From contig CANQUH010000008.1 of the NCBI GenBank assembly GCA_947626965.1, positions 1 to 50,312 of the forward strand: a DNA stretch of 50,312 nt, written 5' to 3'. Both the position numbers and the translations under genes were made by a program. This DNA comes from an uncultured Lachnospiraceae bacterium (GTDB lineage Bacteria > Bacillota > Clostridia > Lachnospirales > Lachnospiraceae). Each line of letters begins with the position of its first letter. Position 1 is the stretch's first letter. This document shows, in pieces, positions 1-50,312 of this stretch. Below the pieces are notes generated by a model that was not told the DNA's origin, ran no database searches, and saw only the letters and a program-made list of their open reading frames with translations.

Positions 1-198
1 CTTGGCGTGCAGGGCGAGAGCAGTCTTGTCTTTGTAATCGGAGGCTCACTCGGACTCTCCGAGAAGGTGCTGCGGCGTGCCGACTGGAAGCTGAGTTTTT
101 CCAGAATGACGTTTCCGCACCAGATGATGCGAATGATCCTTCTGGAGCAGATCTACCGAAGTTTTCGGATTATACATCATGAACCTTACCATAAATAA
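1..198 (+). CDS. rlmH: 23S rRNA (pseudouridine1915-N3)-methyltransferase RlmH, C-terminal part
   Basis: The reading frame is open from base 1 and ends in TAA at 196-198, giving the last 65 residues of a family usually about 159 long; the 5' part lies outside the window. The visible part carries the SPOUT-methyltransferase C-terminal knot: [10 protein letters not shown] (the SAM-binding glycine loop), then [12 protein letters not shown] and [11 protein letters not shown], ending in the diagnostic EPYHK tail. By family knowledge RlmH methylates pseudouridine 1915 in helix 69 of 23S rRNA, acting on the 70S ribosome in the cytoplasm. Identity is secure; only the start is unseen. Confidence 0.95.
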
Positions 199-377
199 AT
201 ACGTGAAAGCTTTACGGATTATGCCTCTGTTTTTTGACAGAGTTTTCATGTGGAATCACATTATAATTATAGAAGTAAAGTATTCCCATAACAGAGATAT
301 GAAAGATCGCAGTCGGAAGACCTTGGGACAGATTGTCCAGATGTAAAGTGTGATTCCTGGGGAAGGAGGTGATGAAA

Positions 378-602
378 ATGAGATTACACGGAAGGAAAAT
401 GATCGCGCCGATTCTGATTTCCGTTATCCTGGTACTTTATTACATTGCTTATTTCTGTCTTTTGATCACGATATTTGACGGTGTATGGAAGTACGCGCTG
501 GGCATAATTCCTCTTGCTCTGGCGGCAGTGATGATTAAAGTTTGCATGGAAAGAATAAACGAGATAAAGAAAGGAGAAGAAGATGATCTTAGTAAATACT
601 GA
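378..602 (+). CDS. Small two-helix membrane protein
   Basis: A 74-residue protein with no family I recognise. Two hydrophobic segments (about residues 8-30 and 37-54) are separated by a short polar turn, followed by a charged tail rich in Lys and Glu. I chose ATG 378 because GGAGGT at 365-370 is about 7 bases upstream; GTG 369 and ATG 372 in the same frame lie inside or against that site. Its 3' end overlaps the start of the next gene by 20 bases, so the two are probably translationally coupled and may act together at the membrane (inference). Confidence 0.6.
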   Translation: MRLHGRKMIAPILISVILVLYYIAYFCLLITIFDGVWKYALGIIPLALAAVMIKVCMERINEIKKGEEDDLSKY

Positions 603-894
603 TTATATCAGCGGCAAAGAACTTGAAATGCTGACCATTGTTAAAGGCAGCACGATCCAGACCAAAAACATTGGAAAAGATATTACACAGGGCTTCAAGA
701 ATCTGGTAGGCGGCGAATTAAAAGCATACAATGAGATGATGAACGATGCAAGAGCGCTCGCGACCAAGAGGATGGTCGAGGAAGCTGAAGCGCTGGGAGC
801 GGATGCCATAGTAAATATTCGTTATGCGTCATCTTCCGTAATGCAGGGCGCCGCAGAGGTGATTGTATACGGAACGGCTGTTAAATTTGTTTGA
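583..894 (+). CDS. YbjQ/UPF0145 family protein
   Basis: A 103-residue protein matching the full length of the YbjQ (UPF0145) family. Visible hallmarks are the N-terminal strand with the GKELEML region, the glycine-rich FKNLVGGELKAY segment, and the C-terminal EAEALGADAIVNIRY motif followed by a beta strand. The family forms small, probably pentameric, cytoplasmic assemblies of unknown function and is sometimes labelled heavy-metal-binding. The start has a strong AAAGGAGAAG site 5-6 bases upstream and lies inside the preceding small membrane gene. A hairpin terminator follows at 929-965. Confidence 0.85.
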   Translation: MILVNTDYISGKELEMLTIVKGSTIQTKNIGKDITQGFKNLVGGELKAYNEMMNDARALATKRMVEEAEALGADAIVNIRYASSSVMQGAAEVIVYGTAVKFV

Positions 895-928
895 TGAATA
901 ACTACTTTGAATTTTACGGACGCGTAGA

Positions 929-965
929 CGAGCAGGAGGTGAAACCGCCTCCTGCTCGATTTCTC
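929..965 (+). terminator. Intrinsic terminator after the ybjQ-type gene
   Basis: Perfect 11-bp arms CGAGCAGGAGG (929-939) and CCTCCTGCTCG (948-958) are followed by a short T-rich run on the plus strand. It separates two convergent operons. The hairpin is nearly the same as the first hairpin of the GC-rich repeat family seen at 17231 and 40909. Confidence 0.7.
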
Positions 966-1347
966 ATACGAGATGGAATACAGCCGCCGCAATACAGACA
1001 GCAGCGATCAAAAATGATATAACAATCCTTGAAACTGAGAAATGATACAATTTCTCCGGATTCTGCGTGTCATAACGCACGGTAACGACCGATCCGATCT
1101 GCGCCGCCATTGACACCTGTATCCGATTCTGGGACTGATAGGTTTTTCCATTCACTTTATAAGAAACAGCCGCCCATTTTGCATTGCGGAACTTCGTCCT
1201 CTCCGGAAGCGTTGTTTTGATGGAAGTAACTGTGCCGGTCGTCTTTGCCGTCCTGTTCTTTTTCAAAAGAAACTGGATACCGTTTGCCAGACCAAAGCAC
1301 AATGCCGCTCCGGCAATGATATAGAGAAAAATAGTGTTGCTGTCCAT
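964..1347 (-). CDS. DUF3592-type membrane protein
   Basis: A 127-residue protein with a transmembrane helix at each end (about residues 5-27 and 105-125). Between them is a soluble beta-rich domain with KTTGTVTSIK, WAAVSYKVNGKTYQS and VTVRYDTQNPEKLY. This arrangement and the V.V.YDP/NP-like motif are typical of DUF3592 proteins; the biochemical role is unknown. ATG 1347 has GGAGG 7 bases upstream. It follows the ABC permease by 14 bases and is the last gene of the regulator-transporter operon, so it may be an accessory subunit or immunity-like partner (inference). Confidence 0.7.
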   Translation of the reverse strand: MDSNTIFLYIIAGAALCFGLANGIQFLLKKNRTAKTTGTVTSIKTTLPERTKFRNAKWAAVSYKVNGKTYQSQNRIQVSMAAQIGSVVTVRYDTQNPEKLYHFSVSRIVISFLIAAVCIAAAVFHLV

Positions 1348-1361
1348 AGTCCCTCCTTCTT

Positions 1362-2003
1362 TTATGCCAGGTCTGCTTTATCATAAATTTTCATGGACAA
1401 AAATGCCGATGCCGCTAAAAATGCAGCTCCAATTAGGACAATACCGCCACTGATCAGCCAAGGAGAAATCATGGAAAGGAAATCCAGGTTAAAACTTTCC
1501 ATTCTCAAAAGCAGCGGCAAAATGACAGGAGAAGCCATGATAATTACCATAAAAGCAATTTTTGTCTTCTCATACCCAAGTTTGTACTGTACGGGCAGAT
1601 ACAGGCCAATAAAAACAGCGGTTACAAGAAACATCAGTGCAAACATTTTTATGTCTGCTGTCCCCAATCCAGGAATAAGCAGAGTCTCAATTTTAAAAAC
1701 AATGCAGCAGATCACATAAACTGCCATACAGAAAAGGTATTTCGATAAGACCATCTCTTTCCGGGAGAACGGCGCAGCACATAACAATGCCGCGGCTTTG
1801 GGAAACTGGTACTCTTTCAGGGACACATACTGCAGCAACATAAAAACAGCAAAGACCACAGAGAGGATAAATCCTAAAACTCCTGTAAACTCCGGCGTTC
1901 GCCACCGCATGAACGGCGGAATAAGAACAATAACAAACAACATGATCAGCACATATTTCTTAACGATCAGGAAATCTTTTTTCAGTAAAGATAGTACCAT
2001 CAT
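1362..2003 (-). CDS. ABC-2 type transporter permease
   Basis: A 213-residue integral membrane protein with six predicted hydrophobic segments, the usual form of single-gene ABC-2 permeases paired with a separate ATPase. A charged loop with CAAPFSRKEMVLSKYL lies after the second segment, a motif seen in ABC2_membrane_5 proteins. Its first codons overlap the stop of the ATPase gene (TGA 2000-2002), so the two are translationally coupled. Starts at 2003 and 2000 are both ATG; GGAGGT just upstream does not separate them. The substrate cannot be told from sequence; related YtrA-linked systems respond to cell-wall stress or antimicrobial peptides. Confidence 0.8.
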   Translation of the reverse strand: MMVLSLLKKDFLIVKKYVLIMLFVIVLIPPFMRWRTPEFTGVLGFILSVVFAVFMLLQYVSLKEYQFPKAAALLCAAPFSRKEMVLSKYLFCMAVYVICCIVFKIETLLIPGLGTADIKMFALMFLVTAVFIGLYLPVQYKLGYEKTKIAFMVIIMASPVILPLLLRMESFNLDFLSMISPWLISGGIVLIGAAFLAASAFLSMKIYDKADLA

Positions 2004-2857
2004 TTCGCACCTCCGATATTCCCAAGCATAATATCTTCAATCGTTGGACGCTCTGTGATCACATCAGGGATATAAGACCGAACTTCAGATATCTGCTTTG
2101 TAATTCCTGTAAATCCAAATTCTGTTTCTGATACAGATAAAAAGAGTTTGCGCACATTCTCTGTTAAATATCGACTGTCTCCTTTTACAATCCGGTACGT
2201 GTCAAGCAGGGTATCTTTTTCCTCCTGAAATACGATACGCCCGTTATCAATCATGATAAGCATATCAGCCGCTTTCTCAAGGTCAGAAGTAATATGCGTA
2301 GAAAAGAAGACGCCTTTGCCCCCGTTTTTCATATATTCGATCAGGGTTTTTAAAAGCTGGCCCCTGACCAGAGGATCAAGCCCGCTCGTCGGCTCATCCA
2401 TAATCAAAAGCTCAGCATTATGAGAAAGAGCCAGGGCAAGAGCATATTTCATTCGCATGCCTTTGGAGAGCATATTGATCTTTTGTTTCGGGTCAAGCGA
2501 AAACAGATCCATGTAACGTTTAAAATCCTGCTCGGACCATGACGTGTACGCAGATGAAAGGATACTCTTCATTTCCGATAAAGTAAGCTCTTCATAAAAA
2601 CACCCGTCGTCCAGGACAATACCGATGCGGTTTTTAATCTGCCTTTCATGCTTATCAAAGTCAAGGCCAAAAAACCGGACATTGCCGGACAGCTTACCTG
2701 TCAGACCTAAAATTGTACGCAGTGTTGTTGTCTTGCCAGCCCCATTGACGCCAATGAAGCCCGTAATGCACCCCTCCGGCAATGAGAAGGTTACATCTCT
2801 TAAAGAAAAATCACCATACGACTTGTTCAAGCCGTTGACTGTAAGAATATCGTTCAT
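2000..2857 (-). CDS. ABC transporter ATP-binding protein
   Basis: A 285-residue nucleotide-binding subunit. Visible motifs are Walker A GVNGAGKT (residues 36-43), the signature LSKGM (130-134; the usual SGG is changed to SKG, common in this exporter group), Walker B LLIMDEP (150-156) and the switch histidine in FFSTHI. The C-terminal 80 residues form the extension seen in ABC-2 exporters. It couples ATP hydrolysis to the permease encoded directly downstream. The gene starts 6 bases after the GntR regulator stop, and the three are co-transcribed. Confidence 0.9.
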   Translation of the reverse strand: MNDILTVNGLNKSYGDFSLRDVTFSLPEGCITGFIGVNGAGKTTTLRTILGLTGKLSGNVRFFGLDFDKHERQIKNRIGIVLDDGCFYEELTLSEMKSILSSAYTSWSEQDFKRYMDLFSLDPKQKINMLSKGMRMKYALALALSHNAELLIMDEPTSGLDPLVRGQLLKTLIEYMKNGGKGVFFSTHITSDLEKAADMLIMIDNGRIVFQEEKDTLLDTYRIVKGDSRYLTENVRKLFLSVSETEFGFTGITKQISEVRSYIPDVITERPTIEDIMLGNIGGAK

Positions 2858-2863
2858 TTCAAC

Positions 2864-3238
2864 TTAATCCTCCTCGTAAAGAATATCCATCATGGCATTA
2901 AGTTCTTCCTTACTGATTTTTAACGATTTTGCTGTCTTTATCATATCCGTCATTTTTTGTTCCACGAGTCGTCGTTTGGAATCGCGGAGCAATTCAAGGT
3001 TGCTCATAGATACAAACGTTCCGATTCCTACCTGGCTTACGATAAATCCCTCATTCTCCAGTTCCTCATATACCCGCCGGATTGTCAGGACGCTGACCTT
3101 CAGATTTTCGGCAAAAGCGCGGATCGAGGGAAGTGCATCCCCCTCAACCAGTTCTTCCTTTAGTATGGCATCCTTGATCTGTTCTTTAATCTGCTGGTAC
3201 AGAGGAGTGTCAGAAGTATTTGAGATCAGTATTTTCAC
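2864..3238 (-). CDS. GntR-family transcriptional regulator, YtrA type
   Basis: A 124-residue protein with a GntR winged helix at about residues 8-75 (PLYQQIKEQIKDAIL, ALPSIRAFAENLKVS, GFIVSQVGIGTFV) and only a short helical C-terminus. That is the YtrA subfamily layout rather than one with a ligand-binding FadR or UTRA domain. I take the GTG start at 3238, with AAAGGAG about 11 bases upstream. It is first in its operon and lies just after a strong promoter (3284-3312) overlapped by an inverted repeat. By analogy with YtrA it probably represses its own operon and is released by an envelope stress signal. Confidence 0.88.
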   Translation of the reverse strand: MKILISNTSDTPLYQQIKEQIKDAILKEELVEGDALPSIRAFAENLKVSVLTIRRVYEELENEGFIVSQVGIGTFVSMSNLELLRDSKRRLVEQKMTDMIKTAKSLKISKEELNAMMDILYEED

Positions 3239-3261
3239 AAAGCTTCTTTCTCCTTTCTTTT

Positions 3262-3284
3262 AGTGTGATGTACTAACATACACA
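3262..3284 (-). promoter_or_regulatory. Candidate operator for the YtrA-type regulator
   Basis: Inverted half sites AGTGT (3262-3266) and ACACA (3280-3284) are 13 bases apart, with a nested TGTA/TACA pair. The repeat sits from the -10 edge across the expected transcription start, a position that would block initiation. A further GTGTG lies between -35 and -10. Binding by the product of the adjacent gene is inferred from position. Confidence 0.5.
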
Positions 3285-3312
3285 TTATAATCAATTAGCA
3301 CACTGTTGTCAA
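3284..3312 (-). promoter_or_regulatory. Sigma-A promoter of the regulator/ABC operon
   Basis: Read on the minus strand: TTGACA (3312-3307), a 17-base spacer and TATAAT (3289-3284), both perfect matches to consensus. It drives the gene starting at 3238. Confidence 0.85.
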
Positions 3313-3435
3313 TATGGTTTTTTGAATTTCAGAAACCAGACACTTTGTCCACAATGAATTAGTGAAGTATTTCGCAGGGATGAGATATGGTTTGGGGTAA
3401 AAAACAGGGATGGAAATGTAGAAGGGAAAGAAAAA

Positions 3436-3533
3436 GCGAAAACGAGATGAAACGCGCTTCGCGGGTTTCACTCGTTATCGCGGTATTCGCCAAATTGACA
3501 AGCAAGCTTGTCAGCTTGGCTCATTACTCGCGT
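3436..3533. repeat. Two adjacent imperfect hairpins in the intergenic region
   Basis: The first hairpin pairs AACGAG (3441-3446) with CTCGTT (3471-3476), plus an inner TGAAAC/GTTTCA. The second pairs GCCAA (3489-3493) with TTGGC (3516-3520), plus inner TGACAAGC/GCTTGTCA around a 2-base loop. CGCG near 3480 and 3530 could close the second. No coding potential is seen. It may be a small mobile or REP-like element, but no second copy occurs in the window. Confidence 0.5.
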
Positions 3534-3534
3534 A

Positions 3535-3572
3535 AATAAAAATGCCTATCCTGTCTGGTCCACAGGATAGGC
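3535..3572 (-). terminator. Strong intrinsic terminator, minus strand
   Basis: On the minus strand GCCTATCCTGT (3572-3562) pairs with ACAGGATAGGC (3554-3544) around a 7-base loop and is followed by ATTTTTATTT. It ends transcription coming from the RluA-family gene, or from the structured RNA at 3573-3630. Confidence 0.85.
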
Positions 3573-3630
3573 AGTGTCCGTAAGGACAACGGCTTAACCG
3601 GGAACATCCACATTGGAGTGGGTGCTTTCC
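3573..3630 (-). ncRNA. Possible structured small RNA or 3' UTR element
   Basis: Between the stop of the RluA-family gene (3668) and the terminator, the minus strand holds a short hairpin (CACCCAC paired with GTGGATG), a stretch containing CCCGGTTAAGCCGTTGT, and a second hairpin GTCC-TTAC-GGAC. The compact hairpin-linker-hairpin-terminator layout resembles an independent small RNA. I could not assign an Rfam family and see no obvious promoter, so a processed 3' UTR is an alternative. Confidence 0.35.
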
Positions 3631-3667
3631 TTTTCTGATAATACTATATCACACTTTTCATATATAT

Positions 3668-4606
3668 TCAACAAAAATTTTTATAACAGGGCAAAAAACA
3701 GGAAATTACTGGCAGTAATACTTTCATGTCCTCCGGCACATCCGCCCGGAAGTCAAGCTGTTCTTGCGTGATCGGATGGACAAAAGCCAGACGGCAGGAG
3801 TGCAGCGCCTGCCGTCTTATTCTGCAGTCCGGGCGCTCCAGATACTCCGGATAGTAGAGAAAATCTCCGAGCAGTGGATATCCGATGTGTTTCATATGGA
3901 CACGGATCTGATGCGTTCTTCCGGTTTCGAGGCAGACGAGAGCCGCGGAAATACTGCCGTCGCAGAAGATTCTCTTATAGTGAGTAATCGCACGCTCACC
4001 ATTTTCATAATCTACCTGCCGCATAATCGCGGAATTACAGACCCGCGCGATCGGCGCGTCGATCGTGCCTGATTCCGGGAGGATGCCGTCGACGACGGCC
4101 AGATATTCCCGGTGGATTTCGCGCTTTACAGCCATGGCGGAGAGCAGGGAAGCGCTCACCATGTGCTTCGCGAGGATCAGCAGTCCGCTTGTGTCACGGT
4201 CGAGGCGGTTCAGACAGCGGTAGGTATAGGGGATTCCCTGGGAAGAGAAGTAGTACAGAACGCCGTTTGCCAGTGTATTCTCGTGATTGTTGATGGATGG
4301 GTGGACTGGCATGTCGGCAGGCTTGTCGATGACTAGAAGATCCTCGTCCTCATATACAATTTTAAGATCCATGGGAACGGGAAGAATCTGATCGGAACCT
4401 TCGTTTTCAATGATGGAAACGAGGAGCACGTCACCTTTTTTCAGAATCTGGTTTGTGTAGGCCCAGACTCCGTTTAAGAGGATGCCGCGCTCCGTGCGTT
4501 TCAGATGCGTCAGGATATGACGGGAGTAGCCGATGTCGCGCAGAAAGTCTCCGATTCTCATTCCGTCTCCGGTTTCATCAATGTGATATTCAAGAAGGCG
4601 CTGCAT
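3668..4606 (-). CDS. RluA-family RNA pseudouridine synthase
   Basis: A 312-residue enzyme that isomerises specific uridines in rRNA or tRNA to pseudouridine. An S4-like RNA-binding region occupies about residues 15-65 (ILLNGVWAYTNQILKKGD). The catalytic domain follows, with VIDKPADMPVHPS and NRLDRDTSGL, where Asp136 is the expected nucleophilic aspartate, and the late motif LETGRTHQIRVH. The layout fits RluD/YlyB-type proteins, but the target site cannot be read from sequence. The last dozen residues are Cys-rich and unusual. It follows the flavin reductase gene by 21 bases, probably in one transcript. Confidence 0.9.
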   Translation of the reverse strand: MQRLLEYHIDETGDGMRIGDFLRDIGYSRHILTHLKRTERGILLNGVWAYTNQILKKGDVLLVSIIENEGSDQILPVPMDLKIVYEDEDLLVIDKPADMPVHPSINNHENTLANGVLYYFSSQGIPYTYRCLNRLDRDTSGLLILAKHMVSASLLSAMAVKREIHREYLAVVDGILPESGTIDAPIARVCNSAIMRQVDYENGERAITHYKRIFCDGSISAALVCLETGRTHQIRVHMKHIGYPLLGDFLYYPEYLERPDCRIRRQALHSCRLAFVHPITQEQLDFRADVPEDMKVLLPVISCFLPCYKNFC

Positions 4607-4627
4607 CTCCCTTTTCCTTCCTCCTGT

Positions 4628-5128
4628 TTATTTCTTCACGAGAACTTTCTCCACCTCGCAGATATACATCGTATGGTAGTCATTCTCATACCATTTCTGA
4701 TCGATGCCGTCCACGGTGAAATATTCCGGGCTGTAAGGCTGTGCGTAGAGTTTTTTGCAGATCAGCACAGTATTGGCTTCTTCAAAGTACGGAACCTCGC
4801 CTTCATGGACGACAGTCAGACCGGCTTTTGCGATCTTGTCTTCATCCCTGCCGGACACGCTTCCGAGGTAGGAGTACTCTTTCCGGAAGCTCTCTGGAAG
4901 CACACAGATGGAGAGAGAAGCGGATGCGTCCACAAACTCCTTTGTGTAGCGCTGCGGACGCAGAACGATAAAGGCCACATCCTTGCCCCACATCACGCCG
5001 AGGCCGCCCCATGATGCGGTCATCGTATTGCATTTTCCATCTTTTTCCGCCGTGATCAGAAGCCAGTCTTTTCCGATCATCTGAAACGGATTTGCGTTTA
5101 ATTCGGTTGTCTTGATTTCCTGAAACAT
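4628..5128 (-). CDS. Flavin reductase family (FMN-binding split-barrel) protein
   Basis: A 166-residue cytoplasmic flavoprotein of the flavin-reductase-like domain. Recognisable parts are the N-terminal KDWLLITAEKDGKCNTMTASWGG stretch, broken here between WLLITAEK and NTMTASWGG, then the FMN-contacting VLRPQRYTKEFVDAS and the central FSV-like ICVLPESF. Members bind FMN and either reduce free flavin or serve as electron-transfer partners; the substrate is not predictable. ATG 5128 is preceded by AGGAGG. It is the first gene of a two-gene unit with the pseudouridine synthase. Confidence 0.85.
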   Translation of the reverse strand: MFQEIKTTELNANPFQMIGKDWLLITAEKDGKCNTMTASWGGLGVMWGKDVAFIVLRPQRYTKEFVDASASLSICVLPESFRKEYSYLGSVSGRDEDKIAKAGLTVVHEGEVPYFEEANTVLICKKLYAQPYSPEYFTVDGIDQKWYENDYHTMYICEVEKVLVKK

Positions 5129-5209
5129 ATTCGATCCTCCTGAATTATATTTTTCACAACAGACACCGGACAGTCATTTCCTGACGTCCGGTGCAAATCT
5201 GTCAGATAA

Positions 5210-6295
5210 TCAGCTCGATTTTACCTTATTCCAGTACTCGTTGTAAATATTATCAACCTCGTCTCCGAGATACTTGTAGGTCTCGCAGTCTTTTGTCATG
5301 TCGGGAGTCGGGAACGCGATCGTGCTGTTGCGGATATCTTCATCCTCAATCAGTGCGCGGCCTTCTTTGTTCGGCGTGGAGTAGGTGATGAAATCGAAAT
5401 TCTTCAGGGCTACTTCCGGTTCGCACATGTAATTGATGAATTTTTCCGCGTTTTCTTTGTTCTTCGCGTTCTTCGGAATAACCCAGCTGTCAATCCAGAT
5501 ATTGGATCCTTCCTCCGGAATCACGTACTCAAGATCCGGATTCTCGCGCTGCGTGTAGATTGCCTCGCCGGAGTAGATGACACCGAGAGCTGCCTCGTTG
5601 CCGATCATTTTGTCGCGGACCTGGTCGATGACGTACGCCTGAACGAGCGGCTTCTGGTCGATCAGAAGCTGTGCTGCCTCCGCGATCTCATCTTCGTTTG
5701 TCGTGTTCAGAGAGTAACCGAGCATTTTCAGCGGAACCATAAGCGCATCCCTCACGCTGTCCTGCATCAGGATATTGTCTTTGTATTTCTCATCCCAGAG
5801 AATTGACCAGCTTGTGACTTCCTCGTCGACCATCGTCTTGTTGTAGAGGATGCCGACGGTTCCCCAGCAGTACGGTACGGAGTATTTATTGCCCGGATCA
5901 AATTCTTCGGACCACTTCATGTATTCTTCGTCGATGTTTTTGATGTTTGGAACGTTATCCATATTGATTTCCTGAAGCAGATCATTCTCGATCATGCGCT
6001 GGATCATGTAATCGGACGGACAGACAACATCATAGGCGACTGCTCCGGTCTCGATCTTCGGATACATGATCTCGTTCGTCTCAAACTCATCATAGACAAC
6101 TTTGATTCCTGTCTCTTCCTCAAAGGAATCGATGACATCGGGATCAAGGTATTCCCCCCAGTTGTAAACGACAACTTCTCCCGCGTCCGCGGCTTTCTCC
6201 GTATCACTGTTTCCGCTTTTTGCGCCGCCGGCACAGCCGGAGAGGAGTGCGGCCGTAAGGGTTCCGGCCAGGGCAAGTGCAGTAAATTTTTTCAT
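5210..6295 (-). CDS. potD: Spermidine/putrescine ABC transporter substrate-binding lipoprotein
   Basis: A 361-residue extracellular solute-binding protein. The start is ATG 6295 (AAAGGAG 11 bases upstream), not an upstream in-frame codon, because this gives a clean lipoprotein signal peptide with lipobox LLSGC and Cys21 as the lipidated residue. PotD-like features are VVVYNWGEYLDPDVIDSF, where the NWGEY/D segment contacts polyamine, YDVVCPSDYMI, VPYCWGTVGILYN, and WIDSWVIPKNAKN near the end. It captures polyamines outside the membrane and delivers them to PotBC. It is the last gene of the pot operon. Confidence 0.92.
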   Translation of the reverse strand: MKKFTALALAGTLTAALLSGCAGGAKSGNSDTEKAADAGEVVVYNWGEYLDPDVIDSFEEETGIKVVYDEFETNEIMYPKIETGAVAYDVVCPSDYMIQRMIENDLLQEINMDNVPNIKNIDEEYMKWSEEFDPGNKYSVPYCWGTVGILYNKTMVDEEVTSWSILWDEKYKDNILMQDSVRDALMVPLKMLGYSLNTTNEDEIAEAAQLLIDQKPLVQAYVIDQVRDKMIGNEAALGVIYSGEAIYTQRENPDLEYVIPEEGSNIWIDSWVIPKNAKNKENAEKFINYMCEPEVALKNFDFITYSTPNKEGRALIEDEDIRNSTIAFPTPDMTKDCETYKYLGDEVDNIYNEYWNKVKSS

Positions 6296-6359
6296 GATTT
6301 GTTTTTCTCCTTTTTCTAAATTAATTTTAAATTTCTTTGCGGTGTCCGTGAGAACAATT

Positions 6360-7178
6360 CTACCGCCTGACCACACTTTTCTTCTCCTTCGGCTTCCGGT
6401 TTATGATCATGAGAAGAAGCAGTACGGACACGAACATCAGCGTGGACAGCGCGTACATTTCTGGCTTGATACCTTTCTTGACCTCCGTGTAGATCTTGGT
6501 CGAGAGCGTGTCAAATCCGGGTCCCTTGACGAAATGCGTGATGACAAAATCATCGAGGGAGAGTGTGAACGCCAGCAGAAAGCCGGAGAACACGCCCGGC
6601 ATGATGTCCGGAAGCACAACCTTGTAGAAGGCATACAGCGGAGACGCGCCGATATCGAGCGCGGCCTCATACGTGCTGATGTTAATCTGTTTGAGCTTCG
6701 GCATGATGCTCAGGACGACATAGGGCAGATTGAACGTGATATGTCCGATCAGGATCGTCCAGAACCCGAAGGTTATTCCTTCCGCGATACCGGCGAAAGA
6801 GAGCAGGTTGCCGACCGCGACAAAGAGCATCATCAGGGAAATTCCCGTCACGATCTCCGCGTTCAGCATCGGAATATCCACCATGCTCATCCAGAAGGTA
6901 CGCATACGATATTTCATGGAGTTCAGTGCGATCGCCGCCATCAGGCCGATAATCGTAGCAATCAGCGATGAGATCAGGGCAATCACCAGTGTATTGTAGA
7001 GCGCCTGCAGGATTTGTTCATTCTGAAACAGCTCCGTATACCATTTCAGCGAGAAGCCGCCCCATTTCGCGCGGGTTCTCGACGAGTTGAACGAAAGCAC
7101 AATCAGCGTCAGAATCGGCGCGTAGAGCAGGATAAAAATAAAAACAAGGTACAGTCTTTTCAGAAAATTTCTTATCAA
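6360..7178 (-). CDS. potC: Polyamine ABC transporter permease PotC
   Basis: A 272-residue inner-membrane permease with six hydrophobic segments. The BPD_transp_1 EAA loop reads EAALDIGASPLYAFYKVVLP, which docks the ATPase. The order after PotB and the ending typical of PotC (VLLLLMIINR plus basic tail) identify the subunit. The start overlaps the potB stop by 4 bases (ATGA), indicating translational coupling. It forms the membrane channel with PotB for spermidine/putrescine import. Confidence 0.92.
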   Translation of the reverse strand: MIRNFLKRLYLVFIFILLYAPILTLIVLSFNSSRTRAKWGGFSLKWYTELFQNEQILQALYNTLVIALISSLIATIIGLMAAIALNSMKYRMRTFWMSMVDIPMLNAEIVTGISLMMLFVAVGNLLSFAGIAEGITFGFWTILIGHITFNLPYVVLSIMPKLKQINISTYEAALDIGASPLYAFYKVVLPDIMPGVFSGFLLAFTLSLDDFVITHFVKGPGFDTLSTKIYTEVKKGIKPEMYALSTLMFVSVLLLLMIINRKPKEKKSVVRR

Positions 7179-8020
7179 AAGCTCACCCCCTCGCCGTCTT
7201 TGTCATAACGCTGCATGATGGCCATGCTGATCAGGATAAATACCATGAGAACGAGGGAAAGCCCGCTTCCGACGTTCCAGTTGTTTGTCTGCTTGAACTT
7301 CTGCTCGATGACATTTCCGATCAGCAGGATCTTGGCCCCGCCAAGGAGATCACTGATGATAAATGTGGTAAGCGCGGGCACAAATACCATCGTAATTCCG
7401 CTGACAACACCGGGGATGCTCAGTGGAAATGTGATGCGCCAGAAGGTCTGAAAACTGTCCGCGCCGAGGTCGCGCGCCGCGTTTATGACGTTTGGATCAA
7501 TTTTGATCAGAACGTTGTAAATCGGAAGCAGCATAAACGGCAGAAAGTTATAAACCATGCCAAGCACAATGGCGTAAGGCGTATTGATAATGTTTATCGG
7601 CGGCAGATGAAAATGCGCAAGGAGCAGATTGATCACGCCAGTCTTCTCGAGAAGCGTCTGCCAGGCGAGCGTGCGCAGCAGAAAGTTCATCCACATCGGT
7701 ATGATGAAGATCATGACGATGAATCCGGTGGCTCCGATTTTCAGATTGCACAGAATCATTGCCAGAGGGTAGGCCATTACAAGGCAGATAACCGTGCTGA
7801 TCAGGGAGAGCACAAGCGCGTACACAAGCGCCTTCACATTCTCCGGCGTACCCATCTGCATGATATTGGAAAGGGTAAACGCACCGTCCGCCGTTGTCAG
7901 GCCATAAAACACAATAATTACCAGAGGAATCATGATAAACGCAACTGTCCAGACAAGAAAAGGACCGGACAGGAGCCAGCGGCTCGATTTTTTATTCACC
8001 AACTGCAACCGCCTCCTCAT
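7175..8020 (-). CDS. potB: Polyamine ABC transporter permease PotB
   Basis: A 281-residue permease with six membrane segments and the EAA-loop [20 protein letters not shown] near residue 195. It heterodimerises with PotC. The ATG at 8020 overlaps potA by 29 bases but has a poor site upstream. A strong GAGGAGG lies inside the first codons, so the true start may be TTG 8002 or GTG 7999, which would begin the protein near [10 protein letters not shown]. Function and family are secure; only the N-terminus is uncertain. Confidence 0.9.
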
Positions 8021-9065
8021 CTTCAGATTCCGGCTTGTTCATGATCTGGATATCGAACGGATCCACATGGATGCCCACCTTTGTGCCGACCGGGAACATA
8101 TCGGTGCTGTGCACCAGCCATTCAAAACCGTTCGCCATAACTTCCATCTCATAATGAACGCCTTTAAAGATCAGGTGCGTGACGACGCCCTGGATTGTTC
8201 CTTTTTCCGGAGTAAGCAGATCAATATCCTCCGGCCGGATCACAACATCCACCGGTTTATTGCGGCCAAAGCCTTCGTCGACACACTGGAACTTTGCTCC
8301 GAGTATCTCCACAAGACGGTCTTCGATCATCGTGCCGTGCAGGATATTGCTGTCCCCGATAAAGTCGGCCACAAACGCGTTCTGCGGCTCGTTGTAGATA
8401 TCTTCCGGCGTGCCGATCTGCTGGATATAGCCCTGGTTCATGACAACAATCGTGTCCGACATCGTGAGGGCTTCCTCCTGGTCATGTGTGACATAAATAA
8501 ATGTAATTCCAAGCTCATTCTTCAGACGGATCAGCTCGTACTGCATATCCTGCCGGAGCTTCAGGTCAAGCGCGCCGAGCGGCTCATCAAGAAGCAGTAC
8601 CTTCGGCTCGTTCACGATCGCGCGGGCGATTGCAATTCTCTGCTGCTGTCCGCCGCTTAAAGAATCCGGCCGACGGTTTTCATACCCTTCGAGGTTAACC
8701 AGTTTGAGCGCATATTTGATCTTGTCATCGATGTAGGCTTTGCTCTTTTTCTTGAGTTTCAGGCCGAACGCGATATTTTCCGCGATCGACATATGGGTAA
8801 AAAGCGCATATTTCTGAAATACTGTGTTAAGCTGGCGCTTATTGGGCGGAAGATGCGTGATATCTTCGCCATTGAAGATCACCTTCCCTTTATCCGGATT
8901 CTCAAAACCTCCGAGAATACGCAAGGTAGTCGTTTTGCCGCAGCCGCTCGGACCGAGCAGAGTCAGAAATTCATTCTCCCTGATGTAGAGATTCAGATCG
9001 TCCAGGACGACCTCTCCGTCGAAAGATTTTGTGATATTCACAAGATCAATTAACTTATTGCTCAT
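7992..9065 (-). CDS. potA: Spermidine/putrescine ABC transporter ATPase PotA
   Basis: A 357-residue ATPase. Walker A is GPSGCGKTT (38-46), signature LSGGQ (136-140), Walker B VLLLDEP with Asp160-Glu161, and switch His194 in YVTHDQ. A C-terminal TOBE-type domain (about 275-345, [12 protein letters not shown]) is typical of PotA/MalK-group ATPases and often regulatory. The gene starts 23 bases after the HTH-cupin regulator and is followed by overlapping potB and potC. It powers polyamine uptake on the cytoplasmic face. Confidence 0.95.
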
Positions 9066-9088
9066 TCCTGTGTACCTCCTGATATACT

Positions 9089-9628
9089 TCAGAAATTGGG
9101 CGGCGTGCTCACCCAGATGAGCGACGCGCCTGTCTTTCCGTTTGCCGTGATGTAGTGTTTTGAACTGGGAGTAAAATAAAAGGATTCCCCTTTTCTGGCC
9201 TTGTAGACCTTGCTTCCCAGATGGATTGTGATGCTGCCCTGCAGCACATAGCCGAATTCCTCTCCTTCATGCGGGACATCCGGGTAGGTGGAACCGCCCG
9301 GCTCGATCGTCAGACGGATCGGTTCCATAATATTTTTCTGGGCATTCGGAATAATCCATTCAATCTTGTTTTTCAGCTCCGTGTCAATCTTTTCAAAGTA
9401 ATCGCTGTCACGAAAGACAACCTGATCGTCTGACGTATCGTTGAAAAAATCCTTCAGGTCCGTTCCCAGACACTGAAGAATATCGATCAGCGTAGCGATC
9501 GAAGGGGATGTCAGATCCCGCTCGACCTGCGAGATAAATCCTTTTGAGAGTTCCGCGCGGTCGGCCAGTTCTTCCTGCGTCAGTCCCTTGGCGATGCGCA
9601 GTTCCTTTATTTTGCTGCCTATTTCCAT
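9089..9628 (-). CDS. HTH-cupin transcriptional regulator of the pot operon (PuuR-like)
   Basis: A 179-residue regulator: an Xre-type helix-turn-helix at about residues 5-60 ([32 protein letters not shown]) and a C-terminal cupin sensor at about 105-175 ([20 protein letters not shown], then [14 protein letters not shown]). I prefer ATG 9628 to the in-frame TTG at 9655, since the domain begins directly after it. As first gene of the pot operon it probably senses polyamine or a related small molecule and represses its own transcription through the repeats at 9692-9756 (inference from PuuR-type regulators). Confidence 0.88.
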
Positions 9629-9691
9629 ATTATCACCATACTTTTCCGCGGACAATGAGCCGCTGATAATTTGATATTTGGCATACTAAAT

Positions 9692-9756
9692 ATAAACCTG
9701 AAGTTTACTGTTACTAAAAATATAATAGTAATAAACTTGAAGTTTACTGTTACTAA
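9692..9756. promoter_or_regulatory. Duplicated operator-like sequence upstream of the pot operon
   Basis: A 26-27 base sequence occurs twice in direct orientation, at 9692-9718 and 9731-9756, starts 39 bases apart, differing at one position. Each contains a palindromic core (AAACTTGAAGTTT in the second copy) followed by ACTGTTACTAAA. The region lies between the divergent pot operon and the lactonase gene, so a bound regulator could control either side. Confidence 0.6.
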
Positions 9757-9904
9757 ACAAAGACTAAGGATGATTATACACAGAAAAGACCATGTGTCAA
9801 TACATTTTATAAAAAATTGCGAAGGGAATTTATACTTTTGCTTAACAAATCCTGTGTTCTGTGATAAGATTGAGAAAAACAAGACGTGCAAGGAGGTTTA
9901 CCTT

Positions 9905-10969
9905 ATGGCTGAACAGGAGAAATATGTTGCGTATGTAGGCACGTACACACATGGCAGCAGCATCGGAATTCATATTTATGATCTCAATATAGAAGAAGGA
10001 ACTATGACCGAGCGGGAAGTGATACCGGTCAACAACGCATCCCACATGACAAAATCCTACAGCGGAAAATATCTGTATTCCATCGCGGATGAGGGCGTGG
10101 AGGTTCTTCGCATCCTGCCGGACGGCGGACTTGAGCCGATCAACAAAGTGGGAATCAACGGGATGAGAGGCTGTTACCTCTCGACGGACAAGAGCGGCCG
10201 TTTTCTTTACGTCGGCGGCTATCACGACGGCAAGGTAACCGTTGTACATACGCATAAGGACGGACGCCTCGGTTCAATCATGTCGGGCGTGTTCCACAAA
10301 GGCGTCGGCAGCGTCGCGGAGCGGAATTTCCGTCCGCATGTGAGCTGCGTCATTCCAACCCCGGATGACAAGTATCTGTGCGCGGTCGACAACGGCATTG
10401 ACCATGTGAAACTGTACCAGGTTCGCACCGACACAGGACGTCTGCATCTGGCGGATATTCTGCGCTGCAAGCTGGATTCCGGCCCAAGGCTGCTCACCTT
10501 CAGCCACGACGGCCGCTTTGCGTATCTCAACAGCGAGCTGACGAACGAAGTCACAGTCTATAAATATGACGGTACCGGCAAGACGCCGGATTTTGAAAAA
10601 ATTCAGGAAATATCCGTGCTGAGAAGGCAGAATTCCATCGGAAGCGCGGCCTGCGGCATGAAGCTGTCCCCAAGCGGAAAGTATCTGTACTGCTCCGTGG
10701 CCGGAGAAAATTCTGCAACAATCTTCAAAGTGGACCAGGAGACAGGGCTGCTTGAGAGACTCTGCTCTCTGCCGATCAGCGGGGAATATCCGAAAGATCT
10801 CGATGTGTTCCCGGGGGAGAAGACGCTCGTTTCCCTGAATCATGAATCGAATGAGATGACCTTTTTCACAATCGATTATGAAAAAGGACTGCTTGTGATG
10901 AAAGGAAGGCCGATCAAGATCGAGACGCCGAACTGCATCCTGATCTCGAAGGTGGATCCGACATTATAA
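9905..10969 (+). CDS. Lactonase family protein (seven-bladed beta-propeller, Pgl-like)
   Basis: A 354-residue protein of the 6-phosphogluconolactonase/carboxy-muconate cyclase propeller family. It begins YVAYVGTYTHGSSIGIHIYDL, split by motif as YVGTYT and GIHIYDL, and continues with repeated blade signatures (SKSGRFLYVGGY-like, HVSCVIPTPDDKYLCAVD, SPSGKYLYCS). ATG 9905 has AAGGAGG 9 bases upstream; the frame is open further 5' but that part is AT-rich promoter sequence. Members hydrolyse 6-phosphogluconolactone in some bacteria, but a clostridial role in the oxidative pentose pathway is uncertain. It stands alone, divergent from pot. Confidence 0.85.
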   Translation: MAEQEKYVAYVGTYTHGSSIGIHIYDLNIEEGTMTEREVIPVNNASHMTKSYSGKYLYSIADEGVEVLRILPDGGLEPINKVGINGMRGCYLSTDKSGRFLYVGGYHDGKVTVVHTHKDGRLGSIMSGVFHKGVGSVAERNFRPHVSCVIPTPDDKYLCAVDNGIDHVKLYQVRTDTGRLHLADILRCKLDSGPRLLTFSHDGRFAYLNSELTNEVTVYKYDGTGKTPDFEKIQEISVLRRQNSIGSAACGMKLSPSGKYLYCSVAGENSATIFKVDQETGLLERLCSLPISGEYPKDLDVFPGEKTLVSLNHESNEMTFFTIDYEKGLLVMKGRPIKIETPNCILISKVDPTL

Positions 10970-11027
10970 CCCGCCGCACGGCCCGCATGCTGCGACAGCA
11001 ACTGATCTCCATCTGCGGGTCTGCGCA
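10970..11027 (+). repeat. GC-rich dispersed repeat, second-hairpin-only copy
   Basis: This segment starts right after the lactonase stop codon and matches the second hairpin of the repeats at 17231 and 40909: GCACGGCCCGCATG, the conserved CTGCG..CAGCA inner stem, then TCTGCGGGTCTGCGC. The first hairpin of the full repeat is missing. Confidence 0.65.
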
Positions 11028-11037
11028 TAAGATTCAG

Positions 11038-11104
11038 AAAGGACAGGCTGTTTTCCGGAAATCCCCTCAAAGGGATTTTCCGGAAATATTCCTGTCCTTT
11101 TCTT
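11038..11104. terminator. Long bidirectional terminator hairpin
   Basis: AAAGGACAGG (11038-11047) pairs with CCTGTCCTTT (11091-11100). An inner stem TTTCCGGAAATCCC pairs with GGGATTTTCCGGAAA. T-rich flanks on the plus strand and A-rich flanks on the other side allow it to serve both the lactonase gene and convergent aroC. Confidence 0.8.
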
Positions 11105-11151
11105 CTGTCTGATTTTCCTGTCAATCTGTTCTATGAATCACAAAAATTCCA

Positions 11152-12261
11152 TTATTTGTCCTGTTTCTGATAAATTTTTCTGACATAGTCCATCCGGGCC
11201 GCCATGTTTACAAGCAGAAGATCTGTGATCGTCAAAGCGGTCATTGCCTCGACAACGACGACCGCGCGCGGTACGATGACCGGATCATGTCTGCCGTGGA
11301 TGGACACTTCATGGCATTTTCCGTCGCGGCCAAGCATCTGCTGCGGCTGTGCGATGGAAGGAGTCGGCTTAAAAGAAGCGCGGAGCAGAAGAGGGCTGCC
11401 GTCGCTGATGCCGCCGAGACTCCCGCCGCTGTGGTTGGTCGCCTTGCGGGAACCATCTTCGCTTTCCTCATACCAGTCATTGTTCTGAGAACCATTCATT
11501 GACGCCGCCTTTGTCCCGGCTCCGATTTCGACAGCCTTCACCGCGCCGATCGACATGACGGCCTGCGCAAGGCGTGCGTCAAGTTTTTCAAACACCGGCT
11601 CTCCAAGCCCGGCGGGAAGACCGGTTACAATACAGTCAACTGTTCCGCCCGCGGAATCCTGCAGACGGATACAGGATTCCAGATATTCCTGCGCGCGCTT
11701 TTCCGCCGCGGCATCCGGCATATGCAGCGGACTGTCCGACGCATAGGACAGATCGATTTTGTCATCCTCGATCCAGACAGGACCGATCGAACGTGTGTAT
11801 GCTGTAACCGTGATTCCGAGTGATTCCAGCAGACGGCGCGCTACAGCCCCGGCCGCAACGCGTCCGATTGTCTCACGTCCGGAAGAACGGCCGCCTCCGC
11901 GGTAATCGCGGAAACCGTATTTGGCGTCAAACGTAAAGTCCGCGTGTCCCGGACGGTAAAGTTCCATAATATTTCCGTAATCGCGGGAGCGCTGATCCTG
12001 ATTCCGTATCAGGATCGAGATGGGAGTCCCTGTTGTCTTTCCTTCAAATACGCCGGAAAGAATCTCTGCCTGATCGCCTTCTTTTCGGGCAGTCGTGTAT
12101 TTGTTCTGCCCAGGCTTGCGCCGGTCCAGATCCCGCTGGATCACGGATTCGTCCAGATCAAGTCCCGCCGGGCAGCCGTCGATCACAACGCCGATTCCCG
12201 GTCCGTGGGATTCCCCCCATGTAGTGATTCTGAAAATGGTTCCAAATGTAGAGCCTGCCAT
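11152..12261 (-). CDS. aroC: Chorismate synthase
   Basis: A 369-residue enzyme that converts 5-enolpyruvylshikimate-3-phosphate to chorismate with reduced FMN, the last common step to aromatic amino acids. Signatures seen are TWGESHGPGIGVVIDGCPAGL near the N-terminus (read in two parts), GRRSSGRETIGRVAAGA-like GGGRSSGRETIGRVAAG, and HDPVIVPRAVVVVEAM at the end. ATG 12261 has AAGGAG 7 bases upstream; the open frame extends 58 codons further 5' only because it runs through a mobile-like repeat. The gene stands alone here, without other shikimate genes. Confidence 0.96.
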   Translation of the reverse strand: MAGSTFGTIFRITTWGESHGPGIGVVIDGCPAGLDLDESVIQRDLDRRKPGQNKYTTARKEGDQAEILSGVFEGKTTGTPISILIRNQDQRSRDYGNIMELYRPGHADFTFDAKYGFRDYRGGGRSSGRETIGRVAAGAVARRLLESLGITVTAYTRSIGPVWIEDDKIDLSYASDSPLHMPDAAAEKRAQEYLESCIRLQDSAGGTVDCIVTGLPAGLGEPVFEKLDARLAQAVMSIGAVKAVEIGAGTKAASMNGSQNNDWYEESEDGSRKATNHSGGSLGGISDGSPLLLRASFKPTPSIAQPQQMLGRDGKCHEVSIHGRHDPVIVPRAVVVVEAMTALTITDLLLVNMAARMDYVRKIYQKQDK

Positions 12262-12369
12262 AGTAATTCTCCTTATCCGTTCTTTGATTCCCGCAAACAA
12301 TGAATCACCGCATGCCCAGGACCTCTTTCGGACATATATCATTTCCGTTTTGCGGGCTCTCCTGACCAT

Positions 12370-12501
12370 GTTACTGTTCACTCCGTGCCCAGTAACATAC
12401 AGTTTGGGCATGTAAATTCGCTTCGCGAAGCCCAAACTGTCATTTGACTCATGTTCTTACGGCCTCAGCAGCAAGTGCTTCGGCCTGGTCTGAACTGTAA
12501 C
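12370..12501. mobile_element. 132-bp MITE-like element with 8-bp target duplication
   Basis: Ends GTTACTGTTCA (12370) and TGAACTGTAAC (to 12501) are inverted repeats with one mismatch. Flush direct repeats CTGACCAT lie at 12362-12369 and 12502-12509. The left 18 bases match the end of the 144-bp element at 47366. The interior differs and holds a hairpin, AGTTTGGGC paired with GCCCAAACT. It carries no gene and lies just upstream of aroC. Confidence 0.7.
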
Positions 12502-12611
12502 CTGACCATGCAACAGCGTACCAGAATCTGAAAAAGATTGCAAGCAGTTTGCCGGAATTTGCATATAATAGCAGTAGAATTTTTCATTGGTTTCACTGGA
12601 GTGAGAGGATT

Positions 12612-12806
12612 ATGGGAAATAAAGACTGCATCGGTTTTATTCATACAGTGGAAAAAGGCGACACGCTGTATAAGATCGGAAAAAAATACGGAGTCAGAGT
12701 ATCGGCCCTGCTTTACGCAAATCCCTATGTGGATGTTTACAGTCTTCAGGCCGGAGACGAGATCTGTATCCCAAAGCTTCCTGATTTTTTTCTTAAAAAA
12801 TTATAA
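12612..12806 (+). CDS. Small single-LysM-domain protein
   Basis: A 64-residue protein made almost entirely of one LysM peptidoglycan-binding module: HTVEKGDTLYKIGKKYGVRV, then ALLYANPYVDVYSLQAGDEICIP. ATG 12612 has GAGAGG a few bases upstream; a longer in-frame start at 12549 lacks one. No signal peptide is visible, which is odd for a wall-binding domain, although short standalone LysM proteins are common in spore-forming Clostridia. A spore-coat or wall-assembly role is possible but unproven. Confidence 0.75.
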   Translation: MGNKDCIGFIHTVEKGDTLYKIGKKYGVRVSALLYANPYVDVYSLQAGDEICIPKLPDFFLKKL

Positions 12807-12832
12807 AAGGTCCGAAAACGGCTTTGCCGCAA

Positions 12833-12861
12833 TTGACAAAAATGGGGAGGAAACTTATAAT
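12833..12861 (+). promoter_or_regulatory. Sigma-A promoter of the rhomboid-like/LtaS-like operon
   Basis: TTGACA (12833-12838), 17-base spacer and TATAAT (12856-12861), perfect consensus, 50 bases before the rhomboid-like gene at 12911. Confidence 0.8.
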
Positions 12862-12910
12862 CACTAGAGAAATTATTGAAGTGATACTTCAAAGATAAGG
12901 AGCCTGTTTT

Positions 12911-13759
12911 ATGAAATTTCTGAACAAGTTGGAGCGTAAATTCGGAAAATATACGATACGCAATCTGCCGGCCGTGATTATTGCGCTTTATACCGCCGGT
13001 TACCTGATCAGCCTGCTTATGCCGGACGTACTCAGTTACTGTACACTGGAGCCCGCATACATCCTGCGGGGCCAGATCTGGAGGATCGTCACCTGGCTTT
13101 TGATTCCGCCTTCCGGATTAAGCATTTTTACGATCATTATGCTGTATTTCTATTTTTCGCTTGGCAAAATTCTGGAACGGACATGGGGAGCTTTCCGGTT
13201 TAATGTCTATATCTTTGCGGGACTGATTTTTACCGTGCTTGGCGCATTCGTACTGTACTTTATATATAGTGCGTCTCAGGGAGCGCCTGTCGTCGGATTC
13301 GGCCCGTATTTCAGCACATATTATATTAATATGTCGATTTTTCTTGCTTTTGCACTCAGTTATCCGAATATGGAAGTGATGCTGTATTTTCTGATCCCGA
13401 TCAAGATCAAATGGATGGGACTGCTGTACGGCGCGCTCCTGCTTGTGGATTTTGCGCAGGGAAACTGGGCGGTCAGGACTGCGATCTTCGCGTCCCTGCT
13501 GAATTTCCTGATCTTTTTCCTTTCCACGCGGAACATGCAGCGCTATTCTCCAAAGGAAGTCCGAAGGAGACAGGAATTTAAGCGGAACGTGGCAAAGGCC
13601 AGACCAAAATCTGTCTCCGTACACAGATGCGCAGTCTGCGGGAGAACTGAAAAAGACGGGGACCTGCTGGAATTTCGGTTCTGTTCCAAATGCGATGGAA
13701 ATTATGAATACTGTCAGGATCACCTGTTTACCCATCAGCATATCAGAAAAAATCAATAA
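12911..13759 (+). CDS. Rhomboid-like membrane protein with C-terminal zinc-binding domain
   Basis: A 282-residue protein. Six hydrophobic segments occupy roughly residues 15-205, with the rhomboid/derlin-like signature GQIWRIVTWLLIPP and a following FYFSLGKILERTWGAFRFN loop, which corresponds to the WR motif and first-loop region of rhomboid-superfamily proteins. The catalytic GxSG is not present (VVGFGPYFSTYY at the expected place), so this looks like an inactive family member. After a basic linker the tail carries CAVCG, FCSKC and CQDH with nearby His residues, a likely zinc-binding knuckle. ATG 12911 has AAGGAG upstream. It is first in an operon with the LtaS-like gene. Confidence 0.75.
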   Translation: MKFLNKLERKFGKYTIRNLPAVIIALYTAGYLISLLMPDVLSYCTLEPAYILRGQIWRIVTWLLIPPSGLSIFTIIMLYFYFSLGKILERTWGAFRFNVYIFAGLIFTVLGAFVLYFIYSASQGAPVVGFGPYFSTYYINMSIFLAFALSYPNMEVMLYFLIPIKIKWMGLLYGALLLVDFAQGNWAVRTAIFASLLNFLIFFLSTRNMQRYSPKEVRRRQEFKRNVAKARPKSVSVHRCAVCGRTEKDGDLLEFRFCSKCDGNYEYCQDHLFTHQHIRKNQ

Positions 13760-13771
13760 GGTGTGACAATC

Positions 13772-15781
13772 ATGAAAGGAATGAATATCTCAAAGATGAG
13801 AGCTGCGGGCGCATGTGCTGTGACCGCAGCTATGCTTGTTTTGACAGCATTTGCCGTCCTTGGAGATGGGATGGACGGAAGATGTCTGACCATTGCTCTG
13901 ACGTTTACCGCGGGGGCGGGATTCTTCTGTATTTTGCCTGTAAAAATCGGAACAGTTGAAAAAAATGATAAGGGGAAAAAGACGGTAAAGACCGGAGCAG
14001 CTGAAAAAATCATTACAATACTGATGGTGGTGGTGCTGCCGGCTGCGGCATTGTGCAGCCTCGAATTTTACACGCACGTACCTCAGGACCTGGACTGGCC
14101 GATCCTGCTGCTGAACCTGCTGTTTTTCTGGATTCTCTACGGAATCTGTATTTTCCTGTCGGGAAGCGTCCGGGCAGGCGGAATTATTGCCACCTTGATT
14201 CCAATGCTGTTCGGACTGACCAATTATTTTGTCGTGCAGTTCCGCTCTCATCCGATTGTTCCATGGGATTTTCTGTCGATCCGGACAGCTTTAAGCGTTT
14301 CTGACAGCTATTCCTTCACTTTTACCTGGAGGATTGTATTCGTCCTGTTTGCTTTTATCTGGATCATGCTTTTATTTTCCAAATCAGAGGTTCGTTTTAC
14401 AAAGCTGAAATTCCGGGTTCCTGCGTTTCTGCTTTTTGTATTTCTGATGTTTGGTTACGTTATGGGAATTCAGAGAAGCGATGTGCAGAGCTTCTTCGGG
14501 ATGGACACGACGCTGTTCACGCTGAATGTCCTGTACCGCAACAACGGCATCGCGGCCGCGTTTCTCGGCAACCTGCGTTTTCTTGCGATCGACGAGCCGT
14601 CGGGTTACTCTGTAGAGAAAGTGCAGGAGCTTCAGGCACGCGCGGAAGGCAGCAAGACTGATGATAATCCGGATCTCTCGGAACTTCCGAATATCATCGT
14701 GATCATGAACGAAGCCTTTTCTGACCTTTCTGTCTACGGGGATTTCGCGACAAGCGAGGAAGTCATGCCGTTTGTCAAAAAACTTCAGCAGGAGAGCATC
14801 GGAGGAGAGGTCTATGTCTCTGTCAAGGGAGGCAATACGGCCAACACGGAATTTGAACTTCTGACCGGAAATACGATGGCATTTTTGCCGGCCGGGAGCG
14901 TGCCTTACCAGCAGTATATCAACGAGCCGCTGCCGAATCTGGCCAGCCGCCTGAAAGGACTCGGCTATCAGACGCTTGCGATTCACCCCTACAATGCATC
15001 CGGCTGGGACCGCGATGAGGTATACGGATACTTTGGTTTCGACGAATTTCTGTCTCTCAAAAATTTCGTCAGCCCGGAGAAATACAGGGGATATGTCAGT
15101 GACAGGGCCGCTTTCAATAAGATCATTCAGGAATATCAGTACAAAGAAGACGGGGAGCGGATGTTTGTCTTCGAAGTGACGATGCAGAACCATGGCGGCT
15201 ACAGCAGAGAAACGCCGGATTTCAATATCTATCTGACGCTTCCGAACGTCAGCCCGAAGACACTCAGCGTTACCTCCACCGAAAAATACCTGACGCTGAT
15301 GAATCTGTCCGACCAGGCTCTGGAGGATCTGGTTTCCTGGTTTGCGCAGGAGGACGAGCCGACCATTATCCTGATGCTCGGCGATCACCAGCCTTCGGAT
15401 TACATCACCAACGTCGTCCGGAGGATCACCGGAACCACGGACGATCCCGCGATCGACGCGACACAGACCGGTTACCGTGTGCCGTTTGTCATCTGGAGCA
15501 ATTACGGTCTGGAGCACAAATATTATGACGGAATCAGCGTGAATTATCTTGGAGGAATCCTGATGGAGGCCGCAGGCATTCCGCTCACCGGATACCAGCA
15601 GTTTCTGTCCGGTCTGATGGATCAGCTTCCTGTTGTCAACGCGAACGGACTTCGGGACGCATCCGGCACATTCCAGGACTATTCGCAAAATACATACCAG
15701 GATCTGCTGAACGAGTATGAGATTCTTCAATATAATGATCTGATCGACAGCGATCACAGGGATAACACGTTTTATGAATAA
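13772..15781 (+). CDS. LtaS-like membrane sulfatase/phosphoglycerol transferase
   Basis: A 669-residue protein: several N-terminal membrane helices to about residue 235, a linker, then an extracellular alkaline-phosphatase-fold domain from about residue 300. The latter shows NIIVIMNEAFSDL (metal-binding Glu), GGNTANTEFELLTG (Thr nucleophile region), and LMLGDHQPS (metal-binding Asp-His). Such enzymes transfer glycerol-phosphate from phosphatidylglycerol to lipoteichoic acid or similar polymers at the outer membrane face. I use ATG 13772 with AAGGTG upstream rather than GTG 13763. It starts 12 bases after the rhomboid-like gene stop, so the two are co-expressed. Confidence 0.87.
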   Translation: MKGMNISKMRAAGACAVTAAMLVLTAFAVLGDGMDGRCLTIALTFTAGAGFFCILPVKIGTVEKNDKGKKTVKTGAAEKIITILMVVVLPAAALCSLEFYTHVPQDLDWPILLLNLLFFWILYGICIFLSGSVRAGGIIATLIPMLFGLTNYFVVQFRSHPIVPWDFLSIRTALSVSDSYSFTFTWRIVFVLFAFIWIMLLFSKSEVRFTKLKFRVPAFLLFVFLMFGYVMGIQRSDVQSFFGMDTTLFTLNVLYRNNGIAAAFLGNLRFLAIDEPSGYSVEKVQELQARAEGSKTDDNPDLSELPNIIVIMNEAFSDLSVYGDFATSEEVMPFVKKLQQESIGGEVYVSVKGGNTANTEFELLTGNTMAFLPAGSVPYQQYINEPLPNLASRLKGLGYQTLAIHPYNASGWDRDEVYGYFGFDEFLSLKNFVSPEKYRGYVSDRAAFNKIIQEYQYKEDGERMFVFEVTMQNHGGYSRETPDFNIYLTLPNVSPKTLSVTSTEKYLTLMNLSDQALEDLVSWFAQEDEPTIILMLGDHQPSDYITNVVRRITGTTDDPAIDATQTGYRVPFVIWSNYGLEHKYYDGISVNYLGGILMEAAGIPLTGYQQFLSGLMDQLPVVNANGLRDASGTFQDYSQNTYQDLLNEYEILQYNDLIDSDHRDNTFYE

Positions 15782-15812
15782 ACATACCCCCCCCGGATCT
15801 GCGGAGCGTATG

Positions 15813-15841
15813 TTGACAAATCATTCCGTTCGGATTATAGT
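15813..15841 (+). promoter_or_regulatory. Sigma-A promoter of lysA
   Basis: TTGACA (15813-15818), 17-base spacer and TATAGT (15836-15841), followed by about 105 bases of leader before the lysA start. I saw no lysine riboswitch in that leader. Confidence 0.75.
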
Positions 15842-15953
15842 AACAATGATATTGTGTCCTGTTAACGTAATAAAGCAGATACAGTTCAGGACACCGCGGA
15901 TACAAATTATCTTGTCATCTGCCATATAACTTCATACATGAGGAGAGAAACTT

Positions 15954-17222
15954 ATGAAAAAACCATTTGTAACAAAAGAACAGCTTGACCAGATCGTACA
16001 GGAATTTCCGACACCTTTCCATCTGTACGATGAAAAAGGAATCCGTGAAAATGTAAAGGAGCTTTATGACGCTTTTTCCTGGAACAAAGGATACAAGGAG
16101 TTTTTTGCGGTGAAGGCAACGCCGAATCCGTTTCTGATCAATATCCTGAAAGAGTACGGCTGCGGAACCGACTGTTCTTCCATGACAGAACTGATGCTCT
16201 CCGAGGCGATCGGCATCACCGGACACAATGTAATGTTTTCCTCGAACGACACGCCGCTTTCCGAATTTAAAAAATGCGCGGATATCGGCGGTATCATCAA
16301 TCTTGACGATATCACGCATATTGAGAAGGTAGAGGAGGCTGTCGGATATCTTCCGAAGACGATGTCCTGTCGTTTTAATCCCGGCGGAGTGTTCAAGATC
16401 AGCAATGATATTATGGACAACCCAGGCGACGCCAAGTACGGCATGACAGAAGAGCAGATCGAGGAAGCTTTCCGCATCATGAAGGCAAAAGGTGTGGAAG
16501 AGTTCGGCATTCACGCATTCCTCGCGAGCAACACGGTGACAAACGACTACTATCCGATGCTGGCCGGCGTCCTGTTTGAGCTTGCGGTAAAACTGCATGA
16601 GAAGACCGGCGCAGACATTAAATTCATTAATCTCTCCGGCGGAATCGGAATTCCGTACCGTCCGGATCAAGAGAAGAACGACATCTATAAGATCGGAAAA
16701 GGAGTCCGCAAGGTATATGAAAAGATCCTTGTCCCGGCAGGCCTGGGCGATGTGGCGATCTACACGGAACTTGGCCGTTACATGCTTGGACCGTACGGCT
16801 GTCTCGTGACAAAAGCCATCCATGAAAAGCACACGCACAAGGAATATATCGGCGTGGACGCCTGCGCGGTCAACCTGATGCGTCCGGCCATGTACGGCGC
16901 GTATCACCACATTACAGTCATGGGAAAAGAAGACCAGCCCTGCGATCACACCTACGATGTGACAGGTTCTCTCTGCGAGAACAACGACAAGTTTGCGATC
17001 GACCGCAAGCTCCCGAAGATTGATATGGGAGATCTGCTGGTGATCCACGATACAGGCGCGCACGGATACTCGATGGGCTATAACTACAACGGAAAACTCA
17101 GATCCGCGGAAGTTCTTCTCTGCGAAGACGGAACGGCAAAACTGATCCGCCGCGCGGAAACGCCGAGGGATTATTTCGCTACATTTGATTTCTGTGATAT
17201 TTTAAAAGATATGAAATATTAA
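15954..17222 (+). CDS. lysA: Diaminopimelate decarboxylase
   Basis: A 422-residue PLP enzyme of the fold-type III decarboxylase family, converting meso-diaminopimelate to L-lysine. Lys54 in FFAVKATPNP is the Schiff-base lysine. LSGGIGIPYRPDQ is the phosphate-binding glycine loop, YTELGRYM supplies substrate contacts, and the C-terminal DVTGSLCENNDKFA contains the active-site Cys of the second subunit. The HAFLASNT segment and overall length fit the clostridial LysA variant; an ornithine/arginine decarboxylase is less likely. ATG 15954 has GAGGAG upstream. The gene is transcribed alone and ended by a repeat hairpin. Confidence 0.85.
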   Translation: MKKPFVTKEQLDQIVQEFPTPFHLYDEKGIRENVKELYDAFSWNKGYKEFFAVKATPNPFLINILKEYGCGTDCSSMTELMLSEAIGITGHNVMFSSNDTPLSEFKKCADIGGIINLDDITHIEKVEEAVGYLPKTMSCRFNPGGVFKISNDIMDNPGDAKYGMTEEQIEEAFRIMKAKGVEEFGIHAFLASNTVTNDYYPMLAGVLFELAVKLHEKTGADIKFINLSGGIGIPYRPDQEKNDIYKIGKGVRKVYEKILVPAGLGDVAIYTELGRYMLGPYGCLVTKAIHEKHTHKEYIGVDACAVNLMRPAMYGAYHHITVMGKEDQPCDHTYDVTGSLCENNDKFAIDRKLPKIDMGDLLVIHDTGAHGYSMGYNYNGKLRSAEVLLCEDGTAKLIRRAETPRDYFATFDFCDILKDMKY

Positions 17223-17230
17223 GAAATAAT

Positions 17231-17313
17231 CGAGCAGGAGGTGCTTTTCTCTCCTGCTCGCCGCGCGGCCCAGGTGCTGCGTCAGCAGCTGGTTTCCCTG
17301 CCTGGGCCTGCTC
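17231..17313 (+). repeat. GC-rich two-hairpin dispersed repeat, copy after lysA
   Basis: The first hairpin is CGAGCAGGAG paired with CTCCTGCTCG. The second has outer stem GCCCAGG/CCTGGGC and an inner stem CTGCG-TCAG-CAG. It starts 9 bases after the lysA stop, so it may terminate that transcript. Copies with compensating stem changes occur at 40909-40992 and, reversed, 33137-33220. Confidence 0.75.
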
Positions 17314-17316
17314 ATG

Positions 17317-17350
17317 TTAAAGAAACCCCGAAGCGATATGCTTCGGGGTT
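17317..17350 (-). terminator. Terminator after tRNA-Leu
   Basis: AACCCCGAAGC (17324-17334) and GCTTCGGGGTT (17340-17350) form a perfect 11-bp stem with a 5-base loop, 10 bases downstream of the tRNA on the minus strand, followed by TCTTTAAC. Confidence 0.75.
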
Positions 17351-17360
17351 AAAATTTTGA

Positions 17361-17442
17361 TGCCGCTGGCCGGACTCGAACCGGCACGGTTTTACCCGCT
17401 TGATTTTGAGTCAAGTGCGTCTGCCAATTCCGCCACAGCGGC
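17361..17442 (-). tRNA. tRNA-Leu (anticodon CAA)
   Basis: An 82-base tRNA on the minus strand with a class II long variable arm. The acceptor stem is GCCGCTG paired with CAGCGGC and discriminator A. The D-loop has TTGGCAGAC. The anticodon stem-loop is CTTGA-CTCAAAA-TCAAG, reading UUG codons. The T arm CCGGTTCGAGTCCGG is perfect. CCA is not encoded, so it is added after transcription. Confidence 0.95.
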
Positions 17443-17506
17443 ACATGCTTTGATTCGGCACATGACTTACCATATCACAGTTAGCAGGAAAATGCAAGAT
17501 AATTTT

Positions 17507-18268
17507 TTATTTCATTTTATATACCGGGTCCGCCGGATAGCCGCCGCGCAGCTTCTGCATGCCCCTCTGCAGCGCATCTTTAGAATTTTTCCATTCAGCA
17601 TCCTTGTTCCGGTAGTCGTATTTGTCGACCAGCCAGTCAATGTCCTCCTGAATCCTCTTCATGTTTTCCTCCATCAGAGCAAATACCATCGGATAAAATT
17701 CTGCTTTCTGCTTGTCATTCAGATAGTGTTCCGCACGGTCACAGAGGATACCGAAATGATGAAGACAGAACCCTTTGCTGTCCTTAATTTTGGCACGGAA
17801 GCTTTCATCTTTCGTGTACATTCCAAAAAACGTGGAAATATAACGTTCAAATGTATCTTTCAGTTCGCGGCAGATATAGCAGGAGCAGTCCTTTTCTGCC
17901 GTCCACTCGCCGATCGCGCTTCTGGAGTCCTCCGGCTTTGCTGTAACCCGCTTGAGGAAAGAAGATTTTCCCGGCTGGTAAGCGGCAAATTTTTTGCTCA
18001 TCTCACTGCGCAGCTTCTTGTAATGTGTCTGCAGAATCAGGGAATTGCCCAGAGCATTGCCGTAGTCGAACATTTTCTTCATATGCTCGCGGCAGAATCC
18101 GATCTCATCTGTCTGGTCACGGATATCGCTCTCCATATAGGAGGAACTGTTCCCGATCACAAAGTCAATCTTATCCTGTTCAAGCTTGCGCTCGATAAAA
18201 CAGAACGGACACTCGTCATGCGCATTGAGAGCGTCATTCAATGGAATTGTGTATAATTTTTCTTTCAT
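17507..18268 (-). CDS. DUF6062 family Cys-rich protein
   Basis: A 253-residue cytoplasmic protein with no known activity; I recognise it as the family named DUF6062 in Lachnospiraceae. It holds two similar half-sites. The N-terminal half has CPFC (Cys20, Cys23) and GFCREH (Cys59, His62). The C-terminal half has CSCYIC near residue 136 and GFCLHH about 35 residues later. The internal duplication and C/C/C/H pattern suggest two bound metal ions, probably zinc (inference). The rest is helical and charged. ATG 18268 has AAGGAG upstream. It is a single-gene unit. Confidence 0.75.
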   Translation of the reverse strand: MKEKLYTIPLNDALNAHDECPFCFIERKLEQDKIDFVIGNSSSYMESDIRDQTDEIGFCREHMKKMFDYGNALGNSLILQTHYKKLRSEMSKKFAAYQPGKSSFLKRVTAKPEDSRSAIGEWTAEKDCSCYICRELKDTFERYISTFFGMYTKDESFRAKIKDSKGFCLHHFGILCDRAEHYLNDKQKAEFYPMVFALMEENMKRIQEDIDWLVDKYDYRNKDAEWKNSKDALQRGMQKLRGGYPADPVYKMK

Positions 18269-18320
18269 AATAAAAAACTCCTTTCCATCCAGGACCCGTT
18301 TGCGGTTTTGTCTGATAAAT

Positions 18321-18362
18321 CGGCTTCAGCAGCAAGTGCTTCTGCCTGGTCTGAACTATAAC
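18321..18362. repeat. Solo right end of the 12370-type element
   Basis: This 42-base segment matches the right end of the element at 12370-12501 with four differences: the conserved block CAGCAGCAAGTGCTTC, then GCCTGGTCTGAACT and a GTAAC-like terminus (here ATAAC). No matching left end is seen nearby, so it appears to be a decayed copy. Confidence 0.6.
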
Positions 18363-18400
18363 TTTGATTGTACCAAATTTATGAAAAGATGTCAAAAACA

Positions 18401-18429
18401 TTGACGTTATATGGGGCAGCCGTTATAAT
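18401..18429 (+). promoter_or_regulatory. Sigma-A promoter of the mscS-polA operon
   Basis: TTGACG (18401-18406), 17-base spacer and perfect TATAAT (18424-18429). The predicted start is near 18435, at the base of a structured leader. Confidence 0.75.
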
Positions 18430-18433
18430 TAGG

Positions 18434-18521
18434 GTGTTGCCTCCGCTTCCCTGGATTTTCCAGGCAGGCCTTCATGCAGCGCCATGAGCGAAAGCCTGCA
18501 AAAGAACATGGAGGCGCAGCA
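18434..18521 (+). ncRNA. Structured leader RNA, three-way-junction-like
   Basis: The predicted transcript starts with TGTTGCCTCC (18435-18444), which pairs with GGAG and GCAGCA ending at 18521. This helix encloses hairpin CCTGGA-TTT-TCCAGG (18450-18464) and a longer arm GCAGGC/GCCTGC (18464-18469 with 18494-18499), which itself contains TCATG/CATGA. The closed form ends about 48 bases before the start codon at 18570. No known riboswitch motif was matched. Confidence 0.4.
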
Positions 18522-18569
18522 GTAACAATGGGATATACGGAAATGATTTTAAAAAGGGGATATGCAGAA

Positions 18570-20096
18570 ATGCGGTTAAAAAAGGGCAGAAAAATTTTAA
18601 TCTGGTATCTGACAGCTCTGCTGTTTGTTTTTAATTTCAATACAAAGGCAGTTCATGCCGCATCTGAAGTCGGCCATTATGGAGAAATGGCGGAGGAAAA
18701 AACAACAGAAGCGCCCGCAGCAGCGCCTGAGGTGACGGATGAACACGAGAACGAACCGCCGTCTGACACAGATCAGGAAGTGACAGAACTTTATCTGGAT
18801 TCCTCGGGAGATTCTTCTTCTATTATGGAGGAGTGGGAGACAGACAGCTGGACTGAGCCTTCTGCCGGAACGGAATCTTCCGAACATACGGGGGAAATTC
18901 CCGAACATACGGAAGCTGCAACGGAAGCAGAAGAAACGGAATCTCCGGAATCTTTTACAGAAGCGGAACAAACCACGGAAGACGTCACGGAAATGGAGAC
19001 GGAAACGCCCACAGAAACAGGGGACCTGCCGGAAACAGAGACTCTTCCTGAATCTGCGGAAACAGAGGAATCCGCCTCAGAAACAGAACTGCTTACCGAA
19101 GAACTGTCGGAACATGAGGAAACCGCCTTATCAACAGAGGTTTTGACGACAGAGTCAGAGCTTCAGGACAGTGCAGAGGAAACGGTGCCCACAGGAGATA
19201 CGGAATTTCCGGAAACGGAACCTGAGGAATCAGAGACAGAAAAACTGTCTCTTGAGGATCATTCCGCACTTTTTGAGCTCCTTCAGTCCTGGTGGGAGAG
19301 CATGCAGCTGGCTTTTGTCACAAAAATACTGCAGCTGATTCTTGCGTTTGTGCTGTTTTTCGTCGGAAGGAGGGTCATAAATACCTTCATCCGGCTCATG
19401 GATAAAATGGCGGAGCGGAAAGGATGGGATCCGACGGTCTGCAGTTTTGCCCGAAACGCTGCGAGGGCCGTCCTGTATCTTGCTCTGATCATGGCCATTC
19501 TGACTTGCGTCGGCGTCGAGGTGGCGTCTCTTGCCGCCATCATCAGTTCCATCGGCGTGGCGCTCGGTCTTGCTCTGCAGGGCAGCCTCAGCAACCTGGC
19601 CGGAGGACTCCTTCTCGCGATAATGAAGCCGATCCATCTGGGCGATTTTATCAATGCTTCCGGTTATGCCGGTACGGTCAGTGAGATCGGGCTGGTCTAC
19701 ACGACGCTGGTCGGGGCGGATGACCGGACTGTGGTCATCCCGAACAGCACACTTATGAGCAGCGTGATTGAGAACTATTCAAAACAGACCACCCGCCGCG
19801 TGGAAGTACAGTGCCCGATTTCCTACGAGGCGGACCTGAAGCTCGCCATGAATATTTTTGACGATGTTCTCCGCAGGATCCCGGAGCGTCTGCCGGACAA
19901 GCCTGTCAATGTCTTCATCTCCAGTTTTGGAGACAGCGGCATTGTTCTGGAGGGACAGATTTACGTAGAGTGGACTCAGTACCTGTCGGCGCTCTGGAAG
20001 GTGAGAGAAAAGATCAAGCTGAGTTTTGACGAGGCCGGCATTGAAATTCCGCTGCCGCAGATTGTGGTCAGCCAGAAGCAGGAGAATATGAAATGA
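18570..20096 (+). CDS. MscS-type mechanosensitive channel with acidic secreted linker
   Basis: A 508-residue protein. From ATG 18570 the N-terminus is a good signal peptide ending NTKAVHAA, which is why I prefer it over upstream in-frame ATGs. Next come about 200 residues of Glu/Thr/Ser-rich low-complexity sequence (runs of TE, ETE, SEE), then the MscS core: three hydrophobic segments with the pore helix SIGVALGLALQGSLSNLAGG, the beta domain (VVIPNSTLMSSVIENYS) and the alpha/beta cytoplasmic domain. The channel releases solutes under osmotic downshock. The acidic stretch should sit outside the cell. It is first in an operon with a zinc-finger protein, polA and coaE. Confidence 0.85.
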   Translation: MRLKKGRKILIWYLTALLFVFNFNTKAVHAASEVGHYGEMAEEKTTEAPAAAPEVTDEHENEPPSDTDQEVTELYLDSSGDSSSIMEEWETDSWTEPSAGTESSEHTGEIPEHTEAATEAEETESPESFTEAEQTTEDVTEMETETPTETGDLPETETLPESAETEESASETELLTEELSEHEETALSTEVLTTESELQDSAEETVPTGDTEFPETEPEESETEKLSLEDHSALFELLQSWWESMQLAFVTKILQLILAFVLFFVGRRVINTFIRLMDKMAERKGWDPTVCSFARNAARAVLYLALIMAILTCVGVEVASLAAIISSIGVALGLALQGSLSNLAGGLLLAIMKPIHLGDFINASGYAGTVSEIGLVYTTLVGADDRTVVIPNSTLMSSVIENYSKQTTRRVEVQCPISYEADLKLAMNIFDDVLRRIPERLPDKPVNVFISSFGDSGIVLEGQIYVEWTQYLSALWKVREKIKLSFDEAGIEIPLPQIVVSQKQENMK

Positions 20097-20674
20097 ATTG
20101 CATGGAGGCGCGCAGAATGGTTACCCCCTATATAAAAGGGGAACTGTCTGAAAAAGAACTGGAACAGTTTTTGAAACATATTGAGCAGTGCAGCGACTGT
20201 ATGGACGAGCTCGACATCTACTTCACCGTATATCAGGCGATGGACCGGCTCGATGCGGAAGATCACCCGGATTACAACTTTAAGAGAATGCTGAACGAGA
20301 GCATTCACGCGGCGAAACGCCGGATTGTCTTTTCCAGAGTCTTCCGTTTTATGAGAACTGCCTTGTTTATACTGACGGATCTTCTTCTCCTGCTCTGTAT
20401 CATAACAGGGATCCGGCTCAGTCAGGGAGAGTCTGTGGAGCCGGTCTTTCAGCGCATCTGGCTTAATTTTTACCGCCCGGCAGAACTGATCGAGCAGGAG
20501 TCCGAATTGTCCACTGAGGAACTGTCGGAGATACTTTCTGAAGTGATCAAAGAGCGGGAGCCTCTGCGGAATATCGGGCAAGTCCCGGACAGTTCTGCAG
20601 ATGAAGGGGAAAAAGCGGGAAAAAAGGCAGGCAAAAAGGCAGCAGCGTCAAAAAAAAGGAGAAAAAATGGCTGA
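20093..20674 (+). CDS. Membrane-anchored zinc-finger (anti-sigma-like, zf-HC2) protein
   Basis: A 193-residue protein. Its first 40 residues carry the ZAS-type zinc site: Cys3, then HIEQCSDC with one His and two Cys. A single membrane helix lies at about residues 86-108 (ALFILTDLLLLLCIITGI). The C-terminal part is acidic, ending in a Lys/Ala-rich tail. ZAS proteins normally bind an ECF sigma factor, but none is encoded nearby. Start ATG overlaps the mscS stop (ATGA), and its end overlaps polA by 8 bases, so all are translationally coupled. A link to envelope stress sensing is inference. Confidence 0.75.
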   Translation: MNCMEARRMVTPYIKGELSEKELEQFLKHIEQCSDCMDELDIYFTVYQAMDRLDAEDHPDYNFKRMLNESIHAAKRRIVFSRVFRFMRTALFILTDLLLLLCIITGIRLSQGESVEPVFQRIWLNFYRPAELIEQESELSTEELSEILSEVIKEREPLRNIGQVPDSSADEGEKAGKKAGKKAAASKKRRKNG

Positions 20675-23459
20675 GAAAGAAAAAATTGTACTGATTGACG
20701 GACACAGTATTTTAAACAGGGCTTTTTACGGAATTCCGACGCTCACCAACAGCGAAGGGCTTCATACAAACGCAGTCTATGGCTTTCTGAATATTCTGTT
20801 CAAAATACTTGAGGAAGAGCAGGCGGGATACGCGGCAGTCGCGTTTGATCTGAAAGCTCCGACATTCCGCCATAAAATGTTTGACGGTTATAAAGGAACG
20901 CGCAAACCGATGCCGCAGGAACTGCACGAACAGGTTCCTCTGATGAAGGAAATGCTGCAGGCGATGGGGATTCCCGTATTGACAATGGAGGGATATGAGG
21001 CCGACGATATTCTGGGAACCATCTCTCACCGCATGGAGGCGGAAGGGATGGAAGTATCTGTAGTTTCAGGCGACCGGGATCTGCTGCAGCTTGCAACGGA
21101 CAATATCCGGATCCGTATTCCAAAAACAAAAGCGACCGGAACTGAAGTTGAGGATTATTATGCAAAAGATGTCGAATCACGTTACCAGGTGACTCCGACA
21201 CAGTTTATCGATGTGAAAGCTCTGATGGGGGACAGCTCCGACAATATTCCGGGCGTTCCGGGAATCGGAGAGAAGACAGCCACAAAGCTGATCACGGAGT
21301 TCGGTTCCATTGAACAGGTTTATGAGAATCTTGAAAATGTCAGGCCGCCCAGGGCACGCGAAGCTGTCCGGCTTCACTATGATATGGCACAGATGAGCAA
21401 AACACTGGCGACAATCTGCCTGGAAGTTCCGATCTCCTTCTCAAAGGATGAGGCCCGGATCGAAAACCTGTACACAGCCGAGGCCAGAAATCTGTGCAGA
21501 AGACTTGAGTTCAAGAACCTTCTGTCGAGATTTGGGAGCGGCACAGAAGAAGAAAAACAGGAACAGCCTTCGGAGGAATTTCTGCAGATAAGCAGCCGTG
21601 AAGAGGCGGACCATGTATTTGAGCAGGCTCGCGGCATGGAAGCAGGATTCTGGATCGCAGAAGAGAATGGAAAACTGCTTGGCCTGTCGCTCTCATACCA
21701 CTGCGCCGGGACGGTCAGGGACGATTCTGAGAAAGCGTCAGCACAGACATCCTGTGCAGAGTCCGGCGAACCGGCTGTCCAGGCGGCAGAGCAAAATGCA
21801 GAACAAACTGCCGAATCTTCCGGACTGCAAAGCGCAGAGAAGCTCGTGTCCTGCTGGATCAGCGTTTCCGATATGCTTCCGGCTGATTATCTGCGCGGCC
21901 GGTTCGCCGGACTGGTCAGAGACGGCGGCCGCCTGGCGACAATACATTTGAAAGAACAGCTTTCGTCTTTCATGACCGCTCCGGAGAACGCGAAGAATCT
22001 GTACGACGCCGCAGTCGCGGCCTACCTTATAAATCCGCTCAAAGACAGTTATTTCTGTGAAGATATCGCAAAAGAATACGCGGGACGCATGATTCCTTCC
22101 CGGCAGGAGCTCTTTGCGAAGGACAGCCTGCTGCAGGCATATGAGACAAAGCGGGAGAAATTTCTGGAGTACGCGCGCTGTCAGTCTCTGATCCCGCTCC
22201 TGGCGCTTCCTGTGTTTGATCAGAAACTCGAACAGCTCCAGATGACCCGGCTGTTTGAGGAGATCGAGATGCCTCTTGTATACACTTTGTACGGCATGGA
22301 ACAGGAAGGCATCCTTGTGAAAGCAGAAGAACTGAAGGCCTACGGAGAACAGCTTCTGGGCCGGATCCAGGAGCTGGAGGGACAGATTTATGAAAAGGCC
22401 GGAGAAGCGTTTAACATCAATTCTCCCAAACAGCTCGGCGTTATTCTGTTTGAGAAACTGCAGCTTCCGCACGGGAAAAAGACAAAGACCGGATATTCCA
22501 CCGCGGCGGACGTTCTGGACAAGCTTGCGCCGGAATATCCCATCGTCGCTGATATTCTGGAATACCGGCAGCTCACAAAGCTGAAATCCACCTACGCGGA
22601 CGGACTGGCCGGATTTATCGCGGCGGACGGACGGATTCACGGAAAATTCCACCAGACGATCACCGCGACCGGACGGATCAGCAGCACGGACCCGAACCTG
22701 CAGAATATTCCCGTGCGTATGGAACTTGGCAGACTGATCCGGAAAGTTTTCGTTCCAAAACCGGGCTTCGTGTTTCTCGACGCGGATTACTCGCAGATCG
22801 AACTGCGTGTGCTTGCCCACTTTTCAAATGACGAAAAGCTGATTCAGGCATACCGCGAGGCGCAGGATATCCACAGGATCACGGCCTCCCAGGTATTCCA
22901 TGTGGCTCCCGAGGAGGTGACGCCGCTTCTGCGCCGCAACGCCAAAGCAGTCAATTTCGGCATTGTCTACGGAATCAGCTCTTTTGGCCTGAGTCAGGGT
23001 CTGAGCATCACACGTCAGGAAGCGCAGGCGTACATTGAGCAGTATTTTAAGACCTATCCGGGTATCAAAGAGTTCCTTGACCGGATGGTGGACGACGCGA
23101 AAAAGAACGGATATGTGACGACGCTGTTTGGCCGCCGCCGTCCGGTTCCGGAACTGAAATCTTCCAATTTCATGCAGCGCTCTTTCGGGGAACGTGTCGC
23201 GATGAACGCGCCGATTCAGGGAACGGCGGCTGATATTATCAAGATTGCGATGAACCGTGTCAGCGAATCGCTTCGTGCGCGCAAACTGAAATCAAAACTG
23301 ATTCTGCAGGTACACGATGAACTGCTTGTCGAGACTGCGGTCGACGAACTGGAGGAAGTGAGGCAGATTGTGGCCAGAGAAATGCAGAACGCCGCGGATC
23401 TGAAAGTAAAGCTTGAGATTGACATGCACACCGGTGAGAACTGGTATGAAGCCAAATAA
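20667..23459 (+). CDS. polA: DNA polymerase I
   Basis: A 930-residue repair and Okazaki-fragment-processing polymerase. The N-terminal 5' nuclease domain (IDGHSILNRAFYG, GYEADDILGT, SGDRDLLQL, GVPGIGEKTA) is intact. The middle 3'-5' exonuclease region has lost the catalytic acidic motif (GFWIAEENG where D-x-E is expected) and holds a Ser/Ala/Glu-rich insertion near residues 350-390, so proofreading is probably absent, as in other Firmicutes. The polymerase domain has motif A DADYSQIELR, the O helix RRNAKAVNFGIVYG and motif C QVHDE. ATG 20667 has AAAGGAG upstream. Confidence 0.96.
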   Translation: MAEKEKIVLIDGHSILNRAFYGIPTLTNSEGLHTNAVYGFLNILFKILEEEQAGYAAVAFDLKAPTFRHKMFDGYKGTRKPMPQELHEQVPLMKEMLQAMGIPVLTMEGYEADDILGTISHRMEAEGMEVSVVSGDRDLLQLATDNIRIRIPKTKATGTEVEDYYAKDVESRYQVTPTQFIDVKALMGDSSDNIPGVPGIGEKTATKLITEFGSIEQVYENLENVRPPRAREAVRLHYDMAQMSKTLATICLEVPISFSKDEARIENLYTAEARNLCRRLEFKNLLSRFGSGTEEEKQEQPSEEFLQISSREEADHVFEQARGMEAGFWIAEENGKLLGLSLSYHCAGTVRDDSEKASAQTSCAESGEPAVQAAEQNAEQTAESSGLQSAEKLVSCWISVSDMLPADYLRGRFAGLVRDGGRLATIHLKEQLSSFMTAPENAKNLYDAAVAAYLINPLKDSYFCEDIAKEYAGRMIPSRQELFAKDSLLQAYETKREKFLEYARCQSLIPLLALPVFDQKLEQLQMTRLFEEIEMPLVYTLYGMEQEGILVKAEELKAYGEQLLGRIQELEGQIYEKAGEAFNINSPKQLGVILFEKLQLPHGKKTKTGYSTAADVLDKLAPEYPIVADILEYRQLTKLKSTYADGLAGFIAADGRIHGKFHQTITATGRISSTDPNLQNIPVRMELGRLIRKVFVPKPGFVFLDADYSQIELRVLAHFSNDEKLIQAYREAQDIHRITASQVFHVAPEEVTPLLRRNAKAVNFGIVYGISSFGLSQGLSITRQEAQAYIEQYFKTYPGIKEFLDRMVDDAKKNGYVTTLFGRRRPVPELKSSNFMQRSFGERVAMNAPIQGTAADIIKIAMNRVSESLRARKLKSKLILQVHDELLVETAVDELEEVRQIVAREMQNAADLKVKLEIDMHTGENWYEAK

Positions 23460-23522
23460 ATGATGCGATGCCGGGGCAGAAAGTGTTCTGCACCCACAGG
23501 GGAGAAAGGATGGCAGATCCAT

Positions 23523-24137
23523 ATGAAGATTCTGGGAATCACCGGCGGGATCGGCGCCGGAAAAAGCACTGTTCTCGCCTGCATGAAAGAGCGGTACAAT
23601 GCCTGTGTGATCCAGGCGGATCAGGTCGCGTACGATCTGCAGCAGCCTGGAGCGTGCTGTTACGACCGGATTGTGGAAGAATTCGGCGCAGAAATCCTTG
23701 CCGGAAACGGAACGATCGACAGAAAAACCCTTGCCTCCATCGTTTTTGCCGACCCGGCGAAGCTGAATCTTCTGAACAAGATCGTCCACCCGGCTGTAAA
23801 ACAGTGGATCCTCAAAGAGACAGACCGCCAGCAGAAAAAAGGTACTCTGCTGACAATGATCGAGGCTGCCCTGCTGCTTGAAGACCACTATGATCTGCTC
23901 TGTGATGAGATCTGGTATATTCATGCGGATAAACAGACAAGAGTGCAGAGGCTGATGGAGAGCCGCGGCTACAGCAGAGAAAAAGCCCTGCAGATCATGG
24001 AAAATCAGCTTCCCGACGATCAGTACCGCAGCCGCTGCCGCCGGACGATTGACAACAGCGGCGACTTTTCTGCAGATACGCAGAAACAAATCGATGAGGC
24101 GATGGCCGGCCTTGGAATTTCACCGTCTGTAAAATAA
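23523..24137 (+). CDS. coaE: Dephospho-CoA kinase
   Basis: A 204-residue P-loop kinase that phosphorylates the 3'-OH of dephospho-CoA, the last step of CoA synthesis. Walker A is GGIGAGKST (residues 8-16), followed by VIQADQVAYDL (Asp-x-Asp/Asp-Gln substrate region), the HP of IVHPAVK, and the lid R-rich segment RVQRLMESRGYSREKA. ATG 23523 is a reading choice; the frame is open back to polA, and an AAAGGA lies about 13 bases upstream. Adjacent polA-coaE order is common in Firmicutes. Confidence 0.93.
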   Translation: MKILGITGGIGAGKSTVLACMKERYNACVIQADQVAYDLQQPGACCYDRIVEEFGAEILAGNGTIDRKTLASIVFADPAKLNLLNKIVHPAVKQWILKETDRQQKKGTLLTMIEAALLLEDHYDLLCDEIWYIHADKQTRVQRLMESRGYSREKALQIMENQLPDDQYRSRCRRTIDNSGDFSADTQKQIDEAMAGLGISPSVK

Positions 24138-24171
24138 CCGAACACGGTAAATCTGATTTTAAGAAAATCTA

Positions 24172-24200
24172 TTGCATTTGCGGAAGTTTTCTTTTATACT
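24172..24200 (+). promoter_or_regulatory. Sigma-A promoter of the MBL-fold gene
   Basis: TTGCAT (24172-24177), 17-base spacer, TATACT (24195-24200), about 100 bases before the start at 24298. Confidence 0.6.
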
Positions 24201-24297
24201 TCTATCGGATTTACGATAAAGATTACGGATCATGGAAATATGGAAACATCCAGGATCCGTAAAGTTTACAATAACGGACAAAGGGCTGATTAAGAAT

Positions 24298-25095
24298 ATG
24301 GATTTTTGCAGTATCTCCAGCGGGAGCAGCGGCAATTGTATTTTTGTTGGGACGGACCACGCAAACATCCTGATCGACGCGGGCATCAGCGGGAAGAGAA
24401 CGGCAGAGGGTCTGCGCAGGCTGGGACGGAAACCGGAGGAAGTAGACGCGATTCTCGTCACGCACGAACATTCGGATCATATCAGCGGGCTGGGTGTACT
24501 GTCACGTAAATACGGAATTCCAATTTACTCCGCGCCGGGAACGATCCGTGAAATCAAAAAGTCGGCGTCTCTTGGAAAGATTGACGGTTCACTTTTTCAC
24601 GAGATCCACGCGGACGAGCCGTTTGAGTTCTGCGATGTGAAAATTTATCCTTTCGCGGTTTCCCATGACGCGGCGGAGCCGGTGGCCTACCGTCTTTGCT
24701 GCGGCGGCAGATCCGTGGCGGTGGCAACAGATCTCGGATATTATGATGAGTACATCGTGGAACATCTGAAAGGACTGGATGCCGTGCTGATTGAATCCAA
24801 TCATGACATCAACATGCTCCGGACCGGCACCTACCCGTATTATCTCAAGCAGAGAATTCTGGGAAGCAGAGGCCATCTGTCAAACGACAATGCGGGCAGG
24901 CTGATCGGGGAGATTCTGCATGACGGATTAAAAACGGTCATGCTGGGGCATCTGAGCAAAGAAAACAATTATGAATCGCTGGCGCTCGCGACAGTCTGCG
25001 CGGAAATCACAAAAGGAGACAATCCTTACCGGGCGGAAGATTTTTTGATACGCATCGCGAAAAGGGATGCAGTTTCTTCGCCGGTCACTGTGTAA
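24298..25095 (+). CDS. Metallo-beta-lactamase-fold hydrolase, WalJ/YycJ-like
   Basis: A 265-residue MBL-fold protein. It begins FCSISSGSSGNC, the YycJ/WalJ opening, and has the metal site THEHSDHISG (His-x-His-x-Asp-His), the later His in AVSHDA, the Asp of ATDLGY and His in LGHLSKENN. In Bacillus the homologue sits with WalKR and is a 5'-3' DNA exonuclease linked to mismatch repair; no walKR genes are present here. I chose ATG 24298 because the conserved N-terminus starts there. It is probably transcribed with the ACT-domain gene 53 bases downstream. Confidence 0.88.
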   Translation: MDFCSISSGSSGNCIFVGTDHANILIDAGISGKRTAEGLRRLGRKPEEVDAILVTHEHSDHISGLGVLSRKYGIPIYSAPGTIREIKKSASLGKIDGSLFHEIHADEPFEFCDVKIYPFAVSHDAAEPVAYRLCCGGRSVAVATDLGYYDEYIVEHLKGLDAVLIESNHDINMLRTGTYPYYLKQRILGSRGHLSNDNAGRLIGEILHDGLKTVMLGHLSKENNYESLALATVCAEITKGDNPYRAEDFLIRIAKRDAVSSPVTV

Positions 25096-25148
25096 AAGTG
25101 AGGGTACAATGCAGACGTGCAAACACCACGATATTACAGGAGGAATTT

Positions 25149-25421
25149 ATGAAAAGAACGATCATCACGGTTGTCGGCAAAGACACAGTGGGAATCATCG
25201 CGAAAGTATGTACGTATCTTGCTGATAATAATGTGAATATCCTTGATATTTCACAGACTATCGTACAGGGATTTTTTAATATGATGATGGTGACGGACGC
25301 AACGCGCAGCCCCAAAAACGGAGCGCAGATTGCGGAGGAGCTTGAGGCTGTCGGGAAAGAAATCGGCGTTGTGATCCGCTGTCAGCATGAAGATATCTTT
25401 AACATGATGCACCGTATCTAA
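25149..25421 (+). CDS. ACT domain protein (UPF0237)
   Basis: A 90-residue single ACT domain: MKRTIITVVGKDTVGIIA, the strand-turn-helix with the conserved Gly where amino acids bind, VNILDISQTIVQGFF, and a second half with EELEAVGKEIGVVIR. Members are small amino-acid or nucleotide-binding regulators. Its fixed pairing with the UPF0210 gene 9 bases downstream is widely conserved, which suggests a shared function that is not known. ATG 25149 has AGGAGG upstream. Confidence 0.88.
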   Translation: MKRTIITVVGKDTVGIIAKVCTYLADNNVNILDISQTIVQGFFNMMMVTDATRSPKNGAQIAEELEAVGKEIGVVIRCQHEDIFNMMHRI

Positions 25422-25430
25422 GGAGATTCT

Positions 25431-26795
25431 ATGATTAATATTTTTGAGGTAAACGAGACAAACAAAATGATCACACAGGAGAATCTTGATGTCAGGACGA
25501 TCACGCTCGGCATCAGTCTTCTCGATTGCATTGACAGTGATCTGAAAAAACTGAATGAAAAGATTTACCGCAAGATCACGACCGTGGCAAAAGATCTTGT
25601 CCCGACGGGACAGGCAATCGAAAAGGAATACGGGATTCCGATCGTGAACAAGCGGATTTCCGTGACTCCGATTGCCCTTGTGGGCGGAAGCGCCTGCAGA
25701 TGTCCGGAAGATTTTGTCACAATTGCCCGGACGCTTGATCGGGCGGCGCATGAAGTCGGCGTCAACTTTCTCGGCGGTTATTCTGCGCTTGTCTCAAAGG
25801 GTATGACGCAGGCGGATGATTTTCTGATCCGTTCGATTCCGCAGGCCCTTGCGGCGACAGAGCGTGTCTGCAGTTCCGTAAATGTCGGCTCGACAAAGAC
25901 CGGCATTGATATGGATGCTGTGCGGCTGCTCGGGGACATCATTCTGCAGACGGCAGAACTCACAAAAGAAGAGGATTCTCTTGGATGCGCCAAGCTCGTC
26001 GTGTTCTGCAACGCGCCGGACGACAATCCGTTCATGGCGGGCGCATTCCACGGTGTGACGGAGGCGGATGCTGTCATTAACGTCGGGGTCAGCGGTCCCG
26101 GCGTCGTAAAACATGCACTGACAGAGGTCAGAGGCGCCGATTTTGAAACCCTGTGTGAGACGATCAAAAAAACCGCGTTCAAAGTGACGCGGGTCGGACA
26201 GCTCGTGGCGCAGGAAGCATCCCGGCGTCTCGGAGTTCCGTTCGGGATCATTGATCTTTCCCTCGCCCCCACTCCGGCAATCGGGGACAGCGTGGCGGAC
26301 ATCCTCTGTGAAATTGGCCTGGAGCACGCGGGAGCGCCCGGAACGACAGCCGCGCTCGCACTGCTGAACGATCAGGTCAAAAAGGGCGGCGTGATGGCTT
26401 CCTCCTATGTCGGAGGGCTGAGCGGCGCGTTCATCCCGGTCAGCGAGGACCAGGGCATGATCGACGCGGTGAAAGCGGGGGCCCTGTCTCTTGAAAAACT
26501 TGAGGCGATGACCTGCGTATGTTCGGTCGGCCTCGATATGATTGCAGTTCCCGGCGACACAAAAGCGACGACAATCTCCGGAATCATTGCCGACGAGATG
26601 GCGATCGGCATGGTCAACCAGAAGACGACCGCCGTGAGGATCATCCCGGTCATCGGAAAAGGTGTCGGGGAAACTGTTGAGTTCGGCGGCCTGCTCGGAT
26701 ACGCTCCGATCATGCCGGTAAATCAGTTTTCCTGCGACGCGTTCGTAAACCGCCGCGGAAGGATTCCGGCCCCGATTCACAGCTTCAAGAATTAA
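25431..26795 (+). CDS. PFL family protein (UPF0210/DUF711)
   Basis: A 454-residue protein, full length for UPF0210. Conserved blocks are [62 protein letters not shown], and the C-terminal [13 protein letters not shown]. The fold is distantly related to pyruvate formate-lyase-like barrels, hence the name; the glycyl-radical loop is not evident, and no activating enzyme is nearby. The partner ACT protein likely regulates it. Enzymatic activity is unknown. Confidence 0.9.
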
Positions 26796-26901
26796 CGGAG
26801 GAACGCTGTTCGAATTTTCCGGCGCAGGGGCTCCAGGCCAGAATCTATGCTATGATGCTGAGGCCAAAAGAGATTTTTTGCCCCCATAATGCCACGAATT
26901 G

Positions 26902-28251
26902 CTATATGACGACGGGACTCATTTCGTATTCTGAGCGAAACGGAGTCCCGTATTTTAGTGTCCGTATTCCGCGGTACAAATGAGAGGCTTCAAAATCCCG
27001 GGACAGCATTTCCCTTTCGATGGGATCCAGATGGTGCGCCGCGTCCGCGTTTTTTGACAGAAGCGGAAGAGAGGAATTTTTCTTAATCTCATGCAGAAGC
27101 GGCGAGGCATCCCTGCGAAAGCCGAGCATCCTGGCATAATATACACAGCCGTTCTGCCGGAACCTTTCTGTCTGATCAGCGCCGATGCCGAGAATCAGGT
27201 GGAGAAGCGCCCGTCTGATGCGCGCCTTCGTCAGCTGTTTCGCCGCAAGAAATTCCACAAGTTCCTCGTATGTCTTTCCGATACATCTAAAGCGCAGATT
27301 ACAGATACGGTCCGACAGGTCAGCGGAAATATCCTGTATATGATCAAAGCTTTTCGCTGTGAGCAGCTGCTGCATCAAAACAGGCCGAAAATCATCCGCG
27401 GTAAGAGGATGCGCGAGGACTTCCTCATAAATTCCGTAAAGATTTTCCGGGATATACTGCCAGATGGAAGAACTTTCGCCGGATAAAACTGCTTTTCTGA
27501 GTGCGGCGGCAGAGCAGAACCGTCCGTTCATCTGTTCCTCGTGATAACCGCCGCCTGTCCGGGCGACCGGCAGGATCTCCATACTTGACTGCAGACGCAG
27601 AATCGCCCTGCAGTACTCCACCGCGAGAATATTATTTGGCTTTTCGAGAAAATGTTCCGGAAGTATTTGGGAAAGAAAAGGATCTTCCCTGCTTTCAAGA
27701 TACTCCAGAAGCGCCGCCTCACGCGCTTTTGGGAAACTGAGACCACAGGCCAGCCGTGCGCGCAGAGATTTTCTGAATGTCTCCGGCTCAGCATTTAGTA
27801 TCCCGGCAATTTCCCAAAACAGACCGGAATCCGTTTTTTCCGGATCCGTCTTCTGGTTTTCTTTAAAATTATCTTTCCGGCCTGCCTTCGCGCCTGTATC
27901 CCATTTTGTGCTCCGGCCGGAATTCTCATATCCGGTGTCCTCGCATCCAAAGCTCAGGACATCCACAACACCCAGCCCGTCCAGAACTGATACAGCGCCC
28001 TGCGCAAAATATTCCGCGCTGCCCGCCGCATAGCAGACAGGAAGTTCCAGCACAAGATCGGCGCCGTTTAAAAGGGCCATTTTCGTTCTCGCATATTTGT
28101 CAGACACTGCTGGCTCCCCGCGCTGCACAAAATCAGGACTCATGACCACCACTGCAAAATCCGCTCCCGTCCGCCTTTTCGCTTCCTGCAGATGATATGC
28201 GTGTCCGCTGTGAAACGGATTGTACTCCGCGACAATTCCGACAACTTTCAT
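26902..28251 (-). CDS. tmcAL: tRNA(Met) cytidine acetate ligase
   Basis: A 449-residue enzyme that uses ATP and acetate to form N4-acetylcytidine at the wobble base of elongator tRNA-Met. The nucleotidyltransferase start is MKVVGIVAEYNPFHSGHAYH, with the HxGH motif, then SPDFVQRGEPA, LLNGADLVLELPV and NNILAVEY. The start is ATG 28251; the longer frame has no site. A charged insert of about 35 residues after SFGCEDT (Lys/Asp/Asn-rich, low complexity) is not usual for the family. Its 3' end holds the terminator of the facing gene. Acetate supply from the neighbouring pta-ackA genes gives a metabolic link (inference). Confidence 0.9.
   Translation of the reverse strand: MKVVGIVAEYNPFHSGHAYHLQEAKRRTGADFAVVVMSPDFVQRGEPAVSDKYARTKMALLNGADLVLELPVCYAAGSAEYFAQGAVSVLDGLGVVDVLSFGCEDTGYENSGRSTKWDTGAKAGRKDNFKENQKTDPEKTDSGLFWEIAGILNAEPETFRKSLRARLACGLSFPKAREAALLEYLESREDPFLSQILPEHFLEKPNNILAVEYCRAILRLQSSMEILPVARTGGGYHEEQMNGRFCSAAALRKAVLSGESSSIWQYIPENLYGIYEEVLAHPLTADDFRPVLMQQLLTAKSFDHIQDISADLSDRICNLRFRCIGKTYEELVEFLAAKQLTKARIRRALLHLILGIGADQTERFRQNGCVYYARMLGFRRDASPLLHEIKKNSSLPLLSKNADAAHHLDPIEREMLSRDFEASHLYRGIRTLKYGTPFRSEYEMSPVVI
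26911..26958 (+). terminator. Terminator of the UPF0210 operon inside the 3' end of tmcAL
   Basis: ACGGGACTC (26912-26920) pairs with GAGTCCCGT (26943-26951), with ATTTCG/CGAAAC inner pairs, and is followed by ATTTT on the plus strand. It lies inside the last codons of the opposing tmcAL gene. Confidence 0.7.
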
Positions 28252-28416
28252 AACAGCCGTCCTTTCCTGTTCAAGATTCGCCTGTGGGTTCGCGGCGGCA
28301 GATATCTTCGATCCCGAATCCCTGCGCATTCCTGCGGGCGTATATGTCAGCGCTTTAGTATATCATATTTTCACATTTTTGTACGCACAAAAATGCCCTC
28401 TTTTACAAATTTCATC

Positions 28417-28445
28417 TTGTACGCTGTAAAAATTTAGGTTATAAT
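28417..28445 (+). promoter_or_regulatory. Promoter of pta-ackA
   Basis: TTGTAC (28417-28422), 17-base spacer, TATAAT (28440-28445). A perfect 9-bp inverted repeat CATTTTTGT/ACAAAAATG lies just upstream at 28374-28395 and may be a regulator site. Confidence 0.7.
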
Positions 28446-28484
28446 CGAGATTAACGTAAATTAATCGAAAGGAGTCCACCAACC

Positions 28485-29486
28485 ATGGCATTTATTGATG
28501 TACTGAAAGCAAAAGCAAAGGCAAACAAGAAGACAATTGTTCTTCCCGAGACTGAGGACAGGAGAACGTATGAGGCAGCCGCAAAGATTCTCGCGGAGGG
28601 CTTTGCCAACATCATTCTCGTAGGCACCGAGGAAGCAGTGAAGAAGGGCAGCGAAGGCCTTGATATCACAGGCGCTGTCGTTGTTGATCCGGCTACATCG
28701 GACAAGACTGCAGCTTACATTGACAAACTCGTCGAGCTGAGACAGAAGAAGGGCATGACCCCGGAGAAAGCAAAAGAGATCCTTCTGAATCAGTATCTGT
28801 ATTACGGTGTTATGATGGTCAAGATGGGCGACGCAGACGGTATGGTATCCGGCGCATGCCATTCTACCGCTGACACACTTCGTCCGTGCCTTCAGATTCT
28901 GAAGACCAAGCCGGGCACAAAGCTTGTCTCCTCATTCTTCCTGATGATCGTTCCGGACTGCGAGTACGGCGAGGAAGGCAAGTTTGTATTCGCTGACTGC
29001 GGTCTTGTACAGGATCCGACCTCAGAAGAGCTTGCTGCGATTGCCGCATCTTCCGCTAAATCCTTTGAGCTTCTTGTCGGCGCAGAACCGAGAGTCGCGA
29101 TGCTGTCCCACTCCACGATGGGCAGTGCAAAGCATGCGCTTGTCGATAAGGTAGCTGAGGCGACCAGAATCGCAAAAGAAGAAAATCCGGGCCTGAAGCT
29201 CGACGGCGAGATGCAGCTTGACGCTTCAATCGTTCCGAGCGTAGGAAAATCCAAAGCTCCGAACAGCGACGTTGCAGGCAAGGCCAACGTCCTGATCTTC
29301 CCGAACCTCGACGCAGGAAATATCGGCTACAAGCTCGTTCAGAGACTTGCGAAGGCTGAGGCTTACGGCCCGATGACGCAGGGTATCGCAAAGCCGGTCA
29401 ACGATCTTTCCAGAGGCTGCTCCGCGGATGATATCGTAGGCGTAGTTGCGATCACGGCTGTTCAGTGCCAGGCAGACGACAAATAA
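28485..29486 (+). CDS. pta: Phosphate acetyltransferase
   Basis: A 333-residue class I Pta, converting acetyl-CoA and phosphate to acetyl-phosphate and CoA. Signatures are KKTIVLPETEDRRTYEAA at the start, GDADGMVSGACHSTADTLRP, MLSHSTMGSA, LDGEMQLDASIVP and NVLIFPNLDAGNIGYK. The length matches short clostridial Pta without the N-terminal DRTGG domain. ATG 28485 is preceded by AAAGGAG. It is co-transcribed with ackA, and this pair makes ATP and acetate during fermentation. Confidence 0.96.
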   Translation: MAFIDVLKAKAKANKKTIVLPETEDRRTYEAAAKILAEGFANIILVGTEEAVKKGSEGLDITGAVVVDPATSDKTAAYIDKLVELRQKKGMTPEKAKEILLNQYLYYGVMMVKMGDADGMVSGACHSTADTLRPCLQILKTKPGTKLVSSFFLMIVPDCEYGEEGKFVFADCGLVQDPTSEELAAIAASSAKSFELLVGAEPRVAMLSHSTMGSAKHALVDKVAEATRIAKEENPGLKLDGEMQLDASIVPSVGKSKAPNSDVAGKANVLIFPNLDAGNIGYKLVQRLAKAEAYGPMTQGIAKPVNDLSRGCSADDIVGVVAITAVQCQADDK

Positions 29487-29501
29487 AACAGAATAAAAAC
29501 C

Positions 29502-29537
29502 GTCCGGTCTGCCCCCTGCGGGCAGGCGCCGGACTTT
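29502..29537 (+). terminator. Hairpin between pta and ackA
   Basis: GTCCGG (29502-29507) pairs with CCGGAC (29529-29534), with TGCC/GGCA inside, followed by only TTT. It may partially attenuate pta readthrough or stabilise an mRNA end; ackA has no clear promoter of its own. Confidence 0.45.
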
Positions 29538-29570
29538 GATAACCCAGAATTTAATTCGGAGGAAAATAAA

Positions 29571-30761
29571 ATGAATGTATTAGTTATCAACTGTGGAAGT
29601 TCATCCCTTAAATATCAGCTGATCAATTCCGAGTCCGAGGCGGTTCTCGCCAAGGGTCTCTGCGAGAGAATCGGAATCGACGGCAGGCTGACCTATCAGA
29701 AGGCCGGCTGTGACAAGGAAGTCACGGAAGCTCCGATGCCGACCCACAAAGAGGCAATCCAGATGGTGCTCGACGCACTTGTAAATGAGAAGACCGGCGC
29801 AATCTCAGACCTTTCCGAGGTTAACGCGGTAGGCCACAGAGTCGTCCATGGCGGCGAGAAATTCGCAAGCTCTGTTGTGATCAACAAAGAAGTGCTCGCG
29901 GCGATCGAGGAGTGCAATGATCTTGCTCCGCTTCACAACCCGGCGAACCTGATCGGTATCAACGCATGTGCAGATCTGATGCCGAACGTTCCGATGGTGG
30001 CAGTATTTGATACCGCTTTCCATCAGACGATGCCGGAGAAGGCTTATCTGTATGGTCTTCCGTACGAGTACTATGAGAAATACAAAGTGCGCCGCTATGG
30101 CTTCCATGGAACCAGCCACAGCTTCGTATCCAAACATATGGCAGAGTTTCTCGGCATCGACCTTGAGAACAGCAAGCTGATCGTCGCTCATCTTGGCAAC
30201 GGCGCTTCCATCTCCGCAGTTGTGAACGGCAAGTGCGTGGATACTTCCATGGGACTTACCCCGCTGGAAGGTCTTGTGATGGGAACACGTTCCGGCGATA
30301 TGGACCCGGCGATCATGGAGTACATCGCAAAGAAAGAGAACCTCGACATCGCAGGCGTTATGAACGTTCTGAACAAGAAATCCGGCGTATTCGGCATTTC
30401 CAACGGTCTCTCCAGTGATTTCCGTGATCTTGAGACTGGCATGAACGAGGGCAACAAGTACGCAGCGGCAGCGATGGAAGTATTCTGCTACCGCGTCGCG
30501 AAATACATCGGCTCCTATGTGGCGGCCATGAACGGCGTTGACGCGATCGCGTTCACAGCCGGCATCGGCGAAAATGCTCCGACTGTCCGCGCGAAGGTTG
30601 TCGCATACCTTGGATATCTCGGCATCTCTCTTGACGCGGAAGCAAACGGCAAGCGCGGCGAGGATCTCGTGATCTCCACCCCGGACTCCAAAGTCAAAGT
30701 TGCTGTTATTCCGACAAATGAGGAGCTTGCGATCTGCCGCGAGACAGTAGCGCTCGTATAA
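29571..30761 (+). CDS. ackA: Acetate kinase
   Basis: A 396-residue ASKHA-fold kinase that transfers the phosphate of acetyl-phosphate to ADP. Signatures are NVLVINCGSSSLKYQLI, the substrate-site VGHRVVHGGE, FDTAFHQTMP, the catalytic-region YGFHGTSHSFVS, HLGNGASI, and FTAGIGENAP. Full family length; GGAGG 9 bases before ATG 29571. Operon with pta; together they provide substrate-level ATP. Confidence 0.97.
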   Translation: MNVLVINCGSSSLKYQLINSESEAVLAKGLCERIGIDGRLTYQKAGCDKEVTEAPMPTHKEAIQMVLDALVNEKTGAISDLSEVNAVGHRVVHGGEKFASSVVINKEVLAAIEECNDLAPLHNPANLIGINACADLMPNVPMVAVFDTAFHQTMPEKAYLYGLPYEYYEKYKVRRYGFHGTSHSFVSKHMAEFLGIDLENSKLIVAHLGNGASISAVVNGKCVDTSMGLTPLEGLVMGTRSGDMDPAIMEYIAKKENLDIAGVMNVLNKKSGVFGISNGLSSDFRDLETGMNEGNKYAAAAMEVFCYRVAKYIGSYVAAMNGVDAIAFTAGIGENAPTVRAKVVAYLGYLGISLDAEANGKRGEDLVISTPDSKVKVAVIPTNEELAICRETVALV

Positions 30762-30857
30762 GCAGCCTGCGAATGCGCATGGCAAAGCAGGAGCCGGACG
30801 CGCCTGCAGTGATGAACAGAGCAGACAAAGGATTCTGAATTGAATTAATGCCATAAA

Positions 30858-30920
30858 GGGCAGGAATATCTCCCGGAAGATTTCCCTGAAGTCTCTTCCG
30901 GGAGATTCCCTGCCCCTTTC
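30858..30920 (+). terminator. Terminator after ackA
   Basis: GGGCAGG (30858-30864) pairs with CCTGCCC (30909-30915), with a long inner stem ATCTCCCGGAAGA/TCTTCCGGGAGAT, followed by CTTTCTC. Between 30762 and 30857 nothing else is evident. Confidence 0.75.
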
Positions 30921-30972
30921 TCAACAAAAGAGCGTTATAAATTATAATAGGAAACAAAATTTAAAAATCTGG

Positions 30973-31001
30973 TTGACAAACCATTATCCTGCGTTTATAA
31001 T
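30973..31001 (+). promoter_or_regulatory. Consensus sigma-A promoter of yceD-rpmF
   Basis: Perfect TTGACA (30973-30978), 17-base spacer, perfect TATAAT (30996-31001). The leader before the TTG start at 31030 is only about 22 bases, so the spurious upstream reading frame through the promoter can be discounted. Confidence 0.88.
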
Positions 31002-31029
31002 TCTAAGAGTGTGTCAGGAGGAGTGTGCT

Positions 31030-31521
31030 TTGCTGGATATTAAAGATGTGCTGCTGACGGAGAATGGAAAGTCGTCTTATAAGACGGATATGGAACGGAC
31101 TTCTCTGTCCTACCGCACCGGAGATTTCCCTGTTGAAGGGCATCCTGTCATTGAAGTGACAGTGGAAAATAAGGGAGACCGGAAGTTCCGTCTGTCCGGC
31201 TGTACGGCGCCCGTGATCCGTATTCCGTGCGCACGATGCCTGAAGCCTGTTTTGTACAGGCTTGATGTTCGGTTTGATTTTGAGACCGATCCTGATGAAA
31301 CAACGTATATTGATGGATATTACCTGGATGTGGATCAGCTCATTCATGACGAGGCTTTGCTGGTCTGGCCGGAGCGGGTGCTGTGCCGTGAAGACTGTAA
31401 AGGACTCTGCAGCGTCTGCGGACATGACCTGAATGATGGCCCGTGCGGCTGTGAGCATACGCAGGCGGATCCCCGAATGGCAAAAATCCTTGATATCTTT
31501 AATAATTTTAAGGAGGTGTAA
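31030..31521 (+). CDS. YceD family (DUF177) protein
   Basis: A 163-residue protein always found before rpmF; it is linked to 23S rRNA maturation in some bacteria. The C-terminal half carries paired cysteines: IPCARCLKPV, then CREDCKGLCSVCGHDL and CGCEHT, and the family motif EALLVWPERVLC. I choose TTG 31030 (LLDIKDVL) because AGGAGG at 31017-31022 is 7 bases upstream and it lies downstream of the promoter; an ATG-led frame would begin inside the -35 region. Its stop is 3 bases before rpmF. Confidence 0.87.
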   Translation: MLDIKDVLLTENGKSSYKTDMERTSLSYRTGDFPVEGHPVIEVTVENKGDRKFRLSGCTAPVIRIPCARCLKPVLYRLDVRFDFETDPDETTYIDGYYLDVDQLIHDEALLVWPERVLCREDCKGLCSVCGHDLNDGPCGCEHTQADPRMAKILDIFNNFKEV

Positions 31522-31524
31522 TCC

Positions 31525-31707
31525 ATGTCAATCTGTCCAAAAAACAAAAGCTCCAAGGCGAGAAGAGATAAGAGAAGAGCAAACTGGAAAATGGCTGTTC
31601 CGAATCTCGTAAAGTGCAGCAAGTGCGGCGAACTCGTACTTTCTCACAGAGTATGCAAGGCATGCGGGACGTACAACAAAAAAGAAGTCATTGCGATGGA
31701 AGACTAA
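31525..31707 (+). CDS. rpmF: 50S ribosomal protein L32
   Basis: A 60-residue basic ribosomal protein with the L32 start (CPKNKSSKARRDKRRANWK) and the four-cysteine zinc ribbon CSKCGELVLSHRVCKACG (CxxC and CxxC), so it is the zinc-containing C+ form. AAGGAGG precedes ATG 31525. Followed by a strong terminator. Confidence 0.97.
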   Translation: MSICPKNKSSKARRDKRRANWKMAVPNLVKCSKCGELVLSHRVCKACGTYNKKEVIAMED

Positions 31708-31728
31708 TGACGGTTGCTGGGATGACAG

Positions 31729-31762
31729 GCTCTCCGGTTTTCGGAGAGCTTTTATCTTTTTT
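31729..31762 (+). terminator. Terminator after rpmF
   Basis: GCTCTCCG (31729-31736) pairs with CGGAGAGC (31742-31749), followed by TTTTATCTTTTTT. It insulates plsX from yceD-rpmF. Confidence 0.9.
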
Positions 31763-31833
31763 GTTCTCTTTTTGTATTGCTTTTTAGTTGGATGTCTAGT
31801 ATAGTAGGAATAACGACACAGGAGGGGTTAATT

Positions 31834-32880
31834 ATGGAAGAAATGGTACGTGTTGTTGTCGATGCCATGGGCGGCGACAATGCTCCGGAAGAGATTGTCA
31901 AAGGCGCTGTGAATGCAGTCAATTCACACAGCGAGATTCAGGTCATACTGACAGGGCTTTCAGAAAAAATTGAACAGGAACTGAAAAAATATCAGTATCC
32001 CGCCGGCAGAATTGAAGTGGTGCATACTTCTGAGGTTATTGAGACAGCAGAGCCTCCGGTTATGGCGATCCGCACCAAAAAGGATTCCTCCATTGTGGTC
32101 GGACTTACAATGGTTCGCCGGGGCGAAGCGGATGCTTTTGTTTCGGCAGGGAGTTCCGGCGCGATTCTCGTCGGCGGACAGGTTATCGTCGGCCGGATCA
32201 AAGGAATCGAGCGGCCTGCTCTGGCTCCTCTGATCCCCACGAAGAACGGAGTTTCCCTGCTGATCGACTGCGGCGCAAATGTTGACGCGAGAGCCTCGCA
32301 TCTTGTACAGTTTGCAAAGATGGGATCCATCTATATGGAACATGTACTCGGAGTCAGCCATCCAAAAGTCGGTATTGTAAATATCGGCGCGGAAGAGGAA
32401 AAAGGAAATGCTCTGGTGAAAGAAACGTTCCCTTTGCTGAAGGAGTGTACCGACCTGAATTTTATCGGAAGCGTGGAGGCAAGGGACATTCCCTCAGGCG
32501 TCTGTGACGTGATTGTCTGTGAAGCATTTGTCGGAAATGTCATTTTAAAATTGTACGAAGGCGTCGGGGCAACTTTGATCTCGAAAGTAAAAGCGGGCAT
32601 GATGACAAATCTCAGGAGCAAGATCGGGGCGCTGCTCGTAAAACCGGCCCTGAAAGAGACTCTGAAAGCATTTGATGCCAGCGAGCATGGCGGAGCGCCG
32701 CTGCTTGGACTCAAGGGTCTGGTTGTAAAAACGCACGGAAGCTCGAAGGCGATTGAAGTGGAGCATTCGATTTATCAGTGCGTTCAGTTTAAAAATCAGG
32801 CGATCAATGAGCAGATCATGGCTCATATCTCGTCACTGCAGCAAAAAGAAGAAAAATCATCAGTAAAGGAAGGTAATTAG
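31834..32880 (+). CDS. plsX: Phosphate acyltransferase PlsX
   Basis: A 348-residue enzyme that moves an acyl chain from acyl-ACP to phosphate, giving acyl-phosphate for phospholipid synthesis. Seen: [62 protein letters not shown] and [15 protein letters not shown] 31834 has AGGAGG upstream; the 19 in-frame codons before it lie over leader sequence. It is followed after 1 base by acpP, its acyl donor. A TATAGT -10 lies near 31799, but no clear FapR operator was seen. Confidence 0.96.
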
Positions 32881-32881
32881 T

Positions 32882-33112
32882 ATGGAATTTGAAAAACTAC
32901 AGAGTATTATTGCCGAAGTAATGAATGTTGATCCGGATGAGGTTACCCCGGAAACCACGTTTGTCGACGATCTCGGCGCAGATTCGCTGGATGTATTTCA
33001 GATTATCATGGGGATTGAAGAGGAGTTCGACATCGAAATTCCAAACGAAAAAATCGAAAAGATCGTTTCTGTCGGCGACGCGGCTGAGGCCATTAAAAAC
33101 ACGATAGGATGA
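32882..33112 (+). CDS. acpP: Acyl carrier protein
   Basis: A 76-residue acidic helical protein. The phosphopantetheine attachment serine is in [14 protein letters not shown] (Ser36 region), the family signature. It carries acyl chains for fatty acid synthesis and for PlsX. AAGGAAGG precedes ATG 32882. Confidence 0.96.
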
Positions 33113-33133
33113 GGGGCTGTAAAGCCCCTTTTA
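33113..33133 (+). terminator. Short terminator after acpP
   Basis: GGGGCT (33113-33118) pairs with AGCCCC (33123-33128) and is followed by TTTT. The stem begins at the acpP stop codon. Confidence 0.75.
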
Positions 33134-33136
33134 AAT

Positions 33137-33220
33137 GTGCAGGCCGCATGGGAAAATTAGCTGCCGATGCAGCATGCGGACCGTGCGGACGGGCAGGAGG
33201 AAAAACTGTCTCCCGCCCAT
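33137..33220 (-). repeat. GC-rich two-hairpin dispersed repeat, reversed copy
   Basis: On the minus strand this reads as the same repeat as 17231 and 40909: a GGGCGGGAGA/CCTCCTGCCC-like first hairpin, then a second with outer stem CCGCATG/CATGCGG and the inner CTGC..GCAG. It lies between acpP and rnc. Orientation is opposite to the other copies. Confidence 0.7.
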
Positions 33221-33238
33221 TAAATGGAGGTGTAATTT

Positions 33239-33934
33239 ATGACTGACCGAAAGCTTAAAGAGCTGGAAGAACGGATCGGCTATACCTTTCGGGATATTGG
33301 AATGCTTCGTCAGGCCATGTGCCACAGTTCTTATGCAAATGAACATCGCCCAAATGCCCATCAGGACAACGAACGTCTGGAATTTCTGGGCGACGCCGTC
33401 CTGGAAGTAATCAGCAGCGATTTCCTTTATCATCAGCATCCGGAAATGCCGGAGGGAAAGCTGACCCGTCTGCGGGCGAGTATTGTCTGTGAACCGACGC
33501 TCGCTCTTTGTGCAAAAGAAATCTCACTTGGCTCTTACCTGCTGCTGGGAAAAGGAGAGGAACTTACCGGCGGGAGGACGCGCAACTCCATCATCTCGGA
33601 CGCAATGGAAGCCCTGATCGGGGCAATCTATCTGGACGGTGGTTTTGCTAATGCGAAAGAGTTTGTCGAGAGATTTGTTCTTTCTGATATCGAAAATAAG
33701 CAGCTCTTTTTCGATAGCAAGACTATTTTACAGGAGATTGTGCAGAGAGACTATAAAAATTCTGAGGTTCGCTATGTCATCACCGATGAGGATGGTCCGG
33801 ATCACGCAAAGAGATTCGGAGTCATGGTAATGATTGGCAGGAATTGTGCCGGTACCGGTCACGGAAGTACCAAAAAAGCGGCAGAACAGGAAGCGGCTTA
33901 CCATGCGATTCTTTCTTTATCCCACAAAACCTGA
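33239..33934 (+). CDS. rnc: Ribonuclease III
   Basis: A 231-residue double-stranded RNA endonuclease acting in rRNA processing. The catalytic signature NERLEFLGDAVLE is at residues 44-56, with the second acidic site DAMEALIGAIYLDGG near 123. The C-terminal double-stranded-RNA-binding domain (about 160-230) ends GTGHGSTKKAAEQEAAYHAI. GGAGG lies about 7 bases before ATG 33239. It is followed by smc and ftsY, an order widely conserved in Firmicutes. Confidence 0.97.
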   Translation: MTDRKLKELEERIGYTFRDIGMLRQAMCHSSYANEHRPNAHQDNERLEFLGDAVLEVISSDFLYHQHPEMPEGKLTRLRASIVCEPTLALCAKEISLGSYLLLGKGEELTGGRTRNSIISDAMEALIGAIYLDGGFANAKEFVERFVLSDIENKQLFFDSKTILQEIVQRDYKNSEVRYVITDEDGPDHAKRFGVMVMIGRNCAGTGHGSTKKAAEQEAAYHAILSLSHKT

Positions 33935-34016
33935 AGCTTTTCAGGGGACAGCGCTCTTCATCGGATGCGCATGAAATGAGGAGCGCGGGGAGGCCTGAAG
34001 GAGAAAACGGACAGAT

Positions 34017-37000
34017 ATGTATTTAAAAAGTATCGAAGTACATGGGTTCAAATCATTTGCAAACAAAATACTGTTTCAGTTTCACAATGGGATCACCGCG
34101 ATTGTGGGACCGAACGGAAGCGGCAAGAGCAATGTCGCGGACGCAGTCCGCTGGGTTCTCGGTGAGCAGAGCGCCCGACAGCTGCGCGGCACAAACATGC
34201 AGGATGTCATTTTTTCCGGAACGGAAATGAGACGTCCTCTCGGGTATGCCTCCGTCTCGATCACACTGGACAACGCAGACCACAAACTTCCCGTTTCCTA
34301 CGACGAGGTCACCGTGACCAGGCGTGTATACCGTTCCGGGGAGAGCGAGTACCTGCTCAACGGGACTCAGGTACGTCTGAAGGATATCAACGAGCTGTTT
34401 TATGACACGGGTATCGGCAAGGAAGGCTATTCGATCATCGGACAGGGGCAGATTGAGAAAATTCTGAGCGACAGACCCGAGGAGAGACGTGAATTATTTG
34501 ATGAGGCGGCCGGGATTGTCAAATTCAAACGACGTAAGAACACGGCCCTGAAAAAGCTGGAAAACGAAAAGCAGAGCCTCATCCGGGTCAATGACATCCT
34601 CTCTGAACTTACACGCCAGCTCGGTCCGATGGAACGGCAGGCCGAAACGGCAAGGCTTTATCTCAAAAAATATGAGGAACTGAAAAACTGCGACGTCAGC
34701 CTGTTCTTTCTGGAAAACACGCGGATCAAAGGAGAACTTCAGGAACTGGAAGAAAAATACCGGACGGCGGATGAGCAGCTTTCCGGAATCCGTGAATCCT
34801 ATGAGAAAGCCAGAGCAGACTACGACAAACTGGAAAAAGAACTGGAGCAGCTTGACCGAAAGCTTCAGGATCACAGGGACCGCTCAGCTGAAATTCTGAT
34901 GGAAAAGCAGCGCCTGCAGGGACAGATCGAGCTTGCAAATGAACAGATCAACACCGCCAGGGCCAACGATGAGCTTCTCCGGAACAGAGTTGAGACAATC
35001 CGCTGGGATATCATGGAGCGGGAATCCCACCAGAAAGAGTCCGAAGATTCTCTCGCGTCCCTTCAGGAAAAGCAGAGAGAACTCTCTAAAGAGGAGACGG
35101 AATCGTCAGAAAGGCTGCAGCGCATCCGGGAAGATATCTCCAGTTTGTCCGCCATAATCGAATCAGACAAAAACGAAATCTTTCAGCTTCTGAATGTCAG
35201 GGCATCTCTTAAGGCAGACTTTCAGCGCTACCGCACAATGCTGGAACAGACAGATATCCGCAAGGCACAGCTTTCCCAGCGGATCCTTCAGGCAAAAAGT
35301 GAGGAGGCTCTTCTCAAGGAGCAGATGGATCAGATCCGGGACGAGGAAAAAGAAGCTGCCGGATTTATTGCAAAGCTGGAAGCAGAGAGTGAAGAGGCCG
35401 GAGTGCTTCTGGCGGATATCCAGAAAGACCTGACTGCCTGCAATCAGCAGTTCGACCAGGAACAGGCCGCGTATCACAGAGAATCTTCCCGTCTGGAGTC
35501 CCTGATCAATATCGCAGAACGGTATGACGGTTACGGGAACAGCATCCGGCGCGTCATGGAACAGAAGAACAGCCATCCGGGGATTCTCGGGGTAGTTGCG
35601 GACCTGATCCGGACCAGAAAAAAATATGAGACCGCCATCGAGACGGCGCTTGGAGGCAGTATTCAGAATATCGTCACCGATCACGAGGAAACCGCAAAGG
35701 AAATGATTTCTTTTCTGAAAAAGCATCGATACGGAAGAGCGACATTCCTTCCGCTGACCGGGATCACTCCGCGGGGAAATGCCATCGATAACAGAGTCCT
35801 GCAGGAGGACGGCGTACTTGGCACCGCGAGCTCTCTCGCAGAGACGGATCCCAGATTTTCTGGTCTTGTGGAGTATCTGCTTGGCCGGACGCTTGTTATG
35901 GATACGATCGACCATGCCGTTTCCCTTGCAGGAAAATACCGCCACACACTGCGCATTGTCACACTGGAGGGAGAACTGCTGACACCAGGCGGCGCCATAA
36001 CGGGCGGTGCCTTCAAAAACAGCAGCAATCTTCTCGGAAGACGCAGGGAGATCAATGAACTGAAAAAGCAGGTGGAGGCAAGAAAGCAGACTCTCTCTGA
36101 ACTTCAGGAAAAAATCGATGACTTCCGCGCAAAGAGAAACCGGCTGCGGGACGACATTGTCTCCTGCAAAGAACAGCTGCAGGAGAAATACCTGCTGCAG
36201 AACACGAAAAAGATCCGCCTGCAGGAACTGCAGGAAAAGCGGACACAGGTCATCGCGGGATACGAACAGCTCCGTCAGGAAGCCTCAGAGATCGAATCGG
36301 AAATCCGCGATATCCGGGACGGACAGCAAAATGAACAGCTGGAACTTCAGCGGTCTGAAGAGAAAGAAAAAGAGACCGATCGGAGAATTCAGCAGTACCA
36401 GTCCAGCCTTGACAAAAAACGGGAGGAAGAGCAGGAGGCTGCCTCCATATCCGAGCGTATTCATCTGAATCTTGCCAGTCTTTTGCAACAGGAAACTTTT
36501 ATCCGCCAGAATCTTGCGCGCCTTTCCTCAGAGACGGCCCATTTAAAAGAGGAACTGTCTGAGGCGGAAAACGGAATTCTTGCCGCAGAGCAGGAAGCCG
36601 CAGGCAAACTTCTCGATATCGAGGAATTAAAGCGCTCCATCGTTTCTCTGGAGGAGGAAGCGGAAGGTAATGCGCAGCAAATCCTTTCCGCAGCAGAACA
36701 GCGGGAGCAGTTCAATCAGTCTCACAAACGCTTTTTTGATCACCGCGAAGACTTGTCCCGGCAGATGAACCTGCTTGACCGCGAGTGCTTCCGTCTGAAT
36801 GCGCAGAAGGAAAAGCTCGAAGAACAAAAAGAACTGCTGATCAATTATATGTGGGAAGAGTATCAGCTGACTTACTCCGCGTCTCTTGCGCTGCGGGAGG
36901 AAGTTTCTGTACCCCTGCAGGAACTGAAACGGCAGATTTCTGTTCTGAAAGCGGAGATTAAGGCGCTCGGCAATGTCAATGTCAACGCGATCGAAGATTA

Positions 37001-37577
37001 CCGTGAGCTCTCAGAGCGTCACGAATTTCTCACCGCACAGCACGATGATCTTGTCCAGGCGGAAGAAGATCTGACCAGAATCATCCAGGAACTGGATACA
37101 GGAATGAGAAAACAGTTTGAGGAGCAGTTCTCCCTGATCCGAAAAGAATTTGATCATACTTTCAAAGAATTATTCGGAGGAGGAAAGGGCACACTTGAAC
37201 TGATCGAGGAAGAAGATATCCTTGAGGCAGGCATCCGCATTATCGCCCAGCCCCCCGGGAAAAAGCTTCAGAACATGATGCAGCTCTCCGGCGGCGAGAA
37301 AGCGTTTACGGCCATCGCTCTGCTGTTTGCCATTCAAAACCTGAAACCGTCGCCGTTTTGTCTTCTTGATGAGATTGAGGCAGCTCTGGATGAGAGCAAT
37401 GTGGATCGTTACGCACGCTATCTTCATAAGTTGACAAAACATACACAATTTATTATTATTACTCACAGGAGAGGCGCCATGGCCGCGGCAGACCGGCTGT
37501 ACGGCATCACCATGCAGGAAAAAGGCATATCGGCGCTGGTATCTGTGAATCTGATTGAACAGGAACTGGACGAATAG
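34017..37577 (+). CDS. smc: Chromosome segregation protein SMC
   Basis: A 1186-residue condensin ATPase. Walker A GPNGSGKSN is at residues 31-39. About 330 residues of coiled coil follow, then the hinge (about 510-680, GILGVVADLI, LGRTLVMDTIDHA, GGAITGGAF), the return coiled coil, the signature MQLSGGEKAFTAIALLFA and Walker B SPFCLLDEIEAALDESN near the end. It organises chromosome arms and works with ScpA/ScpB, which are not in the window. GGAG precedes ATG 34017. Confidence 0.97.
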   Translation: MYLKSIEVHGFKSFANKILFQFHNGITAIVGPNGSGKSNVADAVRWVLGEQSARQLRGTNMQDVIFSGTEMRRPLGYASVSITLDNADHKLPVSYDEVTVTRRVYRSGESEYLLNGTQVRLKDINELFYDTGIGKEGYSIIGQGQIEKILSDRPEERRELFDEAAGIVKFKRRKNTALKKLENEKQSLIRVNDILSELTRQLGPMERQAETARLYLKKYEELKNCDVSLFFLENTRIKGELQELEEKYRTADEQLSGIRESYEKARADYDKLEKELEQLDRKLQDHRDRSAEILMEKQRLQGQIELANEQINTARANDELLRNRVETIRWDIMERESHQKESEDSLASLQEKQRELSKEETESSERLQRIREDISSLSAIIESDKNEIFQLLNVRASLKADFQRYRTMLEQTDIRKAQLSQRILQAKSEEALLKEQMDQIRDEEKEAAGFIAKLEAESEEAGVLLADIQKDLTACNQQFDQEQAAYHRESSRLESLINIAERYDGYGNSIRRVMEQKNSHPGILGVVADLIRTRKKYETAIETALGGSIQNIVTDHEETAKEMISFLKKHRYGRATFLPLTGITPRGNAIDNRVLQEDGVLGTASSLAETDPRFSGLVEYLLGRTLVMDTIDHAVSLAGKYRHTLRIVTLEGELLTPGGAITGGAFKNSSNLLGRRREINELKKQVEARKQTLSELQEKIDDFRAKRNRLRDDIVSCKEQLQEKYLLQNTKKIRLQELQEKRTQVIAGYEQLRQEASEIESEIRDIRDGQQNEQLELQRSEEKEKETDRRIQQYQSSLDKKREEEQEAASISERIHLNLASLLQQETFIRQNLARLSSETAHLKEELSEAENGILAAEQEAAGKLLDIEELKRSIVSLEEEAEGNAQQILSAAEQREQFNQSHKRFFDHREDLSRQMNLLDRECFRLNAQKEKLEEQKELLINYMWEEYQLTYSASLALREEVSVPLQELKRQISVLKAEIKALGNVNVNAIEDYRELSERHEFLTAQHDDLVQAEEDLTRIIQELDTGMRKQFEEQFSLIRKEFDHTFKELFGGGKGTLELIEEEDILEAGIRIIAQPPGKKLQNMMQLSGGEKAFTAIALLFAIQNLKPSPFCLLDEIEAALDESNVDRYARYLHKLTKHTQFIIITHRRGAMAAADRLYGITMQEKGISALVSVNLIEQELDE

Positions 37578-37581
37578 CCTT

Positions 37582-37649
37582 AGTACAACATTGCATTAAT
37601 AATCGAGTAACATTCACCTGTTACTTCAAAATTAACGCAACGTTGTACT
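37582..37649. repeat. 68-bp imperfect palindrome between smc and ftsY
   Basis: AGTACAAC (37582-37589) pairs with GTTGTACT (37642-37649). The stem continues through TTGC/GCAA and TTAAT/ATTAA with single A-C mismatches, ending at GTAAC/GTTAC around the centre. AT-rich, no T-tail typical of a terminator. It may be a small mobile element or an operator; no second copy was seen. Confidence 0.6.
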
Positions 37650-37682
37650 GGTATGACCTGGAAGACAGGAGGGAGAATGGTT

Positions 37683-38612
37683 ATGGAAGAGAAAAAAGGA
37701 TTTTTTAAACGTCTGGTCGCAGGTCTTGCCAAGACGAGAGATAATATCGTATCCGGCATCGACTCGATCTTCAATGGTTTTTCCAGTATCGATGATGATT
37801 TTTATGACGAAATCGAAGAGATACTTGTCATGGGAGATCTCGGAATCCGCGCGACAACCTCGATCATCGAAGGCTTAAAAGAGAAGGTAAAAGAGCAGAA
37901 TATCAAAGAGCCGTCCGAATGCAAACAGCTCCTGATCGAGAGCATTATCAGCGAGATGGATGTCGGTGAGACGGCCTATGAGTTCGAGAACCGGAAATCC
38001 GTCGTGCTCGTAATCGGCGTCAATGGCGTCGGAAAAACGACAAGCGTCGGGAAAATGGCCGGCAAACTGAAGGAACAGGGAAAAAAAGTCGTGCTTGCGG
38101 CAGCGGATACTTTTCGCGCGGCGGCCGGAGAGCAGCTTACCGCGTGGGCGCGCCGTGCTGACGTGGATATTATCAGCGGACAGATGGGATCTGACCCCGC
38201 CTCTGTGGTCTATGACGCAATCTGCGCCGCAAAAGCGCGCAATGCAGATGTTCTGCTGATCGACACGGCAGGCAGACTGCACAACAAAAAGAACCTCATG
38301 AACGAGCTTGGCAAGATCAACCGGATTCTTGAACGCGAGTACAAAGAAGCATACCGGGAGACGCTTGTTGTGCTGGACGGCACGACCGGTCAGAACGCGC
38401 TCGCGCAGGCGCGCCAGTTCAAGGAAGTTGCGGATATCACGGGCATTATCCTGACGAAACTGGACGGTACGGCAAAAGGCGGCATCGCTGTCGCGATCCA
38501 TTCTGAGCTCGGAATACCCGTAAAATACATAGGAGTCGGCGAGACGATCGACGACCTCCAGAAATTCAACGCGCGGGAATTCGTGAACGCGCTGTTTGAC
38601 GTAAAGAACTGA
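37683..38612 (+). CDS. ftsY: Signal recognition particle receptor FtsY
   Basis: A 309-residue SRP GTPase that docks ribosome-SRP complexes at the membrane. The N domain (about 10-95) is followed by the G domain with GVNGVGKTTSVGKMA, DTFRAAAGEQL, LIDTAGRLHNKKNL, VLDGTTGQNAL and TKLDGTAKGG. The acidic A domain is short. AGGAGG at 37668-37673 is 9 bases from ATG 37683 and only 3 from an in-frame ATG at 37677, so I take the later one. Confidence 0.96.
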   Translation: MEEKKGFFKRLVAGLAKTRDNIVSGIDSIFNGFSSIDDDFYDEIEEILVMGDLGIRATTSIIEGLKEKVKEQNIKEPSECKQLLIESIISEMDVGETAYEFENRKSVVLVIGVNGVGKTTSVGKMAGKLKEQGKKVVLAAADTFRAAAGEQLTAWARRADVDIISGQMGSDPASVVYDAICAAKARNADVLLIDTAGRLHNKKNLMNELGKINRILEREYKEAYRETLVVLDGTTGQNALAQARQFKEVADITGIILTKLDGTAKGGIAVAIHSELGIPVKYIGVGETIDDLQKFNAREFVNALFDVKN

Positions 38613-38714
38613 AAATCTGCGGGAACAGCAGAACAAAACGAGATGAAGATCCGGCGCAGAGCGCTGATTACGGCCGGGGTCTTTATGACCACAGAAAAGA
38701 AAGGACAGAAACTC

Positions 38715-39926
38715 ATGCTGACATTGGATAAATTTGAAGAAGCTTCCGAGTGTGTGAAGAAGGTAATTCAGGAGACAAAACTGGTCTACAGCGAACACTT
38801 CAGTTCCCAGACAGGCAACCGTGTCTATTTAAAACCGGAAAACATGCAGGTGACCGGCGCATATAAAATTCGCGGGGCCTATTACAAAATCAGTACGCTG
38901 ACCCAGGAAGAACGCGAAAAGGGACTGATCACGGCCTCCGCGGGCAACCATGCCCAGGGAGTCGCGTACGCGGCCAAGGCATATGGCTGCAAGGCAGTCA
39001 TTGTCATGCCTGCGACAACGCCTCTGATGAAGGTCAACCGCACGAAAAGCTATGGCGCAGAAGTCGTGCTGTATGGTGATGTCTACGATGAGGCATGCGA
39101 GCACGCATACCAGCTCGCTGAAGAATATGGTTATACGTTTATCCATCCGTTCGACGATCCCGCCGTCGCTACCGGGCAGGGAACGATCGCGATGGAAATT
39201 GTAAAAGATCTCCCTCTGGTCGATTATATACTTGTACCGATCGGCGGAGGCGGTCTCGCGACAGGCATTTCCACGCTGACCAAACTGCTGAATCCGAAGA
39301 TCAAAGTCATCGGAGTGGAACCGGAAGGAGCCGCCTGCATGAAGGCTTCCCTTGCCGAAGGCAAAGTCGTGACACTTCCGAGTGTAAACACCATCGCCGA
39401 CGGCACTGCGGTAAAAACGCCCGGAACTGAAATTTTCCCGTATATCCAGCAGAACATTGATGATATTATTACGGTCAGCGATGATGAACTGATCGTCGCT
39501 TTCCTTGACATGGTGGAAAATCACAAGATGATCGTTGAAAATTCCGGTCTTCTGACCGTAGCCGCACTGAAGCATCTCGACGTAAAGGGCAAGAAGGTCG
39601 TTGCAGTCTTAAGCGGCGGCAACATGGATGTCATCACAATGGCTTCTGTTGTCCAGCATGGTCTGATTCAGAGAGACCGTGTCTTTACCGTCTCCGTCCT
39701 TCTTCCGGACCGCCCCGGCGAGCTTGTGCGCGTCGCGACTGTCATCGCTCAGGAGCAGGGCAATATCATCAAGCTCGACCACAATCAGTTCGTCAGCACG
39801 AACCGCAATGCGGCTGTGGAACTGACGATCACAATGGAAGCTTTCGGCACTGATCATAAAGCAAGAATCATCGGGGCGCTCGAGGAGCACGGATTCCGGC
39901 CGACGCAGAAACTGACAAGTCTGTGA
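38715..39926 (+). CDS. ilvA: Threonine ammonia-lyase (biosynthetic/catabolic, ACT-domain form)
   Basis: A 403-residue PLP enzyme that deaminates threonine to 2-oxobutyrate. Lys51 in GAYKIRGAYYK binds PLP, ASAGNHAQGVAYAA and PIGGGGLATG hold the cofactor, and the C-terminal 80 residues form one ACT domain (VSVLLPDRPGELVRVATV). One ACT domain and this length match the TdcB/clostridial form rather than the two-ACT E. coli IlvA. ATG 38715 begins the conserved MLTLDKFEEA; earlier in-frame ATGs are possible. It follows ftsY by about 100 bases. Confidence 0.92.
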   Translation: MLTLDKFEEASECVKKVIQETKLVYSEHFSSQTGNRVYLKPENMQVTGAYKIRGAYYKISTLTQEEREKGLITASAGNHAQGVAYAAKAYGCKAVIVMPATTPLMKVNRTKSYGAEVVLYGDVYDEACEHAYQLAEEYGYTFIHPFDDPAVATGQGTIAMEIVKDLPLVDYILVPIGGGGLATGISTLTKLLNPKIKVIGVEPEGAACMKASLAEGKVVTLPSVNTIADGTAVKTPGTEIFPYIQQNIDDIITVSDDELIVAFLDMVENHKMIVENSGLLTVAALKHLDVKGKKVVAVLSGGNMDVITMASVVQHGLIQRDRVFTVSVLLPDRPGELVRVATVIAQEQGNIIKLDHNQFVSTNRNAAVELTITMEAFGTDHKARIIGALEEHGFRPTQKLTSL

Positions 39927-39986
39927 TGTCCCGGTGTAAACTGCGGCGGGAATCTTCTGACAGAAATTCAGGGAAGGGGGAGGCAT

Positions 39987-40889
39987 ATGAAAAGACGATT
40001 CATCCGCATTGTAAGCCTGTGTCTGGCCATATTTCTGATTCTGGGACAGAGCATGACTGCATCTGCTGCTGTACCCGGGCTAAACTCAGCTGTCACTCAA
40101 AAAAATGTTCTGGCGCTGGCGGACACCTACGATAAAGACGGATCTTATATACTGCGAAGTTCCATATTAAAGGGCAGAAACATTCTGGAATGGTGGGATT
40201 CCGGAACTTCCCTCTGGAGAGGCATGGATACCGCAGTTCACGAGGAATGTCATGCTTTCAGTTTTCTGAACGCTTCCTATAATTCTGAAATCATCTATCT
40301 GGGAAACCAGAAATATATCAATGTACCTTACACCAGCGTCTACCCAAGTCAGGAAATGGCTCTGACAATGCCTCAAAAACTGCGTACATTCCGATGGGCT
40401 ACTTACGTTGGAAATCCGACTCCCAACATGGCTTCAGATGTTTGGGGTGCCTACGGTCTTCTGAATGAGTTTACGGCTTACTGCTGGGGTATGCATATGA
40501 CCCTTTCTCTTTATAATTATCTCAAAAGCAGCCGGGCTTCTACAGGAGAGTGGCTGTTCTTTCTCAATAACTGTGCAAATGGACGGCTGGCATATGCGGA
40601 ATTCAAATATTATATACTTCATTATATGTATTATGCAAAAAAGCACTATCCGGCTGTCTATAAAGGAATCAAAAAGAATAAATATTTTGTGAAAGCGTAC
40701 ACAACCGTCGAGAAAAAATTTGCGGCACAGAATGCGAAGTTTCTGAAATATGCAAATAAGCTTGGCTGGCAGATTTCCGGCGACTGGTGCCGCGATCCCG
40801 TCAGCGGTTACGGATTAAATATTTTTCAGGGCGATTATGACAGGCTGACCAAAGAAGTGAGCAAAAAGAAATACCGGAATCTTTTATAA
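39987..40889 (+). CDS. Secreted protein with HEXXH motif, possible metallopeptidase
   Basis: A 300-residue protein with no family I can name. Residues 1-28 are a signal peptide (basic start, hydrophobic core, TASAA cleavage region). VHEECHAF contains HEXXH (His85, Glu86, His89). About 72 residues later comes GLLNEFTAYCWG, whose Glu161 could be the third zinc ligand of a gluzincin. The last third is Lys/Tyr-rich with YYILHYMYY and a GWQISGDW end. ATG 39987 follows GGGGGAGG. The enzyme role is inferred from the motif. A terminator follows at 41000. Confidence 0.65.
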   Translation: MKRRFIRIVSLCLAIFLILGQSMTASAAVPGLNSAVTQKNVLALADTYDKDGSYILRSSILKGRNILEWWDSGTSLWRGMDTAVHEECHAFSFLNASYNSEIIYLGNQKYINVPYTSVYPSQEMALTMPQKLRTFRWATYVGNPTPNMASDVWGAYGLLNEFTAYCWGMHMTLSLYNYLKSSRASTGEWLFFLNNCANGRLAYAEFKYYILHYMYYAKKHYPAVYKGIKKNKYFVKAYTTVEKKFAAQNAKFLKYANKLGWQISGDWCRDPVSGYGLNIFQGDYDRLTKEVSKKKYRNLL

Positions 40890-40908
40890 ACAGATCTCTG
40901 CTTTTGAT

Positions 40909-40992
40909 CGGGCAGGAGGCGGTTTTCCCTCCTGCTCGCCCGCGCGGCCCGGAGGCTGCGTCAGCAGCTGATTTTCCTGCCGGGCCTGCGCA
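40909..40992 (+). repeat. GC-rich two-hairpin dispersed repeat, copy before terminator
   Basis: CGGGCAGGAGG pairs with CCTCCTGCTCG to form the first hairpin. The second has outer stem GCCCGG/CCGGGC with inner CTGCG-TCAG-CAG. It begins 20 bases after the HEXXH-gene stop and ends 8 bases before a terminator. Same family as 17231. Confidence 0.75.
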
Positions 40993-40999
40993 GAAAGAA

Positions 41000-41038
41000 G
41001 GGGATAACCTCTGAAATTCCAGTGGTTACCCCCTGTTT
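41000..41038 (+). terminator. Terminator of the HEXXH gene
   Basis: GGGGATAACC (41000-41009) pairs with GGTTACCCC (41023-41032, one bulged A), followed by TGTTTTT. Between 40890 and 41278 the sequence holds the GC-rich repeat, this terminator and a MITE-like element, and no gene. Confidence 0.75.
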
Positions 41039-41060
41039 TTCTGCAAGTAATGATTCGGTG

Positions 41061-41204
41061 GTTACAGTTCACCCTCCCACCGAGTTCGAGGTGATTTCCG
41101 GACAAAATGTCCGGAAATCCCGAGGTCTGAGGCGCGAAATACCACGAAAGTGGCATTTCTGTGCATCGCGGAGCGTTGTTGCTGGTCACGGAGTGAACAG
41201 TAAC
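41061..41204. mobile_element. 144-bp MITE-like element, copy 1
   Basis: Terminal inverted repeats GTTACAGTTCAC and GTGAACAGTAAC are perfect but for one base. The flanks ATTCGGTG (41053-41060) and ATCCGGTG (41205-41212) form an 8-bp target duplication with one change. The interior has hairpins TTTCCGGACA/TGTCCGGAAA and CCAC/GTGG. The same-length copy at 47366 lies in the opposite orientation. No gene inside. Confidence 0.8.
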
Positions 41205-41278
41205 ATCCGGTGTCCCTGTCCTGAATGCCGGCGGCACTCATCAGCACCGGTCAGGACGAAGCAAAAGTCTCAGAATCA

Positions 41279-42673
41279 TCATATGATAATATATTTCAGA
41301 ATGAACAGCACGGCCAGCACATACATCAGCACACTGATCTTCTTTTCTTTATACTTGCCCGTCACAAGATTGATAACGACATAAGAGATAATTCCCATGG
41401 AAATTCCCTCAGAGATACTGTACATAAACGGCATGGCAATGATACAGATATAGCATGGGATCGCCTCCGTATAGTCGGAAAAATTAATTTTCACGATCGA
41501 TACCATCATCAGAAATCCGACAACTACAAGGGCCGGAGCTGTCGCAAACGACGGTATGGCGAGGAAAATCGGGGAGAGGAACAGTGACAGACCGAACAGG
41601 ATCGCCGCGACTACCGCGGTAAGGCCGGTCCTTCCGCCTTCGGCTACGCCGGAAGCGCTCTCCACAAAAGTCGTTGTCGTCGAAGTTCCGAAAACAGCGC
41701 CGAGACATGTGCCGATCGCGTCAGACAGCAGCGCGCCGCGGATCCTCGGCAGTTTGCCGTCCTTATCCAGCATATCCGCCTTGGAAGCGACTCCAATCAG
41801 AGTTCCAAGCGTATCAAACATATCCACAAACAGAAAAGCAAACAGAACCGCAACAAAGTCCAGGGATAAGACTTTCGAGAAATCAAGCTGCATCAGCGTT
41901 GGCCTCATATCACGGATTCCAAAACCGCTGGAGAAATCCGGAAACATACTGTAAAATCCTGCCGCCGCATCCGGACGATATATTCCGATAAGCTGGCAGA
42001 TCATTCCGAGAACCCAGGTGATCAGAATTCCCCAGAGAATGCTCCCCTTTACATTTTTGACAGTAAGAATGCCGGTAATCAAAATCCCAAGCAGGGCAAG
42101 CACCACAGTGATGCCCTCCGTTGTAAATGTTCCGGACTCGATCGAAGACTTAAACGAGTAGAGGGAAACAAGCGTAGAGCTGTCCACCACCACGTGCGCG
42201 TTCTGCAGTCCGATAAAAGCAATGAAAAAGCCGATTCCCACGGACACCGCATGTTTCAGATTCATTGGAATTGAGTTGAAAATGGCCTCTCTCACATTTG
42301 TCAGGGAGAGCAGGATAAAGATTACACCTTCCATAAACACGGCCGCAAGAGCCATCTGCCAGGTATATCCCATCTGCATAACGACTGTATAGGTAAAGTA
42401 CGCATTCAGCCCCATGCCGGGTGCAAGTACGAAGGGATAGTTGGCGAGAAGCGCCATCAGAAGTGTGGCCACACAGGCCGCAAGAGCTGTTGCGGTAAAG
42501 ACAGCGCCGCTGTCCATACCCGCGGCCGAGAGAATGCTCGGATTGACCGCCAGAATATACGCCATGGTCATAAATGTCGTGATTCCGGCCATGACCTCTG
42601 TTCTGACATCTGTGCCGCTGTCTTTCAGGTGAAACCATTTCTCGAGAATTCCTGCGTTTTCTTTGGTTTTCAT
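41279..42673 (-). CDS. NCS2 family purine/xanthine permease
   Basis: A 464-residue membrane transporter with 12-14 hydrophobic segments, NCS2/AzgA type. Seen: TDVRTEVMAGITTFMTMAYIL at the start (read in parts), the conserved LAPGMGLNAYFTY, NLKHAVSVGIGFFIAFIGL, FVDMFDTLGTLIG, TTTFVESASGVAEGGRTGLTA and SIVKINFSD near the end. AzgA-type members carry adenine, guanine or hypoxanthine with protons; the exact substrate cannot be called. ATG 42673 has AGGAGGAGG upstream. Its leader is only about 36 bases, too short for a purine riboswitch. Transcribed away from the RCC1 gene. Confidence 0.9.
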   Translation of the reverse strand: MKTKENAGILEKWFHLKDSGTDVRTEVMAGITTFMTMAYILAVNPSILSAAGMDSGAVFTATALAACVATLLMALLANYPFVLAPGMGLNAYFTYTVVMQMGYTWQMALAAVFMEGVIFILLSLTNVREAIFNSIPMNLKHAVSVGIGFFIAFIGLQNAHVVVDSSTLVSLYSFKSSIESGTFTTEGITVVLALLGILITGILTVKNVKGSILWGILITWVLGMICQLIGIYRPDAAAGFYSMFPDFSSGFGIRDMRPTLMQLDFSKVLSLDFVAVLFAFLFVDMFDTLGTLIGVASKADMLDKDGKLPRIRGALLSDAIGTCLGAVFGTSTTTTFVESASGVAEGGRTGLTAVVAAILFGLSLFLSPIFLAIPSFATAPALVVVGFLMMVSIVKINFSDYTEAIPCYICIIAMPFMYSISEGISMGIISYVVINLVTGKYKEKKISVLMYVLAVLFILKYIII

Positions 42674-42715
42674 TTTTCCTCCTCCTGAAAATAAAAATTT
42701 TATAAAGACTGTATA

Positions 42716-42744
42716 AGTATACCAGATGTTACCGGAATTAGCAA
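42716..42744 (-). promoter_or_regulatory. Promoter of the NCS2 permease
   Basis: On the minus strand TTGCTA (42744-42739), 17-base spacer, TATACT (42721-42716), ending about 43 bases before ATG 42673. Confidence 0.6.
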
Positions 42745-42782
42745 ACAATGATTCAAAAAGAGAAACAGATTCTCGGCATATA

Positions 42783-42812
42783 TTGACAGAAGACATAAGA
42801 GATAAGTATAAT
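42783..42812 (+). promoter_or_regulatory. Promoter of the RCC1-repeat gene
   Basis: TTGACA (42783-42788), 18-base spacer, TATAAT (42807-42812), 60 bases before ATG 42872. Confidence 0.7.
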
Positions 42813-42871
42813 AAAATAGTCAATTTAATGCAGAACAACAAAAATCTGCTAAAAAAGAGGAGGAATTTGTA

Positions 42872-44278
42872 ATGTATGGGAAGAGAAAAACACTGACACT
42901 CAGGACGATTATAGGAATATTTCTGACGATGTTTCTGCTTTGCGTCCTTCCGCAGCACAGTGCAGCGGAAGGAATCCAGCAGATCTGTCTGGGAGGGAAC
43001 CACAGTGCGGCACTGAAATCAGACGGTTCCCTCTGGATGTGGGGAAACAATAGTTACGGTCAGCTGGGAAATAACAGTACCACAGACAGCAATACACCGG
43101 TACAGGTTATGACCGGGGTAAAACAGGTCAGCCTGGGTAGCGAACACAGTGCAGCAGTCAAAAAAGATGGCAGCCTCTGGGTGTGGGGGAGGAATATTTA
43201 TGGACAAGTAGGAAATGGCGCTGTTTTGAACAGCATCACTCCTGAAAAAATTATGACCGGGGTGAAACAGGTCAGCCTGGGTGGAAATTACAGTGCGGCA
43301 CTGAAGACAGATGGTTCTCTCTGGATGTGGGGAAGCAATATTTATGGTCAGCTGGGAAATGGCAGTAACACAGACAGCAGAACACCGATACAGGTTATGA
43401 CCAACGTAAAACAGATCTGTCTGGGACTGTATCACAGCGCAGCAATAAAAACAGATGGTTCCCTCTGGATGTGGGGAGAAAACAATGCTGCCCAGCTGGG
43501 AAACAACAGTTTTTCAAACAGCAATACTCCGATAAAAGTTATGACCGGAGTCAAACAGGTCAGTCTGGGAAATAAGCACAGCGCAGCGGTAACTCAGGAT
43601 GGTTCTCTTTGGATGTGGGGAGATGGCTCTTCTGGTCAGATAGGAGATGGCTCTTCTGGAATGACTACTGCTGTTGGATATGGCGTATATATCAAGACCC
43701 CGATAAAACTTATGACCGGGGTAAAACAGGTCAACCTGGGTGGGTCTCACAGTGCGGCGATAAAAGCGGATGGTTCTCTCTGGATGTGGGGATTTAACTA
43801 TTCTGGTCAGGTGGGAAACGGCGTGTCCGGCATTGTTGGATACTGGGGAGCCCACAGTACCACACCAGAGAAAATTATGGATGGAGTGAAAGAAGTCAAT
43901 CTGGGAAGTCTTCACAGCGCGGCGGTAAAAACGAACGGCTCTCTCTGGACGTGGGGAAACAATGAAAAGGGCCAGCTGGGAAATGGCAGTAACAAAAACA
44001 GCAGTACCCCGCTGGAAATCAGGCTGCCTGCTTCCAGCACGTTAAAAACAAACATCGGGAAATGTAAGATCACCCTGTCCAAAAAGAAATATACCTATAC
44101 AGGAAAAGCAATCAAGCCGCTCCCCACAGTAAAATACAATGGCAAAACGTTAAAAAACAAGATCGATTACACGCTCTCCTACAAGAATAACAAAAAGAAG
44201 GGATCAGCGACAATTGTGATCAAGGGAAAAGGCGCATATACCGGGCAAAGTCAGATAAAGTTTACAATCAAAAAGTAA
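42872..44278 (+). CDS. Secreted RCC1-repeat beta-propeller protein
   Basis: A 468-residue secreted protein. The N-terminus has a signal peptide ending PQHSAAEG. Seven RCC1-type repeats of about 48-58 residues follow, each with LG..HSAA, DGSLWMWG (or close) and a GQLGNG turn, enough for one closed seven-bladed propeller. The C-terminal 75 residues form an Ig-like/stalk domain with YTGKAIKPLPTVKYNGK and GKGAYTGQ, common at the ends of clostridial wall proteins. Bacterial RCC1 proteins bind proteins or sugars; the role here is unknown. AGAGGAGG precedes ATG 42872. Confidence 0.85.
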   Translation: MYGKRKTLTLRTIIGIFLTMFLLCVLPQHSAAEGIQQICLGGNHSAALKSDGSLWMWGNNSYGQLGNNSTTDSNTPVQVMTGVKQVSLGSEHSAAVKKDGSLWVWGRNIYGQVGNGAVLNSITPEKIMTGVKQVSLGGNYSAALKTDGSLWMWGSNIYGQLGNGSNTDSRTPIQVMTNVKQICLGLYHSAAIKTDGSLWMWGENNAAQLGNNSFSNSNTPIKVMTGVKQVSLGNKHSAAVTQDGSLWMWGDGSSGQIGDGSSGMTTAVGYGVYIKTPIKLMTGVKQVNLGGSHSAAIKADGSLWMWGFNYSGQVGNGVSGIVGYWGAHSTTPEKIMDGVKEVNLGSLHSAAVKTNGSLWTWGNNEKGQLGNGSNKNSSTPLEIRLPASSTLKTNIGKCKITLSKKKYTYTGKAIKPLPTVKYNGKTLKNKIDYTLSYKNNKKKGSATIVIKGKGAYTGQSQIKFTIKK

Positions 44279-44292
44279 ATGTAGATTTGAAA

Positions 44293-44340
44293 AGGGGGAT
44301 GTCTAAAACAGGCACCCCCTGTAAATTTTAACAGAAGGGA
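44293..44340 (+). terminator. Weak terminator after the RCC1 gene
   Basis: AGGGGG (44293-44298) pairs with CCCCCT (44325-44330) and is followed by TTTT. The loop is long, so strength is uncertain and readthrough into the next gene is possible. Confidence 0.5.
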
Positions 44341-44350
44341 TATCGAAAAT

Positions 44351-45301
44351 ATGTCAGATAAAGAATTAAAACCCAAGTCATTTCGGATTGACGATCTCAC
44401 CGCGGAACGTTTCCGGAAAATCGCGGAAGAAACAGGCGGAAATCAGCAGCAGACCCTTGCCCGTCTCATAGACACCTATGAAACACAGAAAAGTCAGGAA
44501 GAACTGCCGCAAAAAAGAGCCGATATTGACCAGATGGACGAATATCTCCAGGCAATCAGACTCAAATATCTTAGTATCCTTGCGGACAACATCCATCAGG
44601 AAGAAATTATGAAAGCAAAACTGGCCGCGAAGATGGAAAAACAGGATACAGAAATAGAAGCATTGAAAAAGCAGATCCAGGATGCAAAACAGGCTGGAGA
44701 ATCCATGGCCGGAGAAATGAAAAAGACGACAGAAAAACTCAGCCAGACAAAAGAGGAGCTCCAGAATGCGAAAGCTCAGCTTGCAGATAAAGAGAAACTG
44801 AACCAGGAACTGCAGGAGTCTAAACAGAAACTGCAGGAGTCTAACGTTTCCCTGCAGCTCCAAATCAAAGCAATGCAGGAAACAATTAATTTGGATACCG
44901 AAAAGAGAAATGAAATATATAAAGAGATGGAATCCCTACAAAATAAATTTTCAGAAATGCAAAAAGAAAAAAAGAATCTTGAGAATCAGCTGGAACAGGA
45001 AAAAGTTAAAGCACAGATACAGGAACAGCAGGCAGAAATCCGCCTCAGCAGAACCTTGCTGGAACAGGAGAAAAACTTCCAGGAACAGATTCACAGGCAG
45101 ACCGCTGAAAATCTGGCTGAAGTCGCCAGATATCAGCAAATGTATCGGGAGCTTCTTGAACAGATGAAAACGCAGGCGGCGGCCGCAAACGCAGAGCAGA
45201 CTGCCGAGTCAAAGCCAAACAAGCCGGAAACTGCGGAATCAGAGCTTTCCGAGGCAGTATCTGCTTCTGTCGGGAACGCTGAAAAAGAAAATTCTGTGTG
45301 A
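44351..45301 (+). CDS. Ribbon-helix-helix DNA-binding/coiled-coil protein (KfrA-like layout)
   Basis: A 316-residue protein. Residues 8-50 match a ribbon-helix-helix fold: strand KSFRIDD, helix LTAERFRKIAEETG, then NQQQTLARLIDTYE. The rest, to about residue 275, is nearly continuous coiled coil (heptads rich in Glu, Gln, Lys, Leu) with a disordered Ala/Glu/Ser tail. DNA-binding head plus long coil resembles plasmid KfrA proteins and some chromosome-organising factors, though the head differs. No partition genes are adjacent. AGAAGGGA precedes ATG 44351. Function unknown; DNA binding is inferred from fold. Confidence 0.6.
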   Translation: MSDKELKPKSFRIDDLTAERFRKIAEETGGNQQQTLARLIDTYETQKSQEELPQKRADIDQMDEYLQAIRLKYLSILADNIHQEEIMKAKLAAKMEKQDTEIEALKKQIQDAKQAGESMAGEMKKTTEKLSQTKEELQNAKAQLADKEKLNQELQESKQKLQESNVSLQLQIKAMQETINLDTEKRNEIYKEMESLQNKFSEMQKEKKNLENQLEQEKVKAQIQEQQAEIRLSRTLLEQEKNFQEQIHRQTAENLAEVARYQQMYRELLEQMKTQAAAANAEQTAESKPNKPETAESELSEAVSASVGNAEKENSV

Positions 45302-45389
45302 GACTTTACCTCATTTCAGCAAAATTACAGGTGCGTGAAATTTGTAATACTAAAATTTACTTAAAAACCTATAAAATAAAATGAAAAAT

Positions 45390-45425
45390 AACGTATTGCA
45401 TAGTAGTGTAATACGTTTTTTATTT
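45390..45425 (+). terminator. Terminator after the coiled-coil gene
   Basis: AACGTATT (45390-45397) pairs with AATACGTT (45410-45417) with further wobble pairs, followed by TTTTTTATTTT. Confidence 0.75.
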
Positions 45426-45727
45426 TAAAAAATATCATAACTATTTATTATAAAAAAATAAAATTGTCTCATTTCGGGTTCATAGGGAGTTCAAAGGCAA
45501 TGGATGACCTCCAGTATTTCATATCACCTCTTCAAATTATATGTTTATGAGATAAAATAAAATTATAAGCAGGATTAAAACAGATAATTATGTTTATTAA
45601 ATTATATAAAATTTAGTTTATATTATTTATACGTAAAATTATCTATTGGAAAAATTACTGTTTGTCGTATAGATAAACTATAGTGTGAAAAATACTAAGA
45701 AAACAACATTTTATATGAAAATAAAAA

Positions 45728-45756
45728 TTGCCAGACTGAAAAAATCCAGTTATAAT
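45728..45756 (+). promoter_or_regulatory. Promoter of the AAA/DUF4143 gene
   Basis: TTGCCA (45728-45733), 17-base spacer, TATAAT (45751-45756), about 50 bases before ATG 45807. Confidence 0.65.
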
Positions 45757-45806
45757 ACAGATGAAAGAAAAAACAGCTTTCCGACAGAAGAAAGGCGGAA
45801 TTAGAG

Positions 45807-47165
45807 ATGTCAAGAGATTTAAAAAGAACCGTATACGACCGGTTTTGGGAGTGGAAACAACGGTCAAACCACGGTACACTGGAAATTTCCGGCGCAAGAC
45901 AGGTCGGAAAGACCTATCTGGTAAATAAATTTGCGGATGAAGCATATGCCCGGAAGGTTTATATCAATCTCCAGTCCCTGGATGGCGAACTGTTCCTCGA
46001 ACGTTATCATAATCTTGTGAATGAGATGAAAAACGGAAAGCGTATGGAAAATCCGCTGAGAGAACTTTTGCTGTGGCAGGAACCCTCCTTCGTGGATGCG
46101 GATGACACGGTCGTTATCATCGACGAGATTCAGGAATCTGCTGAGATTTACAACCGGATCCGTGAATTTACGCGCACCCTGAAAAGTGACTTCATTGTAA
46201 CAGGCAGTTATCTCGGAAGGATACTGAACCGGGAATTCAAATATTCGGCGGGAGATACGTTTTCTATCGAACTATATACGCTGAGTTTTGAAGAATTTCT
46301 GATGGCTGCCGGAAAATATGAGGAATTCATAGAATTGGATCTGTTCGGTGCAGGGGAAGATCACATCTATAAGGAATTGGATGATCTGTATCGGGTTTAC
46401 TGCCAGATCGGGGGCTATCCGGCCGTAGTATTAAAGTATCTGGAAAATTCTTCCCTGGAAGAATGTCAGGAAGAACTGCTGCGCATTATCCGGCTGTTTA
46501 CAAATGAAAGCCGCAGATATTTTGAGGATATCCTGGATTATGAAGCCTATACAAATCTCTTCTGCAGCATTGCACGCCTGCTGGCAAAAGAGAAAAAAGG
46601 ACTGGAAGAAGACAGCTTCAGTGAGGAGCTTAAGGGGATCATCACAAAAGAGTATTCCAGTAACCTTTCCAAAGCATCCGTGAACCGCGCGATCGACTGG
46701 CTTTACAGTTCCGGTATTGTAGGATTCGCGGGAAAAGTAATAAACTGCAATCTTCTGGATTTTCGCGCAAAGGCCAGATGTTATTTCATGGATACGGGAC
46801 TCGCCAGTTATTTTATACAGCAGATTGGCTGCAGCGAGGCAGAACTGGCAGGAGCCGTCAGTGAAACCTTTGTCTATCTGGATCTGAAACGGAGGATGGA
46901 CCGCCCCGGCAGTCTCTCCTTTGAGATGCCGGCATTTGCCACTTATGGAAACGGAGAACTGGATTTCTTTACAAAATCCCTGCGAACCGGAAAAATCTAC
47001 GGAATTGAAGTAAAAGCAGGGAAAAATGCAGGAAAGACAGCCGCCAGGGCCCTGAAAGAAGGAAAAATCGACATTCTCCTGTATGTGAAAGGCAATACGC
47101 ACGGGGGAAAAGAAGGGAATATTTATACTGTTCCAATCTATGGGATTTCCAGGGTTGCACTTTAG
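45807..47165 (+). CDS. AAA_14/DUF4143 ATP-binding protein
   Basis: A 452-residue protein. The AAA domain has Walker A GARQVGKTYL (29-38) and Walker B TVVIIDEIQE (Asp106, Glu107), a sensor-like IVTGSYLG, and a winged-helix part. The C-terminal DUF4143 region has NGELDFF and GIEVKAG, a D...ExK pattern like PD-(D/E)XK nucleases. These proteins are frequent, often horizontally moved genes with unproven functions; a nuclease or signalling role has been suggested. It stands alone with its own promoter. Confidence 0.88.
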   Translation: MSRDLKRTVYDRFWEWKQRSNHGTLEISGARQVGKTYLVNKFADEAYARKVYINLQSLDGELFLERYHNLVNEMKNGKRMENPLRELLLWQEPSFVDADDTVVIIDEIQESAEIYNRIREFTRTLKSDFIVTGSYLGRILNREFKYSAGDTFSIELYTLSFEEFLMAAGKYEEFIELDLFGAGEDHIYKELDDLYRVYCQIGGYPAVVLKYLENSSLEECQEELLRIIRLFTNESRRYFEDILDYEAYTNLFCSIARLLAKEKKGLEEDSFSEELKGIITKEYSSNLSKASVNRAIDWLYSSGIVGFAGKVINCNLLDFRAKARCYFMDTGLASYFIQQIGCSEAELAGAVSETFVYLDLKRRMDRPGSLSFEMPAFATYGNGELDFFTKSLRTGKIYGIEVKAGKNAGKTAARALKEGKIDILLYVKGNTHGGKEGNIYTVPIYGISRVAL

Positions 47166-47170
47166 AAGAA

Positions 47171-47296
47171 TTCGATAGAGCCGGAAGCATATCCGTAAAG
47201 TCTTTCTCTTTAAAAACTCCTGAGATCACAAGTGTGTCTCTTGTAGGATCTGGAAAAGCGCTGATTAAATGGACACGGACTCCTACTGCGGTATGA
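47171..47296 (+). pseudogene. Possible remnant of a fibronectin-III/Ig-like domain gene
   Basis: In one frame the sequence reads SLKTPEITSVSLVGSG then KALIKWTRTPTAV and a TGA at 47294-47296. The pattern (Pro, then SVS..GSGK..I.W) resembles the opening of Fn3 domains in clostridial surface proteins, but there is no start codon, no ribosome site and no rest of the domain. A decayed fragment is the most likely reading; chance is possible. Confidence 0.35.
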
Positions 47297-47365
47297 CCGG
47301 AATGGCTTGGAATGTCGCAAAGCACCCTGCTGTATCACAAACAGATTATAACAAGTCATCAAAGC

Positions 47366-47509
47366 GTTACTGTTCACTCCGTGACCAGCAACAACGCTCC
47401 GCGATGCACAGAAATGCTGCATTTGCAGCATTTCGCGCCTCAGACCTCGGGATTTCCGAACAAAATGTCCGGAAATCACCTCGAACTCGATGGGGGAGTG
47501 AACTGTAAC
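47366..47509. mobile_element. 144-bp MITE-like element, copy 2 (inverted)
   Basis: Inverted copy of 41061-41204 with termini GTTACTGTTCAC and GTGAACTGTAAC. Flush 9-bp direct repeats CATCAAAGC lie at 47357-47365 and 47510-47518, a perfect target duplication. The internal hairpin is AAATGCTGC/GCAGCATTT, perfectly paired. With the remnant before it, it fills the 47166-47549 gap. Confidence 0.85.
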
Positions 47510-47549
47510 CATCAAAGCTCTCTAAAGTAACAGAAAAAACATTCTTTCA

Positions 47550-47578
47550 TTGAAAACTTTCTGTCCTCAAGGTATAAT
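47550..47578 (+). promoter_or_regulatory. Promoter of the polysaccharide deacetylase gene
   Basis: TTGAAA (47550-47555), 17-base spacer, TATAAT (47573-47578). The expected start is near 47585, directly before a terminator-like hairpin. Confidence 0.7.
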
Positions 47579-47592
47579 TATGAATACAGGAA

Positions 47593-47637
47593 GCAGCCGC
47601 ACGGCCGTGTTCTCAATGGATGTGCGGCTGCTTTTTT
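47593..47637 (+). terminator. Leader terminator (attenuator candidate)
   Basis: GCAGCCGCAC (47593-47602) pairs perfectly with GTGCGGCTGC (47622-47631), followed by six T. It lies between the promoter and the ATG at 47683, so most transcripts would stop here unless the hairpin is prevented from forming. Confidence 0.65.
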
Positions 47638-47682
47638 CGAAACCGGAAACGCAGCAGATTAAAAGAAAGGAAAGAGAGAGTT

Positions 47683-49278
47683 ATGAAGAAACTGCAAAAA
47701 ATTGCCGCCTGCATGTTTGTCCTGGCAGTGCTGATGATCCTGCCAGTGATGCCGGCGCAGGCAAAGACAAAAGTGACAACGGCCAAAAGCTATGGTCTGA
47801 AGAATGTAAAGAACGCAAAAGAACGTCCTGGCACATGGGTCAAGGAAAACGGAAAATCCTGCTTTAAGCCCAGTGACGGCAGTTCTGTCACGAACAGATG
47901 GGTCAGTGTAAACGACAACATTTATTATCTGGATGAGGATGGATACCGGGTATCGGGATGGATTTCCTACAATGACAACCTCTATTACACGAACGAGAGC
48001 GGAAAACTTCGGACAGGCTGGCTGAAGCTGGACGGGAAAAAATATTACCTAAAAGAAGACAATGGCCGTCTGGCGAGAGGTTTTTACAAAGTTGGAGAAA
48101 ATACATATTTCTTTTCTCTCGAAAAGGGTGTTATGCGGACAGGCTGGCTGAAACTGGACGGAAGAACATACTATCTGGGAGAAAGCAACGGCAGACTGAC
48201 GACAGGCTTTCGTACCATCGGAGAAGACACGTATTTCTTTTCCACGATAAAAGGCATCATGTGGACGGGCTGGCTGAAACTGGACGGAAAGACGTACTAC
48301 ATGATGGAGAACGGAAAAATGGCGAAAGGTCTCTTCAGACTGGGAAATGTTTATTATTATTTTTCCCCGGCAGACGGTGTCATGCAGACAGGCTGGCAGA
48401 CGGTTGACGGAATCCGCCGTTATTTTGATCCTCGTACCGGAGCTATGGCAGTCTCCAAATGGATGCAGGAGGGAGACGACTATCACTATCTGAATGCCTC
48501 CGGCGCCATGGTGAAGTCCGGCTGGGTGACTGAGGGAGACAAGAAATATTATATGGACGACAATGGCGTGAAAACAACCGGTACAGTCCAGAACAACGGA
48601 AAAGTTTATCATTTTGATGAAGACGGAGTGTACCTTCCGAATCTTCTCGGCGGAATCATTGACGAGTCAAAACCCATGGTAGCTCTGACTTTTGACGACG
48701 GTCCTGGAAAATATACCGGAAGACTTCTGGATTGCCTGAAAAAATACAATGTGAAGGCCAGCTTCTTCATGGTAGGCTACTGTGTACCGCTCTATCCGGA
48801 TTCTGTAAAGCGTATGGCGGAGTATGGCTGCGACCTGGGAAATCACTCTTACGATCATCCGTATTTTACAAGACTTTCCAGCGCGTCAAGAAAGTCGCAG
48901 GTATCGAGAGCGAGTGAAAATATCAAAAAGGCATGCGGAAAGTATCCAACGCTGTTCCGGCTTCCGTACGGTGATGGAGCCTTCAGCAAAACCGTATTAT
49001 CCGACATTGGTCTTCCTTCGATCTTCTGGTCGCTTGGCACGCACGATTTTCTGCATCTGAATGATTCACAGTTTACAGTCAATGAAGTATTGAATAATGT
49101 AAAAGACGGCGATATCGTTCTGATGCATGACAGCCATTATTCCACTGTGGTCGCCGCGGAGAAGATCATTCCAGCGCTGATCAACCGCGGATATCAGCTT
49201 GTAACGGTCACCGAACTGGCAAAATACAAAGGAAAAACAACACTGCAGGCCGGGAAGACATATACTGGCTTTCACTAA
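47683..49278 (+). CDS. Secreted wall-binding polysaccharide deacetylase
   Basis: A 531-residue protein. Signal peptide residues 1-27 (ends MPAQA). Then about eight to ten cell-wall-binding (choline-binding-like) repeats of about 20 residues, with GWLKLDGKKYYL and similar, rich in Gly/Trp/Tyr. A NodB domain starts near residue 325: TFDDGPGKYTG (metal-binding Asp-Asp), NHSYDHP (His and His), LFRLPYGDG and VLMHDSH. The family removes acetyl groups from peptidoglycan or other glycans. In the motif where D-W is usual it has WSLGTHDFLH. ATG 47683 follows AAAGGAAAG. Confidence 0.87.
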   Translation: MKKLQKIAACMFVLAVLMILPVMPAQAKTKVTTAKSYGLKNVKNAKERPGTWVKENGKSCFKPSDGSSVTNRWVSVNDNIYYLDEDGYRVSGWISYNDNLYYTNESGKLRTGWLKLDGKKYYLKEDNGRLARGFYKVGENTYFFSLEKGVMRTGWLKLDGRTYYLGESNGRLTTGFRTIGEDTYFFSTIKGIMWTGWLKLDGKTYYMMENGKMAKGLFRLGNVYYYFSPADGVMQTGWQTVDGIRRYFDPRTGAMAVSKWMQEGDDYHYLNASGAMVKSGWVTEGDKKYYMDDNGVKTTGTVQNNGKVYHFDEDGVYLPNLLGGIIDESKPMVALTFDDGPGKYTGRLLDCLKKYNVKASFFMVGYCVPLYPDSVKRMAEYGCDLGNHSYDHPYFTRLSSASRKSQVSRASENIKKACGKYPTLFRLPYGDGAFSKTVLSDIGLPSIFWSLGTHDFLHLNDSQFTVNEVLNNVKDGDIVLMHDSHYSTVVAAEKIIPALINRGYQLVTVTELAKYKGKTTLQAGKTYTGFH

Positions 49279-49286
49279 AATTTTTT

Positions 49287-49492
49287 GAGATACCAGAGTA
49301 CTGCAGCTTTGCGCCTGTGCAAAGACGGAGAACGGTGGATCTTCCGACAGGGAATACATCGAGGAAATATTAAACCTTGCAAACAATGAAAATCAGGCAT
49401 GGACTTACCTGACAGATGCCGACGTATGGGTACTCTCTGCAGTACCGGCAGTTGTTTACCCGGAACTGCCGGATCAGCAGGGAGTACTGTAA
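49287..49492 (+). pseudogene. Possible gene remnant after the deacetylase
   Basis: A frame with stop TAA (49490-49492) reads DREYIEEILNLANNENQAWT, cut to 20 here, then YLTDADVWVLSAVPAVVYPELPD-like text, which looks protein-like, but it has no start codon and is cut by TGA at 49284-49286. I do not recognise the family. A truncated 3' end of a lost gene is likely. Confidence 0.35.
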
Positions 49493-49500
49493 TGAAATAG

Positions 49501-50076
49501 TTACTCATCAAACGTTTTGTTTCTGATTGCCCTGCTGTTCCGAATCGCATACAGAGTAAAGGACATCAGCATAATTCCAGTACATACTCCCACGAGAATC
49601 AAAGACAGGGTGCGTGGGATGCTGTACCAGACCAGATGAATCATTATCATCGAATAGAGAGAGGCCGTTGTGAGCTTGCCGTGCCATACAGCTCCCTTGA
49701 CTGTGTTTGTTCTCTTAATGGAGATCAGCATTGTGACTCCCATAAAGATCTCTTTGATTATGAAAAACACAAATGGAACTTTCATGTACGGAAAGCGTGA
49801 TACAAGACAGAACAGCATAGCCATCTGTGTCAGTTTGTCCGCCACAGGGTCAAGTGCTTTACCAAAGTCACTGATCATATTGAATCTGCGCGCAATGAAA
49901 CCGTCCGCAAGATCGGTAACTCCTGACAGCGCCAGGACAAGCAAGGCCAGCAGACGATCTTTCCTGTACAGGTAAAGCCATACGATGACCGGTATTAAGC
50001 AAAGCCTGAGAAAAGAAAGGATATTGGGTATCGTTATAATCCTTTTCTGATATTTACTGATATTGTCTGCAGTCAT
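49501..50076 (-). CDS. CDP-alcohol phosphatidyltransferase
   Basis: A 191-residue membrane enzyme with about five to six hydrophobic segments and the full CDP-OH-P motif DG-x2-AR-x8-G-x3-D-x3-D in DLADGFIARRFN and DFGKALDPVADK. The family joins a CDP-lipid to glycerol-phosphate, inositol or another alcohol. It is closest in look to PgsA (phosphatidylglycerophosphate synthase), but the cargo cannot be fixed and a cardiolipin-type role is possible. ATG 50076 has GGAGG 8 bases upstream; a GTG at 50082 is too close to it. Confidence 0.87.
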   Translation of the reverse strand: MTADNISKYQKRIITIPNILSFLRLCLIPVIVWLYLYRKDRLLALLVLALSGVTDLADGFIARRFNMISDFGKALDPVADKLTQMAMLFCLVSRFPYMKVPFVFFIIKEIFMGVTMLISIKRTNTVKGAVWHGKLTTASLYSMIMIHLVWYSIPRTLSLILVGVCTGIMLMSFTLYAIRNSRAIRNKTFDE

Positions 50077-50158
50077 TGACACAACCTCCCATTTCTCCAG
50101 TTTATAAACACAGTATAAATGTGATTCCGTACATATATTGGATTTTCAAAAAGAAAAT

Positions 50159-50202
50159 ATAAGTGCAGGTTCGCGCATCCGGCGCTGTATTCCTGCACTT
50201 GT
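50159..50202. terminator. Intergenic hairpin
   Basis: AAGTGCAGG pairs with CCTGCACTT across about 21 bases, with only short T runs on either side. It lies between divergent genes, so it may be an operator or a terminator of an unseen transcript. Confidence 0.4.
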
Positions 50203-50223
50203 ATTATACAATAGCAGCAATAA

Positions 50224-50251
50224 TTGACAATACCAGATTTCCGGCTAAAAT
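50224..50251 (+). promoter_or_regulatory. Promoter of the gene at 50275
   Basis: TTGACA (50224-50229), 16-base spacer, TAAAAT (50246-50251), 23 bases before the start codon. Confidence 0.6.
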
Positions 50252-50274
50252 AGGAGATACGAGGAGGGATATTT

Positions 50275-50312
50275 ATGTACGGATCATTTACAGGAGGACT
50301 TGGCGGCCTTGC
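50275..50312 (+). CDS. 5' end of a gene, glycine-rich start
   Basis: ATG 50275 with GAGGAGG 7-8 bases upstream opens MYGSFTGGLGGL before the window ends. The start is well supported by promoter and ribosome site, but 12 codons are too few to name a product. Confidence 0.65.
   Translation, partial: MYGSFTGGLGGL

Follow-up and report, generated by a model that had tools for sequence, protein, structure and literature searches.

Among the described systems closest to the elements reported here is the ISBst12 group of IS66 (e.g. ISDge4), characterised in the available excerpt of its source by a single transposase ORF, GTAACTGCTCAG-type ends and an 8-bp direct repeat; a published member of the group described there has GTAACTGCTCAGCA at its ends, together with a repeat of 8 bp (PMC12898284). 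Bacterial MITEs such as MITECca01 of Cardinium, as far as the excerpted account goes, are short and gene-less and have inverted ends in common with a parental IS (PMC9769881). REP palindromes, which are linked to RAYT transposases, are 20-40 bp long, occur in many copies and are described with a GTAG end tag in the accessible part of the source (PMC3733652).

We compared these systems with a MITE family found in the window, which is the whole analysed stretch of 50,312 bp from an uncultured Lachnospiraceae bacterium. Its IS66-type partner elements resemble the ISBst12 group in their single transposase ORF, type of ends and 8-bp repeat, whereas the MITE itself is gene-less and ends in GTTAC...TTCAC (compared with the excerpt of PMC12898284). 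Like MITECca01, it is short and gene-less and shares inverted ends with an IS, but it differs from MITEs of that type, as presented in the excerpt, in its IS66-type partner, in having one end that is a self-contained 27-bp palindrome, and in an interior not seen in the partner IS (PMC9769881).

MITE copies in the window and their family

The first-pass annotation of this DNA had described two 144-bp elements in opposite orientation, with 12-base inverted termini and flanking direct repeats of 8-9 bp. We confirmed both elements, which are 90% identical to each other, at 41061-41204 (copy 1, minus strand) and 47366-47509 (copy 2, plus strand). The inverted ends, GTTACAGTTCAC and GTTACTGTTCAC, were present, with agreement at 11 of 12 bases rather than 12. 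Copy 1, with its A-end at 41061-41072 and its T-end on the right, lies between ATTCGGTG (41053-41060) and ATCCGGTG (41205-41212), an 8-bp target duplication with a 7/8 match. Copy 2, with its T-end on the left and its A-end at 47498-47509, lies between two copies of CATCAAAGC (47357-47365 and 47510-47518), a 9-bp duplication with a 9/9 match, and the claimed flanking repeats were thereby found at both elements. A third copy, overlooked by the annotation, is located on the plus strand at 12370-12501; it belongs to a 132-bp subfamily with a different interior and carries the target duplication CTGACCAT at 12362-12369 and 12502-12509 (8/8).

The T-end of each 144-bp copy is a 27-bp palindrome (41178-41204, minus strand; 47366-47392, plus strand), which in copy 1 consists of an outer arm, a 3-base loop and an inner arm. 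The MITE interior is a chain of strong hairpins, including those corresponding to helix 2 of the alignment (41136-41159, minus strand; 47411-47434, plus strand) and to helix 3 (41093-41119, minus strand; 47451-47477, plus strand). The element is non-coding, with only chance ORFs crossing its 144 bp, and no Rfam family matched it at the gathering score, the sole match in the window being a tRNA.

Searched with copy 1 by blastn (E ≤ 0.001), the own genome yielded 50 matches, including fragments of one copy or its self-palindrome. Ends of the form GTTACNGTTCAC with at most one mismatch were found 223 times in this genome, compared with 38 times for the reversed control pattern. The search for further copies and flanking repeats that the annotation had proposed returned 40 end-to-end elements (100-245 bp, both ends present). 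A target duplication was kept in 27 of them, at 7/8 or 8/8 in 26 and at 9/9 in one (window copy 2), and the other 13 had no flanking duplication at 7/8 or better; when flanks were shuffled among the 40 elements, 2000 shuffles gave a mean of 0.72 and a maximum of 6 at 7/8 or better. An exact empty site was also obtained: one own copy (L003) sits between two copies of GATTATTA, and the corresponding locus of a relative (L151) has a single GATTGTTA and no element. Comparison of window copy 2 with G007, a close relative of the window genome, revealed a near-empty site with a 67-bp neighbouring indel. Further copies and single-target empty sites, whose absence the annotation had named as grounds against its claim, were thus both present. 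The family occurs across many gut Lachnospiraceae, and its copies sit in intergenic places. Plasmid records contained no match to the MITE, and phage records contained two partial matches (33% covered). Neither the end sequences nor a description of the family was found in the searchable portions of the open-licence literature. These results confirm that copies 1 and 2 belong to a widespread gene-less MITE family.

The annotation had also presented the two copies as bracketing about 6.2 kb of accessory genes. The copies are inverted and about 6.2 kb apart, as would be expected of a composite transposon carrying the intervening 6.2 kb, but the duplications of the two copies differ from each other, and so do the sequences outside the pair (ATTCGGTG left of copy 1 and CATCAAAGC right of copy 2). 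Moreover, the enclosed permease and coiled-coil genes stand in the same order in G007, where neither MITE is present; G007 differs from the window in its ATPase region and in the RCC1-repeat gene. In searches aimed at other features, no genome showed the entire block moved elsewhere between matching outer flanks. A composite transposon is therefore extremely improbable, and the idea of a bracketed functional unit was not upheld. Copies 1 and 2 are independent insertions, not the termini of a mobile 6.2-kb unit.

IS66-type elements as candidate movers

The annotation had attributed the two copies to an unseen transposase acting in trans and had suggested looking for a transposase gene with the same termini. 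Insertion sequences sharing these ends were found in other genomes (L345, L335, G129 and, partially, L330), and none was found in the own assembly. The element at L345, from the same family (Lachnospiraceae), is a complete IS66-type element of 2358 bp, whose ends GTTACTGTTCACACCC and GTTACTGTTCAGACG match the MITE end at 12/12 and 11/12 bases and which is flanked on both sides by GCCGGAAT, a perfect 8-bp duplication (8/8). A single forward IS66-type ORF of 558 aa covers most of it, and all other inner ORFs of at least 100 aa lie on the opposite strand. The IS66-type element at L335 has a similar layout with a single transposase ORF, carries a 9-bp duplication (9/9), and lies immediately next to a MITE of 105 bp whose ends are the same. 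In G129 the two ends of another IS lie on two contig ends, and ATTGTATT stands outside each of them (8/8 over two contigs). At L330 in G007, the last 267 aa of an IS66-type transposase are followed by GTTACTGTTCACACGTCGGC, which is the MITE end; the left half of this IS copy is missing, and a pattern search for it that allowed 2 mismatches returned nothing but a 58-bp MITE. The agreement extends beyond the terminal bases: the A-end consensus of the MITE matches the IS end at 16/17 bases in L346 and 15/17 in L345, and a 166-bp MITE in G004 has a T-end that matches the end of the G007 IS at 19/20 bases. Three further loci (L349, L350 and L353) hold IS with similar ends but without a duplication.

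The partner proteins scored 90.5, 64.2 and 76.7 bits against Pfam PF03050, all above the cut-off of 23.1, and 162, 130 and 119 against NCBIfam NF033517 (IS66), all below the cut-off of 180. The window's own genome, assembled to 89% completeness in 413 contigs, yielded no protein related to the G007 transposase, and the 3 other IS66-type protein matches there had no MITE-like ends. Relatives of the G007-type transposase were likewise not detected in viral contigs, and one unannotated phage record contained a transposase match with 63.5% identity. A search for a solved structure of a transposase relative gave none at E ≤ 0.01.

The mover candidates examined were of the IS66, IS256 and IS4 types. 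The IS256-type domain PF00872 was absent from the own genome and occurred in 2 of 11 genomes examined; the 5 loci retrieved all lacked the combination of MITE-like ends and a duplication. The same was true of all 22 IS4-type (PF01609) loci. One IS4-type element that adjoins a MITE end, on C230, is actually inserted within that end and has its own different ends and a 9-bp duplication. Among the loci gathered other than the IS66 loci, no element of 275-6000 bp combined the two MITE ends with a perfect duplication, in a search where copies exceeding the locus length are invisible and pairs longer than 400 bp were dropped if their flanks had under three different letters.

The absence of the cognate IS from the own assembly, together with the restriction of the search to these three types, would fit a mover from another family that makes 8-bp duplications (such as IS6, ISL3 or IS1595), with the IS66-type match reflecting convergence on a short motif. 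We consider this improbable, since the end match reaches 16/17 and 19/20 bases and is present in a close relative (G007), perfect duplications flank two IS66-type elements that end in this way, each within a single contig, and the IS256-type and IS4-type loci lacked the combination of ends and duplication. Movement in trans, as the annotation had proposed, is supported by the many copies, the 27 of 40 with duplications, the empty site and the IS66-type elements with matching ends. It is highly probable that copies 1 and 2 are independent MITE insertions whose mover was most likely a single-ORF IS66-type (ISBst12-like) transposase, and that the solo palindromes described below most likely came from slippage.

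We infer that the DDE transposase of a single-ORF IS66-type IS would bind the shared ends GTTACWGTTCAC, which on the A side extend to roughly 16 bp, and would bring both MITE ends together in trans. The flanking duplications would result from joining these ends to target strands with cuts staggered by 8 bp, or sometimes by 9 bp. The MITE itself may be either copied or cut out.

The 27-bp palindrome and its solo copies

The palindromic MITE end, GTTACTGTTCACTCCGTGACCAGTAAC, is also found alone in related genomes with its own 8-bp duplication. Small palindromic solo units, strong hairpins and intergenic placement would also fit REP-like palindromes mobilised by a RAYT (tyrosine) transposase or through a comparable hairpin-based mechanism. 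However, 8-bp target duplications, a DDE-type partner, and GTTAC ends without a GTAG tag distinguish the present elements from REPs as the excerpted source describes them (PMC3733652), and such an origin is very improbable.

The solos also recall the SDR elements of cyanobacteria, reportedly very small units of about 21-27 bp that are apparently mobile (attributed to Elhai, 2008). According to one account (PMC4390886), SDR5 inserts within HIP1, whereas the solos have 8-bp duplications of varied sequence and equal the end of a larger MITE.

We then considered whether the solos are mobile in their own right. A repeat directly at the 27-bp unit was present at 8/8 in 9 of 198 palindromes (shuffled mean 0.04) and at 7/8 or better in 17 of 198 (shuffled mean 0.2). 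In addition, all 7 solos in G098, read from ends selected independently of the inner-arm pattern, retain the asymmetric inner arm, although free slippage would be expected to replace it in some cases. Both observations point towards mobility. Against it, the palindrome inner arm and the far MITE end are near-identical direct repeats and offer a ready deletion route, in which solos would arise by slippage between the two. The palindrome at L203 (repeat 5/8) has the chimeric arm that this route predicts, and binding of two transposase subunits on 27 bp seems sterically hard. Viral contigs contained the 27-bp palindrome in 1 stretch, with 0 of the symmetric form and 0 of the chimeric form, and a search for an exact empty site of a 27-bp solo obtained none. 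We favour solos as deletion remnants and regard their independent mobility as unlikely, though well worth weighing. Equally tentative is the fuller proposal that GTTACTGTTCACTCCGTGACCAGTAAC may be a complete transposable unit whose two transposon ends are separated by 3 bp. An IS66-type DDE transposase would insert it, creating an 8-bp target duplication and perhaps using an extruded cruciform as the donor, and the larger MITEs may be this unit grown around foreign hairpins.

Significance for gut Lachnospiraceae and the IS66 family

Repeats of this kind can be misread as the borders of mobile gene cassettes, as happened in the annotation with the 6.2 kb between the two copies. Should the 27-bp unit really be mobile, few known mobile DNA units would be as small, and the question of the minimum size of a DDE transposon would arise. 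Little is known about how the ISBst12 group of IS66 transposes, and these elements give it natural minimal substrates in a series of sizes (27, 58, 132-154 and 269 bp). A candidate mover is also proposed for intergenic repeats that are densely represented in common gut bacteria.

MITE copies, target duplications and empty sites

The first-pass annotation described two 144-bp MITE-like elements in opposite orientation, with inverted termini and flanking direct repeats. Both were confirmed, at 41061-41204 (copy 1, minus strand) and 47366-47509 (copy 2, plus strand), with 90% identity between them. Their inverted termini span 12 bases as described, but the match is incomplete, with GTTACAGTTCAC and GTTACTGTTCAC agreeing at 11 of 12 bases. 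The flanking repeats were also present, ATTCGGTG/ATCCGGTG around copy 1 and CATCAAAGC on either side of copy 2. A third copy, at 12370-12501 (plus strand), belongs to a 132-bp subfamily with a different interior and has CTGACCAT flanking both ends.

Many further copies were found in the own genome (GCA_947626965.1). A blastn search with copy 1 gave 50 matches, including fragments and self-palindromes, and the end motif (≤1 mismatch) occurred 223 times, compared to 38 for the reversed pattern. The stretches examined were those around the blastn matches and the listed ends, a part of the 223 ends. Among 40 elements that were 100-245 bp long and had both ends, 18 had an 8/8 duplication and 26 had at least 7/8; with window copy 2 (9/9) the number was 27/40, and the other 13 had less. 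When flanks were shuffled among elements (2000 shuffles), the mean at ≥7/8 was 0.72 and the maximum 6.

The annotation had tied transposition to empty-site alleles with one target copy, and one was found: an own-genome MITE at C54:5650 lies between two GATTATTA, while L151, from a relative with ~92% identical flanks, carries a single GATTGTTA and no element. The close relative G007 lacks window copy 2 and has one CATCAAAGC, but 67 extra bases stand immediately left of this target. G007, G030 and G006 all lack copy 1: the gap at its place is 74-120 bases, too short for the MITE, and the target is unreadable, as the flanks are too diverged.

The pair had also been noted to bracket about 6.2 kb of accessory genes, but a functional unit was not supported: a xanthine/uracil-type permease gene (Pfam) and a gene for a coiled-coil protein that matched no Pfam family lie between the copies, and occur in the same order in G007, where neither MITE is present. 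A composite transposon was rejected on this ground and because the pair has mismatched outermost flanks. Between the copies, the RCC1-repeat protein gene (42872-44278) is missing at the matching G007 place, where 117 bp separate the neighbours, and the AAA_14/DUF4143 ATPase gene (45807-47165) corresponds to other sequence there. Next to copy 2, the gene at 47620-49278 joins choline-binding-type repeats with a polysaccharide deacetylase domain.

Copies 1 and 2 each have an A-end and a T-end, the latter a 27-bp palindrome (outer arm, 3-base loop, inner arm). We aligned 19 copies of 141-146 bp (2 window, 13 other own-genome, 2 G007 and 2 G035). In the three named hairpins, 92.5% of cells were paired, compared to 27-43% when slid. 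Cells altered on both sides (28, shuffled mean 10.2) and the covariation score (0.126, shuffled 0.060) were equalled in 0/500 shuffles. The two counts rated least prone to false signals, pairs changed on both sides (5, mean 4.3; 240/500) and pair types (12, mean 12.5; 432/500), did not exceed shuffles, indicating that the hairpins are well kept with few independent compensatory events. Single-strand folds of copies 1 and 2 had z-scores of -5.5 to -7.2. Among the matches listed, subfamilies differ in their interiors, often keep the 27-bp T-end, and include 152-154-bp copies with a longer T-end variant. Locus L113 (1150-1423) holds a tandem pair of 133-bp MITEs with three copies of AAGCTGAC, between and outside them.

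IS elements with MITE-like ends

To find the mover, IS elements bearing MITE-like ends were searched by transposase type. IS256-type and IS4-type movers were rejected (0/5 and 0/22 loci with such ends plus duplication); IS66-type (PF03050) loci with both were present. A transposase gene between matching termini, which the annotation had suggested looking for, was found in other genomes. At the contig end L330 of G007, the C-terminal 267 residues of an IS66-type transposase are encoded, followed by the end GTTACTGTTCACACGTCGGC. Searching 200 genomes of the family turned up relatives of this protein in 17, and none in the own genome. Best among them was L345 (66% identical), complete at 2358 bp, with one forward ORF (558 aa), termini GTTACTGTTCACACCC and GTTACTGTTCAGACG, and GCCGGAAT on either side. 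In G129, two contig ends bear the two ends of another IS, with ATTGTATT outside each. The complete genome of Lachnospiraceae bacterium CE91-St56 holds L335, an IS66-type element whose termini are GCAACAGTTCAGACGG/GTAACAGTTCAGACAG and whose duplication is 9 bp long (CTAATTGGA); a directly adjoining 105-bp MITE has GTAACWGTTCAGACG ends and TAATTGGA flanking both sides. Both show a sister end type that differs from the window MITE ends.

The own-genome A-end consensus matched IS ends at 16/17 bases (L346) and 15/17 (L345), and the T-end of a 166-bp MITE in genome G004 matched the G007 IS end at 19/20. For ISDge4 of the single-ORF ISBst12 group, an 8-bp repeat and the ends GTGACTACTCAGCA and GTAACTGCTCAGCA are reported (PMC12898284). 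Against an IS66-type mover, L349, L350 and L353 had no duplication despite paired ends, and the three partner proteins scored above the Pfam IS66 cut-off and below NCBIfam's.

An IS4-type IS (ends CAATGTCATTWAGTTWA) sits twice at the same spot within a MITE T-end in the own genome, at C230:1986-3731 (L246), with a 9-bp duplication GGAGTGAAC, and at C281:4421 (L250); it may prefer MITE ends as target.

Solo 27-bp palindromes

The T-end palindrome also occurs without a MITE, in CE91-St56 and other genomes. We sampled 198 palindromes (27 bases, ≤5 mismatches) in the loci collected, a number that is not a census because the scan behind most loci fixed 20 bases of the unit. A repeat directly at the 27-bp unit reached ≥7/8 in 17 and 8/8 in 9 (shuffled means 0.2 and 0.04); a wrong-distance control gave 7 of 9306 comparisons at 7/8. 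No 7/8 repeat, as 27-bp unit or longer element, was found at 104/198. The 86 perfect-repeat elements measured 26-27 bp (11), 53-64 (4), 104-110 (2), 132-156 (64) and 164-274 (5), with none of 275-6000 bp in those loci; as ≤3 mismatches were allowed per end, a few of the shortest elements carry sister-type ends.

The solo at L189, which has GTAACTAT on either side, splits a member of a different repeat family at a point 8 bp from the end of that repeat; a MITE-type end was absent from this site in 12/12 genus-mates, though the sites differ otherwise too. A dispersed ~59-bp repeat starting GTAACTATTCAG occurs at L189:6858-6950 and in many places in genomes G098 and G102; Eisenbergiella-group genomes match it tens of times, and one copy is split by a 27-bp solo.

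We favour solos as deletion remnants of MITEs. The inner arm of the T-end palindrome and the far MITE end are near-identical direct repeats; therefore, slippage would leave a solo of 27 bp that retains the duplication of the MITE, and the L203 palindrome (repeat 5/8) has the chimeric arm that deletion predicts. The inner arm was asymmetric in 7/7 solos read in CE91-St56, whose ends were picked without an inner-arm pattern (repeats 8/8, 8/8, 7/8, 7/8, 6/8, 6/8 and 0/8), which argues against deletion and for direct transposition of the 27-bp unit, a reading we consider rather improbable.

Spread and proposed mechanism

The 144-bp sequence was matched in 15 of 98 genomes searched, own included, all of the own genus. 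The 20-base T-end pattern occurred in at least 111 stretches of named genomes; by title, hosts among the 80 matches listed were Lachnospiraceae, Eisenbergiella, Acetatifactor, Murimonas, Anaerobium, Eubacterium, Clostridia, one Thermoflexaceae bin and unnamed bacteria. The exact end motif was present in 7/7 such genomes searched (4-98 per genome, control 0-4).

D330, D381 and E506 of L345 are invariant across three proteins, and our guess is that these are the DDE residues. The MITEs have defined ends, duplications, multiple copies and an empty site, and share their end structure with the partner IS. An IS66-type TnpC most likely acts in trans on the MITE, pairing the A-end with the T-end and inserting the element at cuts 8 bp apart.
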